The notes under the pieces were generated by a model. It had not been told where the DNA came from. It saw only the letters and a list, made by a program, of their open reading frames with translations, and made no database searches. The position numbers and the translations under genes were made by a program. A stretch of 64,000 bases of DNA, taken from positions 1,674,001-1,738,000 of the forward strand of contig NC_018719.1 of NCBI RefSeq assembly GCF_000303155.1. The letters run 5' to 3'. Source of the stretch: Candidatus Nitrososphaera gargensis Ga9.2 (GTDB taxonomy: Archaea > Thermoproteota > Nitrososphaeria > Nitrososphaerales > Nitrososphaeraceae). Positions 1-64,000 of the stretch are shown here, piece after piece (within the stretch, counting starts at the first letter, position 1; each line of letters starts with the position of its first letter).

Positions 1-183
1 CTAATGCAGAAGCCATTTGGCGAACAAGCACTGATTGATACAATTGAAGACAACCAAATCTATGAAGAACTAAGAAAATTGGATGTAGATGTTGAAGCAT
101 TCAAGATGGTAAGTCCTCCCCACGAGTACATTCAAAAGCTGCTTGAAGCATTGCGAACACTTCAGAAGGGCAGAACTTTCTGA
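1..183 (+). CDS. Response regulator receiver domain, C-terminal end (partial)
   Basis: The reading frame is open from the first base and ends at TGA 181-183, giving about 60 residues of a protein whose start lies outside the window. It begins LMQKPFGEQALIDTIE, the usual end of a CheY-like receiver: the conserved Lys-Pro before the last helix. After the receiver come about 35 polar residues without a recognisable output domain. The histidine kinase that follows starts 29 bases downstream on the same strand, so the two probably form a two-component pair. The phospho-accepting Asp is not in the window, so the assignment rests on the KPF motif and the context. Confidence 0.65.
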   Translation, partial: LMQKPFGEQALIDTIEDNQIYEELRKLDVDVEAFKMVSPPHEYIQKLLEALRTLQKGRTF

Positions 184-212
184 AAAGGTGAAAGATTACT
201 GCACAGTCGATA

Positions 213-2018
213 GTGAACAATGCACATATGTCTGATGATATGAACGTTACAACAACAACGAGGACGACAATGACGACATCTGATACCAAAAGGATACTGC
301 TAAAGTATACGATCATACCTTCTATTTTGCTATCAATCGTAGCAATTTTTGCCCTTGACTTGAATGCTTGGAAGACCTCAGATGTCCATCACTTTTATTT
401 TGAAATGTTTGCTGTTGTACTGGCTGCAATATTCGCGTTTTACTGTCTTTTGAGGGCTTACAAACTTGATGACAGATTCTATCTCTTTTTTGGACTAGGC
501 TTTCTCGCCAGTACTTCCTTTGACTTATTTCATGCCATAGTCGCGTTTAGCTCTGCAGGAAACCACCAATTTCTACAACACTTCATACCGCAAACATGGT
601 TTGCGGGAAGGACGTTCATAAGTGCAATGATGGTTATAGCTATAGTAAAATATTCATATAATAATTCTCTACGCCCGCCATCATCACCAAATACATCTAG
701 GACAGCAAGTCCCCATCATAATGATCATAATAATAAAAGACAGGTACTACCACTACCGCCATTTGAGGAAAAGAAAGAGTCAAATGCTTATGCCAATAGC
801 GATAGTGCCTTCTCTTCTCATTCTTTCCCTTCACCTTCTCTTCGTTCGATTGTCTTTGCTATACTGCTACTCGTATTCACATCTTCAATAGTATTCATAC
901 TATCTTTATTCACAATTCTTCCATTCGTCACAATTAGCAATGATCTTTTTCACAGACCTTATGAAATCCCAGCTATTGTACTGTTCTCTATTGCACTGCT
1001 TTTCTTTTACAAGAAAAGAGCATACCGGGCAAATGATGTTTTCTATAAGGGCTTGATACTATCTTTGATTGTTGACATATTTAGCCAAATTATAATGTCA
1101 TATTCTGCAGCATCATTTGATACTGCACACAATATAGCCCATATCCTAAAGGTCATCGCTTATTCCATAAATGTACTATCGCTTGCATCTTCGAATATCC
1201 AGTATAATGTGAAACTCAAGGAAAGAGAAGCAACAATTCGTCAACAATATGAATTGCTCCAAGCTCATGAAAAGATACAGCGTGAATTTATCAATATCGC
1301 AGCACACGAACTTAGAACGCCTATACAACCAATACTGATGAATTCAGAAGCACTCATGCGAAAATTGCCAGAGAATGAGCGTGTAAGCATTATTGCAAGA
1401 AATGCCGCCAGACTGCAGCAATTAACAAGCGATATACTAGATGTTGCAAGGATTGAAAGTCAAACACTAAAGCTCAATTTGGGGCGCTTTAGCCTCAAAC
1501 AAGTAACTTTACAACTAGTAAATGATTACAAGGAACATATCGTTGACAAGGACAAAGTGAAATTACATTGCCAGTTTGAAAGTGACCAAGATGATGGTAG
1601 TAGTAGTGATGGCAATGAAATTTATGTAGAGGGAGACAAAGCGAGAATAACTCAAGTCCTCTCTAACCTTTTGACCAATGCCATCAGCTTTACCAAGGAA
1701 GGAGCCATATTGGTCACCGTAGAAAAGAAAAAGGATGAAAAAGAACAAGATGCCGTTCTTGTTAGTGTAAAAGACACGGGAACTGGAATTGATACTGAGA
1801 TATTACCCCGGCTTTTTACTAAATTTGCTTCGAAGTCGCTTAGCGGAACAGGTCTTGGACTATTTATCTCCAAAAGTATAGTTGAAGCCCATGGGGGCAG
1901 GATATGGGCAGAGAATAACTCAAATGGCAAAGGAGCAACCTTTTCTTTTAGTTTGCCTGCCCACCAGACGCATATTCAAACACCAAGGTTTAATACGTAC
2001 TGTGAAATGACCAAATAA
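213..2018 (+). CDS. Membrane sensor histidine kinase with MASE3-like N-terminus
   Basis: A 601-residue kinase. The N-terminal half is membrane-embedded: hydrophobic segments near residues 30-50, 62-82, 90-113, 133-147, 213-240, 252-267 and 280-330. The pattern around residues 59-145 (HFYFEMFAVVLAA, then DLFHAIVAF, then TWFAGRTFISA) resembles MASE3 sensor domains of unknown ligand. A polar insert of about 55 residues (150-208, rich in Ser, Pro, His, Asn) interrupts the membrane part. The catalytic part has the H-box AAHELRTP with His365, an N-box (SNLLTNA), G1 (DTGTGID), an F-box and G2 (GTGLGLF). Together with the response regulator just upstream it should form a signalling pair. A second ATG at 228 is an alternative start. 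The gene is AT-rich compared with the housekeeping genes further on. Confidence 0.88.
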   Translation: MNNAHMSDDMNVTTTTRTTMTTSDTKRILLKYTIIPSILLSIVAIFALDLNAWKTSDVHHFYFEMFAVVLAAIFAFYCLLRAYKLDDRFYLFFGLGFLASTSFDLFHAIVAFSSAGNHQFLQHFIPQTWFAGRTFISAMMVIAIVKYSYNNSLRPPSSPNTSRTASPHHNDHNNKRQVLPLPPFEEKKESNAYANSDSAFSSHSFPSPSLRSIVFAILLLVFTSSIVFILSLFTILPFVTISNDLFHRPYEIPAIVLFSIALLFFYKKRAYRANDVFYKGLILSLIVDIFSQIIMSYSAASFDTAHNIAHILKVIAYSINVLSLASSNIQYNVKLKEREATIRQQYELLQAHEKIQREFINIAAHELRTPIQPILMNSEALMRKLPENERVSIIARNAARLQQLTSDILDVARIESQTLKLNLGRFSLKQVTLQLVNDYKEHIVDKDKVKLHCQFESDQDDGSSSDGNEIYVEGDKARITQVLSNLLTNAISFTKEGAILVTVEKKKDEKEQDAVLVSVKDTGTGIDTEILPRLFTKFASKSLSGTGLGLFISKSIVEAHGGRIWAENNSNGKGATFSFSLPAHQTHIQTPRFNTYCEMTK

Positions 2019-2194
2019 AGAAAAACGTGTGTGTTTCTATATATGCAACGGAGGGTGTGTGCATGGGCACATATGTTGTCGGCAATTGTTATAGCAGCTG
2101 TCGTTAGAAGCAACTGTTGAAATTTTCATGTTCTTATTATACGAATACATCATACAAATCCTTAAATGATTAAGAAGGTTAGTGCAAAAAGGAA

Positions 2195-2824
2195 ATGTCG
2201 ATTATCCCCAATAAAAGAGACGTTATCGTAGATAATGACGCAAAATCAACGTTCCTTGTTAATGATAAAAATTTCTATGCAAACGGCGTCTTGGACAATA
2301 ATAATGGTGCTACCTTATCTTCATCTGAGAATATAATAGCAACAATTGATGAAGCGCTAAAGCCATATGGAGAAGAATCAAGGAAGCTAATTTTACATTG
2401 CATTCGTCATAAATACGGTCTTGACCCAGTTTTACTCGCAAAATATAAAGAAGAGTTTGGACACTACCTTTGCGAAATAATAGGTAATCAAGCCGCTGAA
2501 GTTATTCTCTCAAAAGTTAGACAAGATAATGTTTCAAATCTCAAGATAGTAGAGTCCAAATCTTCTCTCATTATTGCTGATTCTCTCAAGAAGAAAGAAG
2601 CGGACAGAAGAAAGAGAATCTCTGACAAAGTTTACTTTGTGATTTGTGACAGCTGCTTTTGGTGCGCCTCTTACCTTAAACCAATTCCAGCGTCTTCTTC
2701 AACTATGCAATGTGCAAGCTGCGGATATAACATAGAATCCGCGATGCCTATTGCCTTAGATGAAAGTATGCGTCTTGGCGAGTGTGCTTCAGAAAAAACA
2801 ATGATTTGGTATTTTTACCATTAA
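2195..2824 (+). CDS. Unknown protein with C-terminal zinc-ribbon-like Cys cluster
   Basis: A 209-residue soluble protein I do not recognise. Residues 1-45 look disordered. Residues 46-110 are predicted helical (DEALKPYGEESRKLILHCI). Residues 125-145 are a charged Lys/Arg helix. The C-terminus holds a Cys cluster: Cys151, 154 and 157 (CDSCFWC) and Cys173 and 176 (CASC), which suits a zinc site. ATG 2195 follows an AT-rich leader. It stands alone between the sensor kinase and a long non-coding stretch. DNA binding or protein contact through the zinc site is plausible but cannot be shown from the sequence. Confidence 0.65.
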   Translation: MSIIPNKRDVIVDNDAKSTFLVNDKNFYANGVLDNNNGATLSSSENIIATIDEALKPYGEESRKLILHCIRHKYGLDPVLLAKYKEEFGHYLCEIIGNQAAEVILSKVRQDNVSNLKIVESKSSLIIADSLKKKEADRRKRISDKVYFVICDSCFWCASYLKPIPASSSTMQCASCGYNIESAMPIALDESMRLGECASEKTMIWYFYH

Positions 2825-3417
2825 TGACTAGCAATGGTCGGCACTCCTTGCAGCATTTGTTACCTATTTTTGACCATTCTAAAGGTATGCGCATAGAGCT
2901 GCAAAAACCGTAATATCGGAGATTTTTGTCCTAACTATCTTATAAGACGCTCCAGATCAACACTAATGAATCGCATCTTTCTTAAAGATAAGTGGAACCA
3001 GCGAACGTCTCTTCTTCATCCTCAAGATATATTATTAGAGTATAGACGGCTGCGCCATGCTTTTGCATTACATAGTAGAGGTTAAATGCAATATCAAATG
3101 ACTGTCCTTCAATCTGCCAGTTGTCAAAAAATCCTATTTGTAAGCACTTGTTTAGCGAAGCAAACTTACTGACTCTAATTTTGTATAAGGTTCCTTAATG
3201 ACTGAAAACATATCTTGGTCTCGCAGCTGCTCCCGCCGCCTCCTCGTTTCTGCATTTTCGGTCAAAAGACGAAACTCGTCGTTTCAGCTGTTACTACTGC
3301 CGTTATTCGTGAAAAACTACATTGTTAATTGTTGGTGCGTAACAATAACCGTTCAGATGGAGGACAATAATAGGCAGGTTTTAATGGGATTTTAGCTCCA
3401 ATTCTGCACATACACAT
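2825..3417. other. 593-base stretch without a confident gene; possible gene remnant
   Basis: No complete gene is convincing here. On the minus strand 3194 to 2982 is an open frame of 70 residues with a protein-like composition (it includes IGFFDNWQIEGQSFDIAFNL and ends EEETFAGSTYL) but no ATG, GTG or TTG in its first half and a stop directly upstream. It could be the 3' remnant of a gene that lost its start. The rightward frame at 3198-3395 has an unlikely composition and was rejected. No tRNA-like or repeat structure was seen. Confidence 0.4.
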
Positions 3418-3699
3418 ATGGCGGACTGGTTCAAGAACAGAGGGTTTGGAAGCTCGGGCGATGAAATAGACCAGCTTACAAAGACCATAAACGAGCACAG
3501 CGACGAGCAGAGAAAGATCATGGCCCAGTTCAACAAGGCCATGAACAACTTTGCGACTGAGCGGTCGCTTGAAACCTGCCTTGACGCGCTCAACCTATCG
3601 ATGCAGCTTGCCAACGTCAGGGGCAAGCTGGCCGAGTCGTACGAGTACTATGCAAGGATGCTTGAGCGCGAAATAACAAGGTTGAGCAAAAGGCCCTAG
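3418..3699 (+). CDS. Small unknown helical protein
   Basis: A 93-residue protein, almost wholly charged helix (for example EIDQLTKTINEHSDEQRKIM and a C-terminal EYYARMLEREITRLSKRP), likely a coiled coil. There is no signal peptide or membrane segment. Base composition is GC-richer than the genes to its left and matches the housekeeping run to its right. It is convergent with the next gene, with only four bases between the two stops. The function is unknown; the type of sequence suggests an oligomerising or adaptor role, which is inference only. Confidence 0.65.
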   Translation: MADWFKNRGFGSSGDEIDQLTKTINEHSDEQRKIMAQFNKAMNNFATERSLETCLDALNLSMQLANVRGKLAESYEYYARMLEREITRLSKRP

Positions 3700-3703
3700 T
3701 CAA

Positions 3704-4201
3704 TCAGTCAGGCACCGGTATCGGCATCGTCAGCTTCTGGAACTCGTCAAAGAGCGCATAGCCCGACCTCTCGTTAAGGAAAAGCAGGAACATTCCCTCA
3801 TCCATAAGGTTCTCAATAGCCACGCCCAGCTCCTCCACCTTTACAATTGGAGTGTACGACAACGAGTCCGTGACCAGCATCAGGTTCGTGTTTTCATAGT
3901 TGTCAAGGAGATCGTAGAGCATAGATTCAAGGTGGCCCAGCAGTCGGGTGTCGTGTCGGTCCATTCTTGGCTGGAAATAGGCTACAATGGTCTCCTTGTC
4001 ATTGTCGTCGCCGGCCGTCTTGGAGCCTACCAAAAGCGAGTTAAAGATCCGCTCGCCCCGATTAAAGATCTTGTTTTCTTCCAGCTGGTCGTAGCCGTTT
4101 GACACAAAGAACTCTCTGCACCCCTTTATCAGCTGCCCTTCTGTCATCCAGCCGCTCCGGCCCTCGTTCATGCGGGCAAAGAACGTCCTTGCCGAAACCA
4201 T
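3704..4201 (-). CDS. Unknown soluble protein, 165 aa
   Basis: The protein starts at ATG 4201 (MVSARTFFARMNEGRSGW). The frame stays open upstream to 4546, but that part lies over the 3' end of the FAH-family gene in another frame and has a shadow-like composition, so the short form is chosen. Features seen: an N-terminal helical part with a conserved-looking GYDQLEENKIFNRGERIF segment, a central DxxLLGHLESMLYDLL helix, a strand with LMLVTDSLSY, and an acidic C-terminus. No known motif was found. It is the last gene of the leftward isoprenoid/GluRS run, 50 bases after the FAH gene. Confidence 0.65.
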   Translation of the reverse strand: MVSARTFFARMNEGRSGWMTEGQLIKGCREFFVSNGYDQLEENKIFNRGERIFNSLLVGSKTAGDDNDKETIVAYFQPRMDRHDTRLLGHLESMLYDLLDNYENTNLMLVTDSLSYTPIVKVEELGVAIENLMDEGMFLLFLNERSGYALFDEFQKLTMPIPVPD

Positions 4202-4251
4202 CCTTGTCAAGTAGTAAATCGATCTTGGCTGCGACCAAACTTGCTTTAAAG

Positions 4252-5121
4252 TTACTGGAACACTATACGGTTTCTGATCGTGCCCAGCTTTTCTATCGTG
4301 ATTTCGACCACGTCGCCGTCCTTGAGGTATTTGGGCTCTTTCATCGACATCGCTACACCTGCAGGCGTGCCTGTCGAGATGATGTCCCCCGGCTCTAGCG
4401 TCATGGTCCGGCTCAGAGCAGAAATTATCCTCCTTATCGGGAGAACCATATTCGAGCTGGACGAGTTCTGCCGCATCTCGTCGTTTACCTTGGTAATTAT
4501 CTGAAGGTTCTGCGGGTCCGCCACCTCGTCCTTGGTGGTTATCCAAGGGCCACAGGGCGCGAATGTATCGATGCCTTTGCCGCGCGTGAACTGCTTGTCC
4601 TTAAACTGGATGTCCCGGGCAGAAACATCATGCATGATCATGTAGCCAAAGACATAATCAAGTGCAGCTTCCTCTGTGACTTTTTTTGTTTCTTTGCCAA
4701 TTATGACTGCAAGCTCGGCTTCATAGTCAAGGCGTGTCACAAACGACGGGCATATGACGTCTTTGAAGGGCTCGTTAAGTGCAGTCCGGGGCTTCATGAA
4801 TATCACCGGCTCGTCCGATGGCGTGAGCCCCGCGTCGCGGGCATGATCATAATAGTTGAATGCAAGGCAGATTATTTTTGGCGGGTTTGGTATCGGCACC
4901 AAGAGCTCGACATCGGTCACCTTGTGGTTGTATTTCAGCTTGTTCTTGTGCTGCCTGACTTCGTCAAGCCATCCCCTGAACATAAAATCCTTGATGTTCG
5001 GCGGTACAGGTATGCCTGTCTGCTGCTGTATTTCCGCCTTTGTCACAATGGACTTGCCGTCATCGGAAATAATGCCGTACGTCTCCTTTACCTTGCTGTC
5101 CCTTATTCTTGCTACCTTCAT
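4252..5121 (-). CDS. Fumarylacetoacetate hydrolase family protein
   Basis: A 289-residue member of the FAH / 2-hydroxyhepta-2,4-diene-1,7-dioate isomerase family. These are metal-dependent enzymes that cleave or isomerise beta-dicarbonyl acids, and some decarboxylate oxaloacetate. Visible motifs: KIICLAFNYYDHA, the metal-binding Glu pair in LDYEAELAVIIG, the Asp of MHDVSARD, the substrate loop FTRGKGIDTFAPCGPW, and GDIISTGTPAGV near the end. The length is normal. ATG 5121 lies nine bases after the GluRS stop, so the genes are probably co-transcribed. The substrate cannot be read from the sequence. Confidence 0.9.
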   Translation of the reverse strand: MKVARIRDSKVKETYGIISDDGKSIVTKAEIQQQTGIPVPPNIKDFMFRGWLDEVRQHKNKLKYNHKVTDVELLVPIPNPPKIICLAFNYYDHARDAGLTPSDEPVIFMKPRTALNEPFKDVICPSFVTRLDYEAELAVIIGKETKKVTEEAALDYVFGYMIMHDVSARDIQFKDKQFTRGKGIDTFAPCGPWITTKDEVADPQNLQIITKVNDEMRQNSSSSNMVLPIRRIISALSRTMTLEPGDIISTGTPAGVAMSMKEPKYLKDGDVVEITIEKLGTIRNRIVFQ

Positions 5122-5130
5122 TTTGCCATT

Positions 5131-6870
5131 TTACCTGTGCGTCATTATTGCGGTTTGATTGTCGTCGATCCTGCAGAACCCAAATCTCACGAACTGGACT
5201 CGTGTATCCGGCTTTAGGCCGGACACGAAAGATTCTGCAAAACCCCGCGCAATTTCGAGGCTGTTCATGTTGTACTCTTCACCTATATAGAGTGCCTTGG
5301 GAATCATTACCTTGTACTCAACTATATCATTCTTTGCAATCCACTGTATCTTAGGCATCAACTGGCGAATCTCGTCGCCTCCAACCTTGGCTGTTATAGC
5401 CCGTCCGCCATTCTTCGAGCTGACGCCGGTTATCTTGATGTTGTACAGCTCGATGAGCCGGATCTCGTCGCCTGTCTTGAGACCGACTGCGTCGTCGCCG
5501 GCAATGTAGAGCCTGTCCCTGACCCTTACCTTCCTTGTCCCGAGACTGGCGTCAGTCGGGTGGTTCTTGAGTACCACTTCTGTCTCTTGGGCGCCCTCCA
5601 CATGCACTTCGATCGGGTTTTTCACGAAAAACAGCCTTGGAGATATTGGGTCAATTATCTTCCTGTTGAACGCTTCGAGCGTTTCAAAAGGCGGCTTGGT
5701 TTCTGCAAGTGTAAAGCCCAGAGATAGCACAAACTTGCGTATTGCCTCTGGCATGAATCCCCTTTTGCGAAAGGCGGCAAGCGTCGGGAGCCGCGGATCG
5801 TCCCAGCTCTTTATCGTGCCGTTGTCTATTAGCGGCCTTATCTTTCGCTTTGAAACTGGCATCCCTTCAAACTCGAGCCTTGAAAACTCGATAAGGTATG
5901 GCTTCCTTAGCTTTAGCCTTTCAAGTATTGCAAAGTATAACGCGTTGCGTAGCTCGTACTCTTTTGTCCTCATGGCATGCGTCACCCCATCAATGCTGTC
6001 CTCTATAGGTGCTGCAAAATCGTATGTCGGCCAGACGCGCACCCTGCTGCCCAACTTTGGATGGTCGCCTTCTATTATTCTAAACAATGTTGGGTCGCGC
6101 ATTGCAGTATTCTGGTCGGCCATGTCTCCCTTGAAGCGCACTATGGCTTCATTCTGGTCGTACGAGCCGCCAAACATTTTCTCCGCTCTTTCAAGCGCGG
6201 TTGCAAGGTCTCGCCTGCACTCACATGGAATTCCCTTTGCACGCAGGTCGTGTATGGTGTCCTGACTGCAGGTGCACACATACGCGCCGTCAAGCTCGAT
6301 CAGTTTCCTACCGTAGCTGTGTAAGAGGTCAATATCGTCGGAAGTGTTCTTGACAATGTCTGGCTTGACTCCGAGCCACTCAAGCCCCTCGGCTATGGCG
6401 TCATAATATTCCAGCTTTTCCTTGAGCGGGTTTGTGTCGTCAAAGCGAAGGATCAGCTTGCCTCCATACATGCGGGCGTACTCTTCGTCAATTATTGCCG
6501 CCTTTGCATGCCCTATGTGAGGGTAGCCGTTTGGCTCCGGCGGAAACCGTGTGACGACCTGACCCTGCACTGCCCCTTCAAGCGGAGGCAATTGCAGCTG
6601 CTGCTCTCCTGCCTGCTTTTTGGCGGCTGCTGTTTCTCCCGGCGCAAGCTCTTCTAGCAGCAACTTTTGGGCCGCCAGCGGCATCGCGTTTATTTTTTGC
6701 ACCACCGCCTTGATCTCCGGAATCAGCGCCTTTATCTGACTCCGAAGCTCTGGCCTTGAGCCGACGAACTTGGCGATTACCGCGTCAGCCTGCGCCTTGC
6801 CCTCATGCTCGATAGAGTTCTTTAGCGCGATAACTTTGATGAACTTCTCGGTGTTCGCATCAACCTGCAC
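5131..6870 (-). CDS. gltX: Glutamyl-tRNA synthetase, archaeal type
   Basis: A 579-residue class I aminoacyl-tRNA synthetase charging tRNA with glutamate. An N-terminal helical extension of about 100 residues precedes the Rossmann core. The class signature is PHIGH (residues 117-121) within FPPEPNGYPHIGHAKA. The KMSKS equivalent is MPVSKRKI in the middle of the protein. The second half is the beta-barrel anticodon-binding region of the GlxRS archaeal/eukaryal type. In archaea this enzyme usually also mischarges tRNA-Gln for later amidation. The start is GTG 6870, five bases after the GGPP synthase stop, so it is part of the isoprenoid operon. Confidence 0.95.
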   Translation of the reverse strand: MQVDANTEKFIKVIALKNSIEHEGKAQADAVIAKFVGSRPELRSQIKALIPEIKAVVQKINAMPLAAQKLLLEELAPGETAAAKKQAGEQQLQLPPLEGAVQGQVVTRFPPEPNGYPHIGHAKAAIIDEEYARMYGGKLILRFDDTNPLKEKLEYYDAIAEGLEWLGVKPDIVKNTSDDIDLLHSYGRKLIELDGAYVCTCSQDTIHDLRAKGIPCECRRDLATALERAEKMFGGSYDQNEAIVRFKGDMADQNTAMRDPTLFRIIEGDHPKLGSRVRVWPTYDFAAPIEDSIDGVTHAMRTKEYELRNALYFAILERLKLRKPYLIEFSRLEFEGMPVSKRKIRPLIDNGTIKSWDDPRLPTLAAFRKRGFMPEAIRKFVLSLGFTLAETKPPFETLEAFNRKIIDPISPRLFFVKNPIEVHVEGAQETEVVLKNHPTDASLGTRKVRVRDRLYIAGDDAVGLKTGDEIRLIELYNIKITGVSSKNGGRAITAKVGGDEIRQLMPKIQWIAKNDIVEYKVMIPKALYIGEEYNMNSLEIARGFAESFVSGLKPDTRVQFVRFGFCRIDDNQTAIMTHR

Positions 6871-6875
6871 AGATA

Positions 6876-7886
6876 CTACAGACTCCTGCCAACTACAAAA
6901 TCTGCCGAAAACTGGAGCGATCTTTTGGCGTCAGAGTCGCCATAGCCTTCTATTGCCTTTATCGCGTCGTTCATGTACTTCCTTGCCTCGTTTCTTACGT
7001 CTTGGTCTATCCCAACATCGGAAATGATCCTGACTGCCTCCTTGATATCAGAGCTTGACGCCTTGTCCTTTGCTCCAAACACTTTCAGGATCTTGTCCCG
7101 CTTTTCACCTTTGGTGCTGTTCAGCGCAAGTAGGATGGGATATGTCTTTTTTCCCTCCCTGATATCGTTGCCGGCTGCCTTGCCCGTCAGTTTGGGATCG
7201 CCCACTACGCCTATCAGGTCATCAACCAGCTGAAACGCGATCCCGATGTTGCGGCCAAATGACGATAGGTTCTCGATGTCACGGGTGATGTGGCTTGGGG
7301 CTGACAGTGCGCCTAGCGCGCACGACACTTCAAAGAGCGCTGCAGTCTTTTTCTCAATCATGTCAATGTACTGCTGCACGCCAGGAAACTTGGTGCTCGA
7401 TGCAAATCCAATGTCGGTAGCCTGACCCTCGCAGATTTCAGTGCACGCCCGGGAAAGCTGAGCCACCATGTTGGTGATGTCGCTTTCAGGGATTCCAACC
7501 TTTTTGCCGTTAAACGTGATAAGCTGGAATGACTTTGAAAACAGAATGTCGCCGGCAAGTATCGCAAGCGGCAGGCCGTAATAGCGGTGTACGGTTTCAG
7601 TGCCGTGCCGCATCTCGTCGTTGTCCATAATGTCGTCGTGTACCAGAGTGAAATTGTGTACGAGCTCTACTGCGGCTGCTGCCGGTAGCGCCCTCTTCAC
7701 CGTGCCTCCAAGCATTTCGCAGCTCTTGATCACCATGAACGGCCGGAGACGCTTGCCGCCTGTGCGTATCAGGTGCGATGATGCCTGATAGAGCTCCTTT
7801 GGCTTGCCCTCAAGTGAGCGGAGGAGGAATTCGTTTACGGTAGAAGCATAAGATTCCAGCTCGCTTTTGATGCTGCTTGCCTTCAT
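6876..7886 (-). CDS. Geranylgeranyl diphosphate synthase
   Basis: A 336-residue trans-prenyltransferase that condenses isopentenyl diphosphate with allylic diphosphates to make the C20 chain of archaeal lipids. The first Asp-rich motif is in LVHDDIMDNDEMRHG, the second is FQLVDDLIGVVGD. The Lys and Arg for diphosphate binding (TGGKRLRP) and the GQATDI motif are present. The second motif has DDLIG instead of DDILD, as in several archaeal GGPP synthases. ATG 7886 overlaps the stop of the isomerase gene by four bases, which indicates translational coupling. Product length (C20 against C15 or C25) is inferred from the organism type. Confidence 0.92.
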   Translation of the reverse strand: MKASSIKSELESYASTVNEFLLRSLEGKPKELYQASSHLIRTGGKRLRPFMVIKSCEMLGGTVKRALPAAAAVELVHNFTLVHDDIMDNDEMRHGTETVHRYYGLPLAILAGDILFSKSFQLITFNGKKVGIPESDITNMVAQLSRACTEICEGQATDIGFASSTKFPGVQQYIDMIEKKTAALFEVSCALGALSAPSHITRDIENLSSFGRNIGIAFQLVDDLIGVVGDPKLTGKAAGNDIREGKKTYPILLALNSTKGEKRDKILKVFGAKDKASSSDIKEAVRIISDVGIDQDVRNEARKYMNDAIKAIEGYGDSDAKRSLQFSADFVVGRSL

Positions 7887-8977
7887 GTACGGCTACTAAC
7901 CTCCTGTGCTAACGCTCCTGTCAATATATATCTTGAGCTGGCAAGTGCATTGATGTTTCTGGCACCAACAAGAAACATTGTACTTCTAAGCTCTGCAAGG
8001 ATCGTATCGGCAAATGCAAACAGGCTTTCACGCGACTGCGACGCAGCTCGGAGGAACGGGTATGCCATGGCCGCCATGCTTGCGCCAAGCGCGACACATT
8101 TTGCGACTTCAAGCCCGTTTCTCAGGCCACCGGATGCAATGAGCGGCAGCTTGACCGCCCTGCGCGTCTCTATCAGGCTGGCTGCAGTGGGTATGCCCCA
8201 GTCCCAGAACATCTCGCCAAGATGGCGCTTGAGGTCATCCTTCATTGCTTCCGCCCTCATCTTCTCAATGCCGGCCCAGCTGGTGCCGCCCGCTCCGGCA
8301 ACATTTATTGCGGCAACGCCTGCCATCTCTAGTTTTATCGCAACTTCCCGTGAAATGCCGGCTCCAACCTCCTTGACAATCACCGGCACATCTATCGTCT
8401 TTGCAAGGTCGGAAATCTTGCCAAGGACGCCTTTGTAGCGCGGTTCGCCTTCCGGCTGTACCAGCTCTTGCAGCGGGTTCAGGTGCACCACCAGCGCGTT
8501 TGCCTTTATCATCTTCACAATCTTCCTGGCTTCATCTATCGTGAGCCCCTTGGCCAGCTGCGCGCCGCCAATGTTTGCTATCAGAAATGCATTTGGTGCG
8601 TTCTTTCTTGCTATCGAATAGGTGGCAGCAAGCTCTTCGCTCTTGAGGCCGGCCCTCTGGCTTCCAAGCCCCATGCCAAAGCCATATTTTTCCGCAAGCT
8701 CGCCCAGCCTGCCGTTGATGACCGTGGCTTCGTCAGTCCCGCCAGTCATGGAATCGATAATGATTGGCGCAGAGAACTTTTTGCCAAGGAACGTTGTCGA
8801 AGTGTCGATGTCGTCATAGTCAAGCTCGGGCAACGCGTTGTGCACCAGTCTGACGTATTCTAGGTAAGTCGAGGTGGTCTTGGCTTGCACATCTTTCTGG
8901 AGCGGTATGTCTATTCCGTCCTTTTTGCGCTGCTTGATAATTTCAATGTCTGAAGGCACATCAGAGGCGTCTGGCAA
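7883..8977 (-). CDS. fni: Type 2 isopentenyl-diphosphate delta-isomerase (FMN-dependent)
   Basis: A 364-residue TIM-barrel flavoprotein that interconverts isopentenyl and dimethylallyl diphosphate. Visible family motifs are IDSMTGGT, GLGSQRAG, the Gln/Glu loop HLNPLQELVQPEGEPRYKG, the phosphate-binding GAGGTSWAGIE and ASGGLRNGLEVAK. The annotated TTG start at 8977 directly follows the kinase gene; GTG 8959 is an alternative. The upstream kinase makes IPP and the downstream synthase consumes both isomers, so the three genes act in sequence. Confidence 0.94.
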   Translation of the reverse strand: MPDASDVPSDIEIIKQRKKDGIDIPLQKDVQAKTTSTYLEYVRLVHNALPELDYDDIDTSTTFLGKKFSAPIIIDSMTGGTDEATVINGRLGELAEKYGFGMGLGSQRAGLKSEELAATYSIARKNAPNAFLIANIGGAQLAKGLTIDEARKIVKMIKANALVVHLNPLQELVQPEGEPRYKGVLGKISDLAKTIDVPVIVKEVGAGISREVAIKLEMAGVAAINVAGAGGTSWAGIEKMRAEAMKDDLKRHLGEMFWDWGIPTAASLIETRRAVKLPLIASGGLRNGLEVAKCVALGASMAAMAYPFLRAASQSRESLFAFADTILAELRSTMFLVGARNINALASSRYILTGALAQEVSSRT

Positions 8978-8984
8978 ACTACTA

Positions 8985-9776
8985 CTATCTCCTGCTCCCC
9001 TTTACCACCGTACCCACCTGCAGTCTTGTGCCTTCTACCACTGCCTCTGCGATGCGCTCTGGCATCAGCCCGTTTACCATCAATACGTCCATTCCGCGGG
9101 ATGCAATCTTAAATGCTTCTGCGACCTTTCTCTGCATACCGCCAGTCACATCGGCACCTGATGCCTTGGAGAATTCGATCGATCTCTTCTTCCTGCCTGT
9201 TGTCACCCTTATCTCTCTCATGAGCTCTCTGCTTGCCATGTCTTTATAGATTCCATCGACATTGGTCGCAAAGACCACCCTTGATGGCCGCAGAACCTTT
9301 GCCAGCATGGTCATGAGCGCGTCGCCAGACAGTATGGAGTATTTATTGCCTTCCATGTGCACGACATCGCCAAACGTCACCGGCATCACCTCTGACTTTG
9401 CCATTGTGTAGATCTGCTTTATCTTTGCAGCGACTGGTTTGTGGCCTGCCGCAAACACAGACGGAGGCATGCCGTAGGGGTTGAGCCCCGCCCGTATCAT
9501 TGAATTTATGATTATCTGGTTGAGTGCGATCATGGATTCGTGCACCACAGAAACGCCGTGCGGGTCGTAGCCAGCCGGCTTGGTGTGCATATCATATTTT
9601 ACTGACCAGTAGTGACCAAACGAGCCTCCGCCATGAACTATTATGGCCGGCGTGCTCAGCTGTGCCAGAACCCGCGAGATGCCGTCTATAGCGCCAGTGT
9701 TGGCGGCAAGCGGCTTGTCCTTGAACGTGACTACCGAGCCACCCAGCTTTATCAGGGCAAGTTTTTGCAATAACAA
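8985..9776 (-). CDS. Isopentenyl phosphate kinase
   Basis: A 263-residue amino-acid-kinase-fold enzyme that phosphorylates isopentenyl phosphate to IPP in the archaeal variant of the mevalonate pathway. The N-terminus LIKLGGSVVTFKDKP carries the phosphate-binding Lys. IIVHGGGSFGHYW carries the His typical for IPK rather than for acetylglutamate kinase, and VVFATNVDGIY is the nucleotide site. It probably starts at TTG 9776 (or TTG 9770). A TATA-like stretch (ACTTTAAATCC on the minus strand, about 9795-9805) lies about 25 bases upstream and probably starts the operon ipk-fni-GGPPS-gltX-FAH. Confidence 0.93.
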   Translation of the reverse strand: MLLQKLALIKLGGSVVTFKDKPLAANTGAIDGISRVLAQLSTPAIIVHGGGSFGHYWSVKYDMHTKPAGYDPHGVSVVHESMIALNQIIINSMIRAGLNPYGMPPSVFAAGHKPVAAKIKQIYTMAKSEVMPVTFGDVVHMEGNKYSILSGDALMTMLAKVLRPSRVVFATNVDGIYKDMASRELMREIRVTTGRKKRSIEFSKASGADVTGGMQRKVAEAFKIASRGMDVLMVNGLMPERIAEAVVEGTRLQVGTVVKGSRR

Positions 9777-9849
9777 GCGTACTTTTTAGAGCGGATTTAA
9801 AGTTTGATATGAAAATTGAGGTGCGGGCAGGACCCGCCTTGGATATATC

Positions 9850-11559
9850 CTACTGGAAGCCAGAGGTCACCGCGCCGTACAGCGTTTCAAGCCTGTGGGC
9901 CGCTGAATTGTTATGCTCACCTTGGAACTCTATTTCGATGTTGGTCGGCGTCAGGTCATCGCCTCCCCTCACCATGACCTGAATCCTTTCGTCGTCAGAG
10001 TACATGTTGCCGTTTAGCAGCAGGTCTGCAGTCCCTGAAACGATGTAGCTGTTGGCTCCGACGGGCCTTGCCACCTGCGGATCTAGGTCTACTATCTGAA
10101 GGGTATCATGGTCTCTGCTTTTCTGCGACGGCAAGTTCACATTTTCGTTCGAGTCTCCCCTTACAGACACAATGTGTGCTGATAAGCTTGCGCGCAGTGG
10201 GTCTTCGTCGGTTACCCTGAGCCCAAATGAGCCGGACATGATAAACGGACCTTCAGGGTGCGTCTTGTTCGACGTTATAGTGAATATGTCGCCCCCAATG
10301 TCAAGCGGAGCGCGAATGTTGAATTGCTCATGTGCATTGGTGATCATCCTGTCGTACGTTGCAGTCACTACCACGTGGTGGTCTTTGCCGTCGTCAGGTA
10401 TGATCACAACCCCTGTCCCACCAAACGGGGTCTGGACCCAGCTGCCCGGCGATGCGCTCACAAACACTAGATCGTTAAAGTTAGCATAGAATATACGATA
10501 CGTACCCGGGGGAAGGTTCCCGACTTGAAGCTGAGTGAACTCCTGTTTTACCTTGGTGCCGTTATCGTCATAGACCGTGGCAAACATACCATTTAGGACA
10601 TTTCCGTCGGTGTCCTGCGCTCGAAGTGTGATCGAGTTCACGGTTTCCCTTGGAGGCGGCGGAGGCGACGGCAGTTCGCTGTACATCGCAGTCACCGTAG
10701 CGTTCCTGCCTTCCCTGACGGTTATCAGCCCGGAGCCGCCGTCAGGCGTGTCTGTCCACCTACCCGGCTGTGCAGACTGGAAATCAAAGCTGCCAAAGTC
10801 AGAGTAGAACACAGAGTACGTGCCTTCCTCAAGCTCAAGGCTCATAGGAGTCTCGCCGGAATCTACCATCTGGTCGCTGCCTGCATCAAACACGGCGACA
10901 GGCGCGCCCCTAAGCGCCCGCGCGTTGTCGGTGGCAGACACCGAGGTAAAGCGCACAGTCGCAGGCTCTTTGTCCCGTTCGTCAGGCTGCACGATGTTCA
11001 CATTTTTGAAAATGTTAGTCTGCTCCGTCCTGACCGTCACTTGTGCGCTGCCGGCAGTCACTGTCGTAGGCACAACGACTAAGGTGTTAAAAGATCCTTC
11101 TACGTTTGTTATTATGTTTGTAATCTGGACGTTGTTTATGAAGATCTGAACGAGCACATTTGGCTGGAAGCCGTCTCCGCTGATTGCAAGTGGTTCGCCC
11201 GGCTCTGCCTCTGCTTCTTCAACTCGCACGCTTGCCCCTCCGTTTGTCGCAGTCTGGTTGTTGTTGTCATCGTCCTCCGTCTGGTTTTGAGTTGTTGCAG
11301 TGATGTTGTTGCTTTCTGGCAAGGTCTGGTTGCTCTGGTTCTGGACTGTCGCTGTTGTAGAAATAGAGTAAATCGAAACATCGGAATTAGCCAAGTTGTT
11401 GCTGCCGGCGACATCAATTTGAGATCCCGGCTGGGGTTGATTGTCAACAACTGTGATTTCTGCTTGTTCCTGAGCGCCTGCAAAGTAAAACAACCCGGCA
11501 GCGCCGGAAGCGGCAACGAGTGCGGCCAGCAGGATTGCTGTTATATGCTTGGCCATCAT
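9850..11559 (-). CDS. Secreted multi-domain surface protein
   Basis: About 569 residues from ATG 11559; an in-frame TTG at 11571 is also possible. An N-terminal signal peptide is clear: MAKH, then a hydrophobic ITAILLAALVAASGAAGLFYFAG. Next comes a low-complexity Asn/Gln/Thr linker (ATTQNQTEDDDNNNQ), an IPT/TIG-like beta domain (EEAEAEPGEPLAISGDGF), and then two related beta modules that both contain a YSVFYSDF / YRIFYANF core followed by PGxWxxTPxGGxG. A final beta region ends the protein without a membrane anchor. It is probably exported and part of the cell envelope. The ligand is unknown. The gene is followed by the ipk operon on the same strand. Confidence 0.72.
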   Translation of the reverse strand: MMAKHITAILLAALVAASGAAGLFYFAGAQEQAEITVVDNQPQPGSQIDVAGSNNLANSDVSIYSISTTATVQNQSNQTLPESNNITATTQNQTEDDDNNNQTATNGGASVRVEEAEAEPGEPLAISGDGFQPNVLVQIFINNVQITNIITNVEGSFNTLVVVPTTVTAGSAQVTVRTEQTNIFKNVNIVQPDERDKEPATVRFTSVSATDNARALRGAPVAVFDAGSDQMVDSGETPMSLELEEGTYSVFYSDFGSFDFQSAQPGRWTDTPDGGSGLITVREGRNATVTAMYSELPSPPPPPRETVNSITLRAQDTDGNVLNGMFATVYDDNGTKVKQEFTQLQVGNLPPGTYRIFYANFNDLVFVSASPGSWVQTPFGGTGVVIIPDDGKDHHVVVTATYDRMITNAHEQFNIRAPLDIGGDIFTITSNKTHPEGPFIMSGSFGLRVTDEDPLRASLSAHIVSVRGDSNENVNLPSQKSRDHDTLQIVDLDPQVARPVGANSYIVSGTADLLLNGNMYSDDERIQVMVRGGDDLTPTNIEIEFQGEHNNSAAHRLETLYGAVTSGFQ

Positions 11560-11636
11560 ATATGGTCGCAAGCCGGCGCAACATCAGATAAAAAAGGAGT
11601 TTATTTAGCCTCTATAATTATGGAATGTAAGTAGAT

Positions 11637-11951
11637 TTATGCGAAATGGCTCGGTGGGCGCTTGCCGCTACTACTATCGTCCTGCTGCAGCGGCGCTTGG
11701 CCTTTCACTTGGCTTCTTGGCAGCGTGAACCTTTTGTCATGCGGGATCACATATACCTTGACAGAAGTGTTTACTGCGTAGTGCAGCGAGCCGTCAGGGT
11801 TCCGGTAATTGGTGGCCACTCCGACCCTCTCTATTCCTACCTTCACCTTCACAATCGTGCCGTCTTCAAGCTTGAACGATACGGTGTCGCCGTCGATCGT
11901 TGAATAGTCAAGCATCTTGAACTCTATCTTGTCGGGTTTGCTCTCGCTCAT
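11637..11951 (-). CDS. Small unknown beta-rich protein
   Basis: The probable start is ATG 11951 (MSESKPDKIEFKMLD), giving 104 residues. An in-frame ATG seven codons upstream is less likely because the longer N-terminus is unlike the rest. The sequence is beta-strand rich (TVSFKLEDGTIVKVKVGIERV) with a polar, Gln/Ser/Lys-rich tail that looks disordered. No signal peptide or motif was recognised. It lies between the secreted-protein gene and the divergent TPR gene. Confidence 0.6.
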   Translation of the reverse strand: MSESKPDKIEFKMLDYSTIDGDTVSFKLEDGTIVKVKVGIERVGVATNYRNPDGSLHYAVNTSVKVYVIPHDKRFTLPRSQVKGQAPLQQDDSSSGKRPPSHFA

Positions 11952-12044
11952 ATGTGTGTGCAGAGAGATCATGGCATGCAGGCTATAAAAGCCTCATGAC
12001 ATATCATAATCTATTTATCTGCGAATCGAGACACATTATAATTG

Positions 12045-13163
12045 ATGGGCAGATTGTTTGGAAGGGACGACAAGAAGGATGATGATGCCCCTTCCGAAGG
12101 CAGGAGGGAACCCGATTATAACGACAATGATTTTCAAAAGCGGGACCTCTACAAGAAGGGCCTAAACCACATGTCTAACGAAAAGTTCCTAGACGCTATC
12201 AGGAGCTTTGATCTTGCACTGAGACTCGACTCGCAGTACGTCGACGCGTGGATCAAGAGAGGGTATGCCCATTTTCACTTAGGTGAATACACTGTTGCCA
12301 TCCGCTCTTACGACAGGGCGCTAGAGACTGATGTCAATAACGCCGAGGCATGGAACCTCAAGGGCCTCGCTTACTACAAAATGAAGAACTATGAAAAGGC
12401 CATTGAGTGCTGCGAAAAGGCCATCGACATCAACCCAAACGACGGCATGTCATGGTATAACAAGGCATGTTACCTTACGCTCAGCGGCAAGGTGGACGAG
12501 GGTCTGGACGCGCTCAAGCGCTCGATAGAAATAGACATCCAGAACGCGCGGAAGGCCGTGCGCGACAGGGACTTTGAAAATGCGCGTGCAGAGGAGGGCT
12601 TCCGCAGGATTGTCGAAGTGGTAGTGCTCGAGTCCATAAGGCAGGGTTACGACTATGTCGGCAAGATAGTCTGGGTCACTGGCATGGACAAAGTAGAGAT
12701 CGAAGACGCGCTCATGCGCCTTGCCATGAAGGGCCTCGTGATAAAGCATGAGAGGAAGAGCTTTACCGGCAAGGAAGAATACTATGAGCTTCCAAAGGAG
12801 ATTGCAGACAAGGTCGGCGTGACCAAGCGCACAGGGCTTTTCAGCAGCAAGCAGGTCTCCGCCCCGGTGCAGCAGCTCAAAGATATCAAGGAAGTTCTTG
12901 GCAAAGCAAAAGAGTCAATTGAAAAAGGCGACCTTGCAAGCACACTACAATACTTTGACGAGCTCATCAGCCCTGCAAAGCACGGAAGTGCCATGATGGA
13001 GCAGTTCTTTGATGCGCACAGGGACCTCAGGCTTTACAAGATAAGGCTGCAGGACAAAGGCCAAGAATACCTCAACGCGCACAAGTCGGATCTCATCGAC
13101 CTAATAACAAAGATCGACCACAGCGTCGGAAGCGGCGTTGCCAAGCCCCCGGCAAAAGATTAA
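12045..13163 (+). CDS. TPR protein with winged-helix-like middle part
   Basis: A 372-residue cytoplasmic protein. ATG 12045 fits a TATA-like box (CTATTTATC, 12010-12018) about 28 bases upstream; a TTG one codon earlier is possible. Residues 1-30 are charged and disordered. Residues 33-150 form three to four tetratricopeptide repeats (for example AWIKRGYAHFHLGEYTVAIRSY and AWNLKGLAYYKMKNYEKAI). Residues 180-255 resemble a winged helix (VEIEDALMRLAMKGLVIKHER, then EYYELPKEIADKVG). The last 100 residues are helical. TPRs usually mediate protein contacts, so a scaffold or regulator role is likely; the partner is unknown. Confidence 0.8.
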   Translation: MGRLFGRDDKKDDDAPSEGRREPDYNDNDFQKRDLYKKGLNHMSNEKFLDAIRSFDLALRLDSQYVDAWIKRGYAHFHLGEYTVAIRSYDRALETDVNNAEAWNLKGLAYYKMKNYEKAIECCEKAIDINPNDGMSWYNKACYLTLSGKVDEGLDALKRSIEIDIQNARKAVRDRDFENARAEEGFRRIVEVVVLESIRQGYDYVGKIVWVTGMDKVEIEDALMRLAMKGLVIKHERKSFTGKEEYYELPKEIADKVGVTKRTGLFSSKQVSAPVQQLKDIKEVLGKAKESIEKGDLASTLQYFDELISPAKHGSAMMEQFFDAHRDLRLYKIRLQDKGQEYLNAHKSDLIDLITKIDHSVGSGVAKPPAKD

Positions 13164-13191
13164 ATCTACACATTTTATTGCATAGCCTAGT

Positions 13192-14229
13192 ATGGCAGGG
13201 GATATCATGGTCGCCGTCATCGGAGTTGGCAACGTCGGCGCAACTTTTGTACAAGGGGTTGATTATTACAGCAACGGCAAGAACACCATCGGGCTCTGGC
13301 ACCAGAAGGTGGCAGGGCTAAAGCCGTCAAACGTTAAGGTGGTTGCAGCTTTTGACATCGACCCGGCCAAGGTCGGCAAGAATCTCTCTCAAGTAGCGGT
13401 CGAGAGCACAAGAAAATATCATGATATAAAGGATTTGAAGATCACCATCAGCCCCGGCATCTTAGCTGACAGCAGCAATGACAAGATCGAAAGGCCGGTC
13501 AAGACATCGCCGGACGAATTTGCAAAAGAGTTGAAAAAGTCCGGCGCGCAGGTTGCCCTAAACCTCATCTCGTCTGGCATGGACAAGACATCGCTGGAAT
13601 ACGCAAAAGCCGCGCTTGCGGCGCGGGTATCGTTTGTCAATGCGACACCGGCAAAGATCGCGACCAACCCGGCGCTGGCAAAGAAATTTGCATCAAGCAG
13701 GCTTGTGCTTGCAGGTGACGACCTTCTGAGCCAGTTTGGAGGAACCGCGTTTCACAAGGGCATGATCGACTTTATGGTAGAGCGCGGCGTTCACATAAAG
13801 AAGAGCTACCAGCTAGACGTAGGCGGGAGCGCAGAGACAAAGAACACGATGGATGAGCGGATCAGGATGCTCAAGCGCGGCATGAAGACCGGCTCGATAG
13901 GCATGGAGGCGCCTTACAAGTTCGAGTCGGTGGCGGGGACGACCGAATACACAGATTTTCTGGGTGACTCGCGCAACAGCTACTACTGGATGTCAAGCGA
14001 AGGGTTCCTTGGCAGCAGCATCGTTATGGATCTGACACTGCGAACAAGCGACGGAGCGAACGCCGGCAACGTGCTTTTGGATGTCGTCAGGGCAGCAACA
14101 ACAGCCAAGAAGGCCAAAGTAAGCAAGGCGTCTGAAGTGATCAGCGCCTATGGCTTCAAGAACCCACCAAAGCAGTTCAAGATAAGGGAAGCCTACGCTA
14201 ATTTCGTCAGCATGTTTTCGCCTAGCTGA
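13192..14229 (+). CDS. ino1: Myo-inositol-1-phosphate synthase
   Basis: A 345-residue NAD-dependent enzyme converting glucose-6-phosphate to L-myo-inositol-1-phosphate, the head-group precursor of archaeal phosphatidylinositol lipids. The NAD site is VAVIGVGNVGATFVQG at the N-terminus. Other visible family features are FDIDPAKVGK, the GDDLLSQFGGTAFHKGM segment and the catalytic-domain motif YQLDVGGSAETKNTMD. The length suits the short prokaryotic form. ATG 13192 is used; ATG 13207 is another candidate. It follows the TPR gene by 28 bases. Confidence 0.93.
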   Translation: MAGDIMVAVIGVGNVGATFVQGVDYYSNGKNTIGLWHQKVAGLKPSNVKVVAAFDIDPAKVGKNLSQVAVESTRKYHDIKDLKITISPGILADSSNDKIERPVKTSPDEFAKELKKSGAQVALNLISSGMDKTSLEYAKAALAARVSFVNATPAKIATNPALAKKFASSRLVLAGDDLLSQFGGTAFHKGMIDFMVERGVHIKKSYQLDVGGSAETKNTMDERIRMLKRGMKTGSIGMEAPYKFESVAGTTEYTDFLGDSRNSYYWMSSEGFLGSSIVMDLTLRTSDGANAGNVLLDVVRAATTAKKAKVSKASEVISAYGFKNPPKQFKIREAYANFVSMFSPS

Positions 14230-14265
14230 TAATCTATTAATACCCATCATAAGACAATACCTCAT

Positions 14266-15087
14266 ATGGCAAAGATATTCGCTGACGTGAGCGAGAAAGA
14301 AATCACGAGAACCATTGCAGACATGTTCAACGAGACCATGAGAGAGTATACCGATTCTGACGTTATAATCATCGGCGCCGGCCCGGCCGGCCTTACAGCA
14401 GGCAGGGACCTGGCAAAGGCTGGCGTCAGGACGCTTATCATAGAACAGAACAACTACATCGGCGGAGGGTACTGGGTCGGCGGCTACATGATGAACCCGG
14501 TGACCGTAAGGGCGCCGGCTCAAAAGGTATGGGACGAGCTGGGCGTGCCGTACAGAAAAATAAGTGAGGGGCTTTACGCCACATGGGGCCCTAACGCGTG
14601 CAGCAAGTCCATAAGCGCGGCATGCGACGCAGGCGTGCGATTCTTGCAGCTGACCAAGTTTGACGACCTTGTGCTAAAGAACAAGCGCGTCAGCGGAGTA
14701 GTGGTGAACTGGATGCCGGTGTCGGCACTTCCAAGGAACATCACCTGCGTCGATCCGGTGGCGTTGGAAAGCAAGCTTGTGATCGACGCTTCAGGCCACG
14801 ACTCGGTAGCAGTCAGGCGCCTGATGGACCGCGGCTACGTCAAGTGGAAGGGCATGGATCCGATGTGGGTTGAAGGAAGCGAGGACGCAGTGGTCAACTA
14901 TACCGGCGAGGTCTTCCCAGGATTGATAGCGGCTGGCATGTCAGTCACCGAGACGCACGGCCTGCCAAGGATGGGCCCGACGTTTGGCGCGATGCTTCTG
15001 TCAGGAAAGAAGGCCGCCGAAGTGGCGCTTGGCAAGCTGAAGGAGATGTCAAATCCACCAAAATTAACCTCTAGAAGTAAGCTCTAG
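14266..15087 (+). CDS. thi4: Thiazole synthase Thi4 family protein
   Basis: A 273-residue FAD/NAD-type protein of the Thi4 family, which makes the thiazole phosphate of thiamine from NAD and glycine with iron and a sulfur source. Motifs: DVIIIGAGPAGLTAGRDLA at residues 32-50, the IGGGYWVGGYMM loop, and the DASGHDS segment. Cys161 in ITCVDP occupies the position of the sulfur-donor Cys of yeast Thi4; methanogen enzymes carry His there and use free sulfide. ATG 14266 has a TATA-like CTATTAATA about 25-30 bases upstream. No thiamine riboswitch was recognised in the 36-base gap before the gene. Confidence 0.92.
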   Translation: MAKIFADVSEKEITRTIADMFNETMREYTDSDVIIIGAGPAGLTAGRDLAKAGVRTLIIEQNNYIGGGYWVGGYMMNPVTVRAPAQKVWDELGVPYRKISEGLYATWGPNACSKSISAACDAGVRFLQLTKFDDLVLKNKRVSGVVVNWMPVSALPRNITCVDPVALESKLVIDASGHDSVAVRRLMDRGYVKWKGMDPMWVEGSEDAVVNYTGEVFPGLIAAGMSVTETHGLPRMGPTFGAMLLSGKKAAEVALGKLKEMSNPPKLTSRSKL

Positions 15088-15116
15088 AATAATACGTCAT
15101 GAGACGTATTATTCTA
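15085..15116 (+). terminator. Perfect 14-bp hairpin at the end of thi4
   Basis: Arms 15085-15098 and 15103-15116 are perfect inverted repeats around the four-base loop ATGA, and the left arm begins inside the thi4 stop codon. It is followed by a T-rich run (TTTCTTTTTC). The position and shape fit a transcription terminator or an mRNA-stabilising 3' end for thi4. Archaea usually terminate on T-runs alone, so the perfect stem is unusual. The symmetry means it could also act on transcripts from the other strand. Confidence 0.6.
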
Positions 15117-15463
15117 TTTCTTTTTCAAAAGCTATTATCATGGCTAGGGAATTTGTCAAAAATTAAAATGACAGATGTCGATGAAAAAATGCTTGATGAC
15201 GTTCATCACTACTTCTTCATCAAGCAATCTTGGCATATGTATTCATACTTGTTTACTTCCTTAAATATTGGAAATAAGGCAATCTTGTAGTGTTTGCAGT
15301 TACTACAGATGCCACTATTTGTGGCAATAATTCTCAATTGTAGCAAATAGCCTTGTTCCTGTTCTATTATTTCTTTACGGGTAGTAGTAGCAAATATAGA
15401 TCATTGCATAGTATAATATCAGACTTCTATTTTCAAATTGTTTAAATACAATTCGTCTGTCCT
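15117..15463. other. AT-rich stretch without a supported gene
   Basis: About 350 bases between the thi4 hairpin and the palindromic promoter at 15464. A 63-codon frame starting at ATG 15099 inside the hairpin loop runs to 15290, but its start sits in the terminator stem and the composition is that of random AT-rich sequence. A weak local stem (CTTGATGA at 15191-15198 with a matching arm near 15218-15225) lies inside. Nothing else was recognised. Confidence 0.5.
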
Positions 15464-15481
15464 AATTAGGCGAGCCTAATT
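15441..15481 (+). promoter_or_regulatory. TATA-like box with an 8-bp inverted repeat over the likely start site
   Basis: A TATA-like TTTAAATA begins at 15441. Twenty to thirty bases further, 15464-15471 (AATTAGGC) and 15474-15481 (GCCTAATT) form a perfect inverted repeat around GA. It sits where transcription should start and overlaps the TTG codon at 15480. A dimeric repressor bound here would block initiation, so it looks like an operator for the small gene pair that follows. The regulator is unknown. Confidence 0.45.
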
Positions 15482-15695
15482 GGAACAAAATAACCCCAGG
15501 GTGTTTAAACAAACTACTGATAGATCGTTGATCGTTGAGAAAGAAATCGATTTGGAAGAGCCCGAACTAATGCTGCCTGTTTTTATTTGCGACAATACTG
15601 ATGCTATTCTTGATCCCATGGATCAGATGAAGTTTGCTTTAAACGAAGTGCAACTTAAGTATGGCGGAATAGTTGTCCTCAAGGATGCACCTTAG
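15480..15695 (+). CDS. Small acidic unknown protein
   Basis: A 71-residue protein starting at TTG 15480 (no ATG is available near the 5' end). It is acidic (EKEIDLEEPELMLP) with a C-terminal MKFALNEVQLKYGGIVVLKDAP. It is followed after 21 bases by another small gene with a good ribosome-binding site, so the two look like one transcript under the palindrome-bearing promoter. I do not recognise the family. The start codon is uncertain. Confidence 0.5.
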   Translation: MEQNNPRVFKQTTDRSLIVEKEIDLEEPELMLPVFICDNTDAILDPMDQMKFALNEVQLKYGGIVVLKDAP

Positions 15696-15716
15696 TGAGG
15701 AGGATAGATCAAAGAT

Positions 15717-15983
15717 ATGGAATCTAAGCATATAATTCCCCAAGATAAAGCGGATGAAGTAAAAGCGCTTGTTGCAAGATATGTATTACTTAGGATTGAG
15801 CAAAAAAAAATTGAAGCAAAGCTGAATGAAATCACTCGCTTCTATGACGAAAACTCTCTTCGAACAATTTTTGAACCAATTGGAGATTCTATGATGGGTG
15901 TTATTGGTCTAGAGCTTCCTAGAAGAAAACAATCTGTTGAAACATCTGTAGAGCAGACTACTACATCATCCGCTGAGGAATAA
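15717..15983 (+). CDS. Small coiled-coil unknown protein
   Basis: An 88-residue protein. GTGAGGAGG at 15695-15703 lies 13 bases before ATG 15717 and may be its ribosome-binding site. The first 55 residues are a charged helix (ALVARYVLLRIEQKKIEAKLNEI) likely to be a coiled coil. The C-terminal 20 residues are Thr/Ser/Glu-rich and disordered. It is the second gene of a two-gene unit with the acidic protein upstream. The function is unknown. Confidence 0.6.
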   Translation: MESKHIIPQDKADEVKALVARYVLLRIEQKKIEAKLNEITRFYDENSLRTIFEPIGDSMMGVIGLELPRRKQSVETSVEQTTTSSAEE

Positions 15984-16115
15984 AGATCCAATAGCTAGTC
16001 GGAACGAGAACGGATCACTGTCTATGCTCTCAGAATGTTATTATTTTAAAATGAACTGTAAAACTATTAGAAAATATCGATAAGCGTAAAAAGCAAAAAA
16101 TGCCAGACGCATAGC

Positions 16116-16628
16116 ATGGGAAAAAAATCATTAGAAATAGCTGGACCAGGTGCAGATGGTACTGTGGCAATGCTCCACAAAGCATATGCCTTTGAGATGT
16201 CAACATTTCATTACTTTCAATATGTGGCTAACAACATTGAGGGCATTGGAGTCTTGTTTGAGGATTTCTTTGAAGAAAGAGCAAAGGAAGAGCTGGGGCA
16301 TGCAGAGGAAGTGAATGAGAGACTAATGGAACTTGGGACAAACCCAACTGACGATCCCGCTAGATGGGAGCAGGAAAATGGAGTTGGAAGACTTCAACCG
16401 AAAAGATTCCTTTCACTTAGGAGTGCAATTGAAAAGGCATTGGAATTTGAAAGAGTGGCAATTGGATTGTACAATGACTTAGCCAATGCAACAAAAGACA
16501 AGGATCATGGCACCTATGAATTGGCGTTGAAATTATTGAAAGATGAACTTGAAGATGAACAAACTATGGAAGATATACTAGCAAGACTAGAGATAAAAGA
16601 TGTGCCTGCGGCGGCTGCATCAGCTTAA
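16116..16628 (+). CDS. Ferritin-like / Dps-like di-iron protein with an altered second ExxH
   Basis: A 170-residue four-helix-bundle protein of the bacterioferritin/Dps-like group, which oxidises and stores iron or detoxifies peroxide. Candidate iron ligands are Glu27 in helix A (AFEMSTFHYF), Glu59 and His62 in helix B (EELGHAEE), Glu110 or Glu112 in helix C (LEFERVAIG) and Glu144 in helix D. The second ExxH motif reads E-L-E-D here (residues 144-147), with Asp where His is usual, so the metal site may differ. The Ala-rich tail (PAAAASA) is probably flexible. It stands alone with its own promoter region in an AT-rich zone. Confidence 0.82.
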   Translation: MGKKSLEIAGPGADGTVAMLHKAYAFEMSTFHYFQYVANNIEGIGVLFEDFFEERAKEELGHAEEVNERLMELGTNPTDDPARWEQENGVGRLQPKRFLSLRSAIEKALEFERVAIGLYNDLANATKDKDHGTYELALKLLKDELEDEQTMEDILARLEIKDVPAAAASA

Positions 16629-16670
16629 AATGGTGCCAAGCCGCGACCTTTTATTATCTTGCTGCTTTTT

Positions 16671-16856
16671 TCATTTCCTTCCTACTTTTAGCGTAAAGCT
16701 TTTTGGCATGATGCTTGCCTTAATTAGATGATCGCCGCACCTTGAACAAAAGCCTTCAATGATAGCTCTGTTGTTAGCCAGCCGAGTGTATTTTGCATTG
16801 CTAATGACAACAGTGTCTTTGCATTTAGTGCAATAGGTCATCTTTTCCAATGACAT
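16671..16856 (-). CDS. Small zinc-ribbon protein (DUF5679-like)
   Basis: A 61-residue protein from ATG 16856 (MSLEKMTYCTKC). ATG 16841 and ATG 16877 are in frame. Two CxxC pairs (CTKC and CSRC, about 29 residues apart) with the pattern YCxKCK...G-F-C-RCG match small archaeal and bacterial zinc ribbons classed as DUF5679. A TATA-like TTATAA lies at 16893-16898. Their role is unknown; many thaumarchaeal genomes carry several copies. It is convergent with the ferritin-like gene. Confidence 0.72.
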   Translation of the reverse strand: MSLEKMTYCTKCKDTVVISNAKYTRLANNRAIIEGFCSRCGDHLIKASIMPKSFTLKVGRK

Positions 16857-17043
16857 TGAAGTTGCCGATAAGATCATCTATACTCTTGTAAGTTATAAAC
16901 TATTGAACATAATGGGAGAGTTGAAAAATTGAAACGGCTAGGAGAATTTACAAGTTTTCAACAGAAAAATAGACTGCCAAAAATCCGCCCAAGCTGAAGG
17001 TCAAGTAATAACCTTTTATCTTCATCCTTTCCTTTTTTCTTGT

Positions 17044-17781
17044 TTGAATTTTCGCTTTATCCATGTCTATTCAGATGATGTCTCGATTGACGCCAAGGCA
17101 GTAGCTGGCGAAATTACAAAGATCTTTCCAAGCTGCAAAGTAGACGTGAGGCCGGCATTCAAGTACGACGAGCGAAGAATCGAGCTGGCAAGGATAGCGG
17201 ACATCAAGCAGCCGTTCGAAAAACAGCCAAGACAAAAAACTAGCGACACGGCGATGATGCCGCCGATATACGACGGTTTTGCTCTGCAGAGGATATTTGC
17301 AGAGACGATCTCTGCCGCAGAAGCAGATCACATGCATCTCATATTCACCAGCCTTTTGGCATGCACTTTTAGTGAAGACGACTGGCGCTACCACGCGCGC
17401 ACAGTTATCTGCGGCTCGCCTTCGCTCATTTCTACGGCAGGCATTGTAGAAGGGCCGGCAAAACCAAGAGAATTTTACCTCGCTCAACTTGGAGGGGTGG
17501 CGGTGGATACAAATTTGAAAAAGCGTTTTGCCGGCAGGTTTATAGACTATGGCGACGACAAGATGATGACTGCAGCCGCCGCGATATACACGTTGCAGGC
17601 GCTGTTCTTTTTTGTCACCGACGGGGAGCTTTTCTGCAAGGAGAAAAGCTGCATGCTCTACAACGCCCACTGGCAGGAAGAACTGATATATTTGATTGAA
17701 AAAGGAGCACTCTGCGCTCACCATAGACAGATGGCTAGTAAATTTAACAAGAACAACAGATCGGTCAAGGAAAGTTTTTAG
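17044..17781 (+). CDS. Unknown archaeal protein, possibly a DUF6775-type metallopeptidase
   Basis: A 245-residue soluble protein starting at TTG 17044. The N-terminal part has alternating strands and helices (RFIHVYSDDVSIDAKAVAGE) and a mid-part DDWRYHARTVICGSPSLIST. The C-terminus carries a possible metal cluster: CKEKSCMLYNAHWQEEL and CAHH. This resembles an archaeal family described as putative metallopeptidases (DUF6775), a recollection rather than a search result. No signal peptide was seen. It lies 56 bases before the thioredoxin reductase gene on the same strand. Confidence 0.6.
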   Translation: MNFRFIHVYSDDVSIDAKAVAGEITKIFPSCKVDVRPAFKYDERRIELARIADIKQPFEKQPRQKTSDTAMMPPIYDGFALQRIFAETISAAEADHMHLIFTSLLACTFSEDDWRYHARTVICGSPSLISTAGIVEGPAKPREFYLAQLGGVAVDTNLKKRFAGRFIDYGDDKMMTAAAAIYTLQALFFFVTDGELFCKEKSCMLYNAHWQEELIYLIEKGALCAHHRQMASKFNKNNRSVKESF

Positions 17782-17837
17782 CTGCATGAATCGGCGCGCA
17801 GAATTTTTGTGTGTTGTTCACAACCTCCTTGCAATTC

Positions 17838-18860
17838 ATGCAGTTCGAAGCTATTCCGAACGGATTATTAAGAGGTCATGGAATTGTCACCCTGTTGTCC
17901 GAAAACGAGTCAGGCTCTGGCGGCAACCGGAAGCATTGCGACGTATTGATAATCGGCTCCGGCCCGGCAGGATACACTGCAGGAGTCTATACTTCAAGGG
18001 CCAAACTCTCAACTCTGATCATATCTGGCACCCTGCCCGGCGGCCAGCTCATGACCACGAGTGAAGTTGAAAACTATCCTGGCTTTCCAAATGGCATTTT
18101 TGGCCCCGAGCTCATGATGAACATGCGCCAGCAGGCAGAGAGGTTCGGCGGGGTAATCGTCGATGACGAAGTCATCAAGGTCGACTTTAAGAAAAGGCCG
18201 TTCACGATCACGACCCATTCTGAAACCTATACTGCCGAAGCAGTCATTGTGTGCACCGGCGCTTCGCCGCGCAAGCTTGGCATCCCGGCAGAGCAGCAGT
18301 TCAGCGGGAGAGGAGTGTCGTACTGCGCAACATGCGATGGTCCGTTCTTCAAGGGAGAAGACATTGTAGTCGTGGGCGGGGGCGACACGGCTCTTGAAGA
18401 GGCAACATTCCTCACAAAGTTTGGCAAGTCCGTCAAGATAGTGCACAGGCGCGATACTCTGCGCGCAAGCAAAATCCTGCAGGAAAAGGCGATGGAGAAT
18501 CCCAAGATCGAGTTCATCTGGAACAATGTCGTGTATGACATCAAGGGCGATAGCAAAGTCGCAACTGTCATGGTCAAGAACGTTGCCAGCGGCAAGGAAA
18601 CGACCATCAAGGCTGGCGGCCTGTTCGTGGCGATCGGGCATGAGCCTAACACCTCGATCTTTAAGGGACAGCTAGAGCTGGACGACAAGGGCTACGTCAT
18701 CCTGAAGGAACATACAAAGACGAGCGTTGACGGGGTATTTGCGGCCGGCGACGTCCATGACCACAGGTATAGGCAAGCTGTGACCGCGGCAGGTTTTGGC
18801 TGCATGGCCGCGATTGACGTCGAGAGATGGTTGTCGGAGAGAAAACACATCAAAAAGTAG
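17838..18860 (+). CDS. trxB: Thioredoxin reductase
   Basis: About 340 residues from ATG 17838; a GTG nine codons earlier (17811) is possible. It is a low-molecular-weight FAD/NADPH disulfide reductase that keeps thioredoxin reduced. Visible parts: FAD site DVLIIGSGPAGYTAG, LPGGQLMTTSEVENYPGF, the redox pair in YCATCDG (Cys163 and Cys166 from ATG 17838), NADPH site VVVGGGDTALEEA with HRRDTLRAS, and the second FAD motif GVFAAGDVHDHRYRQAVTAAG. All residues for activity are present. Confidence 0.95.
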   Translation: MQFEAIPNGLLRGHGIVTLLSENESGSGGNRKHCDVLIIGSGPAGYTAGVYTSRAKLSTLIISGTLPGGQLMTTSEVENYPGFPNGIFGPELMMNMRQQAERFGGVIVDDEVIKVDFKKRPFTITTHSETYTAEAVIVCTGASPRKLGIPAEQQFSGRGVSYCATCDGPFFKGEDIVVVGGGDTALEEATFLTKFGKSVKIVHRRDTLRASKILQEKAMENPKIEFIWNNVVYDIKGDSKVATVMVKNVASGKETTIKAGGLFVAIGHEPNTSIFKGQLELDDKGYVILKEHTKTSVDGVFAAGDVHDHRYRQAVTAAGFGCMAAIDVERWLSERKHIKK

Positions 18861-18873
18861 AAGTAGTTAGCCT

Positions 18874-19834
18874 CTATGTCAGGCTGTCTTTGAACTGCAT
18901 GCTTTTAGCAGCATCAGCATCCTTGTTCAGCTGCGCCTGCGGCACGGTTATGTCAAGGCCGCGACACTTGAATGCATCATATACATTCTTTCGGATCTCG
19001 GACTGGAGCTGCAGATGCTCATTGGGCCTGTTCGTAAAAGCCCTCAGCTCATAGACCGCGGCATACTGGTCAAACCTCTTGAGCATGACAGAAGGCGGCG
19101 GCTCTTTATTATCCCGTCGGTTCCGGCCGCCGAATCTACCAAGAGCTTTTCCATGGCGGTCCAGTTATTGTCATAGGTCAGAGCTATTTCTACAGATATC
19201 GCCAGCACGTCCATCCCGCTGTAGTTTATTATTTCTCTTTGCAGGAGCGTCTGGTTCGGTATCGTCACAAGCTCGTTCCTTATCGTTTTGATCTTTGTGT
19301 ACAGTATCATGATTTCAATGACGTCGCCGATATACCGTTCATCATCAGATGTGCGTATCCTGTCACCAATCTTGAAGGGCTTTGATGCAAGGAGCAGTAT
19401 TCCGGCAATGCATTGCTTATGGTGTTTCTTGAGGAAAAACAGATGATTGTGCCTGCCACGATGCTGATTGCCCCGGCTGCAACGCCGCTCAAGGACGAGA
19501 ACTGAAAGATTATTATCGTGATTGCTATGACGAGCAGGATTAATTTTGTTATAGAATAGATGCCTTTTAGTTGGCCCCTCTCTATGGCTAGCGATTCCGC
19601 TGCCCTGTTGATGAAATACCGCACAATATAGTAGACGGCGACAGTGCCGGCCATTATTATCAGCGATATCAAGATCTCATCCCAGACATAAGAATTGTCA
19701 ACTGCTGTACTTGTTGCTGCTGGGATATCAAGCGGCCTGCCTTCGATGGCCGGCTCGGTATTTATGTCTGCGTCTGGAACTTCTGACATGTACTCTGCCT
19801 GCCCTGTACGAGCAGACATTGCTTTTCTACACAT
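18874..19834 (-). pseudogene. MscS-family mechanosensitive channel, frameshifted
   Basis: Three leftward reading frames together encode a normal small MscS channel. The first (from ATG 19834) has two or three membrane segments and the pore helix GVAAGAISIVAGTII followed by FSSRNTISNA. Near 19405-19415 the frame must shift by one base to continue as GILLLASKPFKIGDRIRT and on to TIPNQTLLQREIINYS. Near 19104-19115 a second one-base shift is needed to reach MLKRFDQYAAVYELRAFTNRPNE. Only the joined product has the beta domain and C-terminal domain, so the gene appears inactive. Sequencing error is the alternative. It is convergent with trxB. Confidence 0.85.
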
Positions 19835-19851
19835 ATAATACTGAAAATTAA

Positions 19852-20853
19852 TTATAGGCTATAGGCCAGCTTTGACATGTGTTTGGCGTTCTTGAGCGCC
19901 CGATCGTACTCCTGCTCGCTCAGGACGTTCTCTTGGGTGTAAAGGCTTTTGAACTTCCTGCCATCGTCAGCGAAAATGCCGACAATAACTCCGCTCTTAA
20001 GGTTCTGGGCAGCCTTTAGCATCGACGTCATGACAGAGCCTGACGACGGGCCTACCAGCATACTCTCCTTTTCCACCAGCTGCCTGACAGCATCAAATGA
20101 GTCTTTGTTGGTTGCAGTCATCCACTCGTCGACAACTTTTTCGCGGCGCTTGAACAGCTCTGGCATAGACGACTCTTCAAAGTTGCGCAGGCCCTGCAAA
20201 AGGTGGTTCTTTTGCGCCTGCACCGCAATGATGTGGACGTTCTTGTTCTTTTCCTTCAGGTATGTGGCAGCACCGGTTATCGTACCCCCGGTTCCGCATC
20301 CTGTCAGGAAATGCGTGACAGTGCCATTTGTCTGCTTCCAGATCTCGGGTCCGGTGCTTTCATAGTGGGCAAGAAAGTTAGCGTCATTCTCGTACTGGTT
20401 TGGCATATAATAGATATCGGGCCTTGGCTTTGAGATTGCCTTTGCCAGCGCGATGCTCTGGTCGGTGCCGGCGCCCACGCGCGGGCACAGGTCGTCAGAG
20501 GTTTCATGCAGCGTTGCTCCCAAGTGGCGCAAGATGTTCTTTGTTTCTTCGCTCACCTTTTCTGGGATGACTATTTCCACCTTGTAGCCAAGAGCGCTTG
20601 CAATGCCGGTCAGTGCAATACCTGTGTTGCCAGACGTCGGCTCGATGATGATGCTCTTGTCTTTTTTTAGGACGCCGCGCTTTTCTGCGTCCTTTATCAT
20701 CCAGTACGCAGCTCTGTCCTTGACAGAGCCAAACGGGTTGTGCCATTCTAGCTTTGCAAAGAATTTTACATTCTTGGTTGAAAATGACTTTAGCTCCACC
20801 AGCGGCGTCTGCCCGATCCGCTCTACGATGTCTGGTCTTGCGACTGCTGTCAT
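19852..20853 (-). CDS. Cysteine synthase family (PLP-dependent)
   Basis: A 333-residue fold-type II PLP enzyme of the CysK/CysM family. It joins an activated serine (O-acetyl- or O-phosphoserine) with sulfide or a sulfur carrier. Visible: the PLP Lys in GSVKDRAAYW, the substrate loop PTSGNTGIA, and the phosphate-binding GCGTGGTITG. The segment where many CysK proteins have a PEGS-type loop reads AVQAQKNHLLQGLRN, so the substrate may not be O-acetylserine. A TusA-like sulfur carrier gene lies four bases upstream, suggesting carrier-delivered sulfur. Exact substrates are inference. Confidence 0.9.
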   Translation of the reverse strand: MTAVARPDIVERIGQTPLVELKSFSTKNVKFFAKLEWHNPFGSVKDRAAYWMIKDAEKRGVLKKDKSIIIEPTSGNTGIALTGIASALGYKVEIVIPEKVSEETKNILRHLGATLHETSDDLCPRVGAGTDQSIALAKAISKPRPDIYYMPNQYENDANFLAHYESTGPEIWKQTNGTVTHFLTGCGTGGTITGAATYLKEKNKNVHIIAVQAQKNHLLQGLRNFEESSMPELFKRREKVVDEWMTATNKDSFDAVRQLVEKESMLVGPSSGSVMTSMLKAAQNLKSGVIVGIFADDGRKFKSLYTQENVLSEQEYDRALKNAKHMSKLAYSL

Positions 20854-20857
20854 TTTC

Positions 20858-21097
20858 TTATTTCGCCTTCTTTATCACGAATTCAAGGTCCTTGTCTGAT
20901 TTGGTGAGCGATACGAGCTGGTGCCCGTTGCGGTTGACCCACCTTGAAATGTCCTCCTCGGACTCGGGGTCGTCTGCGATCACCTTGAGGGTGTCGCCTA
21001 TCTTGAGCCGCTCGATCTCCATTTTCGTGCGGAATACAGGCTCTGGGCAGTAAAGCCCCCTGACATCAATTGACTTTGTTGTAGGTGAGGCACTCAT
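20858..21097 (-). CDS. TusA/SirA-like sulfur carrier protein
   Basis: A 79-residue protein with the TusA fold signature VRGLYCPEPVFRTKMEIE near the N-terminus, where the CPxP Cys (Cys17) carries a persulfide in characterised relatives. The remainder (GDTLKVIADDPESEEDISRW) is the usual beta-alpha half. It starts at ATG 21097 and ends four bases before the cysteine synthase start, so both are surely on one mRNA. In this setting it probably feeds sulfur to cysteine or cofactor synthesis. Confidence 0.9.
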   Translation of the reverse strand: MSASPTTKSIDVRGLYCPEPVFRTKMEIERLKIGDTLKVIADDPESEEDISRWVNRNGHQLVSLTKSDKDLEFVIKKAK

Positions 21098-21157
21098 ATT
21101 CTGCGAACGTGGTAAAATTGTAGGATCATGATATTAAATGTTAGGGATTGGATGGGG

Positions 21158-22195
21158 TTAATTGAGTCGTGATTCTGACGGCCTTATCAGCGCAAGCAAC
21201 TGTGAGAACCTGAAGGGCTTGACCAGTATGTGGGGAGCGGCACTCGAGTCAAACAGGTCAGACTGCAAATGCGCACGGACAGCATCTGGGTCATGCGTAG
21301 TTGTAAGGACAACGTCCTGATCAGGCATCTTCTCGAGTATTTTCTTTGCTACTTCTATTCAGTTAATGTCTTTCAGATGGCTGTCGATAATGATCATGTC
21401 AAAACGCTCTTTGCTACCCGGCGTCAGGATACGTTCGAGGCACTCCCTCCCATTCCGCGCAATTACAGCATCTATAGGCAACGAGCCAAGATATTCCTTG
21501 TATACCGTCTGCATATCAGGCTCGGGCTCTGCGACAAGTATGCGGATCGAGCTGGCTTTTGGTTTGTAAACACCTCTTGTGCGATTCCCGATTATTATTG
21601 GTTTTGAGAATTGTTGCAGGTCAATGGTCAGCGAGTGTGATTGCGATATATGGTTTTTGCTGTGATAATCCTGTTCCAGTACAAGAGATGGGTGGGCGCA
21701 AATTATGGTGATGTCGAGATTCCTTCTCGCCCATTCTATGTAGGTCTCCTGCCACCAGCTTTCCAATGCAATGCATTCATCAAACTGCATGTGCTTGGTT
21801 AAGTTGCAAGCTGCATCAGCTACGATCAGCACCTTGCTGCTTTTTCTAGAGGCAATTCTGCCTTTCAGTTTGGCCTCGATCTGTTTCTTAAGCTCGTTGA
21901 AAAGCATCAGGTCGGCGTTCAGCGCAGACTCGTAGAAAGGCATAAAGTCTACAAGCCAGAGGTTGCCTTCTTTGATGTGCCTATCATAGTCGTGGATCTT
22001 GGAAGCTAGTTTGGATGCAAAGTTCCTGTCGTGCAAATCGACCGAAGCATACATGCAGTATTCGCCTAGCTTTAACGCTTCATTGATGCAGGCTATCTCT
22101 GCAGCATGGCGCTCGCTTTCATTGTCATACAATAGCATCAGGTGTTGCCTATCCGATGCATGCAAAAGATTATTGTTGCTTGTCTTCTTCATCAT
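21158..22195 (-). pseudogene. MEDS (DcmR-like) sensor + receiver protein with in-frame stop
   Basis: From ATG 22195 the frame encodes a MEDS-type sensory domain (residues 15-210: HLMLLYDNESERHAAEIACI ... LWLVDFMPFYESAL) and then a CheY-like receiver (RILVAEPEPDMQTVYKEYL, phospho-acceptor Asp in MIIIDSHLKD). TGA at 21359-21361 stops it within the receiver. The same frame then continues with 66 more receiver codons, including EVAKKILEKMPDQDVVLTT and HILVKPFRFSQLL, to TAA 21158-21160. Where relatives have Gly after KDIN there is TGA, so a GGA to TGA change is the simplest explanation. It is next to a second broken MEDS gene. Confidence 0.82.
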
Positions 22196-22267
22196 TGCTC
22201 CTCCTCTCCACGAGCCGGTTTGCTCCCGTTTTCTGCTGCAGCTGCTGATTTCTGGTGCAGGTACGCT

Positions 22268-22876
22268 TTATCCGGTTAGCGTTTCAGACAAGTCTACGAC
22301 AACATCATGTGTTGCCATAACCGTGTGTTTTGCATGACGGGCATGAGGATGAGATTGGAACAGCGCTTTTTGAAATGGACAGATGTACGACCCTTCAAAA
22401 GGCTTTTCTTGCCACCATTCCTCAATCATTGCGCATTCGTCAAAATGCAGTTCCTGAATAGAAACCCTGTTGCATCGCCTACAAAGCGCACATGCTTGTC
22501 TGCTCGCCCTTTTGCCTTTTCTACAAATAGTTTCTTTGCTTCTTCAAATGGCCCCACGTCTCCAATCAGAGCACAGTGGAGCAAGGTCAACGACCAGCAA
22601 ATTTTCTTTACGCACATTTTCTTTGTAATCGTCAATCAAGATAGAGAGCTTTTCCATATGATGGCGACCATCCCGTAGATAAACAGATGCATAAACACAG
22701 AATTGCCCTCTCTTCAATCCCTCGTTGATATAGTCTGCTACTAACGCATCAAGGTTGTTTACGTCGTCAAAAAGCAGGACAATATATGCTTCTTGGCAGG
22801 CGGATTTATCAAGATACTCGAAGTTGTAGTAGTAATAGATGATGTCAAGTCTGTCTTCTTTTTGTATGGACAACAC
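22268..22876 (-). pseudogene. Second MEDS-domain protein, two frameshifts
   Basis: From ATG 22876 the first frame encodes the N-terminal half of a MEDS domain (ACQEAYIVLLFDDVNNLDAL ... ENLLVVDLAPL). Near 22565-22585 the frame changes to continue as LIGDVGPFEEAKKLFVEKAK, and near 22445-22475 it changes again to continue as HFDECAMIEEWWQEKPFEG, ending at TAA 22268-22270. The joined product aligns along its length with the MEDS domain of the neighbouring broken gene (compare FDECIALESWWQE). No receiver domain follows. The two genes are probably an old tandem duplication that has decayed. Confidence 0.78.
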
Positions 22877-22935
22877 ACGTTAATAATATGTCACGATACC
22901 TTGTTCTAGAAAAAATTATAGAATAACGAATTCTG

Positions 22936-23673
22936 TTACCTAAAAAGATCCCGCTCTCTTGGCCTCTGTAATGCCTTGGCAGAGGAGCTTGCTGATTTTT
23001 CAAATTTATACCCACGAATTATTGCTACAGGCACGCCTTCAGCCTTGCCCATTACAAGCTCTGCCGCCGATGCCATTTCGTCTGCCACCGCGATCTCGCT
23101 CACCCTGAGCTTCCTGCCGTACATATCGCGCGACCCGACGTAGCTCTTGATGGGGTCCAAGCCAGCGACTCCAATTGCGATGTTAGTCTGGCCCTCCCGG
23201 AAAGGCCGGCCAAAAGTATCGGTGATAACGACTGCAATTTCTTTTCCTGCTTTTTTCTTTACTGCGTCCCGGAGCCTGCTTGCAGACCTGTCAGGGTCGA
23301 TTGGCAACAATACAGCTGAATCGCCTTCCACATTGCTCTGGTCCACGCCGGCATTTGCGCACACAAAGCCATGCTTTGTTTCCGATATGATAATGCCATC
23401 TTTTGCCCTCAGGATTTGCGCAGACTCCCTCAGTATCAATTCCATTATTCTAGAGTCTTTGCCGTGCTCTTTTGCCATCCTGAGAGCCTTGTCTGAAGGC
23501 TTGACGTCTGCAAGGCTGACCAGACGCCCTTCTGCCTTTGACACTATCTTGTGCGCAACGACAAGCACGTCCCCATTTTGGATCTCTTGTCCTGCCGCTC
23601 CAAGTATAATGGCGTCAAGCTCGTCGTGTGGCTTGATGTCTGCAGAAATCCTGACGGGGATTACCTGTATCAA
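22936..23673 (-). CDS. cofE: Coenzyme F420:L-glutamate ligase
   Basis: A 245-residue enzyme that adds glutamates to F420-0 with GTP, finishing coenzyme F420. Family features: VIPVRISADIKPHDEL, the GDVLVVAHKIVSKAEGR segment, VCANAGVDQSNVEGDSAVLLPIDPD (metal/GTP site), and VVITDTFGRPFREGQTNIAIG. The length fits the archaeal single-domain form. It sits alone between the broken MEDS gene and a broken esterase. F420 is used by thaumarchaea in a few oxidoreductases. No missing residue was noticed. Confidence 0.94.
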   Translation of the reverse strand: MIQVIPVRISADIKPHDELDAIILGAAGQEIQNGDVLVVAHKIVSKAEGRLVSLADVKPSDKALRMAKEHGKDSRIMELILRESAQILRAKDGIIISETKHGFVCANAGVDQSNVEGDSAVLLPIDPDRSASRLRDAVKKKAGKEIAVVITDTFGRPFREGQTNIAIGVAGLDPIKSYVGSRDMYGRKLRVSEIAVADEMASAAELVMGKAEGVPVAIIRGYKFEKSASSSAKALQRPRERDLFR

Positions 23674-23689
23674 CGGCAGCTGTTATTGA

Positions 23690-24187
23690 AAGAGGGGAGT
23701 TAAAAAGGGTCGGTCTGCTGCTAGCCTTCGGCCTTTTCACAGATAAGATTCATGTATTATATCTCAAAGTGTCGCCAAATCAGCTGTTGTGTATGTTAGT
23801 TATATACAAAGCACTTGTCTTCTCTTACTATCGTACGAAATGATGATGGTAATACTAGCACAACCAGTCTTCAGATCCCAGACAGAAATCTAACCGGTGG
23901 TAAGTTAACAGAATCATTATAACTACTGACTGAGCTATATCAGATGATGGCCGCATAAAACGACAACATAACAAGAGTCATTAAAATTGACGAGAAAGCC
24001 ATGACAGAGATCATGGGCTATCTTAAGACAGAAGATCATGACTTTTTTATGCGATACGTTAAAACTCTGGGAATCCAGCACGAAGATTAGCTAAATTATA
24101 ACAGCAGGTATGCCGTTTCCTGAAAATAGCTGCACGGATGTGCTTGCAGGCGACATGGCAGAAGATAAAATCAGGACTAGTGAGTTA
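23690..24187. other. About 500 bases with no supported gene
   Basis: An AT-rich stretch between cofE and the broken esterase. One short rightward frame at 24001-24090 (29 codons from ATG, MTEIMGYLKTEDHDFFMRYV...) has protein-like composition, and the same frame is open for about 14 further codons upstream, to a TAA at 23956-23958, without a start. It may be a gene remnant. No RNA gene, repeat or palindrome was recognised. Confidence 0.4.
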
Positions 24188-25151
24188 TTACTGTTGAGCC
24201 GACGATAACTCCTTTTTCACCAGTTCAGACGCTTGATCTATAGCCCCGGGCGCCGCTGGAGTATCAGCTGTGGCATTTAACATTATAAGTCATGTATGGT
24301 ACCAAGATACCGAGTTGCTGTGACAGTAACACCTGCCTGCATAAGTTTGTGAGAGTAATCCTCACCTTCGTCGCGCAATACATCATTTTCGTCAGTAATG
24401 ACGAGTGCCGGTGGTAGCCCTTTGAGCTGATCGATTGAAGCCTGCAATGGCGAAGCAAGGGGTTTTTCCGAATTGCATCATCGGGTGCATAGTTATTCCA
24501 AAACCATTTCATTGCTTCGCGTGTAAGCCAGTAGCCCTCTTGGTATGTGTTATACGACTGGGACTCGAAATTGGCATTTGTAACAGGATAGAATTACACT
24601 TGGTAGGAGATGTTGGGTCCTCCACGCTCTTTGGCAAGTAATGTTACTGCAGCAGCCATATTGCCGCCTACACTATCCCCGACGACGGCTAGACGCGACG
24701 CATCAACATTGATGGAATTACTACCATTTTCGCGACCCATTTTGTGGCTGCATAGGCTTCTTCTATCGGAATTGGATAGTGGGCTTCAGGAGATAGAGTC
24801 ATCATATAGTCGACAAAGACGATGGTCACATTCGCTTTATTTGCGAGCTCTCTTGCCAATCTTTCACGAGTATCAAAACCTCCAAAGCACCCATCCGCCT
24901 CCATGGAAGTACATTGTAACAGGAAGTTTCTCTTTGTTGCCTTGGGGTCGGACAATCTGAATGGATATCTGATCGTTTGGACCTCCGGGATGTACGGTTC
25001 TCAATTTCTGCAGGAAGCTTTGTAACTGAACCTGCCTGCGCTTTAGACAAGACTGCACGAGCTTCACGCGGTGGTAGTGTATAGATTGGCTGACCACTTT
25101 GCTCCCGGAGGGTTTCCAAAAAGATTTTGGTCCTTTCCTCAATACCGGCAT
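24188..25151 (-). pseudogene. Alpha/beta-hydrolase (HSL-type esterase), multiply broken
   Basis: Successive leftward frames spell out a complete esterase. The pieces are an N-terminal helix region (ERTKIFLETLREQSGQPIYT), the oxyanion motif YFHGGGWVL, the GFDTRERLARELANKANVTIV segment, PIPIEEAYAATKWV, the nucleophile elbow VVGDSVGGNMAAA (24650-24690), then FYPVTNANFESQSYNTYQ, the acid region [18 protein letters not shown], and the end SELVKKELSSAQQ with TAA 24188-24190. At least four frame changes and one in-frame stop (TAA at about 24590) separate the pieces. The gene is clearly dead unless the sequence is poor here. The original start is near ATG 25131. Confidence 0.85.
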
Positions 25152-25334
25152 AATAATGCGATTGTTATGCCATGTGCTACTCGAATAACCACTACAAGTT
25201 CCACTGATCTCTTATTTACAAGGTGTCAAACATAATAAAGAGGAAATGATTCGTGATTTCTCGTCTTGATGTTCTATTAGTACATTCTTAGACTTTAGGA
25301 GAATTGTAATAATAAACAGATCGGGCTTTTTCCT

Positions 25335-26018
25335 CTATTGCCTTCTGCTTGCTGCGTTTATCAGCACGGCTTCACCAAAATTTTTTTTTAGCAGGTGCAA
25401 TAGGAGCCCAAGGTCACGCTTGTCAATGGTTTCGTTGGCTTTCTCCCTTACTACGTCAACAGGGCAGAACCCCACCGTGAACCCTGCAAGGGCGAACAGC
25501 TTCAAGTCGTTGGCCCCGTCCACCACCACGACAATGTCCTCCTTTCTGATGCCCCATTCCTTTATCGTGCCTCTCACCGCTGCTGCCTTGTCGGACGTAA
25601 CGTGCATTATCACGTCATCAAGCTTGCCGTCCTTGAACACCAGCTCGTTGGAGAATATTTTGTCGATCCCGAGATCGGTCTTTAGCCTGTCAGTGATTAT
25701 CGTAAAGCCGCCAGATACTGCGATCATTTTCCATCCTGCCTTTTTCAGCGCAGAGCAAAGCTCCTTTGCGCCGGGCATCAGTGGTAGGCCTTCAGCCAGT
25801 CTCTTGGCGTCTTCGTACTTGATGCCCCTCAGTGCATGCACCCTGCGCTTGAGCCCCTCCTCCCAGTTGATTTCGCCCCTTATACCAGCATTAGTGATAT
25901 CCCAGATCTCCTTTTCTTTTTTCGGACCCATCACCTGTGCCAGAACTGGAAGGTACTCGGCGTTGAGCAAAACGCCTTCTACATCAAAGATAATCAGCAT
26001 TCTGTTGTACTTAAGCAA
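25335..26018 (-). CDS. HAD-superfamily phosphatase, SerB-like
   Basis: A 227-residue protein (or 221 residues from ATG 26000). The fold is that of phosphoserine phosphatase: motif I IIFDVEGVLL, motif II AVSGGFTIITDRL, and motif III/IV VVVVDGANDLKLFALAGF. The nucleophile Asp is present, but the second acidic residue of motif I is Glu (DVEG), where SerB has Asp as general acid/base. That is unusual for SerB. The function could be another small-molecule phosphatase. It is the last gene of a leftward run after the AAA+/VWA pair, separated from it by 44 bases. Confidence 0.8.
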   Translation of the reverse strand: MLKYNRMLIIFDVEGVLLNAEYLPVLAQVMGPKKEKEIWDITNAGIRGEINWEEGLKRRVHALRGIKYEDAKRLAEGLPLMPGAKELCSALKKAGWKMIAVSGGFTIITDRLKTDLGIDKIFSNELVFKDGKLDDVIMHVTSDKAAAVRGTIKEWGIRKEDIVVVVDGANDLKLFALAGFTVGFCPVDVVREKANETIDKRDLGLLLHLLKKNFGEAVLINAASRRQ

Positions 26019-26062
26019 AGCAACTTTCTCGTCTGTATATTAAGGTTCTCCATGATTGTTCT

Positions 26063-27463
26063 CTACCACTGGGAATGCGCCCGTATAGTCTGCTGCTTCT
26101 TATTGTTAAGGTAGTCGGTCAGTAGCACCTTGTCAATGTCTGCAGGGTTGATGTAGTATGACCTGCCCTTGACGTACTTTTCCATTTCGTTGACGTATCC
26201 AAGCAGGGAATCTTCTTCACTTACCATTATTGTGTCAATGTCAATGTTCTGCGAGTGCACTTTTTTCGCTTCCACTATCGTGCGCTCGCCTATGTACTGG
26301 TCTACCTGCCGATAGCGATAGCACAGGTAAACAAGCTCGCCAGACGCTATGTCCAAATTCATGCTGTTTTCCTGCTTGACAGTGTCAAGCGTCTGCCTGT
26401 CTGGCGTATAAAAATGTGAATATGGCCTCTGCGAAAGTATCTTGTCCTGCTCGCTCTTGTCGTCGATAAAGCAGGCGCTTGGGTGGCCGTCTGTCACAAG
26501 AACGATCCTCTTGTTCAGCGCGCCGTCCTTTTGCAGCATCTTGCTTGCAAGCCTGAACGCGGCTTGGTAGTTGGTATAGTGGAGAAAGTCCGAGCCCGGC
26601 TCAAACGTCTTTAAGTAAGGAATGTCGTTTGGCGCAACCTTTGACGCAAGCGCGCCAAAGCCCACGATGTAGACTGAGTCTGAGGGGAAGAACTTTCTGT
26701 TCAAAAGATAGAGACTCCAGAGCGCCCTCTTTGCGGCCTCTATCCTGCTCATATCGCCGTACATCGAGGAGTAGCGCATGGTCGAGCTCAGGTCGATGCA
26801 GTAGACGACTGCGACACGCACATCCTGCATTGTCTCGTACTCTTCAAAGTCCTCCACATCGATCTGCAGCGGCAGCTTTAGCTTGCCCCCATCCTTTGAC
26901 ATGCGCTGGATGGTGTTCAACAGTGACTTGGGCACGTTGAGAAGCCGGATGTCGTCGCCCGGTTCGTACTTTTTGCTGGTGTCAAGAACGAGCGAGCCGC
27001 TTCCAATGTCGCGCGTTTCGTGCATGCCGTACTCGCCGGCCTTGAGCGCCTTCATCACGTCGCTCAGCATCCTGTTGCCTATCTCGTTAAATCCCTTTGA
27101 GCTGAGCCACTTGGGCGAGTCCTTTAGGTAGCCCTTGTTCATCAGCTGCCTTACAAGGGGTATGCCGGAATTGTCGCTGTCCGTTTCACCTTCCGATCCT
27201 GTCTGCGAGCCGGGCTGCTGTTGTTGCTCCCATTCTTGCCCTTGTTGCTGCAACAGGGCTCCCTGCAGCGCCTGCTCCAGCTCCTGCAGGCTGGGTGTCT
27301 TTTCCCTGAGCGCTTCCCTGCCCAATGCCTTCAGTAGTTTGTCAAGCACGTCGCGTGGAAGCTCGCGCTCGCCCTGGCTCTGCTGCTTTTGCTCTTGCCC
27401 CTCTTTGTCAAGTGGAAAATATACGAATTTCTTGCTGCCCGGGACGCTACTGTGCGAGTCCAT
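26063..27463 (-). CDS. VWA-domain protein (ChlD/CoxE-like partner of an AAA+ ATPase)
   Basis: A 466-residue protein. A Gln/Ser-rich, disordered N-terminus (residues 20-95, QQQGQEWEQQQQ) is followed by a middle domain and a von Willebrand A domain from about residue 220. The metal-ion site DLSST (AVVYCIDLSSTMRYS) and the VTDGHPS segment are present. It overlaps the AAA+ gene by 17 bases, so both are co-translated. MoxR/ChlI ATPases with VWA partners insert metals or remodel proteins. Which target is served here is unknown; cobalt or magnesium chelation and enzyme activation are candidates. Confidence 0.85.
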   Translation of the reverse strand: MDSHSSVPGSKKFVYFPLDKEGQEQKQQSQGERELPRDVLDKLLKALGREALREKTPSLQELEQALQGALLQQQGQEWEQQQQPGSQTGSEGETDSDNSGIPLVRQLMNKGYLKDSPKWLSSKGFNEIGNRMLSDVMKALKAGEYGMHETRDIGSGSLVLDTSKKYEPGDDIRLLNVPKSLLNTIQRMSKDGGKLKLPLQIDVEDFEEYETMQDVRVAVVYCIDLSSTMRYSSMYGDMSRIEAAKRALWSLYLLNRKFFPSDSVYIVGFGALASKVAPNDIPYLKTFEPGSDFLHYTNYQAAFRLASKMLQKDGALNKRIVLVTDGHPSACFIDDKSEQDKILSQRPYSHFYTPDRQTLDTVKQENSMNLDIASGELVYLCYRYRQVDQYIGERTIVEAKKVHSQNIDIDTIMVSEEDSLLGYVNEMEKYVKGRSYYINPADIDKVLLTDYLNNKKQQTIRAHSQW

Positions 27464-29102
27464 AGCTGTTGTCCTTTCTATCCAGGATCGGCGGCTGCGT
27501 GTGGCGCAGCCCCTCTAGTATTACTTCGGTCACTGCAGCGGTGAACTCGCCGTTCAGATCGGGTGTAAATAAAATGCTGTCAGTCCTGATGCCAAGCTGC
27601 TTGGCTCTCTCGACCAGCTGCTTTTGCTCGTCCTTTACAGTGCCGATCGTCTCGTTGACTGCAGCCTTGAGCCCGGGGAACTTGGCCAGTTGCGATTCAT
27701 AGTCAGGGCTCTTGCTGATGCCGCCGCTGCCAACCAGTGCCTGCGACACTTGGAACGCTTTGTTCTTTGCAAAGTCGTTCTTTACCTTTATCAGTTGCTC
27801 TGGGGCAAGCTTTTGTATGTATTCAAGCGCCACTTCCTTGAGCGCGCTCTCTATGATCGAATCGAGCACATTTTTCCTATTCTCCCGCGTGTCCTCCATC
27901 TCTGCAAGCTCGAACTTGCTTGACTGGTGTATGCAGTGTATGTCGCAAAAGCGCGGGATTGCTTTGACGCCAAAAGTGATAGAGCGGGTGCGCTCGGCTT
28001 CCCCTATCATCATCTCCATCGAATGCACCGACATCCTGACGCTCACGCCCTTGTTGTGGTTGACATCGTGATGGGCACGTGTCATCTGCGTTATCTTGGC
28101 TATCGTCCTTACGATAAAGACAGGCAGCATCACGTTCTTGGCGTCAGCAATCCTCGACTCCTGCACTGTTATGAGCATCTCGTCTTCCACAGTCCTCGGG
28201 TAATGGGTGTCAACGTGGCTCCTGAGCCTGTCAAACAAGGGCTCAATTATCTTGCCCGAGTGGGTATAGTCGATCGGGTTTGCCGTCGCGATTATCTTGA
28301 CATCCGGCTTGAAGACGGCAGGATAAGCGCCGGTGGTGAACTTGCCTTCCTGCAGGACACTTAGCAGGGACACCTGCTTGCGCGGGTCGAGCACTGGCAG
28401 CTCGTCGATGCACAAAATGCCATGCCTTGCCTGCAACAGCTGGCCGGCGGAATACGATTCCATGCTATAGAGCTCGACGCCTTTCTTCGCTATCTTGATG
28501 GCATCAATCTGGCCTACAAGATCTTTAACGGAAATGTCCGGTGTCGATAGAATGTACTTGTACCTGTCCGCGCCGCTTATCCAGTCTATCTTTGTTTCCA
28601 GCTTGTTTGATCTGATAATGTCTTCGCACTCTGGCGAAACGGTGAACTCGGGCTGGGTGCGCACGACCTCAGAGTCTGACAAAAGGGCGGTCAGCTGGTC
28701 TTCAGGGATCGAGGTCGGGATGTCATTCGTCACAGTCCCCCTCACAACTGGGATTGGCGACAAGAGGTTCTTCGCTATGGCCTCTGCGATCTTGGTCTTT
28801 GCCTGACCGATCTGGCCGACAAGCAAGAGATCATGACCTGATAAAATGGCCCTGTTGACCGCAGGAATGACATCATCGTCATAACCAATGATGCCTGGGT
28901 ACGGGTGCTCGCCCTTCTTCAACTTGGCAATAAGGTTGCCGCGCATCTGCTCTTCAACTGTGACATGCTTGTAGTTTATCTTCAAAAGATCGCCGAGCGT
29001 CTTTACCTGCTTGTAGTCTTCGGGGACACCGGGCATAATTTCAGTGTATTTTGGCTTGGTGGTATAAGAGCGGTGGACCATTTCCTCTATTTTCGCACTC
29101 AT
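27447..29102 (-). CDS. MoxR/ChlI-type AAA+ ATPase
   Basis: About 551 residues from ATG 29102; an in-frame GTG at 29132 is also possible. The P-loop reads LVGQIGQAKTKIAEA, with Ala in place of the last Gly before Lys-Thr. Walker B is GILCIDELPVLD, sensor 1 is IIATANPIDYT and the arginine region is FDRLRSHVDTHYP. A C-terminal helical lid follows. The VWA gene is directly downstream and overlaps. The pair matches magnesium-chelatase ChlI/ChlD-like and MoxR/VWA systems. The unusual P-loop should be checked for activity. Confidence 0.88.
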   Translation of the reverse strand: MSAKIEEMVHRSYTTKPKYTEIMPGVPEDYKQVKTLGDLLKINYKHVTVEEQMRGNLIAKLKKGEHPYPGIIGYDDDVIPAVNRAILSGHDLLLVGQIGQAKTKIAEAIAKNLLSPIPVVRGTVTNDIPTSIPEDQLTALLSDSEVVRTQPEFTVSPECEDIIRSNKLETKIDWISGADRYKYILSTPDISVKDLVGQIDAIKIAKKGVELYSMESYSAGQLLQARHGILCIDELPVLDPRKQVSLLSVLQEGKFTTGAYPAVFKPDVKIIATANPIDYTHSGKIIEPLFDRLRSHVDTHYPRTVEDEMLITVQESRIADAKNVMLPVFIVRTIAKITQMTRAHHDVNHNKGVSVRMSVHSMEMMIGEAERTRSITFGVKAIPRFCDIHCIHQSSKFELAEMEDTRENRKNVLDSIIESALKEVALEYIQKLAPEQLIKVKNDFAKNKAFQVSQALVGSGGISKSPDYESQLAKFPGLKAAVNETIGTVKDEQKQLVERAKQLGIRTDSILFTPDLNGEFTAAVTEVILEGLRHTQPPILDRKDNSYGLAQ

Positions 29103-29156
29103 TCTCGAGACGGGACTTCGCGGTCTCTGCACAAATTTAAAGATTGTTAGAAATAA

Positions 29157-29273
29157 TCAGTGGTTCTCGATCGCCAGTTCCAGCTGCCTCTGGTACTCTT
29201 CAATGGCAAGCTCTTCTGCGGTCTTTTTTGACGCGACAAGTTTCTGGACGCCGGCCTGTTTCTTCGTAGTCAT
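29157..29273 (-). CDS. Very small charged unknown protein
   Basis: A 38-residue protein starting at ATG 29273 (MTTKKQAGVQKLVASKKTAEELAIEEY...). The frame is open further upstream to 29342, but that part is unlike the rest. It is Lys/Glu-rich and helical, with no cysteines. It lies directly upstream of the AAA+ ATPase on the same strand and divergent from uS13. I do not recognise it; expression is unproven. Confidence 0.45.
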   Translation of the reverse strand: MTTKKQAGVQKLVASKKTAEELAIEEYQRQLELAIENH

Positions 29274-29480
29274 TCTTCCAGTGTCTCTGCCCACAATCAG
29301 CTTATAATGCTTTACATGAATCAAAACGCACCATACAACCAAAAAATTTGATAAAATTGCCCTGAGCTTTCAATATTAGGTATTGCAGGCCCTTGTGCAG
29401 GCGCCTTTGTTGTAAATATTCCAGCTTTTGTGCGTGCGGTACCCAGATTGGTTTTTATTGCCGATTTTGTTTCGTGATTA

Positions 29481-30128
29481 ATGAATTTGTCCGCATCCGA
29501 GTACAAACATATCCTCAGAATTGCCGGCAAGGACATTGAGGGCAGCAAGAAAGTAATTGTTGCTGTCAGTGAAATTAAAGGCATAGGTTACAATTTTGCT
29601 CAGGTTTTGACGCAGACCCTCAACATCAACCCAGACAAACGTGTCGGGTTTTTGACAGATAGCGAGCTTGGCGAGCTCGAGCAGGCGATCGCCCACCCGG
29701 ACAAGGCAGGCGTCCCAGCATGGTACCTTAACCGGAGAAAGAACATGGACACTGGATCGAACCACCACATGATAACATCTGATCTTGATTTTGCTTCTTC
29801 AAACGATATCGAGCGCGAAAAGATGGTGATGAGCTGGCGCGGCTACAGGCACATGTTTGGCCTGAGAGTAAGGGGCCAGCGCACAAGGACAACCGGCAGG
29901 AAGGGCGGCGCAGTTGGAGTAAAGAAGGTCAAGGCGATGCCTGGCGCAGCACCGGCGGCAGCCGGCGCAGCAGCTCCAGCGGCACCGGCGGCAGCTGGCA
30001 GTGCCAAGCCAGCGGCTGGTGCAGCAGCCTCGGCAGCGGGTGCAGCAAAACCAGCAGCAGGCGCAGCTCCAGCAGCGGGTGGTGGTGCCAAGCAAGCAGC
30101 ACCGGCAAAGGAGCAGGCAAAGAAATAG
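29481..30128 (+). CDS. rps13: Small-subunit ribosomal protein uS13 with Ala/Pro-rich tail
   Basis: A 215-residue uS13, which lies in the head of the small ribosomal subunit and contacts tRNA and the large subunit. The normal archaeal uS13 occupies residues 1-150 (ILRIAGKDIEGSKKVIVAVS, GIGYNFAQVL, the C-terminal RGYRHMFGLRVRGQRTRTTGR). From about residue 151 a 65-residue tail of Ala, Pro, Gly and a few Lys follows, repeating AAGAAKPAAGA-type units. The tail is low-complexity and likely disordered. uS4 follows 16 bases downstream. The usual uS11 and RpoD do not follow here. Confidence 0.95.
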   Translation: MNLSASEYKHILRIAGKDIEGSKKVIVAVSEIKGIGYNFAQVLTQTLNINPDKRVGFLTDSELGELEQAIAHPDKAGVPAWYLNRRKNMDTGSNHHMITSDLDFASSNDIEREKMVMSWRGYRHMFGLRVRGQRTRTTGRKGGAVGVKKVKAMPGAAPAAAGAAAPAAPAAAGSAKPAAGAAASAAGAAKPAAGAAPAAGGGAKQAAPAKEQAKK

Positions 30129-30144
30129 AGGTGCGTGGTGCTAG

Positions 30145-30657
30145 ATGGGAGATCCTCGTAAATCAAAGAAACTATACCGCAGACCAAGGATGATCTGGAC
30201 CACAGACCAGCTGAATGCCGAGCTCTACATCATGGGTTCGTACGGCCTTCGGAACAAGCGCGAGTTATGGAAGGCACAGACTGAGGTCGCAAGGATCAGG
30301 AATCAAGCCCGCGCACTTTTGGCGCTGTCTGCGGAAGCAAGGGCAGAGAAGGAAAAGAGGCTGCTTAACTTTTTGAACAGGCTTGGTCTTGCAAAAGAGG
30401 GAGCGACCCTTGATGACATTTTGAACCTGAAGGTCGAGGACCTGCTTGAGCGCAGGCTGCAGACGATTGTCATGAAAAAGTCAGGCACCAAGTCGCCTTA
30501 CCAGGCAAGGCAGATGGTGAGCCACGGCCACGTCTCGATAGGCAGCCGCAAGGTCAACATCCCTGGCTACCTTGTCAGGACAGAAGAAGAGCCGCAGATC
30601 CTGCTCCATATCGAGCTGCCAAGCGCCGCCGCTGCAGCGCAGCCGTCAGCGTCATAG
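30145..30657 (+). CDS. rps4: Small-subunit ribosomal protein uS4
   Basis: A 170-residue archaeal-type uS4, an early-assembling 16S rRNA binding protein. Typical features: the start MGDPRKSKKLYRRP, YGLRNKRELWKAQTEVARIR, the S4 RNA-binding domain LERRLQTIV...ARQMVSHGHVSIGSRKVNIPGYLV. The C-terminal 15 residues are Ala/Ser-rich. It shares a transcript with uS13. The 3' end overlaps the convergent HTH gene by six bases. Confidence 0.95.
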   Translation: MGDPRKSKKLYRRPRMIWTTDQLNAELYIMGSYGLRNKRELWKAQTEVARIRNQARALLALSAEARAEKEKRLLNFLNRLGLAKEGATLDDILNLKVEDLLERRLQTIVMKKSGTKSPYQARQMVSHGHVSIGSRKVNIPGYLVRTEEEPQILLHIELPSAAAAAQPSAS

Positions 30658-31602
30658 GCCGCTTACGATGTCCACGTGGTCTATTTTGCCGTCAGAGTTC
30701 ATATCAAAGCCCTGAACCACAAGCGCCCAGTAGTCCTCCCCGTTGTACTTTTTTAACACCTCTTCGCTGTAGTTGGTAAGCGCAATCACAGCAGACTTGG
30801 TGCCAGCCGACCGCACGCCGGCGACCACAACTATGCTCGAGTTGCTGTCGTACGGGTTCTTTATCTTGGCAATCAGGCCATGGTTGTCAAGGCCGTAGCG
30901 GTTGCCTGATCCGTCGATGAGGCCAGACCAGAAATTCTTCTCGTCGAACCTTACCGGCAGGTAACGGTTGAATTCCGCTGTCAAGATATTTGTTCCTGGG
31001 CCCCCGATCGTTATCAGGTTGTTGCCAGTCAGCATCTTTTCTGCCTTGGCATCGACGTCCAGCTTGACCACAAACTCTGAGGGGACAGCGCTTGTGATGT
31101 GGCCCAGAAAGAAGGCAAGGTGCACCGCATAGTGCCCGTCCCTTGCAGAGGACTTGTACGGACCGTGCGGGTCGGGCGCGCCCACCACAATGAGCCCTTT
31201 GAACTCCCTGCCTGCAACAAAGTTTTCAAAGAATCTTGAAGTGCTAGGGTGCCCGCCTGCCGGCATCGATCCAAGTTTTGTTTCGCCCCAGTCCATCTCT
31301 ATCCCAAACGATGGGCTTGACGCCTGATAGAGCCGGGCGGTTCCTCCCCTGACAAAGTTTCTGCCGACCTCTTGGACGGCGCCGATGCTGACCAGCTTGC
31401 GTATGTAGTAATATGCGCTCTGCTCATAGATCTTTAATTCTTTTGCAACCTGCGCCGGGTACATCGGTCCTCTTGAAAGCAGCTCCATTATGCGCCACGC
31501 CACAGGGTTTGAGAGCACACGCATCCGCTCCACGTCTCGGAACACTACGATCTTTTTGGCCAACGCCTGCCCGTCGCTTTCTGAAATGAGCTTCTTTTCC
31601 AA
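30652..31602 (-). CDS. HTH regulator fused to an S-layer-like domain with an EF-hand-like C-terminus
   Basis: A 316-residue protein. Residues 20-100 are an ArsR-type winged helix (LSNPVAWRIMELLSRGPMYPAQVAKE, then the YYYIRKLVSIGAVQEVG wing). Residues 130-295 hold a domain with FKGLIVVGAPDPHGPYKS, NNLITIGGPGTNILTAEFNRYLP and IVVVAGVRSAGTKSAVIAL, which resembles the domain seen in archaeal S-layer glycoproteins. The last residues GFDMNSDGKIDHVDIV match a calcium-binding loop with DxNxDG. There is no signal peptide, so the protein should be cytoplasmic. It could sense a ligand through the S-layer-like part. Its target is unknown. Confidence 0.7.
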   Translation of the reverse strand: MEKKLISESDGQALAKKIVVFRDVERMRVLSNPVAWRIMELLSRGPMYPAQVAKELKIYEQSAYYYIRKLVSIGAVQEVGRNFVRGGTARLYQASSPSFGIEMDWGETKLGSMPAGGHPSTSRFFENFVAGREFKGLIVVGAPDPHGPYKSSARDGHYAVHLAFFLGHITSAVPSEFVVKLDVDAKAEKMLTGNNLITIGGPGTNILTAEFNRYLPVRFDEKNFWSGLIDGSGNRYGLDNHGLIAKIKNPYDSNSSIVVVAGVRSAGTKSAVIALTNYSEEVLKKYNGEDYWALVVQGFDMNSDGKIDHVDIVSGL

Positions 31603-31755
31603 CAGCTATCAATTCCTGCATACCACTATATAACGTTATGTAGCGGTACAAAGCTATATTTGGTTGAGCGTGCATGGACCATTATAAAATATTATTGAAT
31701 GGTAGTTTTCCAAGTTCAATAGTACTTAAAAGCACGACCGGGCTGCTTTTGTTCG

Positions 31756-33519
31756 ATGTGCTCGATTATAGGATACAAAGGCAAGAACGCTGCCGCCCCA
31801 ATACTGGTTGACAGCCTCAAGAGGATGGAATACAGAGGTTATGATAGCGTCGGGGTCGCCACGTTTGACAGCGGCAACATTCTGGTTCGCAAGGGCACGG
31901 GCAAGGTTATCGAAGTTAACAGAAACCTGAACATCGACCAGATGTCCGGCAAGATTGGCATCGGGCACACCCGGTGGGCCACGCACGGCGGAGTGACTGA
32001 CAAAAACGCCCACCCGCATTCTGCCTGCAAGAACAACATTGCAGTTGTCCACAATGGCATTATTGAAAATTATAAAGAGCTCAAACAGGAGTTGATCGAG
32101 GTGGGCCACACTTTTGCAAGTGAAACCGACAGTGAAGTGATCGCCCACCTTCTTGAAATCCACTTTAGCAGTGGCAACAACATCAAGCAGGCAATGATCG
32201 ATACCTGTAAGAGGCTCAAGGGCAACTATGCCTTTGTCGCGGTCTTTCAGGACGGCACCATATGCGGGGCAAGGTACGAAGAGCCGCTTGTCATCGGCGT
32301 CGCAAACGACGGCTACTTTGTCTCGAGCGACGTGTTGGGCTTTCTGCAGTATACTGACAAGGCGATATTCCTTGAAAATGGCGACATTTGCATCGTCGAC
32401 AATTCAAAACTAGAGATCTTTGATTTTGAAGGCAGGCCCATCGCGCATCCAATAACGCAGGTGGCGTGGGAGTTGGGCGACATCGACAAGGGCAAGTACG
32501 CGCACTATACCCTCAAGGAGATAAACGACCAGAGGCTGACTGTTGTGCACGCCGGCAGGCAGGACGAGGCGACAATGGAAAAGTTCTGCAATATCCTTGC
32601 TAGTGCAAAGGACATCTATATCACGGGCAGCGGCACGAGCTACCACTCTGCGCTCATCTTCAAACATATGCTGGCACGCTTTGGCAAGATAAGGGCTGAA
32701 ACTGTGATGTCGAGCGAATCGCAGTACGCGCTTGCGTCTATGGACAGCAATTCGGTGCTGGTAGCGATTTCGCAGAGTGGCGAAACCGCGGACGTTTTGG
32801 ATTCTGTCAGGCTCGCAAAGAACCAAGGGGCCAATGTACTTTCAATAGTTAATGTTACAACGTCTTCGCTTGCAAGGGCAAGCGATGCGTATCTGTCGAC
32901 AAACTGCGGGCCAGAGATCGGAGTTGCAGCAACAAAGAGCTTTACAGGCCAGTTGGCGCTCATCTACAACGTCACAGACAGGCTATGCAAGAACTGCCTA
33001 GAGACTGAAAAGGCCGAGTTTGCAGTGGCGGTCGAGAACATTATCGCCAACCAAGCAAGCATCATAAAGGTTGCAGAGCAGATGAAGGACGCGTCTGACA
33101 TTTACCTGCTTGGCAGATCGCTCCATTACCCAATCGCACTTGAAGGCGCGCTCAAGCTCAAAGAGCTTGCCTATGTCCATGCTGAAGGCATCGCGGCAGG
33201 CGAGCTAAAGCACGGGCCGCTTGCGCTCATGGAAAAGAACACGTTTGTCATAATGATAAACCCGCGCGACGCCACATTCAACGACACGATTTCAAACGCG
33301 CACGAAATAAAGGCCAGAGGCGCAACGGTCATTGGCATCTCAGACCGCAAGGACGATGTCTATGACTATTGGATCGAGATACCGCACCTCAAGGAGGAGG
33401 CATACTACCCGATAGTCGAAGTGATACCGCTGCAGATACTGGCTTACCAGCTGGCGCTTGCCAAGAACGCGGACCCAGACTACCCGAGGAACTTGGCAAA
33501 GTCTGTTACGGTAAGATAG
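31756..33519 (+). CDS. glmS: Glutamine-fructose-6-phosphate aminotransferase (isomerizing)
   Basis: A 587-residue enzyme making glucosamine-6-phosphate, the first step to UDP-GlcNAc for surface glycans. The N-terminal glutaminase domain starts MCSIIGYKG, with Cys2 as nucleophile after Met removal, and has GIGHTRWATHGGV and HNGIIENY. Two SIS isomerase domains follow (ITGSGTSYHSALI and SQSGETADV; then LGRSLHYPIALEGALKLKE). It ends with the conserved DYPRNLAKSVTV. The length is normal. It starts 153 bases after the start of the divergent HTH/S-layer-like gene, so the interval holds two promoters. Confidence 0.97.
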   Translation: MCSIIGYKGKNAAAPILVDSLKRMEYRGYDSVGVATFDSGNILVRKGTGKVIEVNRNLNIDQMSGKIGIGHTRWATHGGVTDKNAHPHSACKNNIAVVHNGIIENYKELKQELIEVGHTFASETDSEVIAHLLEIHFSSGNNIKQAMIDTCKRLKGNYAFVAVFQDGTICGARYEEPLVIGVANDGYFVSSDVLGFLQYTDKAIFLENGDICIVDNSKLEIFDFEGRPIAHPITQVAWELGDIDKGKYAHYTLKEINDQRLTVVHAGRQDEATMEKFCNILASAKDIYITGSGTSYHSALIFKHMLARFGKIRAETVMSSESQYALASMDSNSVLVAISQSGETADVLDSVRLAKNQGANVLSIVNVTTSSLARASDAYLSTNCGPEIGVAATKSFTGQLALIYNVTDRLCKNCLETEKAEFAVAVENIIANQASIIKVAEQMKDASDIYLLGRSLHYPIALEGALKLKELAYVHAEGIAAGELKHGPLALMEKNTFVIMINPRDATFNDTISNAHEIKARGATVIGISDRKDDVYDYWIEIPHLKEEAYYPIVEVIPLQILAYQLALAKNADPDYPRNLAKSVTVR

Positions 33520-33544
33520 GCAAAAGAGCAAGACCGTGTGATGG

Positions 33545-34060
33545 ATGCTAGCCAGATTTTTTGAAGTCGGGGAAACCAGAGACAAAGGCAAAGGGCTTTT
33601 TGCAAAAGAACTGGTGCCAAAAGGCACCATAGTCTTTTTTGAATGCAAGCAGTGCAAGAGGATTTCAAAGGACGACTTGCTGGCAGAAGAAGAGAAGGCC
33701 TTTGTGCAAAAATACGGATATACAAAAGCTGACGGCTCGTACCTTGTTCCCTGCGACGAAATTATCTACTTTAACCATTCGTGCAACGCCAACATACTTT
33801 GGCCGCGGATTTGACATAATAGTTTGCCAGAGGAGAAGAGGCGACGTACGGCTACAGGCTTTTCCACGACAGCCCGGAGCAGGCGTTCCACTGCCTCTGC
33901 GGAAGATGTCTGCTGCAAGATTGTCAGGTGCGTCCATCCTCCGGAAAAGCTAAGAAGTTTCTGGGATGTAAGGATCGATTCGGCCATGAAAAAGCAAGGA
34001 TGCAGTATACCAGTCGTTAGGAAAATTGCTAGAATGAAAATAAAGGAAAAAAGGATATGA
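33545..34060 (+). pseudogene. SET-domain protein, frameshifted
   Basis: The first frame (ATG 33545) encodes the start of a SET domain: TRDKGKGLFAKELVPKGTIV, then the active-site-type NHSCNANI, where it breaks near 33795-33805. Other frames continue with FDIIV, then (from about 33838) EATYGYRLFHDSPEQAFHCLCG, and finally, after about 33900, EDVCCKIVRCVHPPEKLRSFW to TGA 34058-34060. Three frame changes are needed. SET domains normally methylate protein lysines; the archaeal targets are unknown. It lies 25 bases after glmS on the same strand. Confidence 0.8.
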
Positions 34061-34069
34061 GGATGCTTT

Positions 34070-34732
34070 CTAGAACTGTGCGTTCTCGCTTGTAGTAGTA
34101 GTTCCTGTGCGGGTGCTTGAGGACCCGATAGGCACGTCTGGAAAGCTGTCGGTCATTCTCTGTTCTGCCACCGCGCCTGCCTCTGCGAGTATCCTGTCCA
34201 CTTCTTCGCCGCTTGCGTCAAAGGCGAACGAGGTGTTGCTCATGCTTCCTGCGCTCATCATGATATCGCTGAACACTCCGTTGATCTCTCCCAGTTCCCT
34301 GTCTACTTCTGGCATCACGCCTGCAAGTCCTGACCTTACTCTCGTCAGTGCGCCCATCGCCGGACCTATTGCTACCATCACGTCTCCAAGGTCGATAGTG
34401 GATTCCAACCTGAGCTGTATCTGTTCCAGTGCCATCTTTAGTTGCGAGATCATTTTGATCGTCTTTCTTACTTGGGCGATCTCATTTGATAGCATCTTGC
34501 CATGTTGAGTGTCATGTCTCTGAAGAGCGGAAACTACTTGATTGAAGAGTGACTTTTCTTTGCTTCGTAGTTTTTCCAAAATCGTCTCTAGTTTTTGGTT
34601 CTGTGCTTGTATCTTGTTCTTTGCAAGTTCGATTCTCGGTTTCAGTGGTTGCTGAGGACCGATGTTCTGCTTGATCCTCTCAGACATATTCGGCTTATTG
34701 TCCTTTACCCAGTTGCTGCTGAAGCTCGTCAT
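34070..34732 (-). CDS. cdvB: CdvB-family (ESCRT-III / Snf7) protein
   Basis: About 220 residues from ATG 34732 (MTSFSSNWVKD); an in-frame upstream start gives four more. It has long charged helices typical of the Snf7 fold (ELAKNKIQAQNQKLETILEKL, RKTIKMISQLKMALEQIQLRLEST), then a hydrophobic hinge and a helix near residues 150-185. The C-terminal 25 residues are Ser/Thr-rich. Cdv proteins form the membrane-cutting polymer in cell division. Thaumarchaea carry several CdvB paralogues. No CdvA or CdvC is next to it, so it may be an accessory paralogue. Confidence 0.88.
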   Translation of the reverse strand: MTSFSSNWVKDNKPNMSERIKQNIGPQQPLKPRIELAKNKIQAQNQKLETILEKLRSKEKSLFNQVVSALQRHDTQHGKMLSNEIAQVRKTIKMISQLKMALEQIQLRLESTIDLGDVMVAIGPAMGALTRVRSGLAGVMPEVDRELGEINGVFSDIMMSAGSMSNTSFAFDASGEEVDRILAEAGAVAEQRMTDSFPDVPIGSSSTRTGTTTTSENAQF

Positions 34733-34875
34733 GCCAACTAGCAAAAGGAAACGGCGTTAAATAGAAATGTCATAATTGAATAACCAAGTGGTAATATTTT
34801 GTAGACATGCGTTCGCTGCTTATAGAACTAAATTGGAAAAGCTATTAAATGCAATACATACACGCTAGAGGTATA

Positions 34876-35325
34876 ATGGGAAGGACGAAGGCGGCGAAAA
34901 GCGAAGGCGGCTCTCAGGAAGAGGGCCTGCCAAAGTGGGCAGAGGACGAGATAAAGTCTGCTCAGTTCGGCAAGCCCGAGACGATTACAAGGACAGGATA
35001 TATCCTCGATATTTACGAGAGCGACTTTAAAGTCGACATACAGGTGTACGAGCCGATGCCCGATGGCAGGACGATCGTTGAAGGCCTCGATGTTCCGAAG
35101 TCCATGAAGATATCTGATTTCATGAAGGGTTTTGTATACGAGTTCAAGGTAAAGGTGTTCACTGCGCCTCTAAGCGCCAAGGTAGTTGAGCTACTCAAGA
35201 CCAAGTTTGACCTTGACATGAAGGCGATCTACCGTTTCGAGCTGCAGGAGCTCCAGCTGATGGATGTCGAGTCTGACCTGCCAGCAGCCGCATCCTCGTC
35301 TGAAGATGGTGACGAGGAAGACTAA
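34876..35325 (+). CDS. Unknown conserved protein, 149 aa, acidic tail
   Basis: The start is ATG 34876 (MGRTKAAKSEGGS); a longer form from 34849 has an unlikely N-terminus. The core (residues 25-120) is beta-rich: RTGYILDIYESDFKVDIQVY, DGRTIVEGLDVPKSM, MKGFVYEFKVKVFT, YRFELQELQLMDV. An OB-like fold, as in small RNA polymerase or RNA-binding subunits, is possible but not shown. It ends in an acidic, disordered tail (SSSEDGDEED). It is divergent from cdvB and convergent with the flippase-like gene. I do not assign a function. Confidence 0.65.
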   Translation: MGRTKAAKSEGGSQEEGLPKWAEDEIKSAQFGKPETITRTGYILDIYESDFKVDIQVYEPMPDGRTIVEGLDVPKSMKISDFMKGFVYEFKVKVFTAPLSAKVVELLKTKFDLDMKAIYRFELQELQLMDVESDLPAAASSSEDGDEED

Positions 35326-35386
35326 CGATATAGCCGTCATCTGCCTGCCTACAAATCTAATAAATCACTGCATAGTAGTCCCTTTT

Positions 35387-36466
35387 TTATCTTGCCGCAT
35401 TGCCATCTTCTGGCTTGCTGCCAGGACTGTTCCCGGCAGCCGGCTGACCTAGGCTCGTGGTTGAAACCTTACCCAAAGCAAGCCGCATTATGGCGACCCA
35501 CATGATGACAAGCGGCACGTGGTATGTCGCAATGCGCCATGCGATTATCACGTTCAATCGTGGGTCACTCACCACGTCGCCCAGCTCCGGTATCCCGCTG
35601 AGGTTTGAAATATAGGCCCAGATCCCAAGCTCTGCAAGACCCGAGCCTCCTATCGTTATTGGAAGGCTGGCCACGGCGACTGACGCCGATGTAGCCATGA
35701 GCGAATCAAAAAACCCGATGTCTTCTGCAGTGTTTGCCAGCACCATGAATGACAGCCCGTGGAAGACGAACGCCATGAAGGTTATCGCCATTCCAATTGC
35801 AAACGTCCTGATCGCCTTTTTTGAGTTAAAGTTTTCCCGGCTCATCTTACACAGGTCGGCTATGGCAGTGTTTGTGGTGTTGACTAGGTTCTCGGCTTTC
35901 TCTTTTGAAAGGAATTTCTCTGCCAGCCTCTGCGAAAATGAAGGTAGGCGCAGGTTGCGCTTTGCCGAGAACAGCACCACCGCAAGCCACACTGCAAACG
36001 TCGGGATCGTTACTAGAATGATCCCGATGCCTGCTACGCTCCCGCCCTTGTAGATCGCAAATGCGCCTGCGATAAATGCAAGCATCGAGCCTACAAAGAC
36101 ATCCGCGATTATCTCCATGGTTGCCACCCATGCCGCCTTGCCAGCAGGCACGCCGTTCCTTGACAGCCACGCTATCCTGACGAATTCCCCTCCAACGTAT
36201 GACGGGGTGGTCTGTGTCACAAATTCTCCAGCCAGCCTTGCAGATATGGTCTTGCCCGTGGAACTGACATCGTAGCCGATGAAGCGCTTGATAAAGTACT
36301 TGAAGCGCACAGCCTGGAGCATGAACCGGGCGATCTCTGCCGCAGCCGAAGCCGCAAAAGGCACGAGCCCCACGGCAAAGACATCCTGCGGCGAGACATT
36401 GGTAGTAAGGAAGAGTATAATGAAAGGCACTATGCTCACAGGGATGGCAACAAGTCGCCAGTTCAA
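35387..36466 (-). CDS. Flippase-like membrane protein (LPG synthase TM / AglD-like family)
   Basis: A 359-residue protein with about eight membrane segments. The family pattern is seen in ARFMLQAVRFKYFIKRF, TPSYVGGEFVRIAWL, ASLPITIGGSGLAELGIW and the final helix with LVIMWVAIMR. Relatives (UPF0104) include bacterial lysyl-PG synthase membrane parts and archaeal AglD, which moves or modifies glycolipids. Here there is no extra catalytic domain. A role in lipid-linked sugar handling is likely. It is divergent from the GPN GTPase gene across about 75 bases. Confidence 0.85.
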   Translation of the reverse strand: MNWRLVAIPVSIVPFIILFLTTNVSPQDVFAVGLVPFAASAAAEIARFMLQAVRFKYFIKRFIGYDVSSTGKTISARLAGEFVTQTTPSYVGGEFVRIAWLSRNGVPAGKAAWVATMEIIADVFVGSMLAFIAGAFAIYKGGSVAGIGIILVTIPTFAVWLAVVLFSAKRNLRLPSFSQRLAEKFLSKEKAENLVNTTNTAIADLCKMSRENFNSKKAIRTFAIGMAITFMAFVFHGLSFMVLANTAEDIGFFDSLMATSASVAVASLPITIGGSGLAELGIWAYISNLSGIPELGDVVSDPRLNVIIAWRIATYHVPLVIMWVAIMRLALGKVSTTSLGQPAAGNSPGSKPEDGNAAR

Positions 36467-36539
36467 ATATAACGAATCTTCATGCGGTGCGGTACTATAA
36501 TAGTGTAAAGCAGATATACGCCATCCTCATGCTCCTTTG

Positions 36540-37298
36540 ATGACAGTGAACGCGATATTCATCACGGGCACGGCCGGGTCGGGAAAATCGCTCCTGACGT
36601 CGAGGCTGATCCAGTGGTACAGGGACAACAATGCGTACCCGATCGCGCTCAACCTTGACCCCGGTGCGGCCAGCCTGCCGTACGACCCTGACGTGGACGT
36701 CCGCGACCATATTGATATTGCCACCATTATGGAAAGCTATGGCCTCGGCCCCAATGGCTCGCTTGTCATGGCAAGCGACATGATAGCCACCAAGATCGAC
36801 GAGATCCAGAACGAGATCGACGAGCTGAACCCCGACTATGTCATCGTCGACACGCCTGGTCAGATAGAGCTGTTTGCATTTCGGGCAAGCGGCCCGTATT
36901 TTGTGGCCAGCATGCACGCAGACAACAAAGCCACGATATTTGCGTTTGACGGGATGCTCGTTTCGTCCCCGATCAACTTTGTGTCCATATCGCTCCTTGC
37001 TTCGTCGGTCAAGCTGCGGCTAAAGACCGCGCAGATAAATGTACTTACAAAGCGCGACCTTGTGATTGAAAAGCTAAAGAACATCATGGACTGGGCCGGC
37101 TCGCATACTGCGCTAGAGCATGCACTTGAAGGTGAGAAGGACGCCGAGTACTCACTTCTCAGCAAGGACTTGGCGCGCAGTATGAGCAAGGGAGGATTTG
37201 CCCCCGGCCTAGTCGCGGTTTCAAGCCTCACGATGAATGGCATGATCAACCTCGCAGCCGCGCTTGCGCGAACTCTTAATCTTGGAGAGGATGGCTAG
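36540..37298 (+). CDS. GPN-loop GTPase
   Basis: A 252-residue P-loop GTPase from ATG 36540; a TTG one codon earlier is possible. Motifs: P-loop ITGTAGSGKSLL, the Asp-rich LDPGAA switch, the diagnostic Gly-Pro-Asn in YGLGPNGSL, G3 VDTPGQIELF and G4-like LTKRDL. Eukaryotic Gpn proteins assist nuclear RNA polymerase assembly; archaeal ones are dimeric with unknown clients. It overlaps the reading frame of thrB at its end (ATG 37291 lies within the last codons), and the stop is at 37296-37298. Confidence 0.92.
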   Translation: MTVNAIFITGTAGSGKSLLTSRLIQWYRDNNAYPIALNLDPGAASLPYDPDVDVRDHIDIATIMESYGLGPNGSLVMASDMIATKIDEIQNEIDELNPDYVIVDTPGQIELFAFRASGPYFVASMHADNKATIFAFDGMLVSSPINFVSISLLASSVKLRLKTAQINVLTKRDLVIEKLKNIMDWAGSHTALEHALEGEKDAEYSLLSKDLARSMSKGGFAPGLVAVSSLTMNGMINLAAALARTLNLGEDG

Positions 37299-37299
37299 G

Positions 37300-38232
37300 A
37301 TGGCTGCGAAGTCCCGGACAGCCGTTGCGCCTTGCTCCACTGCAAATCTCGGCCCCGGCTACGACGTGTTTGGCCTTGCGCTGGACGCGCTCAAAGACAA
37401 GGTCGTGATAAAGGCATCATCAACAGCAGGCGATAGAAAAATAACGATCAAGAGCAGCGATCAGGCGATCCCAGCCGTAGCCGAATCCAACTCTGCCGGC
37501 TTGGTGGTAAAGAGCATGATGCGCGATTTCCATATCGGCGACGATATCGAGGTACAAGTCACAAAGGGCGTGCCGGCCGGCTATGGCATAGGCTCAAGCG
37601 CAGCTTCGGCAGCTGCAGCCGCGATAGCATTCAACGCGCTTTACAACTTGAAGATCGATAGGAACAGGCTTGTAGAATATGCGGCAGAAGGCGAGATTGC
37701 AAGCGCAGGCATAAAGCATTATGACAACGTCTCTGCCTCGTTGCTTGGAGGGTTCGTGATCGGATCCAAGGGCCAGTTTATCAGGATCGAGCCGCCGAGA
37801 GACCTCTTTCTTGTGGTGGCCGTGCCGCTCTCCATGCAGGTGCCTGAAAAAAAGACCGAAGTCGCAAGGAGCATCCTTCCAAAGGACGTGCCGCTCAAGA
37901 GCGTCGTACACAACGTTTCCGGCGCGGCCACAATCGTTGCAGGATTTGCGCTAAAGGACGTAGAAATGATAGCAAGGGGTATCGACGATGTCATTGTCGA
38001 GCCTGTAAGGAAGCACCTGATCCCCGGCTATGACAGTGTGAAGCAGAACGCGATGTCTGCAGGCGCGCTTGCCGTGACCATAAGCGGGGCAGGACCTTCA
38101 ATGATCGCTTTCTTGAAGACCTGCAAGAATGCAAACATGGTGGCCGCAGCAATGGCAAAAGGGTTTGAGGAAGCCGGCGTAAAGAGCAGGACGTTTGTAT
38201 GCCGGCCAAGCAGTGGCGCCCGTCTGGCGTAG
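37300..38232 (+). CDS. thrB: Homoserine kinase
   Basis: About 310 residues, a GHMP kinase that phosphorylates homoserine on the way to threonine. The start chosen is ATG 37300, because GGAGAGG at 37284-37290 lies nine bases upstream; ATG 37291 touches that site. Motifs: N-terminal VAPCSTANLGPGYDVFGLAL, the ATP loop PAGYGIGSSAASAAAA, and the C-terminal VTISGAGPSMIAFL. It is translationally close to the GPN GTPase (one base between stop and start). Confidence 0.93.
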   Translation: MAAKSRTAVAPCSTANLGPGYDVFGLALDALKDKVVIKASSTAGDRKITIKSSDQAIPAVAESNSAGLVVKSMMRDFHIGDDIEVQVTKGVPAGYGIGSSAASAAAAAIAFNALYNLKIDRNRLVEYAAEGEIASAGIKHYDNVSASLLGGFVIGSKGQFIRIEPPRDLFLVVAVPLSMQVPEKKTEVARSILPKDVPLKSVVHNVSGAATIVAGFALKDVEMIARGIDDVIVEPVRKHLIPGYDSVKQNAMSAGALAVTISGAGPSMIAFLKTCKNANMVAAAMAKGFEEAGVKSRTFVCRPSSGARLA

Positions 38233-38237
38233 TACGG

Positions 38238-39095
38238 TTACTTTTTGCCCTTGTTGAGAAATGCAGACATCATTTTTTGCCGGTCTTCGTGGGCAAAGCA
38301 GAGCGCCCAGCCGTAGATCTCCAGCCTCAGCCCCGTCTCAAGGTCTGAGTCCATTCCCCTGTTTATCAACATCTTGCTTACCTTGACCGCTACAAAGCTG
38401 TTCTTTGTTATCTCTTTTGCAAGAGCAAGGCACTCGTCCATCAGCTTCTTGTTCAATATTTTTGCCACTTCGGCGGCCCTTTCCTTCTCCTTGGCAGGAT
38501 CACCCTTTACTTCTGGCGGCACCTTGTCGTCAGGTCCCAGACTCACGACCTTGTTGACAAGCCCGATCTGGTGGGCTTCGTCTGCGGTTATCATTTTCCC
38601 TGTGAATATCATCTCCTTTGCCTTTGCCGGCCCCACAAGCCGCATGAGGCGCTGGGTTCCGCCCCACCCAGGAGGGATGCCTATCGTGACTTCGGGCTGC
38701 CCGATTTTGGCGTTGCTTGACGCTATGCGTATGTCGCACGCCATCGCAAGCTCGCAGCCTCCACCAAGCGCAAAGCCATTGACTGCCGCAATGACTGGCT
38801 TTTCTAGCCGTTCTATCTTGTTAATCACAGCCTGAGCTGAAGTCGCGTACCGTTCCGCCTGCATCGGCTCGATGTTGACCATGTAGGAAATGTCGGCGCC
38901 CGCGCAGAAAGAGCGCTCGCCGGCGCCGGTGATAATGACAACCTTGACGCTTTCGTCAGCTACAAGGATGTCAATAGTCTTTGAAAGTTCGGCTATCACA
39001 TCGACGTTCATGGCGTTCAGCGCCTCCGGCCTGTTTATCCTCACTATTGCAATGTCGCCCTGTGGTTCAAGCTGAATGTACTTCATGGTAGACAT
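38238..39095 (-). CDS. Enoyl-CoA hydratase/crotonase; candidate 3-hydroxypropionyl-CoA dehydratase / crotonyl-CoA hydratase
   Basis: About 285 residues from ATG 39095; in-frame starts at 39140 and 39086 exist. It is a crotonase-fold hydratase: the oxyanion segments FCAGADISYM and NGFALGGGCELAMACDI, and both catalytic Glu residues, in GGGCELA and in GQPEVTIGIPPGWGGTQRL. A 25-residue polar insert (GPDDKVPPEVKGDPAKEKE) follows the core. In thaumarchaea a crotonase of this kind acts twice in the 3-hydroxypropionate/4-hydroxybutyrate carbon-fixation cycle. Assignment to that step is by analogy. It is convergent with thrB and divergent from the ureohydrolase. Confidence 0.88.
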   Translation of the reverse strand: MSTMKYIQLEPQGDIAIVRINRPEALNAMNVDVIAELSKTIDILVADESVKVVIITGAGERSFCAGADISYMVNIEPMQAERYATSAQAVINKIERLEKPVIAAVNGFALGGGCELAMACDIRIASSNAKIGQPEVTIGIPPGWGGTQRLMRLVGPAKAKEMIFTGKMITADEAHQIGLVNKVVSLGPDDKVPPEVKGDPAKEKERAAEVAKILNKKLMDECLALAKEITKNSFVAVKVSKMLINRGMDSDLETGLRLEIYGWALCFAHEDRQKMMSAFLNKGKK

Positions 39096-39183
39096 GGTGA
39101 GGGTAGGCAGCATTCTTTTCAATAAAATCTTATTGGTCACAAGCAGGCTATGGTTAAAAGCAGGCTACCCCTGATTGCTATGC

Positions 39184-40041
39184 GTGGTTCGGCTCCAGCG
39201 GTCCAATACGGACAAGATAGAAGACGCAGACATTATCGTGATAGGCGTACCTGACGAGTCCAAGTCGCACGCCAAGCGCAAGGGCACCAGCAGGGCGCCA
39301 GACGTTCTGAGGATAGCTTCAAACGAGTCTGAATTTTTCGAGCGCGGTGGCAAGCGGATCCCGACGTTCCCAATGCGTGGAACGTTTGAGCACAAGCGCA
39401 TATTTGATGCAGGAAACGTCGCAAGCAAGCAAGAGCTGCGCAAGATGGTTTCAGACATTGTTTCACGCGGCAAGCTGCCGGTAATGATAGGAGGAGACCA
39501 CTCGCTCACCACAGAAACGCTGCATGCCGCGTCAGGCGCCCTTGGTAAAAAGCTCTCGCTTTTGTATTTTGATGCCCATCCCGACTTTGTGTCGTCCACA
39601 AGGAACTATTACGGGTCGGTACTGACTGATTCTGCGCAATCACTCAACCTGCGCAAGAGCGTGCTGATAGGAACCAGGGCAGCAGAGCCGGAAGAGATTG
39701 AAAATGCAAAGGTCGCGGGGTTAAAGATCGTAAACCCGCTGGACGTGGTCGAGCTTGGGGTAAAAAGAATAGCGCAGATGATAAAGACGCGCACTGCAGG
39801 ATCCAAGACATACATTTCAGTGGACCTTGACTGTGTCGACCCGGCGTCTGCCCCTGGGGTTTCAGTTCCCTCGCCTGCCGGGCTTGCAGCCATCGACCTG
39901 ATCTACCTGCTTAACAGCATCATAAGCGGCGGGAACGTCATCGGGATCGACATCGTAGAACTTACTCCAGATTATGACGTAAATGGCATGACTGCCGCGC
40001 TTGCAGCAAGAATACTGTCAGAATGCATCGCGTCAGTTTAG
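39184..40041 (+). CDS. Agmatinase/arginase-family ureohydrolase
   Basis: About 285 residues from GTG 39184; TTG 39175 is an alternative. It has the complete binuclear manganese site: GGDHSLT, YFDAHPD and SVDLDCVDPASAPGV. In this family the enzyme releases urea or a similar product from guanidino compounds. The substrate (agmatine, arginine or another) cannot be read from the motifs. Urea formed could serve as ammonia source in an ammonia oxidiser, which is inference. The 3' end overlaps the convergent response-regulator gene by nine bases. Confidence 0.9.
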   Translation: MVRLQRSNTDKIEDADIIVIGVPDESKSHAKRKGTSRAPDVLRIASNESEFFERGGKRIPTFPMRGTFEHKRIFDAGNVASKQELRKMVSDIVSRGKLPVMIGGDHSLTTETLHAASGALGKKLSLLYFDAHPDFVSSTRNYYGSVLTDSAQSLNLRKSVLIGTRAAEPEEIENAKVAGLKIVNPLDVVELGVKRIAQMIKTRTAGSKTYISVDLDCVDPASAPGVSVPSPAGLAAIDLIYLLNSIISGGNVIGIDIVELTPDYDVNGMTAALAARILSECIASV

Positions 40042-40410
40042 AGCCTTCTGCACTCTGTCCAGCAATACTCTCATGCTCACCGGCTTGATCATGATATCCA
40101 CGATACAGTTATTTGACTTTAGCTCATCCACCTTCTCCCTCTCAAGATCATACGCGCTCAGCAGGATCGTTCTTGCGTTGCCCAGATCGCGTATCTTGCA
40201 GGCAATGTCATCGCCAGTGCTATCTCCAAGCCGATAATCAAGCAGTACAACGTTGATGTTTTTGCTCCGCAGCATGTGATCCGTGTATTTTTCTATGCAT
40301 GCCCTGCCTGAGCTGGCAGTCAGCACGTTGTAATGTTTTTTCAGTGCTGCGGCATACATGGTGAGCAGGTCTGCTTCGTCATCGCAGACTAGCACCGTTG
40401 GCTTCTCCAT
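40033..40410 (-). CDS. Single-domain response regulator
   Basis: A 125-residue CheY-like receiver with no output domain. Acidic pocket VLVCDDEADLL, phospho-acceptor Asp in VVLLDYRLGD, switch Ser in TILLSAYD and Lys in IMIKPVSM are all present. The divergent sensor kinase begins 106 bases away, so they are probably partners, read from one shared intergenic region. Output must come from protein contacts. Confidence 0.92.
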   Translation of the reverse strand: MEKPTVLVCDDEADLLTMYAAALKKHYNVLTASSGRACIEKYTDHMLRSKNINVVLLDYRLGDSTGDDIACKIRDLGNARTILLSAYDLEREKVDELKSNNCIVDIMIKPVSMRVLLDRVQKALN

Positions 40411-40516
40411 TACTTCATTCTATGCACAAGACTCTGTTCTATATAAACAGGATTAAGTAAAATCTTCTATAAAGAAGCATAAGGTCGAATTTATTTACGT
40501 CTACAGGGGTTGATGA

Positions 40517-42304
40517 TTGCACGTGAGCAGCAAGAGGACATTTTCAAAAAACAGCATCGCATTGCTGGTTTTGACGGGCGCGATTGCAGTGTCGCTGTCG
40601 TTGGCATCGTTCCAGTATTCGAATTTCACCGCAAACGAGATACTAAAGATCGCCAGCGACAATGTCAGGTCAAACGCAAGGATCCAAGTGAACGACCTTG
40701 AAAGCGTGCTGGTGCACAGGCTGGATTCTGTCACGTCAAATCTCGAAGTGATCTCCAAGGCCCGCTCGGTGCAGAGCAACGAATTTGAGCGCGGACAGGC
40801 GCTATTCAATGCTGCTCAGGATTCTACCGCCAACCTGACAAATTTTTACATGTGGCTTGACGGCGAAGGCAGGATCGTATGGCTCAGCAACATAAACCAG
40901 ACAGCCTACGAGCAGTTCAGGGGAACGGACCTGAGCCAGAGAGCGTATTTCATTGAAGCAAGGAACAGGCAGGACGGCGCTTACTACAGCAGCGCCATAG
41001 ATTCTAATGACAACATTACAAGAATATACATATCCTATCCAATCCTTGGCACGAGTGGAGAATTCATAGGGGCAGCCGTGGCAGGGATAAGGGTTGACAC
41101 CTTTGGGATGTCGCTCCAGGACCAGCTGTCGCCAGAAACGCAGAGCTCGGTGGGCATGACAGACAGAAGCGGCATGATATTATATTCTGAGTCAAGCGAG
41201 TTAATAGGCAAAGACGTTTTTGGCCCAGAATTCCAGTCGCTCCTGCTGCCGGGGCTGAAGGATTCTTTTAACAGGTTCCTGACCGAGTCGCTTCAGGGGC
41301 AATCGGGCATACAGGACTTTACTGTCGGAAACGCCACATACAGCATAGCGTACGAGCCCATAATTATCGGGGGTGAGCAGTTTGGCACTCTTTATGTGGT
41401 GACGCCACACCAGTTTGCCGACAACGTCAGAGCTCTGGCAGACCAACAGAGGGACTTTAGCTCCGTCATGGTGATCGTGATTGGAGTTGCAGCCATTGGC
41501 GTAGCGGCGCTTGTGCTGGCATGGAACTCTAGGCTGGAAAGAGTGGTTGCCGCAAGAACGTCGGAGCTGAAATTAAAGACCGACGAACTAAAGAGATCGT
41601 ACGATTCCCTCGCCGCTGCCAACGAGCAGCTCAAGGTGCATGATAGGCTGCAAAAGGAATTCATCAATGTCGCCGCGCACGAGCTCCGGACCCCGACGCA
41701 GGCGATCCTGGGGTATGCAGAGCTCCTGCAGATGAGCCCAGAGGACAGGGACGAGATGATCAGGGCAATATACCGCAACTCTGTCCGGCTCCAGCGGCTG
41801 ACAAGCGACATACTGGATGTTACAAGGATAGAAAGCGAGGCATTCAAGATCGACAAAGAAAGGTTCAACCTCAAAGACGTGATACTTGGCGCAATACAGG
41901 ATGCCAAGAACCAGCTGCCTGATGGCAGAATCGAGTTCGTGTACGAGCCGACCGATATCTACGTGCACGCCGACAGGGGCAGGATAACTCAGGTCATATC
42001 AAACTTGCTTGATAACGCGGCCAAGTTCACCAAGCGGGGCACGATTACGGTGTCGACTGAAAACAAGAACGGCCAGGCCGTTGTGAGCGTTCAGGACACG
42101 GGCAGTGGTATCGACAGCGACATTATGCCGCGGCTCTTTAGCAAGTTTGCCAGCAAGTCGGACAAGGGGACCGGCCTTGGGTTGTTCATCTCAAGAAGCA
42201 TAATAGAGGCGCATGATGGAAGAATCTGGTGTACAAACAACAGCGATGGCAAGGGCGCCACATTTGCATTCAGCCTGCCGCTGTCGTCATCATCACAGAC
42301 CTAA
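40517..42304 (+). CDS. Membrane histidine kinase with Cache-like sensor
   Basis: A 595-residue sensor kinase; start TTG 40517 or GTG 40523. Membrane segment 1 is near residues 12-34 and segment 2 near 315-337. Between them lies a double-Cache-type extracytoplasmic domain of about 280 residues (LTNFYMWLDGEGRIVWLSN, GTDLSQRAYFIEA, YISYPILGTSGEFIGAAVAG). A short coiled coil leads to the H-box VAAHELRTP (His388), then N-, G1- and G2-boxes (SNLLDNAAKF, DTGSGID, GTGLGLF). Such domains bind small organic or amino-type ligands. The divergent response regulator is the likely partner. Confidence 0.92.
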   Translation: MHVSSKRTFSKNSIALLVLTGAIAVSLSLASFQYSNFTANEILKIASDNVRSNARIQVNDLESVLVHRLDSVTSNLEVISKARSVQSNEFERGQALFNAAQDSTANLTNFYMWLDGEGRIVWLSNINQTAYEQFRGTDLSQRAYFIEARNRQDGAYYSSAIDSNDNITRIYISYPILGTSGEFIGAAVAGIRVDTFGMSLQDQLSPETQSSVGMTDRSGMILYSESSELIGKDVFGPEFQSLLLPGLKDSFNRFLTESLQGQSGIQDFTVGNATYSIAYEPIIIGGEQFGTLYVVTPHQFADNVRALADQQRDFSSVMVIVIGVAAIGVAALVLAWNSRLERVVAARTSELKLKTDELKRSYDSLAAANEQLKVHDRLQKEFINVAAHELRTPTQAILGYAELLQMSPEDRDEMIRAIYRNSVRLQRLTSDILDVTRIESEAFKIDKERFNLKDVILGAIQDAKNQLPDGRIEFVYEPTDIYVHADRGRITQVISNLLDNAAKFTKRGTITVSTENKNGQAVVSVQDTGSGIDSDIMPRLFSKFASKSDKGTGLGLFISRSIIEAHDGRIWCTNNSDGKGATFAFSLPLSSSSQT

Positions 42305-42562
42305 CCCGGTGTTGAACGACTGGGTTTTACTCTTATTGTTTACCTGTTGAGTTAGCTTGCTCAGGCTCGCCATGATCTCGGCTTCTTGCGTAGAGTATAT
42401 CTTTTGGTCGATGACACCGGCTTCATAGTCTGACATCAGCTTTAGCAGCCTTGCCTTGAGCACCCTCGCCTGCTCGCGTACCTCCTGCTCGTAGGCTAGG
42501 CTATTGCAATGCTGCAATATTGCGTCAAGCGTCAGTTTCATGATAATGAGTTCCAGTATCAT
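42293..42562 (-). CDS. GvpG-like gas vesicle accessory protein
   Basis: An 89-residue helical protein. The part AYEQEVREQARVLKARLLKLMSDYEAGVIDQKIYSTQEAEIMASLSKL matches the shape of GvpG: a short helix pair with a Tyr-Glu-x-Gly-x-Ile stretch. An inner ATG at 42541 (MKLTLDAIL) is an alternative start. It is the last gene of the gvp run, six bases after gvpF/L. The C-terminal tail is Asn/Ser-rich. The 3' end overlaps the convergent sensor-kinase gene by 12 bases. The assignment rests on both sequence shape and context. Confidence 0.7.
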   Translation of the reverse strand: MILELIIMKLTLDAILQHCNSLAYEQEVREQARVLKARLLKLMSDYEAGVIDQKIYSTQEAEIMASLSKLTQQVNNKSKTQSFNTGLGL

Positions 42563-42568
42563 GCCACA

Positions 42569-43315
42569 TCAACAGAATGAGTACGGCGCCCAAGGCCCGC
42601 TCCGGTGCAGTGTCATTATTCCCTCCTTTTCAAACCTCTCTCTCAGCTCTTTTACCTTGGCGTCAAAGATCTGTATTTTGTTCCTTTCTACAAGGTATGC
42701 TGCGTTTAGCACGATCTCGGCAACGTCATTTTTCAGTAGTCGCTTGTCGACTGCCACCTCTGCAAGCGAGTCGTTTATCTCGCCAACCATCTTGTCTATC
42801 TTCATCAGCGTCTCATTTTTTACGGCGTCTTCCAGCCTCAGCTTCAAAAAGTATGACGTGCCGGGCTTAGCAGATGAGATCTCTTGCTTTATCTTCCTTA
42901 TCTCCTCAGAAGACTGCTCGGCCTGCTCCCTGATCTTTTTCAGGCTCGACTTGTTGAGAAGCACCTTGATCCCTATCTCGTCCTTGCCCCGGAGGCTTGT
43001 CAGCTTGGCATGGTAGTCCTTGTACGAGCTGGCAAGGAGTTTCTTTATCCCTGCTTCGTTTTTCAGTATCACCCCGAACCTGACTGGGAGCACCGTATTG
43101 GCTTCCCGCGCAGCCTCGACCACTCGCTGATGCGCAACAATGTCGTTCAAGTTAGATTCCATCTGTTTGAACGGGATTGTGCTGACCACTGCTGCAATGT
43201 CCTTGTAGTAGATGGTGTAGACAGTGTTTTCCCCGATGCCGATGTTGCCAAAGTTGCCGATCGGTCTTTTCTCTTCCCAATCTATGATGCAATAGATGTA
43301 TCTGCCGTCCACCAT
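42569..43315 (-). CDS. gvpL: Gas vesicle protein GvpF/GvpL
   Basis: A 248-residue protein of the GvpF/L family, accessory proteins thought to bind GvpA and start vesicle assembly. Typical features: N-terminal YIYCIIDWEE, the AAVVSTIPF strand, LNDIVAHQRVVEAAREANTVLPVRFGVI, and the C-terminal LHRSGPWAPYSF, close to the family end SGPWPPYNF. It starts at ATG 43315, ten bases after the GvpK gene. Only one F/L-type gene is present where haloarchaea have two. Confidence 0.92.
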   Translation of the reverse strand: MVDGRYIYCIIDWEEKRPIGNFGNIGIGENTVYTIYYKDIAAVVSTIPFKQMESNLNDIVAHQRVVEAAREANTVLPVRFGVILKNEAGIKKLLASSYKDYHAKLTSLRGKDEIGIKVLLNKSSLKKIREQAEQSSEEIRKIKQEISSAKPGTSYFLKLRLEDAVKNETLMKIDKMVGEINDSLAEVAVDKRLLKNDVAEIVLNAAYLVERNKIQIFDAKVKELRERFEKEGIMTLHRSGPWAPYSFC

Positions 43316-43325
43316 CTCTCCATCA

Positions 43326-43808
43326 CTATTTCTTTGCGGTCAGCGTGGCGAGCAGCCGTAGGGTTGCAAGGTCGACGCCGGCCACCACAAGAGTCACATC
43401 GCCGGCGATCACAGTCCCCTGATCTATGAGCTTGTCAACCACGTCAACAATCGTCACCTGCCTTTGGTTTTCCGACTGCTGTTGGAACCTTATGCTAAGC
43501 TCCTCAGGCTTGACTCCAAACTTGTCTGCAATGTCGGCTGTCCTCTCCCTTATCTGCATAAACGCAAGCCCGAGCCTCTCCACCTCCTCGGCTGTCAGGG
43601 TACCGGATTCGACCCTTCTGACAGCCTGCCTCTCAAGGATATCAGTCATAGTCTGAACAAGCGTTAGCACCAGCTTTGCCAAGCCGTGCTGCAGCTTTTC
43701 AGCGTCCGGCCCCTCAGGCTTTTTTTCAAGTGCAAGCAAAATGTTGTTGTTATTGTTGCTATCAACGCTACTGGTATCCAAGCTCTTTCTTGCCACCTCC
43801 TCCAACAA
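43326..43808 (-). CDS. gvpK: GvpK fused to a GvpA/GvpS-like domain
   Basis: About 160 residues from TTG 43808; TTG 43781 and a GTG between them are alternatives. Residues 12-22 contain an Asn run. Residues 35-107 are GvpK (LVLTLVQTMTDILERQAVRR, ESGTLTAEEVERLGLAFMQI). Residues 119-157 (TIVDVVDKLIDQGTVIAGDV, then TLVVAGVDLATLRLL) are a GvpA/J/S-type segment with the Asp-Lys-Leu...Gly-Thr-Val-Ile pattern. Thus two usually separate gas-vesicle proteins are fused. The start of the gene lies inside the end of the GvpJ/M-like gene (41-base overlap). Confidence 0.85.
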   Translation of the reverse strand: MLEEVARKSLDTSSVDSNNNNNILLALEKKPEGPDAEKLQHGLAKLVLTLVQTMTDILERQAVRRVESGTLTAEEVERLGLAFMQIRERTADIADKFGVKPEELSIRFQQQSENQRQVTIVDVVDKLIDQGTVIAGDVTLVVAGVDLATLRLLATLTAKK

Positions 43809-44067
43809 TCTTTTTCTCTTTCTTTTCCAACTCAGCCTTTTCCCTTGCCCACTTTTCCCACGGCAGCTCTATGCCGTAGCGCTTGGCCGTTTCAAGCGAC
43901 GCTATCACAAGATTTACTTTGAGCGAAAGCAGGTCGACGCCAGCAAAGGCGACGGTGATGTCGCCGTTGATCACGACGCCCTTGTCAAGAATTCTGTCAA
44001 GCAAGTCGAAAAGGCTCAGTTGCCTTGCTGGCAGCTCGTGCCGATTGCTGCTAAGCAAGGTCTTCAC
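43768..44067 (-). CDS. GvpJ/GvpM-like gas vesicle protein
   Basis: A 99-residue GvpA-family protein starting at GTG 44067. The core FDLLDRILDKGVVINGDITV and LVIASLETAKRYGIELPW fits the GvpJ/M branch, whose members have the YGLEFP-type end, rather than GvpA proper. A charged tail with Lys/Glu and GGGGKK follows. GvpJ/M are minor components probably acting at the vesicle tips. The start lies inside the end of the zinc-protein gene (17-base overlap), showing tight coupling. Confidence 0.85.
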   Translation of the reverse strand: MKTLLSSNRHELPARQLSLFDLLDRILDKGVVINGDITVAFAGVDLLSLKVNLVIASLETAKRYGIELPWEKWAREKAELEKKEKKIVGGGGKKELGYQ

Positions 44068-44308
44068 CTAGCCCCAACGTCCCACGCCTTATCTTGCAAT
44101 ATGAGCAGATGCCACTGTCCTTAAACCAGTGCTTTGGGCAGAAACCCTCAAGGTAGTGCTCCGGTATGGACTTGGTAAGGTGCATGGCGGCGATGTCAAA
44201 AGGCGTCCCGCGCTGGCATTCAGGGCACCTTGTAAAGACCCACCCGTTACCCATCGCACCTTTCAGGCCTACTTCCTCATACTTGCCACATACAATGCAG
44301 ACGGCCAA
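44051..44308 (-). CDS. Small zinc-binding protein within the gvp cluster
   Basis: An 85-residue protein with start TTG 44308. It has four Cys pairs: CIVC at the N-terminus, CPEC, a Cys in FCPKHW with a nearby His, and CSYC, consistent with two zinc sites. It is not a known Gvp type to me. It lies between the GvpA-like and GvpJ/M-like genes, overlaps the latter by 17 bases, and should therefore be made together with them. It could act as an assembly factor or regulator. Confidence 0.7.
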   Translation of the reverse strand: MAVCIVCGKYEEVGLKGAMGNGWVFTRCPECQRGTPFDIAAMHLTKSIPEHYLEGFCPKHWFKDSGICSYCKIRRGTLGLGEDLA

Positions 44309-44332
44309 ACCCGATCAACTGTTTTTTCTTTG

Positions 44333-44572
44333 TTATTTACCAGTCGATGTTTGGGCTGCCACCAGTGCAGGCGGTCCGGCCAATCCGAGCGCGGCTGCAT
44401 ACCGGAGGAACGTGTCCACGCCTGCCACGACGATTCTTGCCCTTACGACGAGTATCTCGATTCCTACTAGCGAAACTGAAAGGTTCGCGTCGATCACAAG
44501 GCCCTTGTCAAGCACGCGGTCAAGCAAGTCGAAGATAGAGAGAATCGGCCTGAAACTTTGCTGCTGTGACAT
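44333..44572 (-). CDS. gvpA: GvpA-like gas vesicle structural protein
   Basis: A 79-residue protein starting at ATG 44572. Residues 13-60 follow the GvpA pattern: FDLLDRVLDKGLVIDANLSV, SLVGIEIL, then RARIVVAGVDTFLRYAAALGL. This hydrophobic two-strand plus helix motif builds the gas vesicle wall. Where typical GvpA has Trp in the IDAW segment, this one has Asn. The tail is short and Ala-rich. It is the most GvpA-like protein in the cluster, but GvpJ cannot be excluded. Confidence 0.85.
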   Translation of the reverse strand: MSQQQSFRPILSIFDLLDRVLDKGLVIDANLSVSLVGIEILVVRARIVVAGVDTFLRYAAALGLAGPPALVAAQTSTGK

Positions 44573-44653
44573 TCAATTATTCACTATTTGGAATCTAGAA
44601 TAGTTGAGTAGATAAGTCTTCTGGCCAAAACAGTAGTTTGTACTAGAAGATTG

Positions 44654-45418
44654 TTATGGCAGATTAGCCTTTACCTCTAGAGCCTCTATCGCAGGCCGGA
44701 GTGCTGTTGAAAAGTCGTGATTGGGGTTTTTCAGCACAAACACTTCTGACGACAGGGCACGCAGGATCTCGGTGTAGAACGGAATCGCCGTAATGACCTT
44801 GGCGTTAAAAAGCGTTTCAAGCCTCGCCCTGACCTTTTCCTTGTCTACGCCCGGAGGTATCATGTTTGCGATCAGGATCTGGGGCTTTTCAAGCACCCGC
44901 GTGACTTCGAGCATGACGCCGGTCCCAAAAATGTCCTGGCTGTCCATCCTCGATATTATGATGTTCATGTCGCAGATGCCCATCGACACGAGCGTCGACT
45001 TTTCGATGCCGGGGTGTGTGTCTATTATCATGTAGTCAAGGCGGTGCAGGCGCGAGATCACGGCCAGCGCATCTCGGAACATCCCGATCTCGTACCCCTT
45101 GGAAAGCACCTTGATGATGTCCTCTGCCTTGAAGCTGGCCGGGACGAACACCAGGCTGCCCTGCTTCAAGTTCATCTTTTCGGTCAGGTCTATCGCAATA
45201 TCCTCTGAAGAGCACAGGCCCAGCAAATAGTCATTAAGGGTGTGCTTTATCTCGTCAGGCGTCATTTCAAAGAGCACGTGGAGGCCGGGCCCGGCTAGGT
45301 CGAGGTCAAGCACCCCGACGCGCCTGCCTTCAAGCGCAAGCAGCACGGCCAAGTTTGCGGTGATCGTGCTCTTGCCAGTGCCTCCCTTGAATGAATGAAC
45401 CGCAATGTTGAGCGTCAT
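44654..45418 (-). CDS. ParA/MinD-family ATPase linked to the gvp cluster
   Basis: A 254-residue deviant-Walker ATPase. The P-loop is SFKGGTGKSTITANLA, with both the signature and the catalytic Lys, and switch regions are VGVLDLDLAGPG and MIIDTHPGIEKS. ParA/MinD proteins position DNA, septa or large protein bodies by ATP-driven patterns on a surface. ATG 45418 overlaps the stop of the histidine kinase by four bases. The first gvp gene begins 82 bases downstream. A role in placing gas vesicles is plausible, because some bacterial gvp clusters encode a ParA. Confidence 0.88.
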   Translation of the reverse strand: MTLNIAVHSFKGGTGKSTITANLAVLLALEGRRVGVLDLDLAGPGLHVLFEMTPDEIKHTLNDYLLGLCSSEDIAIDLTEKMNLKQGSLVFVPASFKAEDIIKVLSKGYEIGMFRDALAVISRLHRLDYMIIDTHPGIEKSTLVSMGICDMNIIISRMDSQDIFGTGVMLEVTRVLEKPQILIANMIPPGVDKEKVRARLETLFNAKVITAIPFYTEILRALSSEVFVLKNPNHDFSTALRPAIEALEVKANLP

Positions 45419-47169
45419 TTTGTAGCAAGCTGCCTCCTCAGAGATTTAAAGAATTCAGATTCAGTCACCTTGCCTGCTTCGTACTTGATGGCATCTATCA
45501 ATGTTGGGTGGAGCTCTATCTTTTCTATGGTCTCGTCCCCGATGATATTTTCCCTCAGGCCATCTATCAGGCGCTGGAGACCTTCGAGTCCCTTTTCGAT
45601 CCTGCTGTCCACTTCGCGGCGCATCCTCTTGTAGCTTATCTGTTGGTTGATGAATTGCTGCCGCGCCCTTATCAGATTCCTCGATTCCTCGACCTGCTTC
45701 TGGTAGCGCTCCAAGGCTTCGTTCCTCTTGCGCAGGGCTTCTTCACGAGCCTCTGTTAGGCTCGTTTTCATGGCGCCTATCTTTTCCAGCGCGTCGCGCC
45801 TTAGCTGGTTTATCGTCCTCTGGTTGTCGGTTATCTGCGGCAGCTGGTCCGGCGTAGGCGGCTCTGACCGGCGGAAGCGCACCGGCAGGCTGAATGCAAA
45901 TGTGGCGCCCTTGCCATCACTGTTATTGCCGGCCCATATGGTGCCCCCGTGGGCCTCTATTATGCTCTTTGCAATGAACAGTCCAAGACCTGATCCTTTT
46001 TCCGACCTTGTCGTGAATTTTTGAAACATCTTGTCCTTTATCGACGGATCAATGCCCCTGCCGTTGTCCTTCACGCTGACTATCACGTTGGATCCAGAAA
46101 GGTGTGTGGAAACGACGATGCTGCCTTCACGCTCGTCGATGAACTTCATGGCGTTGTCGATGATGTTGAACAGCACCTCTCCGATCTTGCCCCTGTCGCA
46201 CTCGACCATGAGTATGGGCTCGCCGGGCTCAAACAATATTATGGGCTTTCTGGCCTCTTTATCAACCCGCTCGCCTACGATGTGCATGATGAGTGAGTGT
46301 ATATCAGCGGTCTCTATATCAGGCACCTTGGCGAGCTGCTGTCTGTATTTCTGCTCCACATCCGCTATCACCTCAGAGATCAGCGTGTTCAGGTTCGCCT
46401 GCTCGACGTACAGCCTGAGCCGGCCTGTCTCTATCCTGCTTGCCTGCAGTATGTCCTCCGACAATTTCAGCAGCCGCTCGGCGTTGCGGCTAATGATCGC
46501 AAGTTCTTCCTTTATCGAGCTGTTGTTGCCCAGCTTTGACTCTATCAGCTCAAGCCCTCCAAGAATCGGCATGATGGGCGTCCGGAGCTCGTGCGCGGCG
46601 ATGTTGATAAACTCGTCTTTCAGCCTGTCCGCTTCGCGCAGCTTGTCGTACAGCTCCCGCTGCTTCTGTATGTATTCGTCCTTCATGCGGTCGGCTTCTC
46701 TGAACTTTTCATAGGCCGCAGCCTGGTCCCAGAGGTTGTCAAACATCGTGACAAGAGGCATGGCGGCCGAAGGGCTTGAAGAGTAGATGCTTACGGCATC
46801 GTGCCCGTCCCTCATTATTCCATATTCCAATGTGGCCTTCCTGTCTACTATCAAAATCTCCTGCATCTCTGCCCTACCCTCACGGTGGATGTACCTGACC
46901 GCAACATTGTTGGTGTTTGCAGTCAGCAGCTTGACAGAGGCAGTGGTTAGCACCCGCACCTGCACGCCGCGCTTGGCGGCATCTTCAAGCGATTGAAAGA
47001 TTGAATGTAGCATGCTCGCCCGGTCTGAGGAGGGCAGAGGAGGAGGCAACAGCAGCATGATCTCGCTGCCAGCCGAGTTTACAAGGTCAACATATAACTG
47101 GTGAGCGTCTGTAGGGCTCCTGATAATGTCTGGCGCGCCCCTATCCCCGGCGTTAGGCAATGCAGACAC
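45415..47169 (-). CDS. Soluble histidine kinase with PLD/TrmB-like N-terminus and long C-terminal coiled coil
   Basis: A 584-residue kinase starting at GTG 47169. Residues 15-150 resemble the phospholipase-D-like sensor fold of TrmB-type regulators (VQVRVLTTASVKLL, EILIVDRKATLEYGI), here without clear catalytic HKD motifs. Then follow a short coiled coil, the H-box NIAAHELRTP (His193), and the ATPase boxes NIIDNAMKF, DNGRGID, GSGLGLF (about 300-432). About 150 residues of charged helix follow after the ATPase domain, an unusual extension. No membrane segment was seen. It precedes and overlaps the ParA gene, so it probably controls or is part of the gvp system. Confidence 0.88.
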   Translation of the reverse strand: MSALPNAGDRGAPDIIRSPTDAHQLYVDLVNSAGSEIMLLLPPPLPSSDRASMLHSIFQSLEDAAKRGVQVRVLTTASVKLLTANTNNVAVRYIHREGRAEMQEILIVDRKATLEYGIMRDGHDAVSIYSSSPSAAMPLVTMFDNLWDQAAAYEKFREADRMKDEYIQKQRELYDKLREADRLKDEFINIAAHELRTPIMPILGGLELIESKLGNNSSIKEELAIISRNAERLLKLSEDILQASRIETGRLRLYVEQANLNTLISEVIADVEQKYRQQLAKVPDIETADIHSLIMHIVGERVDKEARKPIILFEPGEPILMVECDRGKIGEVLFNIIDNAMKFIDEREGSIVVSTHLSGSNVIVSVKDNGRGIDPSIKDKMFQKFTTRSEKGSGLGLFIAKSIIEAHGGTIWAGNNSDGKGATFAFSLPVRFRRSEPPTPDQLPQITDNQRTINQLRRDALEKIGAMKTSLTEAREEALRKRNEALERYQKQVEESRNLIRARQQFINQQISYKRMRREVDSRIEKGLEGLQRLIDGLRENIIGDETIEKIELHPTLIDAIKYEAGKVTESEFFKSLRRQLATK

Positions 47170-47187
47170 AAATGTGGAGGATGATGC

Positions 47188-47202
47188 TTATAAAATAATA
47201 GG
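47188..47202 (-). promoter_or_regulatory. TATA-like box for the kinase-ParA unit
   Basis: On the minus strand TATTTTATAAG is centred about 25 bases upstream of GTG 47169, as expected for a leaderless archaeal mRNA. It separates the kinase from the upstream small gene, which has its own start region. No repeated operator was recognised next to it. Confidence 0.5.
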
Positions 47203-47220
47203 ATAGAATTTTCTGTAAGA

Positions 47221-47475
47221 TTAGAGGCTCTCGATAATAGGCTTTAGATGGTCGGGCAGCTCTGGGAGCTCGCCGGTGTGGCTGACGTTGTTCTGCAGCA
47301 CGTCTGCGCCTATCCTGCGTACCTTTTGTGTGCCTATCAGGGTGTCTATCGCCCGCTCGATCTCCTTTGGCGACAGGGTGTCCTTGAGTTTTTCCTTCAG
47401 CACGTTTTCAGAGTCGTACTTGTCTATCGCATACTGCACGAGGATCAGCTTGTCGTTCATCGAGAGGGTCGCCAT
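47221..47475 (-). CDS. Small unknown helical protein upstream of the gvp-linked kinase
   Basis: An 84-residue acidic protein (MNDKLILVQYAIDKYDSENV, SPKEIERAIDTLIGTQKVRR), helical with a possible winged-helix-like shape, and a polar C-terminal tail. It starts at ATG 47475; a TATA-like TTTATTA lies about 25 bases upstream. It is on the same strand as the kinase but 51 bases apart with a separate TATA-like box in between, so it may be an independent gene. The function is unknown. Confidence 0.55.
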   Translation of the reverse strand: MATLSMNDKLILVQYAIDKYDSENVLKEKLKDTLSPKEIERAIDTLIGTQKVRRIGADVLQNNVSHTGELPELPDHLKPIIESL

Positions 47476-47548
47476 CCCCTATCACAAAGGGCAGACGGGT
47501 AATAAAGTTTCAACTAGGTTTATCTCTGGCGGCCTACTAATTCCAGCC

Positions 47549-47752
47549 ATGTCCGACCCTGTTGCGCAGCTCGCAGAACTGCCTGCAAAAAACTGCAAGG
47601 TGCAAAAGGTGCAGCCTGCAGTGTTTGCGTCTGACGCAGAAGTAAATATTATAACAGTCACTGTCGTGTGCCCTGACGGCGCGACCCATAAGATCAGGGC
47701 ATACAGGGAACAGGCGCAAGCGGTCAGGGAATTTGTTAGGACAGAAACGTAA
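47549..47752 (+). CDS. Small unknown protein
   Basis: A 67-residue protein starting at ATG 47549 (MSDPVAQLAELPAKN). A TATA-like TTTATC lies at 47519-47524, about 27 bases upstream. The frame is open much further upstream, but that part is antisense to another gene. The sequence is beta-rich (VNIITVTVVCPDGATHKIRAY). No motif was recognised. It shares a divergent 73-base promoter interval with the gvp-side small gene. Confidence 0.6.
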   Translation: MSDPVAQLAELPAKNCKVQKVQPAVFASDAEVNIITVTVVCPDGATHKIRAYREQAQAVREFVRTET

Positions 47753-47798
47753 CTCCAATCTAGAAGCTTGTTACACTAGGCTTATCCAGAACGGAGAC

Positions 47799-47951
47799 TT
47801 GAGGATCCATACTTTGTTTGAATCGCCGCTGACTGACATTCTTGTCAACGCTGGCACCGCGCTCATTTACATCACCGGCCTTATTGGGTTTGTGGCTTGG
47901 CTGGAACGCGGAAGGGCAAGGCGCAAGACTGCCATGACTGAAACCCAGTGA
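47799..47951 (+). CDS. Small single-pass membrane protein
   Basis: About 50 residues if TTG 47799 is the start (an earlier TTG at 47733 overlaps the previous gene). CGGAG lies just upstream. A single hydrophobic segment (ALIYITGLIGFVAWL) is followed by a basic stretch (ERGRARRK), so the C-terminus should be cytoplasmic. The start and even the gene are uncertain. Its stop (47949-47951) touches the copper-type palindrome that follows. Confidence 0.4.
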   Translation: MRIHTLFESPLTDILVNAGTALIYITGLIGFVAWLERGRARRKTAMTETQ

Positions 47952-47968
47952 CTTTACAATTGTAAAGT
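47951..47968. promoter_or_regulatory. 18-bp palindromic operator upstream of the YHS/CopZ genes
   Basis: ACTTTACAATTGTAAAGT is a perfect palindrome. A TATA-like CTTTATC (47974-47980) follows five bases later, and ATG 48006 lies about 25 bases beyond that. The 16-base core CTTTACAATTGTAAAG is repeated exactly in front of copA. A dimeric copper-responsive regulator is the natural reading; the regulator gene was not found in the window. Confidence 0.75.
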
Positions 47969-48005
47969 ATATCCTTTATCTAACAATAGCCCCTAGCTTG
48001 TGTGT

Positions 48006-48149
48006 ATGTTCAAAGATCCGGTATGCAACATGATGGTGGACGAGAAGAAGGCCAAGTTCGTGTCAGAATCGGGAGGCAAAAAGATCTATCTCTGCTCGGC
48101 AGCCTGCAAGAGCCAGTTTGATGCAAATCCTAAAAAGTATGGCTACTAG
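48006..48149 (+). CDS. Stand-alone YHS-domain protein
   Basis: A 47-residue protein from ATG 48006 to TAG 48147-48149. It begins MFKDPVCNMMVDEKKAKF and has IYLCSAACKSQFDANP, which is the whole YHS metal-binding domain with its Cys residues (CN and CSAAC). YHS domains occur in copper and heavy-metal transport systems as soft-metal binders. The CopZ-like gene follows and the palindromic operator precedes it. The copA product carries the same domain at its N-terminus. Confidence 0.85.
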   Translation: MFKDPVCNMMVDEKKAKFVSESGGKKIYLCSAACKSQFDANPKKYGY

Positions 48150-48206
48150 CGGGCCGGTGCATGGACTTGCCTCTTCATTTTTTCAAACATCCGGTGGTAG
48201 GTTGTA

Positions 48207-48434
48207 ATGACTAGCACGCAAAAGGCGCGCTTTAAGGTGGTTGGTATGTATTGCACCACCTGCAAGCCCATAGTAGAAAACCAGCTGAAGGGCAACCAAG
48301 CCATCAAAAAGGTAGAAATCAACTTTATGACAGACAGCGTCATTGTAGAATACGACCCTGCGCTGATAACAAAAGAGGAGATAAAAGAGAGGCTGCAGAA
48401 CTCGGGCTACCAGTTTGTAAGGCTGGCTACCTAG
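48207..48434 (+). CDS. CopZ-like copper chaperone (HMA domain)
   Basis: A 75-residue HMA-fold protein with the metal loop GMYCTTCKP (Cys-x-x-Cys) and the usual beta-alpha-beta-beta-alpha-beta pattern ending VEYDPALITKEEIKERL. It would carry copper(I) to CopA. The 3' end overlaps the convergent copA gene by eight bases. It lies 57 bases after the YHS gene and probably shares its promoter. Confidence 0.9.
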   Translation: MTSTQKARFKVVGMYCTTCKPIVENQLKGNQAIKKVEINFMTDSVIVEYDPALITKEEIKERLQNSGYQFVRLAT

Positions 48435-50586
48435 CTTCTGTATAGACTTCTTTTAGTTCCTTGTCTGTATAGATCTGTTCGTTCCTTGGTTTTGTTGCCG
48501 CAAAGCTTGGCCTGTACCTTCCAAGCAATAGCGAATTGCTCACCACAGAGACGGAGCTCATCGCCATCGCACCTGCCGCCAGGAACGGGAGCCACCCATA
48601 CATCTCTGCCCCAAAGAAGGGCACTAGCGCACCTGCCGCCACCGGTATGAGCCCTGTGTTGTATGCAAACGCCCAGAAGAGGTTCTGCTTTATCTTGGAC
48701 ACTGTTTTCCTGCCAAGCTCAAAGGCGGATACCACGTCGCGCAGGTCGTTCTTTATCAGGATAATCCCACCAGTCTCCTTTGCCACGTCCGTCCCGGAGC
48801 CTATGGCTATCCCAAGGTCAGCCCTTGCAAGCGCGGGGGCATCGTTTATCCCATCGCCCACCATCGCCACGACTCTGCCTTCTGATTTTAGTTTAGCAAT
48901 TACTTCTTCCTTTTGCTGCGGGAGCACCTGCGCTATGACCCTGTCAATGCCCAGCTTGGTCGCTATGGCCTTGGCGGTCCTTTCGTTGTCGCCTGTCAGC
49001 ATTATCACCTCGATTCCCATCTGCTTCAAGGCATCGATTGCTTCCCGGGCGTTTTCCTTGACAGTGTCCGCCATGGCAATGACGCCAGATAGCCTGCCGT
49101 CTATCGACACCAGTGTGGCAGTCTTGCCCTCTATCTCCAGCCTGCCCATGGCAGAACTGACTTGCTCTGCCACTACCATCCCGCTGTCAGCCATCATTTT
49201 TCTGTTGCCTATCATTATGGTGTGGCCGGCATAGCCTGCCCTCAGCCCGTGCCCCGAAACGGCTTCAAACGATTCTGGACCTGCAACCACGATGCCCTGC
49301 TCTTTTGCCTTCCTCACCACGGCCTGTCCAAGCGGGTGCTCAGAGCCCGACTCTGCGATGGCGGCCAGCCTGAGCAGCTCCTGCTCGCCCACGTCTGACA
49401 GTGTAATGATGTCGGTGACTTCTGGTTGGCCTTTTGTCAGCGTGCCGGTCTTGTCAAAGACAACAGTCCTCACCTTTCTTGCCATCTCTAGGTGCTCTCC
49501 GCCCTTGAATAGGATGCCGTTCTCTGCCCCCTTGCCTGCCCCCATCATCAGGGCCGCCGGCGTCGCTATCCCAAGGGCGCACGGGCACGCAATGATAATG
49601 ACTGACACAAACGCCAAGAGCGAAAACGTCAGTCCTATGCCGCCTATGAAATACCATGCCAGCGCCGAAGAGACTGCTACCGCCACCACGGCAGGGACAA
49701 AGTACTTTGCCACATGATCGGCCATCTTTTGCATCGGTGCCTTGCCGGTCCTTGCCTCCTCAACCAGCGCAATGATCTGCGACAAGACCGTATCTTGGCC
49801 TACTTTGGTGGCTCTGGCCTTTAGCAGGCCGCTCTTGTTTATCGTTGCCCCAATAATTTCAGAGCCGGCCGACTTGTCCACAGGTATCGATTCGCCCGTG
49901 ACAGCCGATTCATCGACAGACGATATGCCTTCTGTTACCGTCCCGTCGGTCGGTATCCTCTCCCCCGGCCTTACAACGAATAGGTCGCCTTCATGCACTT
50001 GCTCGACTGGAACCTCTTCCTCTTTTCCGTCTTTGATTATCCGAGCCATCCTCGGCTGCAGGTCAAGTAGCTTCCTCACTGCGCTTGATGCCTTTTCCTT
50101 CGTCCTCGTCTCTAGCAGCCTGCCTATGAGTATCAGCGTGATGATTATGGCGGCAGTCTCAAAGTACACGCCTTCAAACGGGAACGCTGTTGGCAGGAAC
50201 GTCACCACCGTGCTGTAGAGGTAGGCTGCAGTGGTGCCTATCGCTATTAGGGTGTCCATGTTGGAGGCCTTTGCCTTGACCGCGTCCCATGTCCCTTTGT
50301 AAAAGCGCCAGCCTGCCCAGAACTGGATGGGCGTTGCAAGTGCAAGCAGAATGAAATTATTAACCTCTATTGGCAGGAACATGATGTAAGTCAGAATCAC
50401 GACCGGAATTGTAAGGGCGATGCTGGCTGCAGTAACCATCTTTAGCTTTCTGAGCTCCTTCTCTGGAGCAGTGAATTCATTCAGGCATTGTGTGCTGCAG
50501 AAAAAGTACTCCCTACCATCTACAGTGTGCTGTATGGCGTCGGGCTTTTCCTCCACAAACATGCCGCAAACCGGATCCTTTGCCAT
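48427..50586 (-). CDS. copA: Copper-translocating P1B-type ATPase with N-terminal YHS domain
   Basis: A 719-residue P-type ATPase exporting copper(I). Residues 4-45 are a YHS domain (DPVCGMFVEEKPDA ... FFCSTQCLNEF) instead of the usual HMA. The membrane site is ACPCALGIATP. Catalytic motifs DKTGTLTKG, SEHPLGQAVV, MLTGDNERTA and VGDGINDAPALA are present. The last helices have AYNTGLIPVAAG and MSSVSVVSNSLLL, matching the copper subgroup. ATG 50586 follows the TATA-like box at 50606-50614 by about 24 bases. The palindrome at 50622-50641 sits next to that box. Confidence 0.95.
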   Translation of the reverse strand: MAKDPVCGMFVEEKPDAIQHTVDGREYFFCSTQCLNEFTAPEKELRKLKMVTAASIALTIPVVILTYIMFLPIEVNNFILLALATPIQFWAGWRFYKGTWDAVKAKASNMDTLIAIGTTAAYLYSTVVTFLPTAFPFEGVYFETAAIIITLILIGRLLETRTKEKASSAVRKLLDLQPRMARIIKDGKEEEVPVEQVHEGDLFVVRPGERIPTDGTVTEGISSVDESAVTGESIPVDKSAGSEIIGATINKSGLLKARATKVGQDTVLSQIIALVEEARTGKAPMQKMADHVAKYFVPAVVAVAVSSALAWYFIGGIGLTFSLLAFVSVIIIACPCALGIATPAALMMGAGKGAENGILFKGGEHLEMARKVRTVVFDKTGTLTKGQPEVTDIITLSDVGEQELLRLAAIAESGSEHPLGQAVVRKAKEQGIVVAGPESFEAVSGHGLRAGYAGHTIMIGNRKMMADSGMVVAEQVSSAMGRLEIEGKTATLVSIDGRLSGVIAMADTVKENAREAIDALKQMGIEVIMLTGDNERTAKAIATKLGIDRVIAQVLPQQKEEVIAKLKSEGRVVAMVGDGINDAPALARADLGIAIGSGTDVAKETGGIILIKNDLRDVVSAFELGRKTVSKIKQNLFWAFAYNTGLIPVAAGALVPFFGAEMYGWLPFLAAGAMAMSSVSVVSNSLLLGRYRPSFAATKPRNEQIYTDKELKEVYTEAR

Positions 50587-50605
50587 GCCGATCCCTTGGA
50601 TCTCC

Positions 50606-50614
50606 TTTTATATA
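50606..50614 (-). promoter_or_regulatory. TATA-like box of copA
   Basis: On the minus strand TATATAAAA precedes ATG 50586 by about 24 bases. The palindromic operator starts seven bases further upstream, in the BRE region, so a bound protein would affect TBP/TFB recruitment. Confidence 0.65.
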
Positions 50615-50621
50615 GGGACAA

Positions 50622-50641
50622 GGCTTTACAATTGTAAAGCC
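50622..50641. promoter_or_regulatory. 20-bp palindromic operator between copA and the divergent secreted protein
   Basis: GGCTTTACAATTGTAAAGCC is a perfect palindrome with the same 16-base core as the site at 47951-47968. It lies seven bases upstream of the copA TATA-like box. On its other side, about 80 bases away, starts a gene for a secreted protein, which may share the control. Confidence 0.75.
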
Positions 50642-50720
50642 CAAACAGGTCCAACAGTTACAGTAAATCTTGAATGATTGGAGAGATTTCTTTTATCTGC
50701 ATGAACATGACGACTGTTCA

Positions 50721-51839
50721 ATGACAAACAAGACAGTGCTGATTCTTGTAGCCGCTGCCGTGACCATCATCATCGCCGGAACTGCAGTAGCAATTCCATC
50801 TTTTACACAAACTCCGGCAAACACTACAAGTCTGCAAAACATTTCAAACGCGGAACTGGGCTCTGTGCTCAAGCTGTCAAGCGCAAGCGTGCTCATGGAC
50901 ATACCACTGATCAAGGGGTACGAGAACGGAAACGAGATATTTTTCATTGGGACTGACGTGTCAGACAAAGACCTTGCGGCTCAGCTGACAAACATGACAG
51001 GGTTCAAGGTAAACCATGCGCCGCTGCTTGCGCAGACGCCGCTAGACGCACGCGGGCAGGTGTACATATTTGAAAACGGAATCGAAGGGAATGGGCCGCT
51101 AGGGTTCCAGCTTTCGGTGACAAACGCAAAGCCGGGAGACGAAGGATACAGTCCACTGCAGCAGGTCAACTTGATCAGGTGGACCGACGAATCGGCTACT
51201 ACAGAGCTCAAATCAGTTGAAGAAGTAATGGAACATGAAGAGATGGGGCACCTTGTCATCAACCAGACAGGCGTGATAGCAAACCAGCCTGCTATCCAAT
51301 GGAACGGAGGCTCGCTTACAATAAGGGAAGACAGGGACAGCATCAGCGACGACTCGCCGTACATGGGCGGGCAGGTGACAGGGATCGACACTGAAAACAT
51401 GACTGTCACGTTCGTGGCGCACAGAGGATGGGGGCCTGATGGCAAGACCATCTACTACATCGTGACTGACGCGACGCCAGAAATGCCAGGCACCATGATG
51501 GGCGTCCCGTTCGTGGCTGCAGACGAAAAGCTGGCGGCAACCCCGGTTGCGGTAGACCTGTTCCAGTTCATGAACGGGATCAACGGAACCGGCCCAATGG
51601 GATTTCAGGCAGGAATCGGCGGTGCAAACCCTGATGACGCAAACTATAGCCCAATGTGGAAGATAAGCTTCATCACGTGGAAGGATCCCTTTCAGGCGCG
51701 CGTGTTAGAAACCCAAGCGGACATCAACAAAGCACTGGCCACCGGATCGATAACACTCGAACCGGCAATGGGGGGCAAGCACGTCGTCAACTGCCCGTTC
51801 TTTGACCAGCAAACAGTGTTTGAACACATGAGCAAGTGA
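50721..51839 (+). CDS. Secreted protein with two repeated domains, divergent from copA
   Basis: A 372-residue protein starting at ATG 50721 (a longer in-frame start at 50670 would put charged residues before the signal). Residues 5-25 are a signal peptide or anchor (VLILVAAAVTIIIAGTAVA). Two related domains follow: about residues 74-195 and 245-358. Each has a strand with FIGTDVSD / YIVTDATP, a GNGPLGFQ / GTGPMGFQ core, NAKPGDEGYSP / GANPDDANYSP and a final segment with HLVINQTG / KHVVNCPFF. The His/Cys near the end could bind metal. The family name is not known to me. The shared promoter with copA suggests a copper role, as inference. Confidence 0.7.
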   Translation: MTNKTVLILVAAAVTIIIAGTAVAIPSFTQTPANTTSLQNISNAELGSVLKLSSASVLMDIPLIKGYENGNEIFFIGTDVSDKDLAAQLTNMTGFKVNHAPLLAQTPLDARGQVYIFENGIEGNGPLGFQLSVTNAKPGDEGYSPLQQVNLIRWTDESATTELKSVEEVMEHEEMGHLVINQTGVIANQPAIQWNGGSLTIREDRDSISDDSPYMGGQVTGIDTENMTVTFVAHRGWGPDGKTIYYIVTDATPEMPGTMMGVPFVAADEKLAATPVAVDLFQFMNGINGTGPMGFQAGIGGANPDDANYSPMWKISFITWKDPFQARVLETQADINKALATGSITLEPAMGGKHVVNCPFFDQQTVFEHMSK

Positions 51840-51924
51840 TTCAATCACCCCTTATTTTTCTATTAAAGGAAAACTTGAACGGTTGAACGCTAATTTTATT
51901 ATTATAAAGATACTACACCTCGAT

Positions 51925-52611
51925 ATGACGCAAATGACTACGCTCCAGATAGCAACATTCGGAAGCGAGGGTCAGGAAGGGATTGCTGCAGGCATCAGGA
52001 ACTTTCCGGTGCACAAGCTGGTTCTCATATGCTACAGCTCGGACAAGCAAAAGGCCGACGAATTTTCAAGAAAGCTCCGCACGGTCCTTGGGATGCCAGT
52101 CATGATAAGTGTCATCGCCCGCGAAAACGTCATCAGGGACACTATGGAAAGAGTCGGTGAAATCATCAACATCCACAAAAGCGAGTTCCAGCAGGTGCTC
52201 ATGAACGTGAGCTGCGGCGACAAGCTGATCGGCTGCGCGGCACTGTCTGCTGCATTTATCAACGGGATCAAGGCGTTTGGCATGGACGCGTCGGGCGCGC
52301 CGCTCCTCATGCCGGTGCTCAAGCTGAGCTACAACGAGATAATATCTGAAGCCAAGATAAGGATACTGAAAGCGATCAACGGCATGGGCGGGACGATCGA
52401 AAGCTTGGAGCAGCTAGAACAGGCATCCGGCTACAGCAAGCCGCTGCTCAGCTACCACGTGATGGGCTCGCGCGACTCGAAAGGGCTTGCGGATCTGGGC
52501 CTGCTTGAAGTGGAAAAGGGTGACAGGGGCAAGATATCGGCCAAGCTCACATCCCTTGGCAAGCTGCTCGTCACCAGCAGCTCGATAAGTGCCCCTCAGG
52601 TCAGCGGCTAG
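51925..52611 (+). CDS. CARF-like domain + winged-helix transcription regulator
   Basis: About 228 residues from ATG 51925 (MTQMTTLQIATFG). Residues 5-135 form a Rossmann-like CARF-type domain (FGSEGQEGIAAGIRNFPVHK, LVLICYSSDKQKADEF, VLMNVSCGDKLIGCAALSAAF). Residues 145-225 are a winged helix (IRILKAINGMGGTIESLEQLE, YSKPLLSYHVM, LGLLEVEKGDRGKISAKLT). Such proteins (Csa3, HFX_2341/DUF6293 types) sense nucleotides and switch transcription, often of CRISPR genes. No CRISPR locus is in the window. A TATA-like ATTATTATAAAG lies just upstream. Confidence 0.8.
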   Translation: MTQMTTLQIATFGSEGQEGIAAGIRNFPVHKLVLICYSSDKQKADEFSRKLRTVLGMPVMISVIARENVIRDTMERVGEIINIHKSEFQQVLMNVSCGDKLIGCAALSAAFINGIKAFGMDASGAPLLMPVLKLSYNEIISEAKIRILKAINGMGGTIESLEQLEQASGYSKPLLSYHVMGSRDSKGLADLGLLEVEKGDRGKISAKLTSLGKLLVTSSSISAPQVSG

Positions 52612-52672
52612 CCAGCATTTGCCGTCGCAAGTTGGAACAAATCTTTTATCCTATCTGACCCCTAACATAGGC

Positions 52673-52846
52673 ATGGAGCCAATAATGCTTGGAATAATTT
52701 CGTTTGACATGATCGTTGGCATGCTCCTCGGCATGGCAACCAGCCCTCTCATGATGAAGGGGATCAAAGCGATCAGGCAAAAGAGAAAACTTGACAGGAT
52801 GCTGCATGAGATAGCTGAGATCAGAAACAAAGGTCCAGCTGTTTAA
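52673..52846 (+). CDS. Small membrane protein
   Basis: A 57-residue protein from ATG 52673 (MEPIMLGIISFDMIV...). One hydrophobic segment (GIISFDMIVGMLLGMAT) is followed by a basic, helical tail (IKAIRQKRKLDRMLHEIAEI). The frame is open upstream but overlaps the CARF gene. It lies 61 bases after the regulator gene on the same strand. The function is unknown. Confidence 0.5.
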   Translation: MEPIMLGIISFDMIVGMLLGMATSPLMMKGIKAIRQKRKLDRMLHEIAEIRNKGPAV

Positions 52847-52887
52847 TTCGGTCATATCATCGGTTAGCCTTTACAGCTCTGTTATTC

Positions 52888-54208
52888 TTAGCACAAATCA
52901 ATTGTCAGCCGGTATTTTACAGCCATAACTGCTTCATGAATCATGTTGGCTGCAATACCCGATAGAATGTGCACGCCGACTATTCTGTTGTTTTTCTTTG
53001 GGTCAACTGCCATTTTTATCAAGCCTTTCGTGTCATTTACTGTCAAGGCTTTTGGCACTTCTGTCATTGGCAGAGTTCTGCATGAACAATAGCCGTACTT
53101 TGCCATCATAGTTTCTTCCGTCAGACCAACAAAGGCAAACGGGGCGAGGTAAAGATAGCCGACGGCACGGTGAGCAGGCCTGTCTTTTTGTGGCTGCCCA
53201 CTAGAGCATTTTCGGCAGCAGTTGCTCCTGCTTTTGCTGCCAATGTCTCAAGCATTGGCTCACCAACTACATCACCACCAGCCCAAATGTGCTCCGCCGA
53301 CGTACGCATTTCTGAATTAACTATGACAACCCCGTCTTTTCTTGTTTTGATGCCAGCATTTTCCAAATGCAACAGCAGTGTTCGGCCTTCTCCCTGTTGC
53401 CATTAAAAGCTGCTCAGCTTCAAAAACCAGCACTTTCTTTCCTGTGTCCACTGACGCTTTAACATATTTTGAACCGTCTTTCTGGTACACTTGATCTACC
53501 TGTACGCCTGTAACAATATCAATTCGGTCATCCGTGGATATCAAATGTCTCAAAGCATCTGAAATCTCTGGTTCGTGATCTGGTATTATCCTGTCGCTTC
53601 GCTGTAGCAGAGTAACTTTAGTACCAAACCTAGCATACATTTGTGCGAATTCCAAGCCCAAAGCCCTGCCGCCAATGACGATCATTGAAGACGGCTTTGA
53701 GCGATAATGCTTCATTACTTGTTAAATAGTCAACTTCGTCTATACCTTTGAATGGCGGAACTGATGGCGAAGACCCTGCAGCGAGTATAAACTTGTCAGC
53801 TTCAAGTGTTCTGCCATTGTCAAGCCTGATTCTTTTCTTTGACACAAAAGCTGCGCTTGCCTTGATTAACTCTATATTTTTCAACCCTGAAACTACGTCT
53901 TGATATTTTTGCTTGCGTAAAGACCTGACCAAGCGATCCTTGTCGGATATAGTCTTGGCAAAATCAAAGCCAGAGTCACACGGGAGGATGTAGGGATATG
54001 GCAGCTCTTTTACAGAATGCAGTACCTCGGCAGTGCCAAGCAGGTTCTTACTTGGAACACAGCCTACATTGACGCATGTTTCTCCCAAAGCAGCGCGCTC
54101 CACCAAAGCAGTTTTGACATTATGCATATCGGCCTTGATAGCTGCGCTAAAGGCCGCCGCTCCGCCACCGATTATTATGAGGTCATATTTTGCGTCTTTT
54201 GATGCCAT
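52888..54208 (-). pseudogene. Mercuric-reductase-like flavoprotein, frameshifted and truncated
   Basis: The frame from ATG 54208 encodes the FAD domain of a MerA/dihydrolipoamide-dehydrogenase-like protein: YDLIIIGGGAAAFSAAIK, the redox pair CVNVGCVPSK. Breaks near 53700-53720, 53390-53400 and 53125-53145 are needed to continue with MIVIGGRALGLEFAQMYARF, then the HIWAGGDVVGEPMLE segment, then MMAKYGYCSC and VGVHILSGIAANMIHEAVMA. The last part stops early at KYRLTID, before the usual C-terminal end. It lies in an AT-rich zone. No merR, merT or merP gene is nearby. Confidence 0.85.
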
Positions 54209-54371
54209 GATCTACGCTAGTTTGTACAAGTAAAAAGGATCGTAGTTAGCCTTTATTGAATTGATCAAATAACTGTTTACTGTTAGAAAATCAGCACAAC
54301 CCTTGAACTTTGGCTCAGATAGCATCAGTTCTTTACTAGTTGTTGTTTTATCTGCAGACCAATCAAATGCA

Positions 54372-54971
54372 CTAATCTTCTAGCTTGATCGTGACCTCTT
54401 CTCCCATGCCTATTGGCACTGTGACTGACTGGACATTGCGCCTGCTTTGTACGTGGCGCGCATACTTTTTCATCATGGGTCGATAATGTGGCGGGAACAG
54501 CATGTTATCTGCAGCAATTATTCCTCCAACTCGTACAAGTGGCAGGATGAGATCAAAATACTTGATAATATTTTCCTTGTCAGCGTCAAGCAGGACAAAG
54601 TCAAATCTGCATTTGAGCGTGCGCAGCACGTCAAGGGCAACACCTTGCTTTATCTCTATCAGTTTTTCAATGCCAGCCTGCTTGAAGTTTTTCTCTGCAC
54701 GTGCCACCTTCAGCGGATCCATTTCAATGGTTACGATTTTGCCTTTCTTGCCAACGGCGTCTGCAAACCAGAGCGTGGAAAAGCCGACCGACGTGCCAAC
54801 TTCTAATACGCGCTTGGCCTTGATCGCCTTAAGAAGTATCGAAAAGAACATGCCCGTGTCTGCCGTGATTGCCAGCATTTCTTGGCCGCTTGGAACCCTT
54901 GCCTTGCCGCTCCTCTCCATGTTTGACTGCCGGTCAAGTTTTGATATTACCCGAAGAATTCTGCCGTCCAA
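54372..54971 (-). CDS. SAM-dependent O-methyltransferase (caffeoyl-CoA/catechol type)
   Basis: A 199-residue methyltransferase starting at TTG 54971. SAM motif I is RVLEVGTSVGFSTLWFA, the acidic loop after strand 2 is VTIEMDPLKVARA, and the metal/substrate region is FDFVLLDADKENIIKYFDLI. The end is VTVPIGMGEEVTIK. These enzymes methylate hydroxyl groups of small molecules; the substrate is not evident. The start lies one base after the stop of the upstream small gene, so it is translationally coupled to it. Confidence 0.9.
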   Translation of the reverse strand: MDGRILRVISKLDRQSNMERSGKARVPSGQEMLAITADTGMFFSILLKAIKAKRVLEVGTSVGFSTLWFADAVGKKGKIVTIEMDPLKVARAEKNFKQAGIEKLIEIKQGVALDVLRTLKCRFDFVLLDADKENIIKYFDLILPLVRVGGIIAADNMLFPPHYRPMMKKYARHVQSRRNVQSVTVPIGMGEEVTIKLED

Positions 54972-54972
54972 C

Positions 54973-55158
54973 TTACTTTGCGCCTTTTTGCTTTGAAAGC
55001 GATAAAAGGTTCACTTTTTCAGCCTCGTCATTTATTTCCATCACCGACAGCTGCTGTTTGTGCAGCTGGTCCTTGCGCGCCTTCCAGCCTTCAATAGCAA
55101 TCCTGTGATCGTCCGATATCATTTCTTCTTCAGGCAAGGTAGATGGAAAAACATGCAC
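54973..55158 (-). CDS. Small helical protein coupled to the O-methyltransferase
   Basis: A 61-residue charged helical protein (ATG 55158 or ATG 55122), e.g. RIAIEGWKARKDQLHKQQLS. Its TAA (54973-54975) is one base before the TTG of the methyltransferase, so the ribosome could go on directly. I do not recognise the family; it may be a partner subunit. Confidence 0.6.
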   Translation of the reverse strand: MHVFPSTLPEEEMISDDHRIAIEGWKARKDQLHKQQLSVMEINDEAEKVNLLSLSKQKGAK

Positions 55159-55219
55159 GCCGGCTTTTAATCTTTACAGACATCAACATTTTTTATCGCG
55201 GTCATGCAATTGAAAGTGC

Positions 55220-55933
55220 ATGGAGTTTGTCAAGGTCGAGGAGCTCGATGTCAGCAAGCCGATAATGATTGCAGCCATGCAGGACATGGGCAATGTAGGC
55301 AGCATCGCGATTGATTTTATCAATAAAAGCCTCGATACCAAGTGCTTCCGTTATGTCTCGCCGCCGTACCCAAATTACGTCGTGGACAAGGGGGGCCATA
55401 TCGACTTTCAGCAGGAACAGTGGGAGTACCGCTACGGTAACGGCATCATCGTGTTTGGCGGTGGCGTCGGCCAGCCCCAGACAAACCAGGAGCTCTACGA
55501 GCTCTGTCAGGACGTTATTGACGTTGCCAAGTCGTACTCGGTGCAGCTCGTCTACACACTGGGCGCATTCCACACCGACAGAAACTATGGCAAGAACCCA
55601 AGGACGCTTGTAACCACCACTTCTCGTGAACTGACCGACCAGATAGCAAGGCTTGGGCTAGAACTCACGCCCGGCTCGTCGATGATAACCGGCTTTAATG
55701 GCCTGATACTTGGCTATGCGAAAAAGAACAACATGCAGGGGATCGGCCTGTACGCAGAGATCGACGATCCGCAGGTGCCGCAGTACAGGTCGGCAAAGAG
55801 CCTGCTGGTTTCGCTTGAAAAGCTGACGTACCAGAAATTCAAGGGGATGGAAGAGCTCGACGAGATCGCAGGCGCTATCGACAGCGAGCTTGACAGGATG
55901 AGAGGGTCTGGCGACTCGCTGTACCGGCCGTGA
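55220..55933 (+). CDS. PAC2-family (proteasome assembly chaperone-like) protein
   Basis: A 237-residue protein of the archaeal PAC2 / COG2047 family. Features: MIAAMQDMGNVGSIAIDFI, SPPYPNYVVDKGG, VQLVYTLGAFHTDRNYGKNP, LTPGSSMITGFNGLILGYA. The eukaryotic relatives help build the 20S proteasome; the archaeal members are uncharacterised. It stands alone and converges with the next gene, the two stops being directly adjacent. Confidence 0.9.
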   Translation: MEFVKVEELDVSKPIMIAAMQDMGNVGSIAIDFINKSLDTKCFRYVSPPYPNYVVDKGGHIDFQQEQWEYRYGNGIIVFGGGVGQPQTNQELYELCQDVIDVAKSYSVQLVYTLGAFHTDRNYGKNPRTLVTTTSRELTDQIARLGLELTPGSSMITGFNGLILGYAKKNNMQGIGLYAEIDDPQVPQYRSAKSLLVSLEKLTYQKFKGMEELDEIAGAIDSELDRMRGSGDSLYRP

Positions 55934-56239
55934 TCACTTTATCTGTATGCCATGATCGAGCCTTTCCAGCTTGCGGCATATCATCTTAAACGAATCAATG
56001 ACATCCAGCTCGATGACGCCGGGCAGGTGCTGTATGTTGTGGACATAGTTGCTGACGACGTATAGGTCCTGCACCCTTGTTTCTATAGCGATGTTGTTGC
56101 TTCTCTTTAGGTCCTCCCCATCAGACCTATTTATCACCTGAAGCGTAGGAGCAAGCTTCCTTTGGGTCTCAGTATCAAGCGGGTACCTGCCAGAGCGGAT
56201 CGAGTCCTCGACCATTTTGCACAGCTCTGAAATCTTCAT
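55934..56239 (-). CDS. Unknown small protein, 101 aa
   Basis: A 101-residue soluble helical protein (MKISELCKMVEDSIRSGRYP ... FKMICRKLERLDHGIQIK). No motif or membrane segment was seen. It is convergent with the PAC2 gene. Its start at ATG 56239 faces a small rightward gene beginning 54 bases away. Confidence 0.6.
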   Translation of the reverse strand: MKISELCKMVEDSIRSGRYPLDTETQRKLAPTLQVINRSDGEDLKRSNNIAIETRVQDLYVVSNYVHNIQHLPGVIELDVIDSFKMICRKLERLDHGIQIK

Positions 56240-56293
56240 CTATGATTTCCAGATTTGCAGCCTTCTTAATCTATGTTGCCGGTTCTAGTATAC

Positions 56294-56434
56294 ATGAGCG
56301 AAAGGCCAGAAGACAGGAGCAAGGACTCGAAAAAGACCGCTGAAGACAACATCGAGCAGCCACTGGACAAGCAGGACCCGACCGAGCCAGTAAAGGTCGG
56401 CGGAGCAAAAGAGGGCAAGGGCACGGCGCTGTAG
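56294..56434 (+). CDS. Very small charged, disordered protein
   Basis: A 46-residue protein from ATG 56294 to TAG 56432-56434 (MSERPEDRSKDSKKTAEDNI...KGTAL). It is rich in Glu, Asp, Lys and Pro and without hydrophobic core, so probably intrinsically disordered. TTCTTAATC-type and CTAGTATAC sequences lie upstream. Expression is unproven, but the composition is that of coding sequence. Confidence 0.45.
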   Translation: MSERPEDRSKDSKKTAEDNIEQPLDKQDPTEPVKVGGAKEGKGTAL

Positions 56435-56529
56435 TTTCTTTATAGAGGAAGTAATGCATGAAATCTATCTGAACAAGACATCGCTTTCTTTTATTAGTCA
56501 ATTATAGAAAAGGTGTGCTAGAGATAAGC

Positions 56530-56588
56530 CATTGCAGACCGCATAACTTTCTTCTCTCCCACACCCCAAACTCCCGCGGTCTGCAATG
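56530..56588 (+). ncRNA. Possible stem-loop RNA or terminator
   Basis: A 13-bp perfect stem (CATTGCAGACCGC with its complement) closes a 33-base loop rich in C and T. The T-rich run directly after it on the plus strand suits an RNA 3' end. No known RNA family was recognised. It might equally be the terminator of the small upstream gene, although it lies about 95 bases after that stop. Confidence 0.3.
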
Positions 56589-56652
56589 CTTCTTCTTTTT
56601 CTAACATATACAATGTCGCGCAAGTCGATTAAAACGGGCACCCTTTGAGAAG

Positions 56653-56676
56653 GTGTATGTGTATGTGTATGTGTAT
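56653..56676 (+). repeat. (GTGTAT)4 microsatellite
   Basis: Four exact copies of GTGTAT followed by GTG. It lies in a non-coding stretch, 157 bases before the ligase stop. Length change by slippage would not affect any supported gene. Confidence 0.8.
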
Positions 56677-56832
56677 GTGCTCTCGCTACAATCGTCCTTG
56701 TCATCCTGCTGTCGCGCTTGTTGCAATGGAGAAGATACTGCCGTACGAGGGGATCCAGTCTGATCCTCCTGATAATAGCTGCCATAATCGCAGTCGTCCT
56801 GATAATCTTGGTATTTGGCGGGATCCGGTCCC

Positions 56833-58626
56833 CTAGCCGCCTTCTTCCCCTTCTGCCTCTGCTGCATATGACGGCCCGGCCACCTTCAGCTGCCTCCTGT
56901 ACATCTCTACAATCTCCTCGGTGGCAGTGGCGTCCTCCGGCTTTTTGTCGTCGCGGATTTTCCCAGTGAACTTTGGAAAGCGGAGCGCAAGACCATAGCC
57001 AGGCCTCAGTGCATTCAATGCCGCGGCGTGCGACGGGCTGAGCGTGATCTCGGAAGCAATTACCTCGATCACCATGTTGGGCTCAAACCACACATCCATG
57101 TCCATTCCTGTCTGGACGCGGGCGTGACGCTGGTTGATGATGTGTTTTTCGAGCTCATTGTAGAACTGCTCAAGGTGCACGTCCGTAAAGCCGGTGCCCA
57201 CTTTGGTGACGCTCTGGAACATGTCTGTCTTTTGGTCGTATGCAGCCAAGAGGAGCGCGCCGTACTTGCCTGTGCGCCTGCCCCTTCCGTGTAGCGCGCC
57301 GACGACCACCAGATCAAGTGTGTCTGCAAGGTCGCTGCGGTATTCACGCTTTAGCTTGACCCACGCGTACTCCCTTGCGCCTGCCCGGTACGTGCTTGAC
57401 AACTGCTTTATCATGACTCCCTCGCAGCCATCCTCTATCGCAGCCGCCATGAACCGGTCGATCTCTTCCGGCTTGGTCGCAATCGTCTGCTCTATCAGCC
57501 TGACCTTGTTATCATCCTTGACTGCATCGATTATCTTTTTGAGAAGCTTCCTTCTTTCCATGTAGGTCAGTTCCGTCTTGCTCTTTCCGTCGACATACAA
57601 CACGTCAAAAAAGTTCATGACGACGGGATAGTTCTCCATCGCCTCCTCTACACCGTATTTGCGCCGGCGGTGCATCAGTTCCTGAAAGGGTAGATAATCC
57701 CCAGTCTCCGCGTTTATCGCAACCACCTCGCCTTCCAGTATCACTTCGGATTTTATCGACTTGATGGCTTCAGCAACGTCTGGGTAGTGGCTGGTTATCT
57801 TTTCCAGCCTCCTTGAAAATAGTTCCACGTTCTGCTTGCCCTTGTGTAGTTGCACGCGCTCACCGTCCAGCTTGTACTCGACTGCAGCCTTGCCCTCCAT
57901 GCGCTCAAGTGCTTCTTCCGCGGTCCTGATGCGCTCGGCAAGCATCGGCCGAATTGGCTTGAACAGGGTTATCTTGATCGATTTGACGGCATCAAGTCCC
58001 TTTGTGGCAAGCAGCCTGGCGACTGTGCCAAGGTCGCTTGAAACGTTGTATGCGTTTTCAAGCACCTGCCTGTTTGCCTTGTCGCCAGTGAACGCGACTG
58101 CCAGCGCGTCAAGCACGGTATAGTCCGCTATCCCGAGCCGCAGCTGACCCATGACGAATTTTATGATGTAGCGGCCTTCTGCAGCAGTAGCGTCGTTGAG
58201 CAGGCTGCTTATAAGGCGCAGCTTGGTTTCCTGCGAGCCCGGGCCAGTGGTGCGCGCGACCCTGTCAAATGTAGAATACACCCGCTCAACTGTCATGGGC
58301 TCTGAAAAGAGAGTGGACTGGCTTTTTGACTTCATTGCCTCGCCGGCCGCATCCCCTAGGTCGCCCGTCTTTTGGTATAACTTTTCTATCTGCAGTTGGT
58401 CTTTGCCCGATGAGCTCGCTATCGCCCTTATGACCATTCTTTCTGCCACCCCCAGCTCAATGCCTTCATAGTCGGGGTACAGCTTGCCCTGTATGAGGTA
58501 GGTCACCTTGTCGATGATGTCAGGAGGCGTCTTCCTCAACAGGGCGACGAGGTATTCGGTGAGCGCAAGCCTGCTAGAGGTCTGCTCCATCTGCTCAAAT
58601 GTCTCCACTATGGGCGCAAAGTCCAA
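56833..58626 (-). CDS. lig: ATP-dependent DNA ligase, archaeal type
   Basis: A 597-residue replicative ligase. The N-terminal DNA-binding domain covers about residues 1-215. The adenylation domain has motif I EYKLDGERVQL with the adenylated Lys252, motif III VMNFFDVLYVDG, motif IV EGVMIKQL and motif V YAWVKLKREY. The OB domain follows (GRRTGKYGALLLAAYD). The C-terminus ends acidic (AEAEGEEGG). It joins Okazaki fragments and repairs nicks. It is divergent from rps25. Confidence 0.97.
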   Translation of the reverse strand: MDFAPIVETFEQMEQTSSRLALTEYLVALLRKTPPDIIDKVTYLIQGKLYPDYEGIELGVAERMVIRAIASSSGKDQLQIEKLYQKTGDLGDAAGEAMKSKSQSTLFSEPMTVERVYSTFDRVARTTGPGSQETKLRLISSLLNDATAAEGRYIIKFVMGQLRLGIADYTVLDALAVAFTGDKANRQVLENAYNVSSDLGTVARLLATKGLDAVKSIKITLFKPIRPMLAERIRTAEEALERMEGKAAVEYKLDGERVQLHKGKQNVELFSRRLEKITSHYPDVAEAIKSIKSEVILEGEVVAINAETGDYLPFQELMHRRRKYGVEEAMENYPVVMNFFDVLYVDGKSKTELTYMERRKLLKKIIDAVKDDNKVRLIEQTIATKPEEIDRFMAAAIEDGCEGVMIKQLSSTYRAGAREYAWVKLKREYRSDLADTLDLVVVGALHGRGRRTGKYGALLLAAYDQKTDMFQSVTKVGTGFTDVHLEQFYNELEKHIINQRHARVQTGMDMDVWFEPNMVIEVIASEITLSPSHAAALNALRPGYGLALRFPKFTGKIRDDKKPEDATATEEIVEMYRRQLKVAGPSYAAEAEGEEGG

Positions 58627-58705
58627 GGTATCCCAGCTCTATTTCCTGTGCGCTTAAAGTTTATCTGAATGAATATTAAAGGGCTGCAAGCTAGGGAACA
58701 AAGAC

Positions 58706-59035
58706 ATGGGAGGTAACAAGAAAAAGCCGGTTGGCTCTTCCGACAAGACTGCCCAAGTTGGGCCGGGAGGAGCAGAGATCAAGCAGGCTTCTGAGGAAAA
58801 GAAGAAGGCGCCAAAGCCCCAGCAGAAGCAAAAGCTCGCCGTAATGGTTGAGGAGCCAGCAGGCATGAAGGCTTTGCAGGGTATGAAGTCGATAACCACG
58901 CAGGCGCTTGCAAGGAACATTGGAGTGAAAATCTCTGTCGCCAACACATTCATCAAGTCACTTGAGCAAAAGGGCACGATAAGAGCAGTGGGCGGCTACA
59001 GTGGCCACAAGGTCTACCAGCTGGTCAAGCAGTGA
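58706..59035 (+). CDS. rps25e: Small-subunit ribosomal protein eS25
   Basis: A 109-residue eS25, found in eukaryotes and in a part of the archaea including Thaumarchaeota. Residues 1-45 are a Lys/Gln-rich basic tail. The winged-helix core follows: MKSITTQALARNIGVKISVA and GTIRAVGGYSGHKVYQL. It sits in the head of the small subunit. It is divergent from the ligase and convergent with the next gene. Confidence 0.93.
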   Translation: MGGNKKKPVGSSDKTAQVGPGGAEIKQASEEKKKAPKPQQKQKLAVMVEEPAGMKALQGMKSITTQALARNIGVKISVANTFIKSLEQKGTIRAVGGYSGHKVYQLVKQ

Positions 59036-59037
59036 AC

Positions 59038-59424
59038 TCAGGCTTTTTTTACAACCATCACGTCGCCGGGCTGGCTCGACTCGACAACTTCAATATTTCC
59101 TGTTATTATGCCAAGCGGGTTCATGGGCTGGACGGTCGCATCCTGCAAGAACACGCATATCGAGCCATTTGTCGTGAGGTATGCAAGGTCGCCACGGCGA
59201 AATTGTGTCTTTTGCTTTTCTGCCCCGATGACAAGGCCAGTCTCGATGTAGGCAAACTTGTCCGCGTACCTGTGGATCCTGTCCTGCAGCGGTAAGGCCT
59301 TTAGTATCGCGTTTGAAGTGAGCGGGGCCAAGTGGCGCACGAGCTCGGCCGATGCAGAGCCCTTGTTGGCTATTTCGATCGTCAGCTTGAACCGGGAAAC
59401 CGACCCGGCCGGTGGCTGCTGCAT
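59038..59424 (-). CDS. Cyclophilin-like fold protein (COG2164-like)
   Basis: A 128-residue protein resembling the archaeal cyclophilin-like family. Segments: FKLTIEIANKGSASAELVRH, LAPLTSNAILKALPL, RRGDLAYLTTNGSICVFL, and MNPLGIITGNIEVVE. The family has the cyclophilin barrel, but prolyl isomerase activity is not established for it. The two bases between its stop and that of eS25 make the pair tightly convergent. Confidence 0.75.
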   Translation of the reverse strand: MQQPPAGSVSRFKLTIEIANKGSASAELVRHLAPLTSNAILKALPLQDRIHRYADKFAYIETGLVIGAEKQKTQFRRGDLAYLTTNGSICVFLQDATVQPMNPLGIITGNIEVVESSQPGDVMVVKKA

Positions 59425-59504
59425 ATCACAGCTGATGCACTTTGCATATTATGAAAATGTTTCTTTCTGTTTAAGAGCAATGACCTTGCATTAGAATATA
59501 ACGT

Positions 59505-59642
59505 ATGGTCAGAGCAAAGAGGGCCAAATCATATAGGGAGCGCAGGAAATTGGCCAAGGCAGCAAGGAAGGGCAGCATAAAAGGCAGCGGCAAGTACAGG
59601 GAAAAGAAGCGCGACGGCATGAGGACATACAGCGAAACATAA
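59505..59642 (+). CDS. Very small highly basic protein
   Basis: A 45-residue protein from ATG 59505 to TAA 59640-59642 (MVRAKRAKSYRERRKLAKAA...RTYSET). About 40 percent of residues are Lys or Arg. A TATA-like TTAGAATATAA lies at 59491-59501, very close to the ATG. The composition suits a ribosomal or nucleic-acid-binding protein. It lies upstream of the Rpo6 gene on the same strand, between ribosomal and polymerase genes. The family is not recognised. Confidence 0.6.
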   Translation: MVRAKRAKSYRERRKLAKAARKGSIKGSGKYREKKRDGMRTYSET

Positions 59643-59751
59643 ATACAAGATCCTGTATCATAATAATGTCAGAATAATATAGTCCCCAGTGTAGGTTTTA
59701 ACGAATTAGGGCAAACATTTAATTAGATATCATTTATTTTTCCCATTATTC

Positions 59752-60225
59752 TTGGTAGTGAAACATTCTTCAAAAAAATCTGCTGCACCCAAAAAGCCCG
59801 CTACTACTGCCAAGGCTAAAACCAAGAAGGCAAGTGCACCAAGACCGCTGAAGAAGAACAAGAAAGGCGCTGCTTCCAGAAAGCAGGTGCAGGAATTGAT
59901 CGCATCGAAAAAGTCGTCGCGGCCTGCCGACGAGGTTGTCACTTATCCAGAAGTCGAGTACGAGCTTAAGGAGATAGAACCCCAAGGAAACAAGGTGCTC
60001 ATTGGCCCGCCATGGCTCACGCGCTTTGAGCGCGCTAGGATAACCGGTTCGCGGTCGCTCCAGCTGTCGCTTGGTGCGCCGCCGCTTATCAAGGTGCCCG
60101 AACAGGCCAAGAGCTCGATCATGCTTGCAGTGGAAGAGATAGACGCCAAGGCGCTCCCGATTTCTATAAGGCGCATACTGCCAAACGGCGTGTACCAGGA
60201 CATTCCCATCGACTGGATGAAGTAG
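59752..60225 (+). CDS. rpo6: RNA polymerase subunit Rpo6 (RpoK) with Lys-rich extension
   Basis: A 157-residue protein (TTG 59752 or GTG 59758). Residues 85-157 are the conserved Rpo6/RpoK/omega-like core: PPWLTRFERARITGSRSLQL, APPLIKVPEQAKSSIMLAVE, ILPNGVYQDIPIDWMK. It stabilises the largest subunit during assembly. The first 60 residues are a basic, Ala/Lys-rich extension (KPATTAKAKTKKASAPRP) that is probably disordered. A TATA-like CATTTATTTT lies near 59732-59741. Confidence 0.94.
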   Translation: MVVKHSSKKSAAPKKPATTAKAKTKKASAPRPLKKNKKGAASRKQVQELIASKKSSRPADEVVTYPEVEYELKEIEPQGNKVLIGPPWLTRFERARITGSRSLQLSLGAPPLIKVPEQAKSSIMLAVEEIDAKALPISIRRILPNGVYQDIPIDWMK

Positions 60226-60237
60226 AGCTATAGCTAG

Positions 60238-61077
60238 CTAGATTTCTTTCAGCTTGCTTTCGTCAAAGATCTCAGAGCCGTACCACCGGTAGCGGAAGTA
60301 GTCAAGGCACCACTCGTGGAATACAGGATCGGAGCTGTAGAATATGATGTTCATGTCAGTCTCACCCTTTTGGGTTGGAAAGAGGACTGCTGCCTGCTTT
60401 TCGTTCAGGATCACCGCCACTTGCACGCTTTCGACCATCCTGCGCTCTATGGCACCCTTGTTCAAGAGCTCGTTGTGACCAAGCTTTTTCAAAAGTTCTT
60501 TTCTGCCCTTTGGTATGATGACGTCCTTTGGAAAGATGTAGCTGTACTTTACCCCCTTTTCCTTTACGCGGGTGACCGCCGGCTCGATCAGATCGATGGG
60601 CACCTGTGGTACGATCTCATAGATATATTCATCAGCCTGCCGGTAAATGTCCTTCCAGCGCTCTAGTATCGCCACCACGCCCTTTACAAACTCACACTTG
60701 TCAAGCGCGCCGAGCCTCATGATGAACTTGATTGGAAGCTCGCCTAGCACATGCTCTGAAAAGTAGTCTTTGTGCTTTGCAAGGTAGTTGAGCGTCGGGA
60801 TCTGCTTGATTATCGTGTTGCCAAAGGTCGTCAGCGAGAACACGCCTTCAGGGTCTTTCTCTATCAGTCCGGCGTCCTGAAGGCGCTTGACATTGCGGTG
60901 GACCTCCTGCATGGTTATCCCGAGGTCCTTTGACAGCTGCGATATCTTGGCCCGCTTTTCGTTAAGCCGGAACATTATGGCAAGCCTCTGCTCGCTAGCT
61001 AGTTCGATAAAGGTGTCCTTTGTGTTGACATACGGCGCCAAGACGTCTTCTTCAGCAGGAGGCATATGGTATTGCAT
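60238..61077 (-). CDS. HTH transcription regulator with FilR1/DUF1724-like sensor domain
   Basis: About 279 residues from ATG 61077 (MQYHMPPAEEDV); an upstream start at 61122 is possible. Residues 20-90 are a winged helix (AIMFRLNEKRAKISQLSKDLG, VHRNVKRLQDAGLI). The rest resembles the methanogenesis-regulator (FilR1) sensor domain: ALDKCEFVKGVVAILERW, QADEYIYEIVPQVPIDLIEP, VQVAVILNEKQAAVLFPT. The ligand and targets are unknown. It follows the small two-pass membrane protein gene on the same strand. Confidence 0.82.
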   Translation of the reverse strand: MQYHMPPAEEDVLAPYVNTKDTFIELASEQRLAIMFRLNEKRAKISQLSKDLGITMQEVHRNVKRLQDAGLIEKDPEGVFSLTTFGNTIIKQIPTLNYLAKHKDYFSEHVLGELPIKFIMRLGALDKCEFVKGVVAILERWKDIYRQADEYIYEIVPQVPIDLIEPAVTRVKEKGVKYSYIFPKDVIIPKGRKELLKKLGHNELLNKGAIERRMVESVQVAVILNEKQAAVLFPTQKGETDMNIIFYSSDPVFHEWCLDYFRYRWYGSEIFDESKLKEI

Positions 61078-61127
61078 CAACCCGGCCACTGTTTTAAACA
61101 TTCCACCTATTATTATTACCACTACTA

Positions 61128-61358
61128 CTAGTAGTGGCTAGCGTGCTCGGAATGAGGGCGATTCGTTCTCCTGATGGCAATGACTCCGACTATTATGAAC
61201 CCCACGCCTATGGCCAGAATGATATAGTCTGCCAGCATAATCGAGGCCCAGACAGGGTTCATTGTCCCGGCCCATATGAACAGGAGGGCCAGGAACACAA
61301 GCGCAATGCCTGTGATTGTTTCGCCGTTAATCCGTTGCTTTCCGCCGCCTTCAGCCAT
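61128..61358 (-). CDS. Small two-pass membrane protein
   Basis: A 76-residue protein (ATG 61358) with two hydrophobic helices (ITGIALVFLALLFIWAG and YIILAIGVGFIIVGVIAI), a Gly/Lys-rich N-terminus and a His/Arg-rich C-terminus. It lies 51 bases before the regulator ATG and may be co-transcribed with it. The function is unknown. Confidence 0.6.
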   Translation of the reverse strand: MAEGGGKQRINGETITGIALVFLALLFIWAGTMNPVWASIMLADYIILAIGVGFIIVGVIAIRRTNRPHSEHASHY

Positions 61359-61415
61359 ATATACAATTTCTGTCTTGTGCAGGATTATTAATAGCTTTGA
61401 TTGTTTGCTAAAATG

Positions 61416-61820
61416 CTAGTGCTCGCGGACAAGCGTGCCCCTGCACTGCTCGCATATCGTTTCGTCAATGTTTGACTCGATGCTGTGGTGCACGTCGCAT
61501 ATGATGAGCGTGTAGCGCATATAGTTGCACAGCCCCACAAATTTGGCCAGTGTGCTTGGCGTGTATGCCTTGTTGGTCGACAGATCTTTGGCGATGTCGT
61601 CTATCATGCGCATGACCTCCCTGACCGATTCGAGCTTTGAGATGAGCTCGATGTCGCCCCTTGTGCCCCTCACATAGTTGCTGACCGCTGCTTGTGTGAT
61701 CCCGAGAACCTTGGCCACATCCTCCTCCTTGAGAGAGTATTCCTTGATCAACTTTTTTGCAAGGATTGCCCTTACTGCAGGAATAAGGGACTTGGCTTCA
61801 ATCTCTGAAGGAAGTAGCAT
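61416..61820 (-). CDS. HTH regulator with C-terminal Cys cluster (COG2522-like)
   Basis: About 134 residues from ATG 61820 (MLLPSEIEAKSLIP). The longer upstream frame overlaps the divergent gene and is not needed. Residues 8-60 are an XRE-like HTH (EYSLKEEDVAKVLGITQAAV, SNYVRGTRG). The C-terminus has a probable metal site: CDVHHS and CEQC. It fits the COG2522 predicted regulators of archaea. It is divergent from the alcohol dehydrogenase and may regulate it. Confidence 0.82.
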   Translation of the reverse strand: MLLPSEIEAKSLIPAVRAILAKKLIKEYSLKEEDVAKVLGITQAAVSNYVRGTRGDIELISKLESVREVMRMIDDIAKDLSTNKAYTPSTLAKFVGLCNYMRYTLIICDVHHSIESNIDETICEQCRGTLVREH

Positions 61821-61916
61821 GTAGGGTGCACAATGGTTTTTATTTTTTACTATATAAAGGTTCTTAGTACTGCCTACCACTGTTTATATCAGGCACAAAC
61901 AGAGGGAGAAAAAGAG

Positions 61917-62954
61917 ATGAAGGCAGTCTTTGTAAAGGGCCACAGCGCCGTTTCAGTTGACGATGTCAAGGTTCCCGAGCTTGCCAGCGCCGGCGACGTC
62001 CTTGTAAAAATGCGCGCCTGCGGGCTGTGCGGATCCGACCTTGAAAAGGTCTATGGCGAGTACGGCATGACATCCGGCAGGCTTGGGCACGAGCCGGCAG
62101 GAGAGGTCATGGCTGTCGGAAAATCCGTCAAGGACTTTGCGCCTGGCGACCGCGTCTTCATTCATCACCATGTTGCGTGTTACTCGTGCCACTACTGCAA
62201 GCACGGCGACCACACGATGTGCCCCTCTTACCAGACGAGCAACATCACTCCCTGCGGCCTTGCAGAGCAGTTCCTTGTGCCAGAGTGGAACGTGTCAAGG
62301 GGCGGGCTCATAAAGCTGCCAGACAGCGTCAGCTACGACGAGGCATCGCTTGTGGAGCCGCTTGCGTGTTGCATCAGGGCGTGGAACAAGTGCAACTTTC
62401 AAAAAGGCGACGACGTCGCGGTGATTGGAGCCGGCCCGGCCGGCTTGATGCACGTGCTATTAGCGCAGGCGTATGGCGCGCGCAAGATATTTGTAATAGA
62501 TATTAACGATTTCCGGCTGAAATTTGCAGAAAAGTACGGAGTACAAGCGTTCAATCCTATGACGGATCAGGATCTGGCAGCCAAAATCAGACCCGCGACT
62601 GAGGGAAGGGGCGTTGACGTATGCATTGTGGCAACTGGCAGCATGAAGGCGCTTCTGCAGTCGTTTGAGCTGACCCGAAAGGGAGGCAACATCATGCTCT
62701 TTGGCGTGCCCCCGAAAGGCTCGCAGATATCATACGACATGAGCAAGCTCTATTCAAACGAACAATCGATCATCCCAAGCTACGCCGCTTCAGAGATCGA
62801 GACAAACGAGGCGCTCAAGATAATCGCAGAAAAGCAGGTCGACATGACGTCGCTTATCACCCACCGGTTTGACATCGCCAAGGCCGCCGATGCGGTCAAG
62901 TGCGCGCACGAGGCCAAGGACGCCATGAAGGTGATCGTGACTGCCAACTCGTAG
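61917..62954 (+). CDS. Zinc-dependent alcohol/polyol dehydrogenase (MDR family)
   Basis: About 345 residues from ATG 61917. Catalytic zinc ligands: Cys in ACGLCGSDLE, His-Glu in LGHEPAGEV and a downstream Glu in VEPLACC. The structural zinc site is CYSCHYCKHGDHTMC. The NAD site is VIGAGPAGLMHVLLAQ with a VIDIND acidic end, suggesting NAD preference. Relatives oxidise sorbitol, threonine or other alcohols; the substrate is unknown. A TATA-like TTTATATC lies at 61882-61889, about 30 bases upstream. Confidence 0.9.
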   Translation: MKAVFVKGHSAVSVDDVKVPELASAGDVLVKMRACGLCGSDLEKVYGEYGMTSGRLGHEPAGEVMAVGKSVKDFAPGDRVFIHHHVACYSCHYCKHGDHTMCPSYQTSNITPCGLAEQFLVPEWNVSRGGLIKLPDSVSYDEASLVEPLACCIRAWNKCNFQKGDDVAVIGAGPAGLMHVLLAQAYGARKIFVIDINDFRLKFAEKYGVQAFNPMTDQDLAAKIRPATEGRGVDVCIVATGSMKALLQSFELTRKGGNIMLFGVPPKGSQISYDMSKLYSNEQSIIPSYAASEIETNEALKIIAEKQVDMTSLITHRFDIAKAADAVKCAHEAKDAMKVIVTANS

Positions 62955-63001
62955 ATCTAGAACTGTTTGGCTATAGAAAAGAGAGCACAAAGGGCATCAA
63001 T

Positions 63002-63033
63002 TCTGGACAGCTGAGTCCAAGATAGTGTCCAGA
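63002..63033. terminator. Weak stem-loop after the dehydrogenase gene
   Basis: TCTGGACA (63002-63009) and TGTCCAGA (63026-63033) are perfect 8-base arms around a 16-base loop, 48 bases after the stop of the dehydrogenase. Followed by TTGATTTTTG. It may be a terminator or a protein site. Confidence 0.35.
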
Positions 63034-63133
63034 TTGATTTTTGAAGGTGAACATTCTGATACCAAAAGAAAAACTAGGTACGGGCAAAACCCTTTAAGAT
63101 ATTCAAAAAAATATTTGCAAAATTAAGTTAGCC

Positions 63134-64000
63134 ATGAAGCCATTATTAATTAGAACCCTCTCAGCCAATCTTTACTATAATTCAAAGGATTCACGTGTTG
63201 TCATTATCTTATTATTGCTTATCCTAATGCATGGATAGTAAATGGTTATCGTGTACAACAGGCATAGACTATTCTACATATAGAAACAGCAGGCTTGGAA
63301 TAAGCAGCATACAGTATCCTTCAAAGTGGAACGTGGAGATAGAGTTTTGGGTGACAACACTGTTAGGTTTATCAATATCGAGCCAAGAGCTTTATTTGAC
63401 CATGCCTTTGATATCTATGTATATACAACGGGCTACCTATCTTATTATCTATCACCAGATACCCCGCTATCTGACGTAGCTGCAGGAATAATCAATGAGA
63501 CCACAAGTGATTTACAGGATATCCAGCTCTCAGATCAAATAGGTGGTCCTATAATTGATGGCAATCCACCCATATCTATAGCTTATATGTATACTGATCG
63601 ACTTTATGGTGATACCAGCGCAATTAGAACCATTACAATAGATCAAAACAACGTATATGATTTTCTATATCAAGCAAGGCCAGAATCGTTTAGTGAGGCA
63701 ATTCCAATAATGAATGAAATATTAGCCTCATTCAGAACATCATGACTCCCTCCTACTACTACTACCACACCAACAACGCTCCCACAAAATAGGCCGCCGC
63801 CACAGACTTCATGCATCGACCCACCTCCAGGATTGGTCAGTTGGTGGCCCGGCGACTGGAGCGCAGGCGACATATGGAGTAATAACGATGGTATTTTGCA
63901 AAATGGCGCGTCGTTTGGCCCGGGTGCAGTTGGCGGGGGCGGACAGGCATTTAAGCTCGATGGTGTCGATGACTATATCGAGATACCATCCACAGACATC
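63134..64000 (+). pseudogene. Secreted protein with PsbP-like and LamG-like domains, disrupted; continues beyond the window
   Basis: An N-terminal segment from ATG 63134 ends in a signal-like stretch (RVVIILLLLILMHG) and a stop. A second frame (63231) continues with YRNSRLGISSIQYPSKW, and a third (after about 63325) with GDRVLGDNTVRFINIEPRAL through EILASFRTS, together a PsbP-like domain. TGA 63743-63745 then stops the frame. In the same frame after that TGA comes a Pro/Thr linker (PPTTTTTPTTLPQNRPPP), then SWWPGDWSAGDIW ... QAFKLDGVDDYIEIPS, the start of a LamG/ConA-like domain, open to the window end. So at least two frame changes and one stop disrupt a surface protein. Confidence 0.72.

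Follow-up and report, generated by a model that had tools for sequence, protein, structure and literature searches.

A candidate GvpK-GvpS fusion in the compact gas vesicle operon of Candidatus Nitrososphaera gargensis

Can GvpK, an assembly factor of gas vesicles, and a member of the GvpA family be parts of one and the same polypeptide, and what would such a polypeptide do? The question is raised by an open reading frame on the minus strand of the genome of the ammonia-oxidising archaeon Candidatus Nitrososphaera gargensis (43326..43808; 160 codons if read from the first TTG, 43808, from which the residues of the fusion protein are numbered here; coordinates refer to the window, that is, the whole stretch of 64,000 nucleotides analysed, corresponding to positions 1674001-1738000 of a genome consisting of a single contig of 2,833,868 bases). 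The initial annotation had read this frame as a GvpK at residues 35-107 followed by a GvpA/S-type segment at residues 119-157, and a Pfam search bears out both assignments, the two domains exceeding the respective cut-offs: residues 35-106 (43491..43706, minus strand) match PF05121 (GvpK; E 1.1e-21, 77.1 bits against a cut-off of 25, model positions 5-76 of 85), a genome search giving the same place, and residues 119-157 (43338..43454, minus strand), in the frame of GvpK, match PF00741 (Gas_vesicle; E 3.4e-10, 40.4 bits against a cut-off of 25) over model positions 1-39 of 39. The evidence on this second, putatively GvpS-type domain comprises the Pfam match, an alignment of the paralogues, a domain tree and dN values; in the paralogue alignment, the chain ends 3 residues past the Pfam core and is devoid of the C-terminal stretch of GvpA and GvpJ.

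The fusion is real and not an artefact. In all of the 32 loci of the archaeal order (G052 and G060 being set apart and the match of G644 left out), the GvpK and the GvpA-type domain lie in a single open frame, and chance or a sequencing error is excluded because the arrangement is shared by 32/32 relatives; conservation in relatives was the check that the initial annotation had proposed, and within this clade neither separate genes divided by a stop nor a C-terminal part lacking similarity to the GvpA family was found. Both domains are under purifying selection: in comparison with three close relatives, dN is 0.07-0.09 for the GvpK domain, where dS exceeds 2 or is saturated, and 0.01-0.05 for the GvpS-type domain, where dS is 0.7-1.0. 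The N-terminus and the linker of 12 residues between the domains (residues 107-118; 43455..43490, minus strand) vary freely in the same comparison, the dN of the linker being 0.27-0.71 across 10-12 codons. The five-Asn run (43743..43757, minus strand), placed by the initial annotation at residues 18-22, is indeed present before the GvpK part; it is missing from the three closest relatives, so that among the four genomes compared it is found in this one alone, and, since it is unconserved, needs no functional explanation.

That the frame might yield two proteins, through an internal start or through cleavage at the variable linker, the fusion then existing at the gene level only, is very improbable; in its favour, the short, polar linker is free of constraint and this genome has a GTG codon where the two domains meet, but start codons at the boundary are not conserved and are lacking altogether in several loci, L011 and L012, both close relatives, among them; no conserved internal start codon was found near the boundary of the S domain across the 32 loci, and the gap between the domains stays short in most of them. 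The product of the fused gene is presumably an uncut chain. It had been suggested that the fusion fixes GvpK and the GvpA/S segment at a ratio of 1:1, and this follows provided that the single polypeptide is not cleaved.

The first TTG (43808) falls within the upstream gvpJ-type gene, whose 3' end overlaps the fusion ORF. Translation probably begins at the TTG of codon 10 (43781), because a Shine-Dalgarno-like sequence, GGAGGAGGTGG (43793..43803, minus strand), precedes it by 11 nt and because the orthologous ORF of L012 starts at the equivalent codon; the protein would therefore count about 151 amino acids, with the Asn run at residues 9-13.

To which type of GvpA-family protein does the fused module belong? 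A genome-wide search with PF00741 returned three matches in each genome with a single cluster (G000, G020, G120, G180, G229, and G355) and six in G008, which has two clusters; the three modules of each cluster are GvpA, GvpJ, and the fused module, and, with exactly three GvpA-type modules per cluster, no separate GvpS is present in the near-complete fusion-bearing genomes. In a tree of the GvpA-type domain (47 columns), the fused modules form one clade (100/91) which joins GvpS of Streptomyces (91/77) and falls apart from the GvpA and GvpJ groups of the archaea themselves (deeper fork 78/80), the divergent module of G497, placed elsewhere among bacterial-type domains, being the one exception. 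The alternative that the segment is a GvpJ-like (or haloarchaeal GvpM-like) module, derived from a duplication of the neighbouring gvpJ, is unlikely: the segment is 40% identical to the GvpJ of the window against 22% to its GvpA, and its best matches among the NCBIfam models of this type are those of haloarchaeal GvpM (NF046091, 25.8 bits against a cut-off of 109) and haloarchaeal GvpJ (NF046090, 15.2 against 125 bits), all of them far under the cut-offs, but the tree places archaeal GvpJ across the root fork from the clade of fused segments, and the segment ends shortly past the homologous core, as does GvpS of Streptomyces and of Spartinivicinus. The tree, built on a short domain, weakly favours a GvpS-type module. 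The GvpA-type fold (a helix followed by a beta hairpin) was sought in AlphaFold models, which for the C-terminal segment are of low confidence and derive from shallow alignments: in the full fusion (an alignment of three rows) the GvpK part is helical with moderate confidence and the C-terminal part has a pLDDT below 50; the S segment alone with its paralogues (ten rows) reaches a mean pLDDT of 57 and a pTM of 0.27. A sequence search of the PDB gave one weak match only (GvpA, 7r1c, E 0.6), and a search of IMG/VR returned no relatives.

The fused gene stands in a compact operon, apparently composed of gvpA, the gene of a Cys-rich protein, gvpJ, gvpK::S, gvpF/L and a gvpG-like gene, preceded on the minus strand by genes for a histidine kinase and a ParA/MinD ATPase. 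GvpA, the main shell protein (44333..44572, minus strand), matches PF00741 with 53 bits and the NCBIfam model of GvpA with 82 bits, under its cut-off of 100; the GvpJ-type protein (43768..44067, minus strand) matches PF00741 with 63.4 bits, its best NCBIfam match, haloarchaeal GvpJ (56 bits), being under the cut-off; the only GvpF/GvpL of the cluster (42569..43315, minus strand; PF06386, 215.8 bits) begins 10 nt past the fusion gene; the weak GvpG-like protein (42293..42562, minus strand) is named from its position and from a match to PF05120 of 21.2 bits, under the cut-off of 30.6. Between gvpA and gvpJ, a protein of 85 amino acids with CxxC motifs (44051..44308, minus strand), matching no Pfam family above cut-off, is kept in nearly all related loci. 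The GvpJ-type proteins of relatives with an unfused GvpK bear CxxC zinc-ribbon-like tails of their own.

The ParA/MinD-type ATPase adjoining gvpA (44654..45418, minus strand; PF10609, 66 bits; TIGR01969, 79 bits, under cut-off; also L049, L051) might be concerned with vesicle positioning. G020 and the Nitrososphaera loci have it beside gvpA, and G008 has it close to the first of its gvp clusters; it was not found beside gvp genes in the loci examined of families f9, f10 and f8. The sensor histidine kinase (45415..47169, minus strand; PF00512 and PF02518) carries a coiled-coil-like C-terminal tail (approximately residues 440-584), homologous to the coiled-coil-like N-terminus of a different kinase encoded after gvpG in relatives (L045:6122-7207, L014, L015, L016); to judge from the sequences, this part appears to be a shuffled domain associated with gvp clusters. 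Several relatives have, between gvpG and the kinase, genes for small proteins which are Hsp20-like by eye (L048:7655-8137, L056:7482-7904, L057:5129-5566); the one that was scanned, that of L048, had no match in Pfam.

According to a paper of 2013 (PMC3835317), no thaumarchaeote sequenced by then other than N. gargensis had gas vesicle genes. Among 70 genomes of the family, 6 have GvpK; for the order the figure is 34 of 400 sampled genomes, and for the phylum 8 of 398, one of the eight being under the family cut-off. The loci with the fusion span amoA-bearing genomes as well as genomes of families f8 and f10, where amoA was not found. GvpK is unfused in G052 and G060, more distant members of the same order, and in G094, from the phylum, and these three genomes carry GvpN and GvpO. 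Neither GvpN (TIGR02640) nor GvpO (PF05800) was found above the cut-off of its family model in the fusion-bearing gvp genomes tested (ten, including G000, G008, G020, G120, G180, G229, and G355; six of the ten are near complete and come from cultures or good assemblies); the best TIGR02640 match in G000 reaches 29 bits against a cut-off of 266.8. GvpN, described as essential and present in all gas vesicle clusters (PMC10903477), is missing, and the cluster, known here from its genes, may or may not form full vesicles.

The absence of both proteins together with the single GvpF/L, and the lack of gvpK in 64 of the 70 genomes of the family, might suggest a remnant, in decay or put to another use, which no longer makes gas vesicles (its product could be, for instance, a protein shell without buoyancy) and in which the fusion is tolerated under relaxed function. 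This reading is quite unlikely in view of the strong purifying selection on both halves of the fusion, of a gene order kept across many genera and of a GvpA which is near canonical.

The initial annotation had further held that, in known clusters, the two modules are separate proteins, which is correct for haloarchaea, Streptomyces, Spartinivicinus and Octadecabacter, but not for cyanobacteria (Nostoc, Anabaena flos-aquae). In the latter, GvpK is followed by a C-terminal GvpA-like domain, as in the archaeal fusion: a plasmid-encoded GvpK of Nostoc sphaeroides (WP_118171797.1), the one cyanobacterial sequence compared, matches PF05121 at residues 18-99 and PF00741 at residues 115-153, and a review of 2024 (PMC10903477), the other source of the comparison, assigns a GvpA-like domain to the GvpK of Anabaena flos-aquae. 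The K-S architecture has therefore already been reported in cyanobacteria, and what is added here is that it also exists in this archaeal order and is conserved there. The gene order of N. sphaeroides is gvpN, gvpJ, gvpK, gvpF/L (the gvpJ, annotated only as "gas vesicle protein", is named from its match to GvpJ), the order gvpJ-gvpK-gvpF/L being common to cyanobacteria and to the archaeal operon; the Nostoc cluster has no separate GvpS in the stretch examined, as is the case in the archaeal cluster. Cyanobacterial clusters have GvpN and GvpC, whereas GvpN is absent from the archaeal clusters tested.

Actinobacteria and Bacillota have the same two modules, but as two polypeptides and with S before K instead of last: the S gene of Streptomyces and of Spartinivicinus immediately precedes the K gene, with an overlap or a gap of a few bases, and in Bacillus megaterium the two genes overlap by 47 bp (PMC11223475). 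In Methylocella and Methylosinus (WP_197732044.1, WP_142864684.1), both modules are carried by one chain, as in the archaeal fusion, but in the reversed order S-K, with the GvpA-type domain first and a linker of about 60-70 residues. These S-K proteins (L020:3620-4255; L061:4632-5291) are annotated as GvpJ, so that their annotation is incomplete. In haloarchaea, where GvpK is essential and GvpK and GvpM both bind GvpL (PMC7688916, PMC9501494), the genes of GvpK and GvpM are separate, with gvpL between them, an arrangement from which the archaeal fusion described here differs.

With regard to function, we put at roughly two in three the probability that the protein is a natural GvpK-GvpS fusion acting, in a compact archaeal gas vesicle operon, as a covalent unit of a nucleation complex with GvpJ and GvpF/L. 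The nucleation role, the most likely one by analogy, is suggested by published interaction data on B. megaterium and Halobacterium: in the former, the contact between GvpA2 and GvpL is lost on deletion of GvpS, GvpK or GvpJ, and it has been proposed by the authors that vesicle formation is seeded by these three proteins (PMC11445434); in the latter, GvpL is bound by GvpK, GvpJ, and GvpM each (PMC7688916). The GvpK part would be a soluble helical assembly factor; the C-terminal part would complete, with GvpA and GvpJ, the set of three GvpA-type modules of the cluster and replace a separate GvpS (or, in haloarchaea, GvpM). Acting in the early nucleation complex, the fusion protein may bring its S segment to join or seed the first GvpA-type rib or cone, the tethered K segment linking this seed to GvpF/L, whose single copy would be the partner.

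The evolutionary origin of the fused cluster was considered in trees of GvpK, the first of which placed the archaeal K-S proteins on the bacterial side. Haloarchaeal GvpK groups with the unfused GvpK of Thermoproteota in a single clade (99/97), which excludes both the fused archaeal proteins (84/97) and bacteria. A clade uniting the archaeal fusions with GvpK of Nostoc is neither supported nor rejected (p-AU 0.258, with one cyanobacterial sequence); a transfer of the cluster from bacteria is not claimed, because a single clade of all archaea is not rejected either (p-AU 0.406).

K and S occur as overlapping genes, fused as K-S in cyanobacteria and in the present archaeal order, and fused as S-K in Methylocella and Methylosinus; the two domain orders imply at least two joining events. 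Fusions hint directly at parts which act together, and these ones bear on the nucleation of gas vesicles and on the role of GvpK; the joining of K to a shell-like S in two orders and in unrelated lineages points to a K-S unit amenable to expression and study as a single protein. A tentative proposal, to which we give rather less than even odds, is that GvpK and GvpS are one physical unit across gas vesicle systems, and that the archaeal operon is a naturally reduced system, free of GvpN and GvpO, in which A, J, K-S, a single F/L and a G-like protein are enough to make at least bicones or small vesicles. Because it is small, the operon might lend itself to reconstitution and to the question of whether GvpN is truly universal.

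Some variants of the cluster deserve mention. An apparent fusion of the Cys-rich protein to GvpK in L003 and L010 was rejected, as it spans a run of N in a draft genome. In L028 (G529), a single draft genome, K, S and F/L appear to be joined in a triple fusion. The second of the two gvp clusters of G008 (L050, from L050:9161 onward) has diverged strongly: its proteins are longer, as is its K-S linker. The K-S cluster of L055 (G497) is divergent too; it contains two GvpF/L genes and a protein composed of a KaiC-like part and a Ras-like GTPase.
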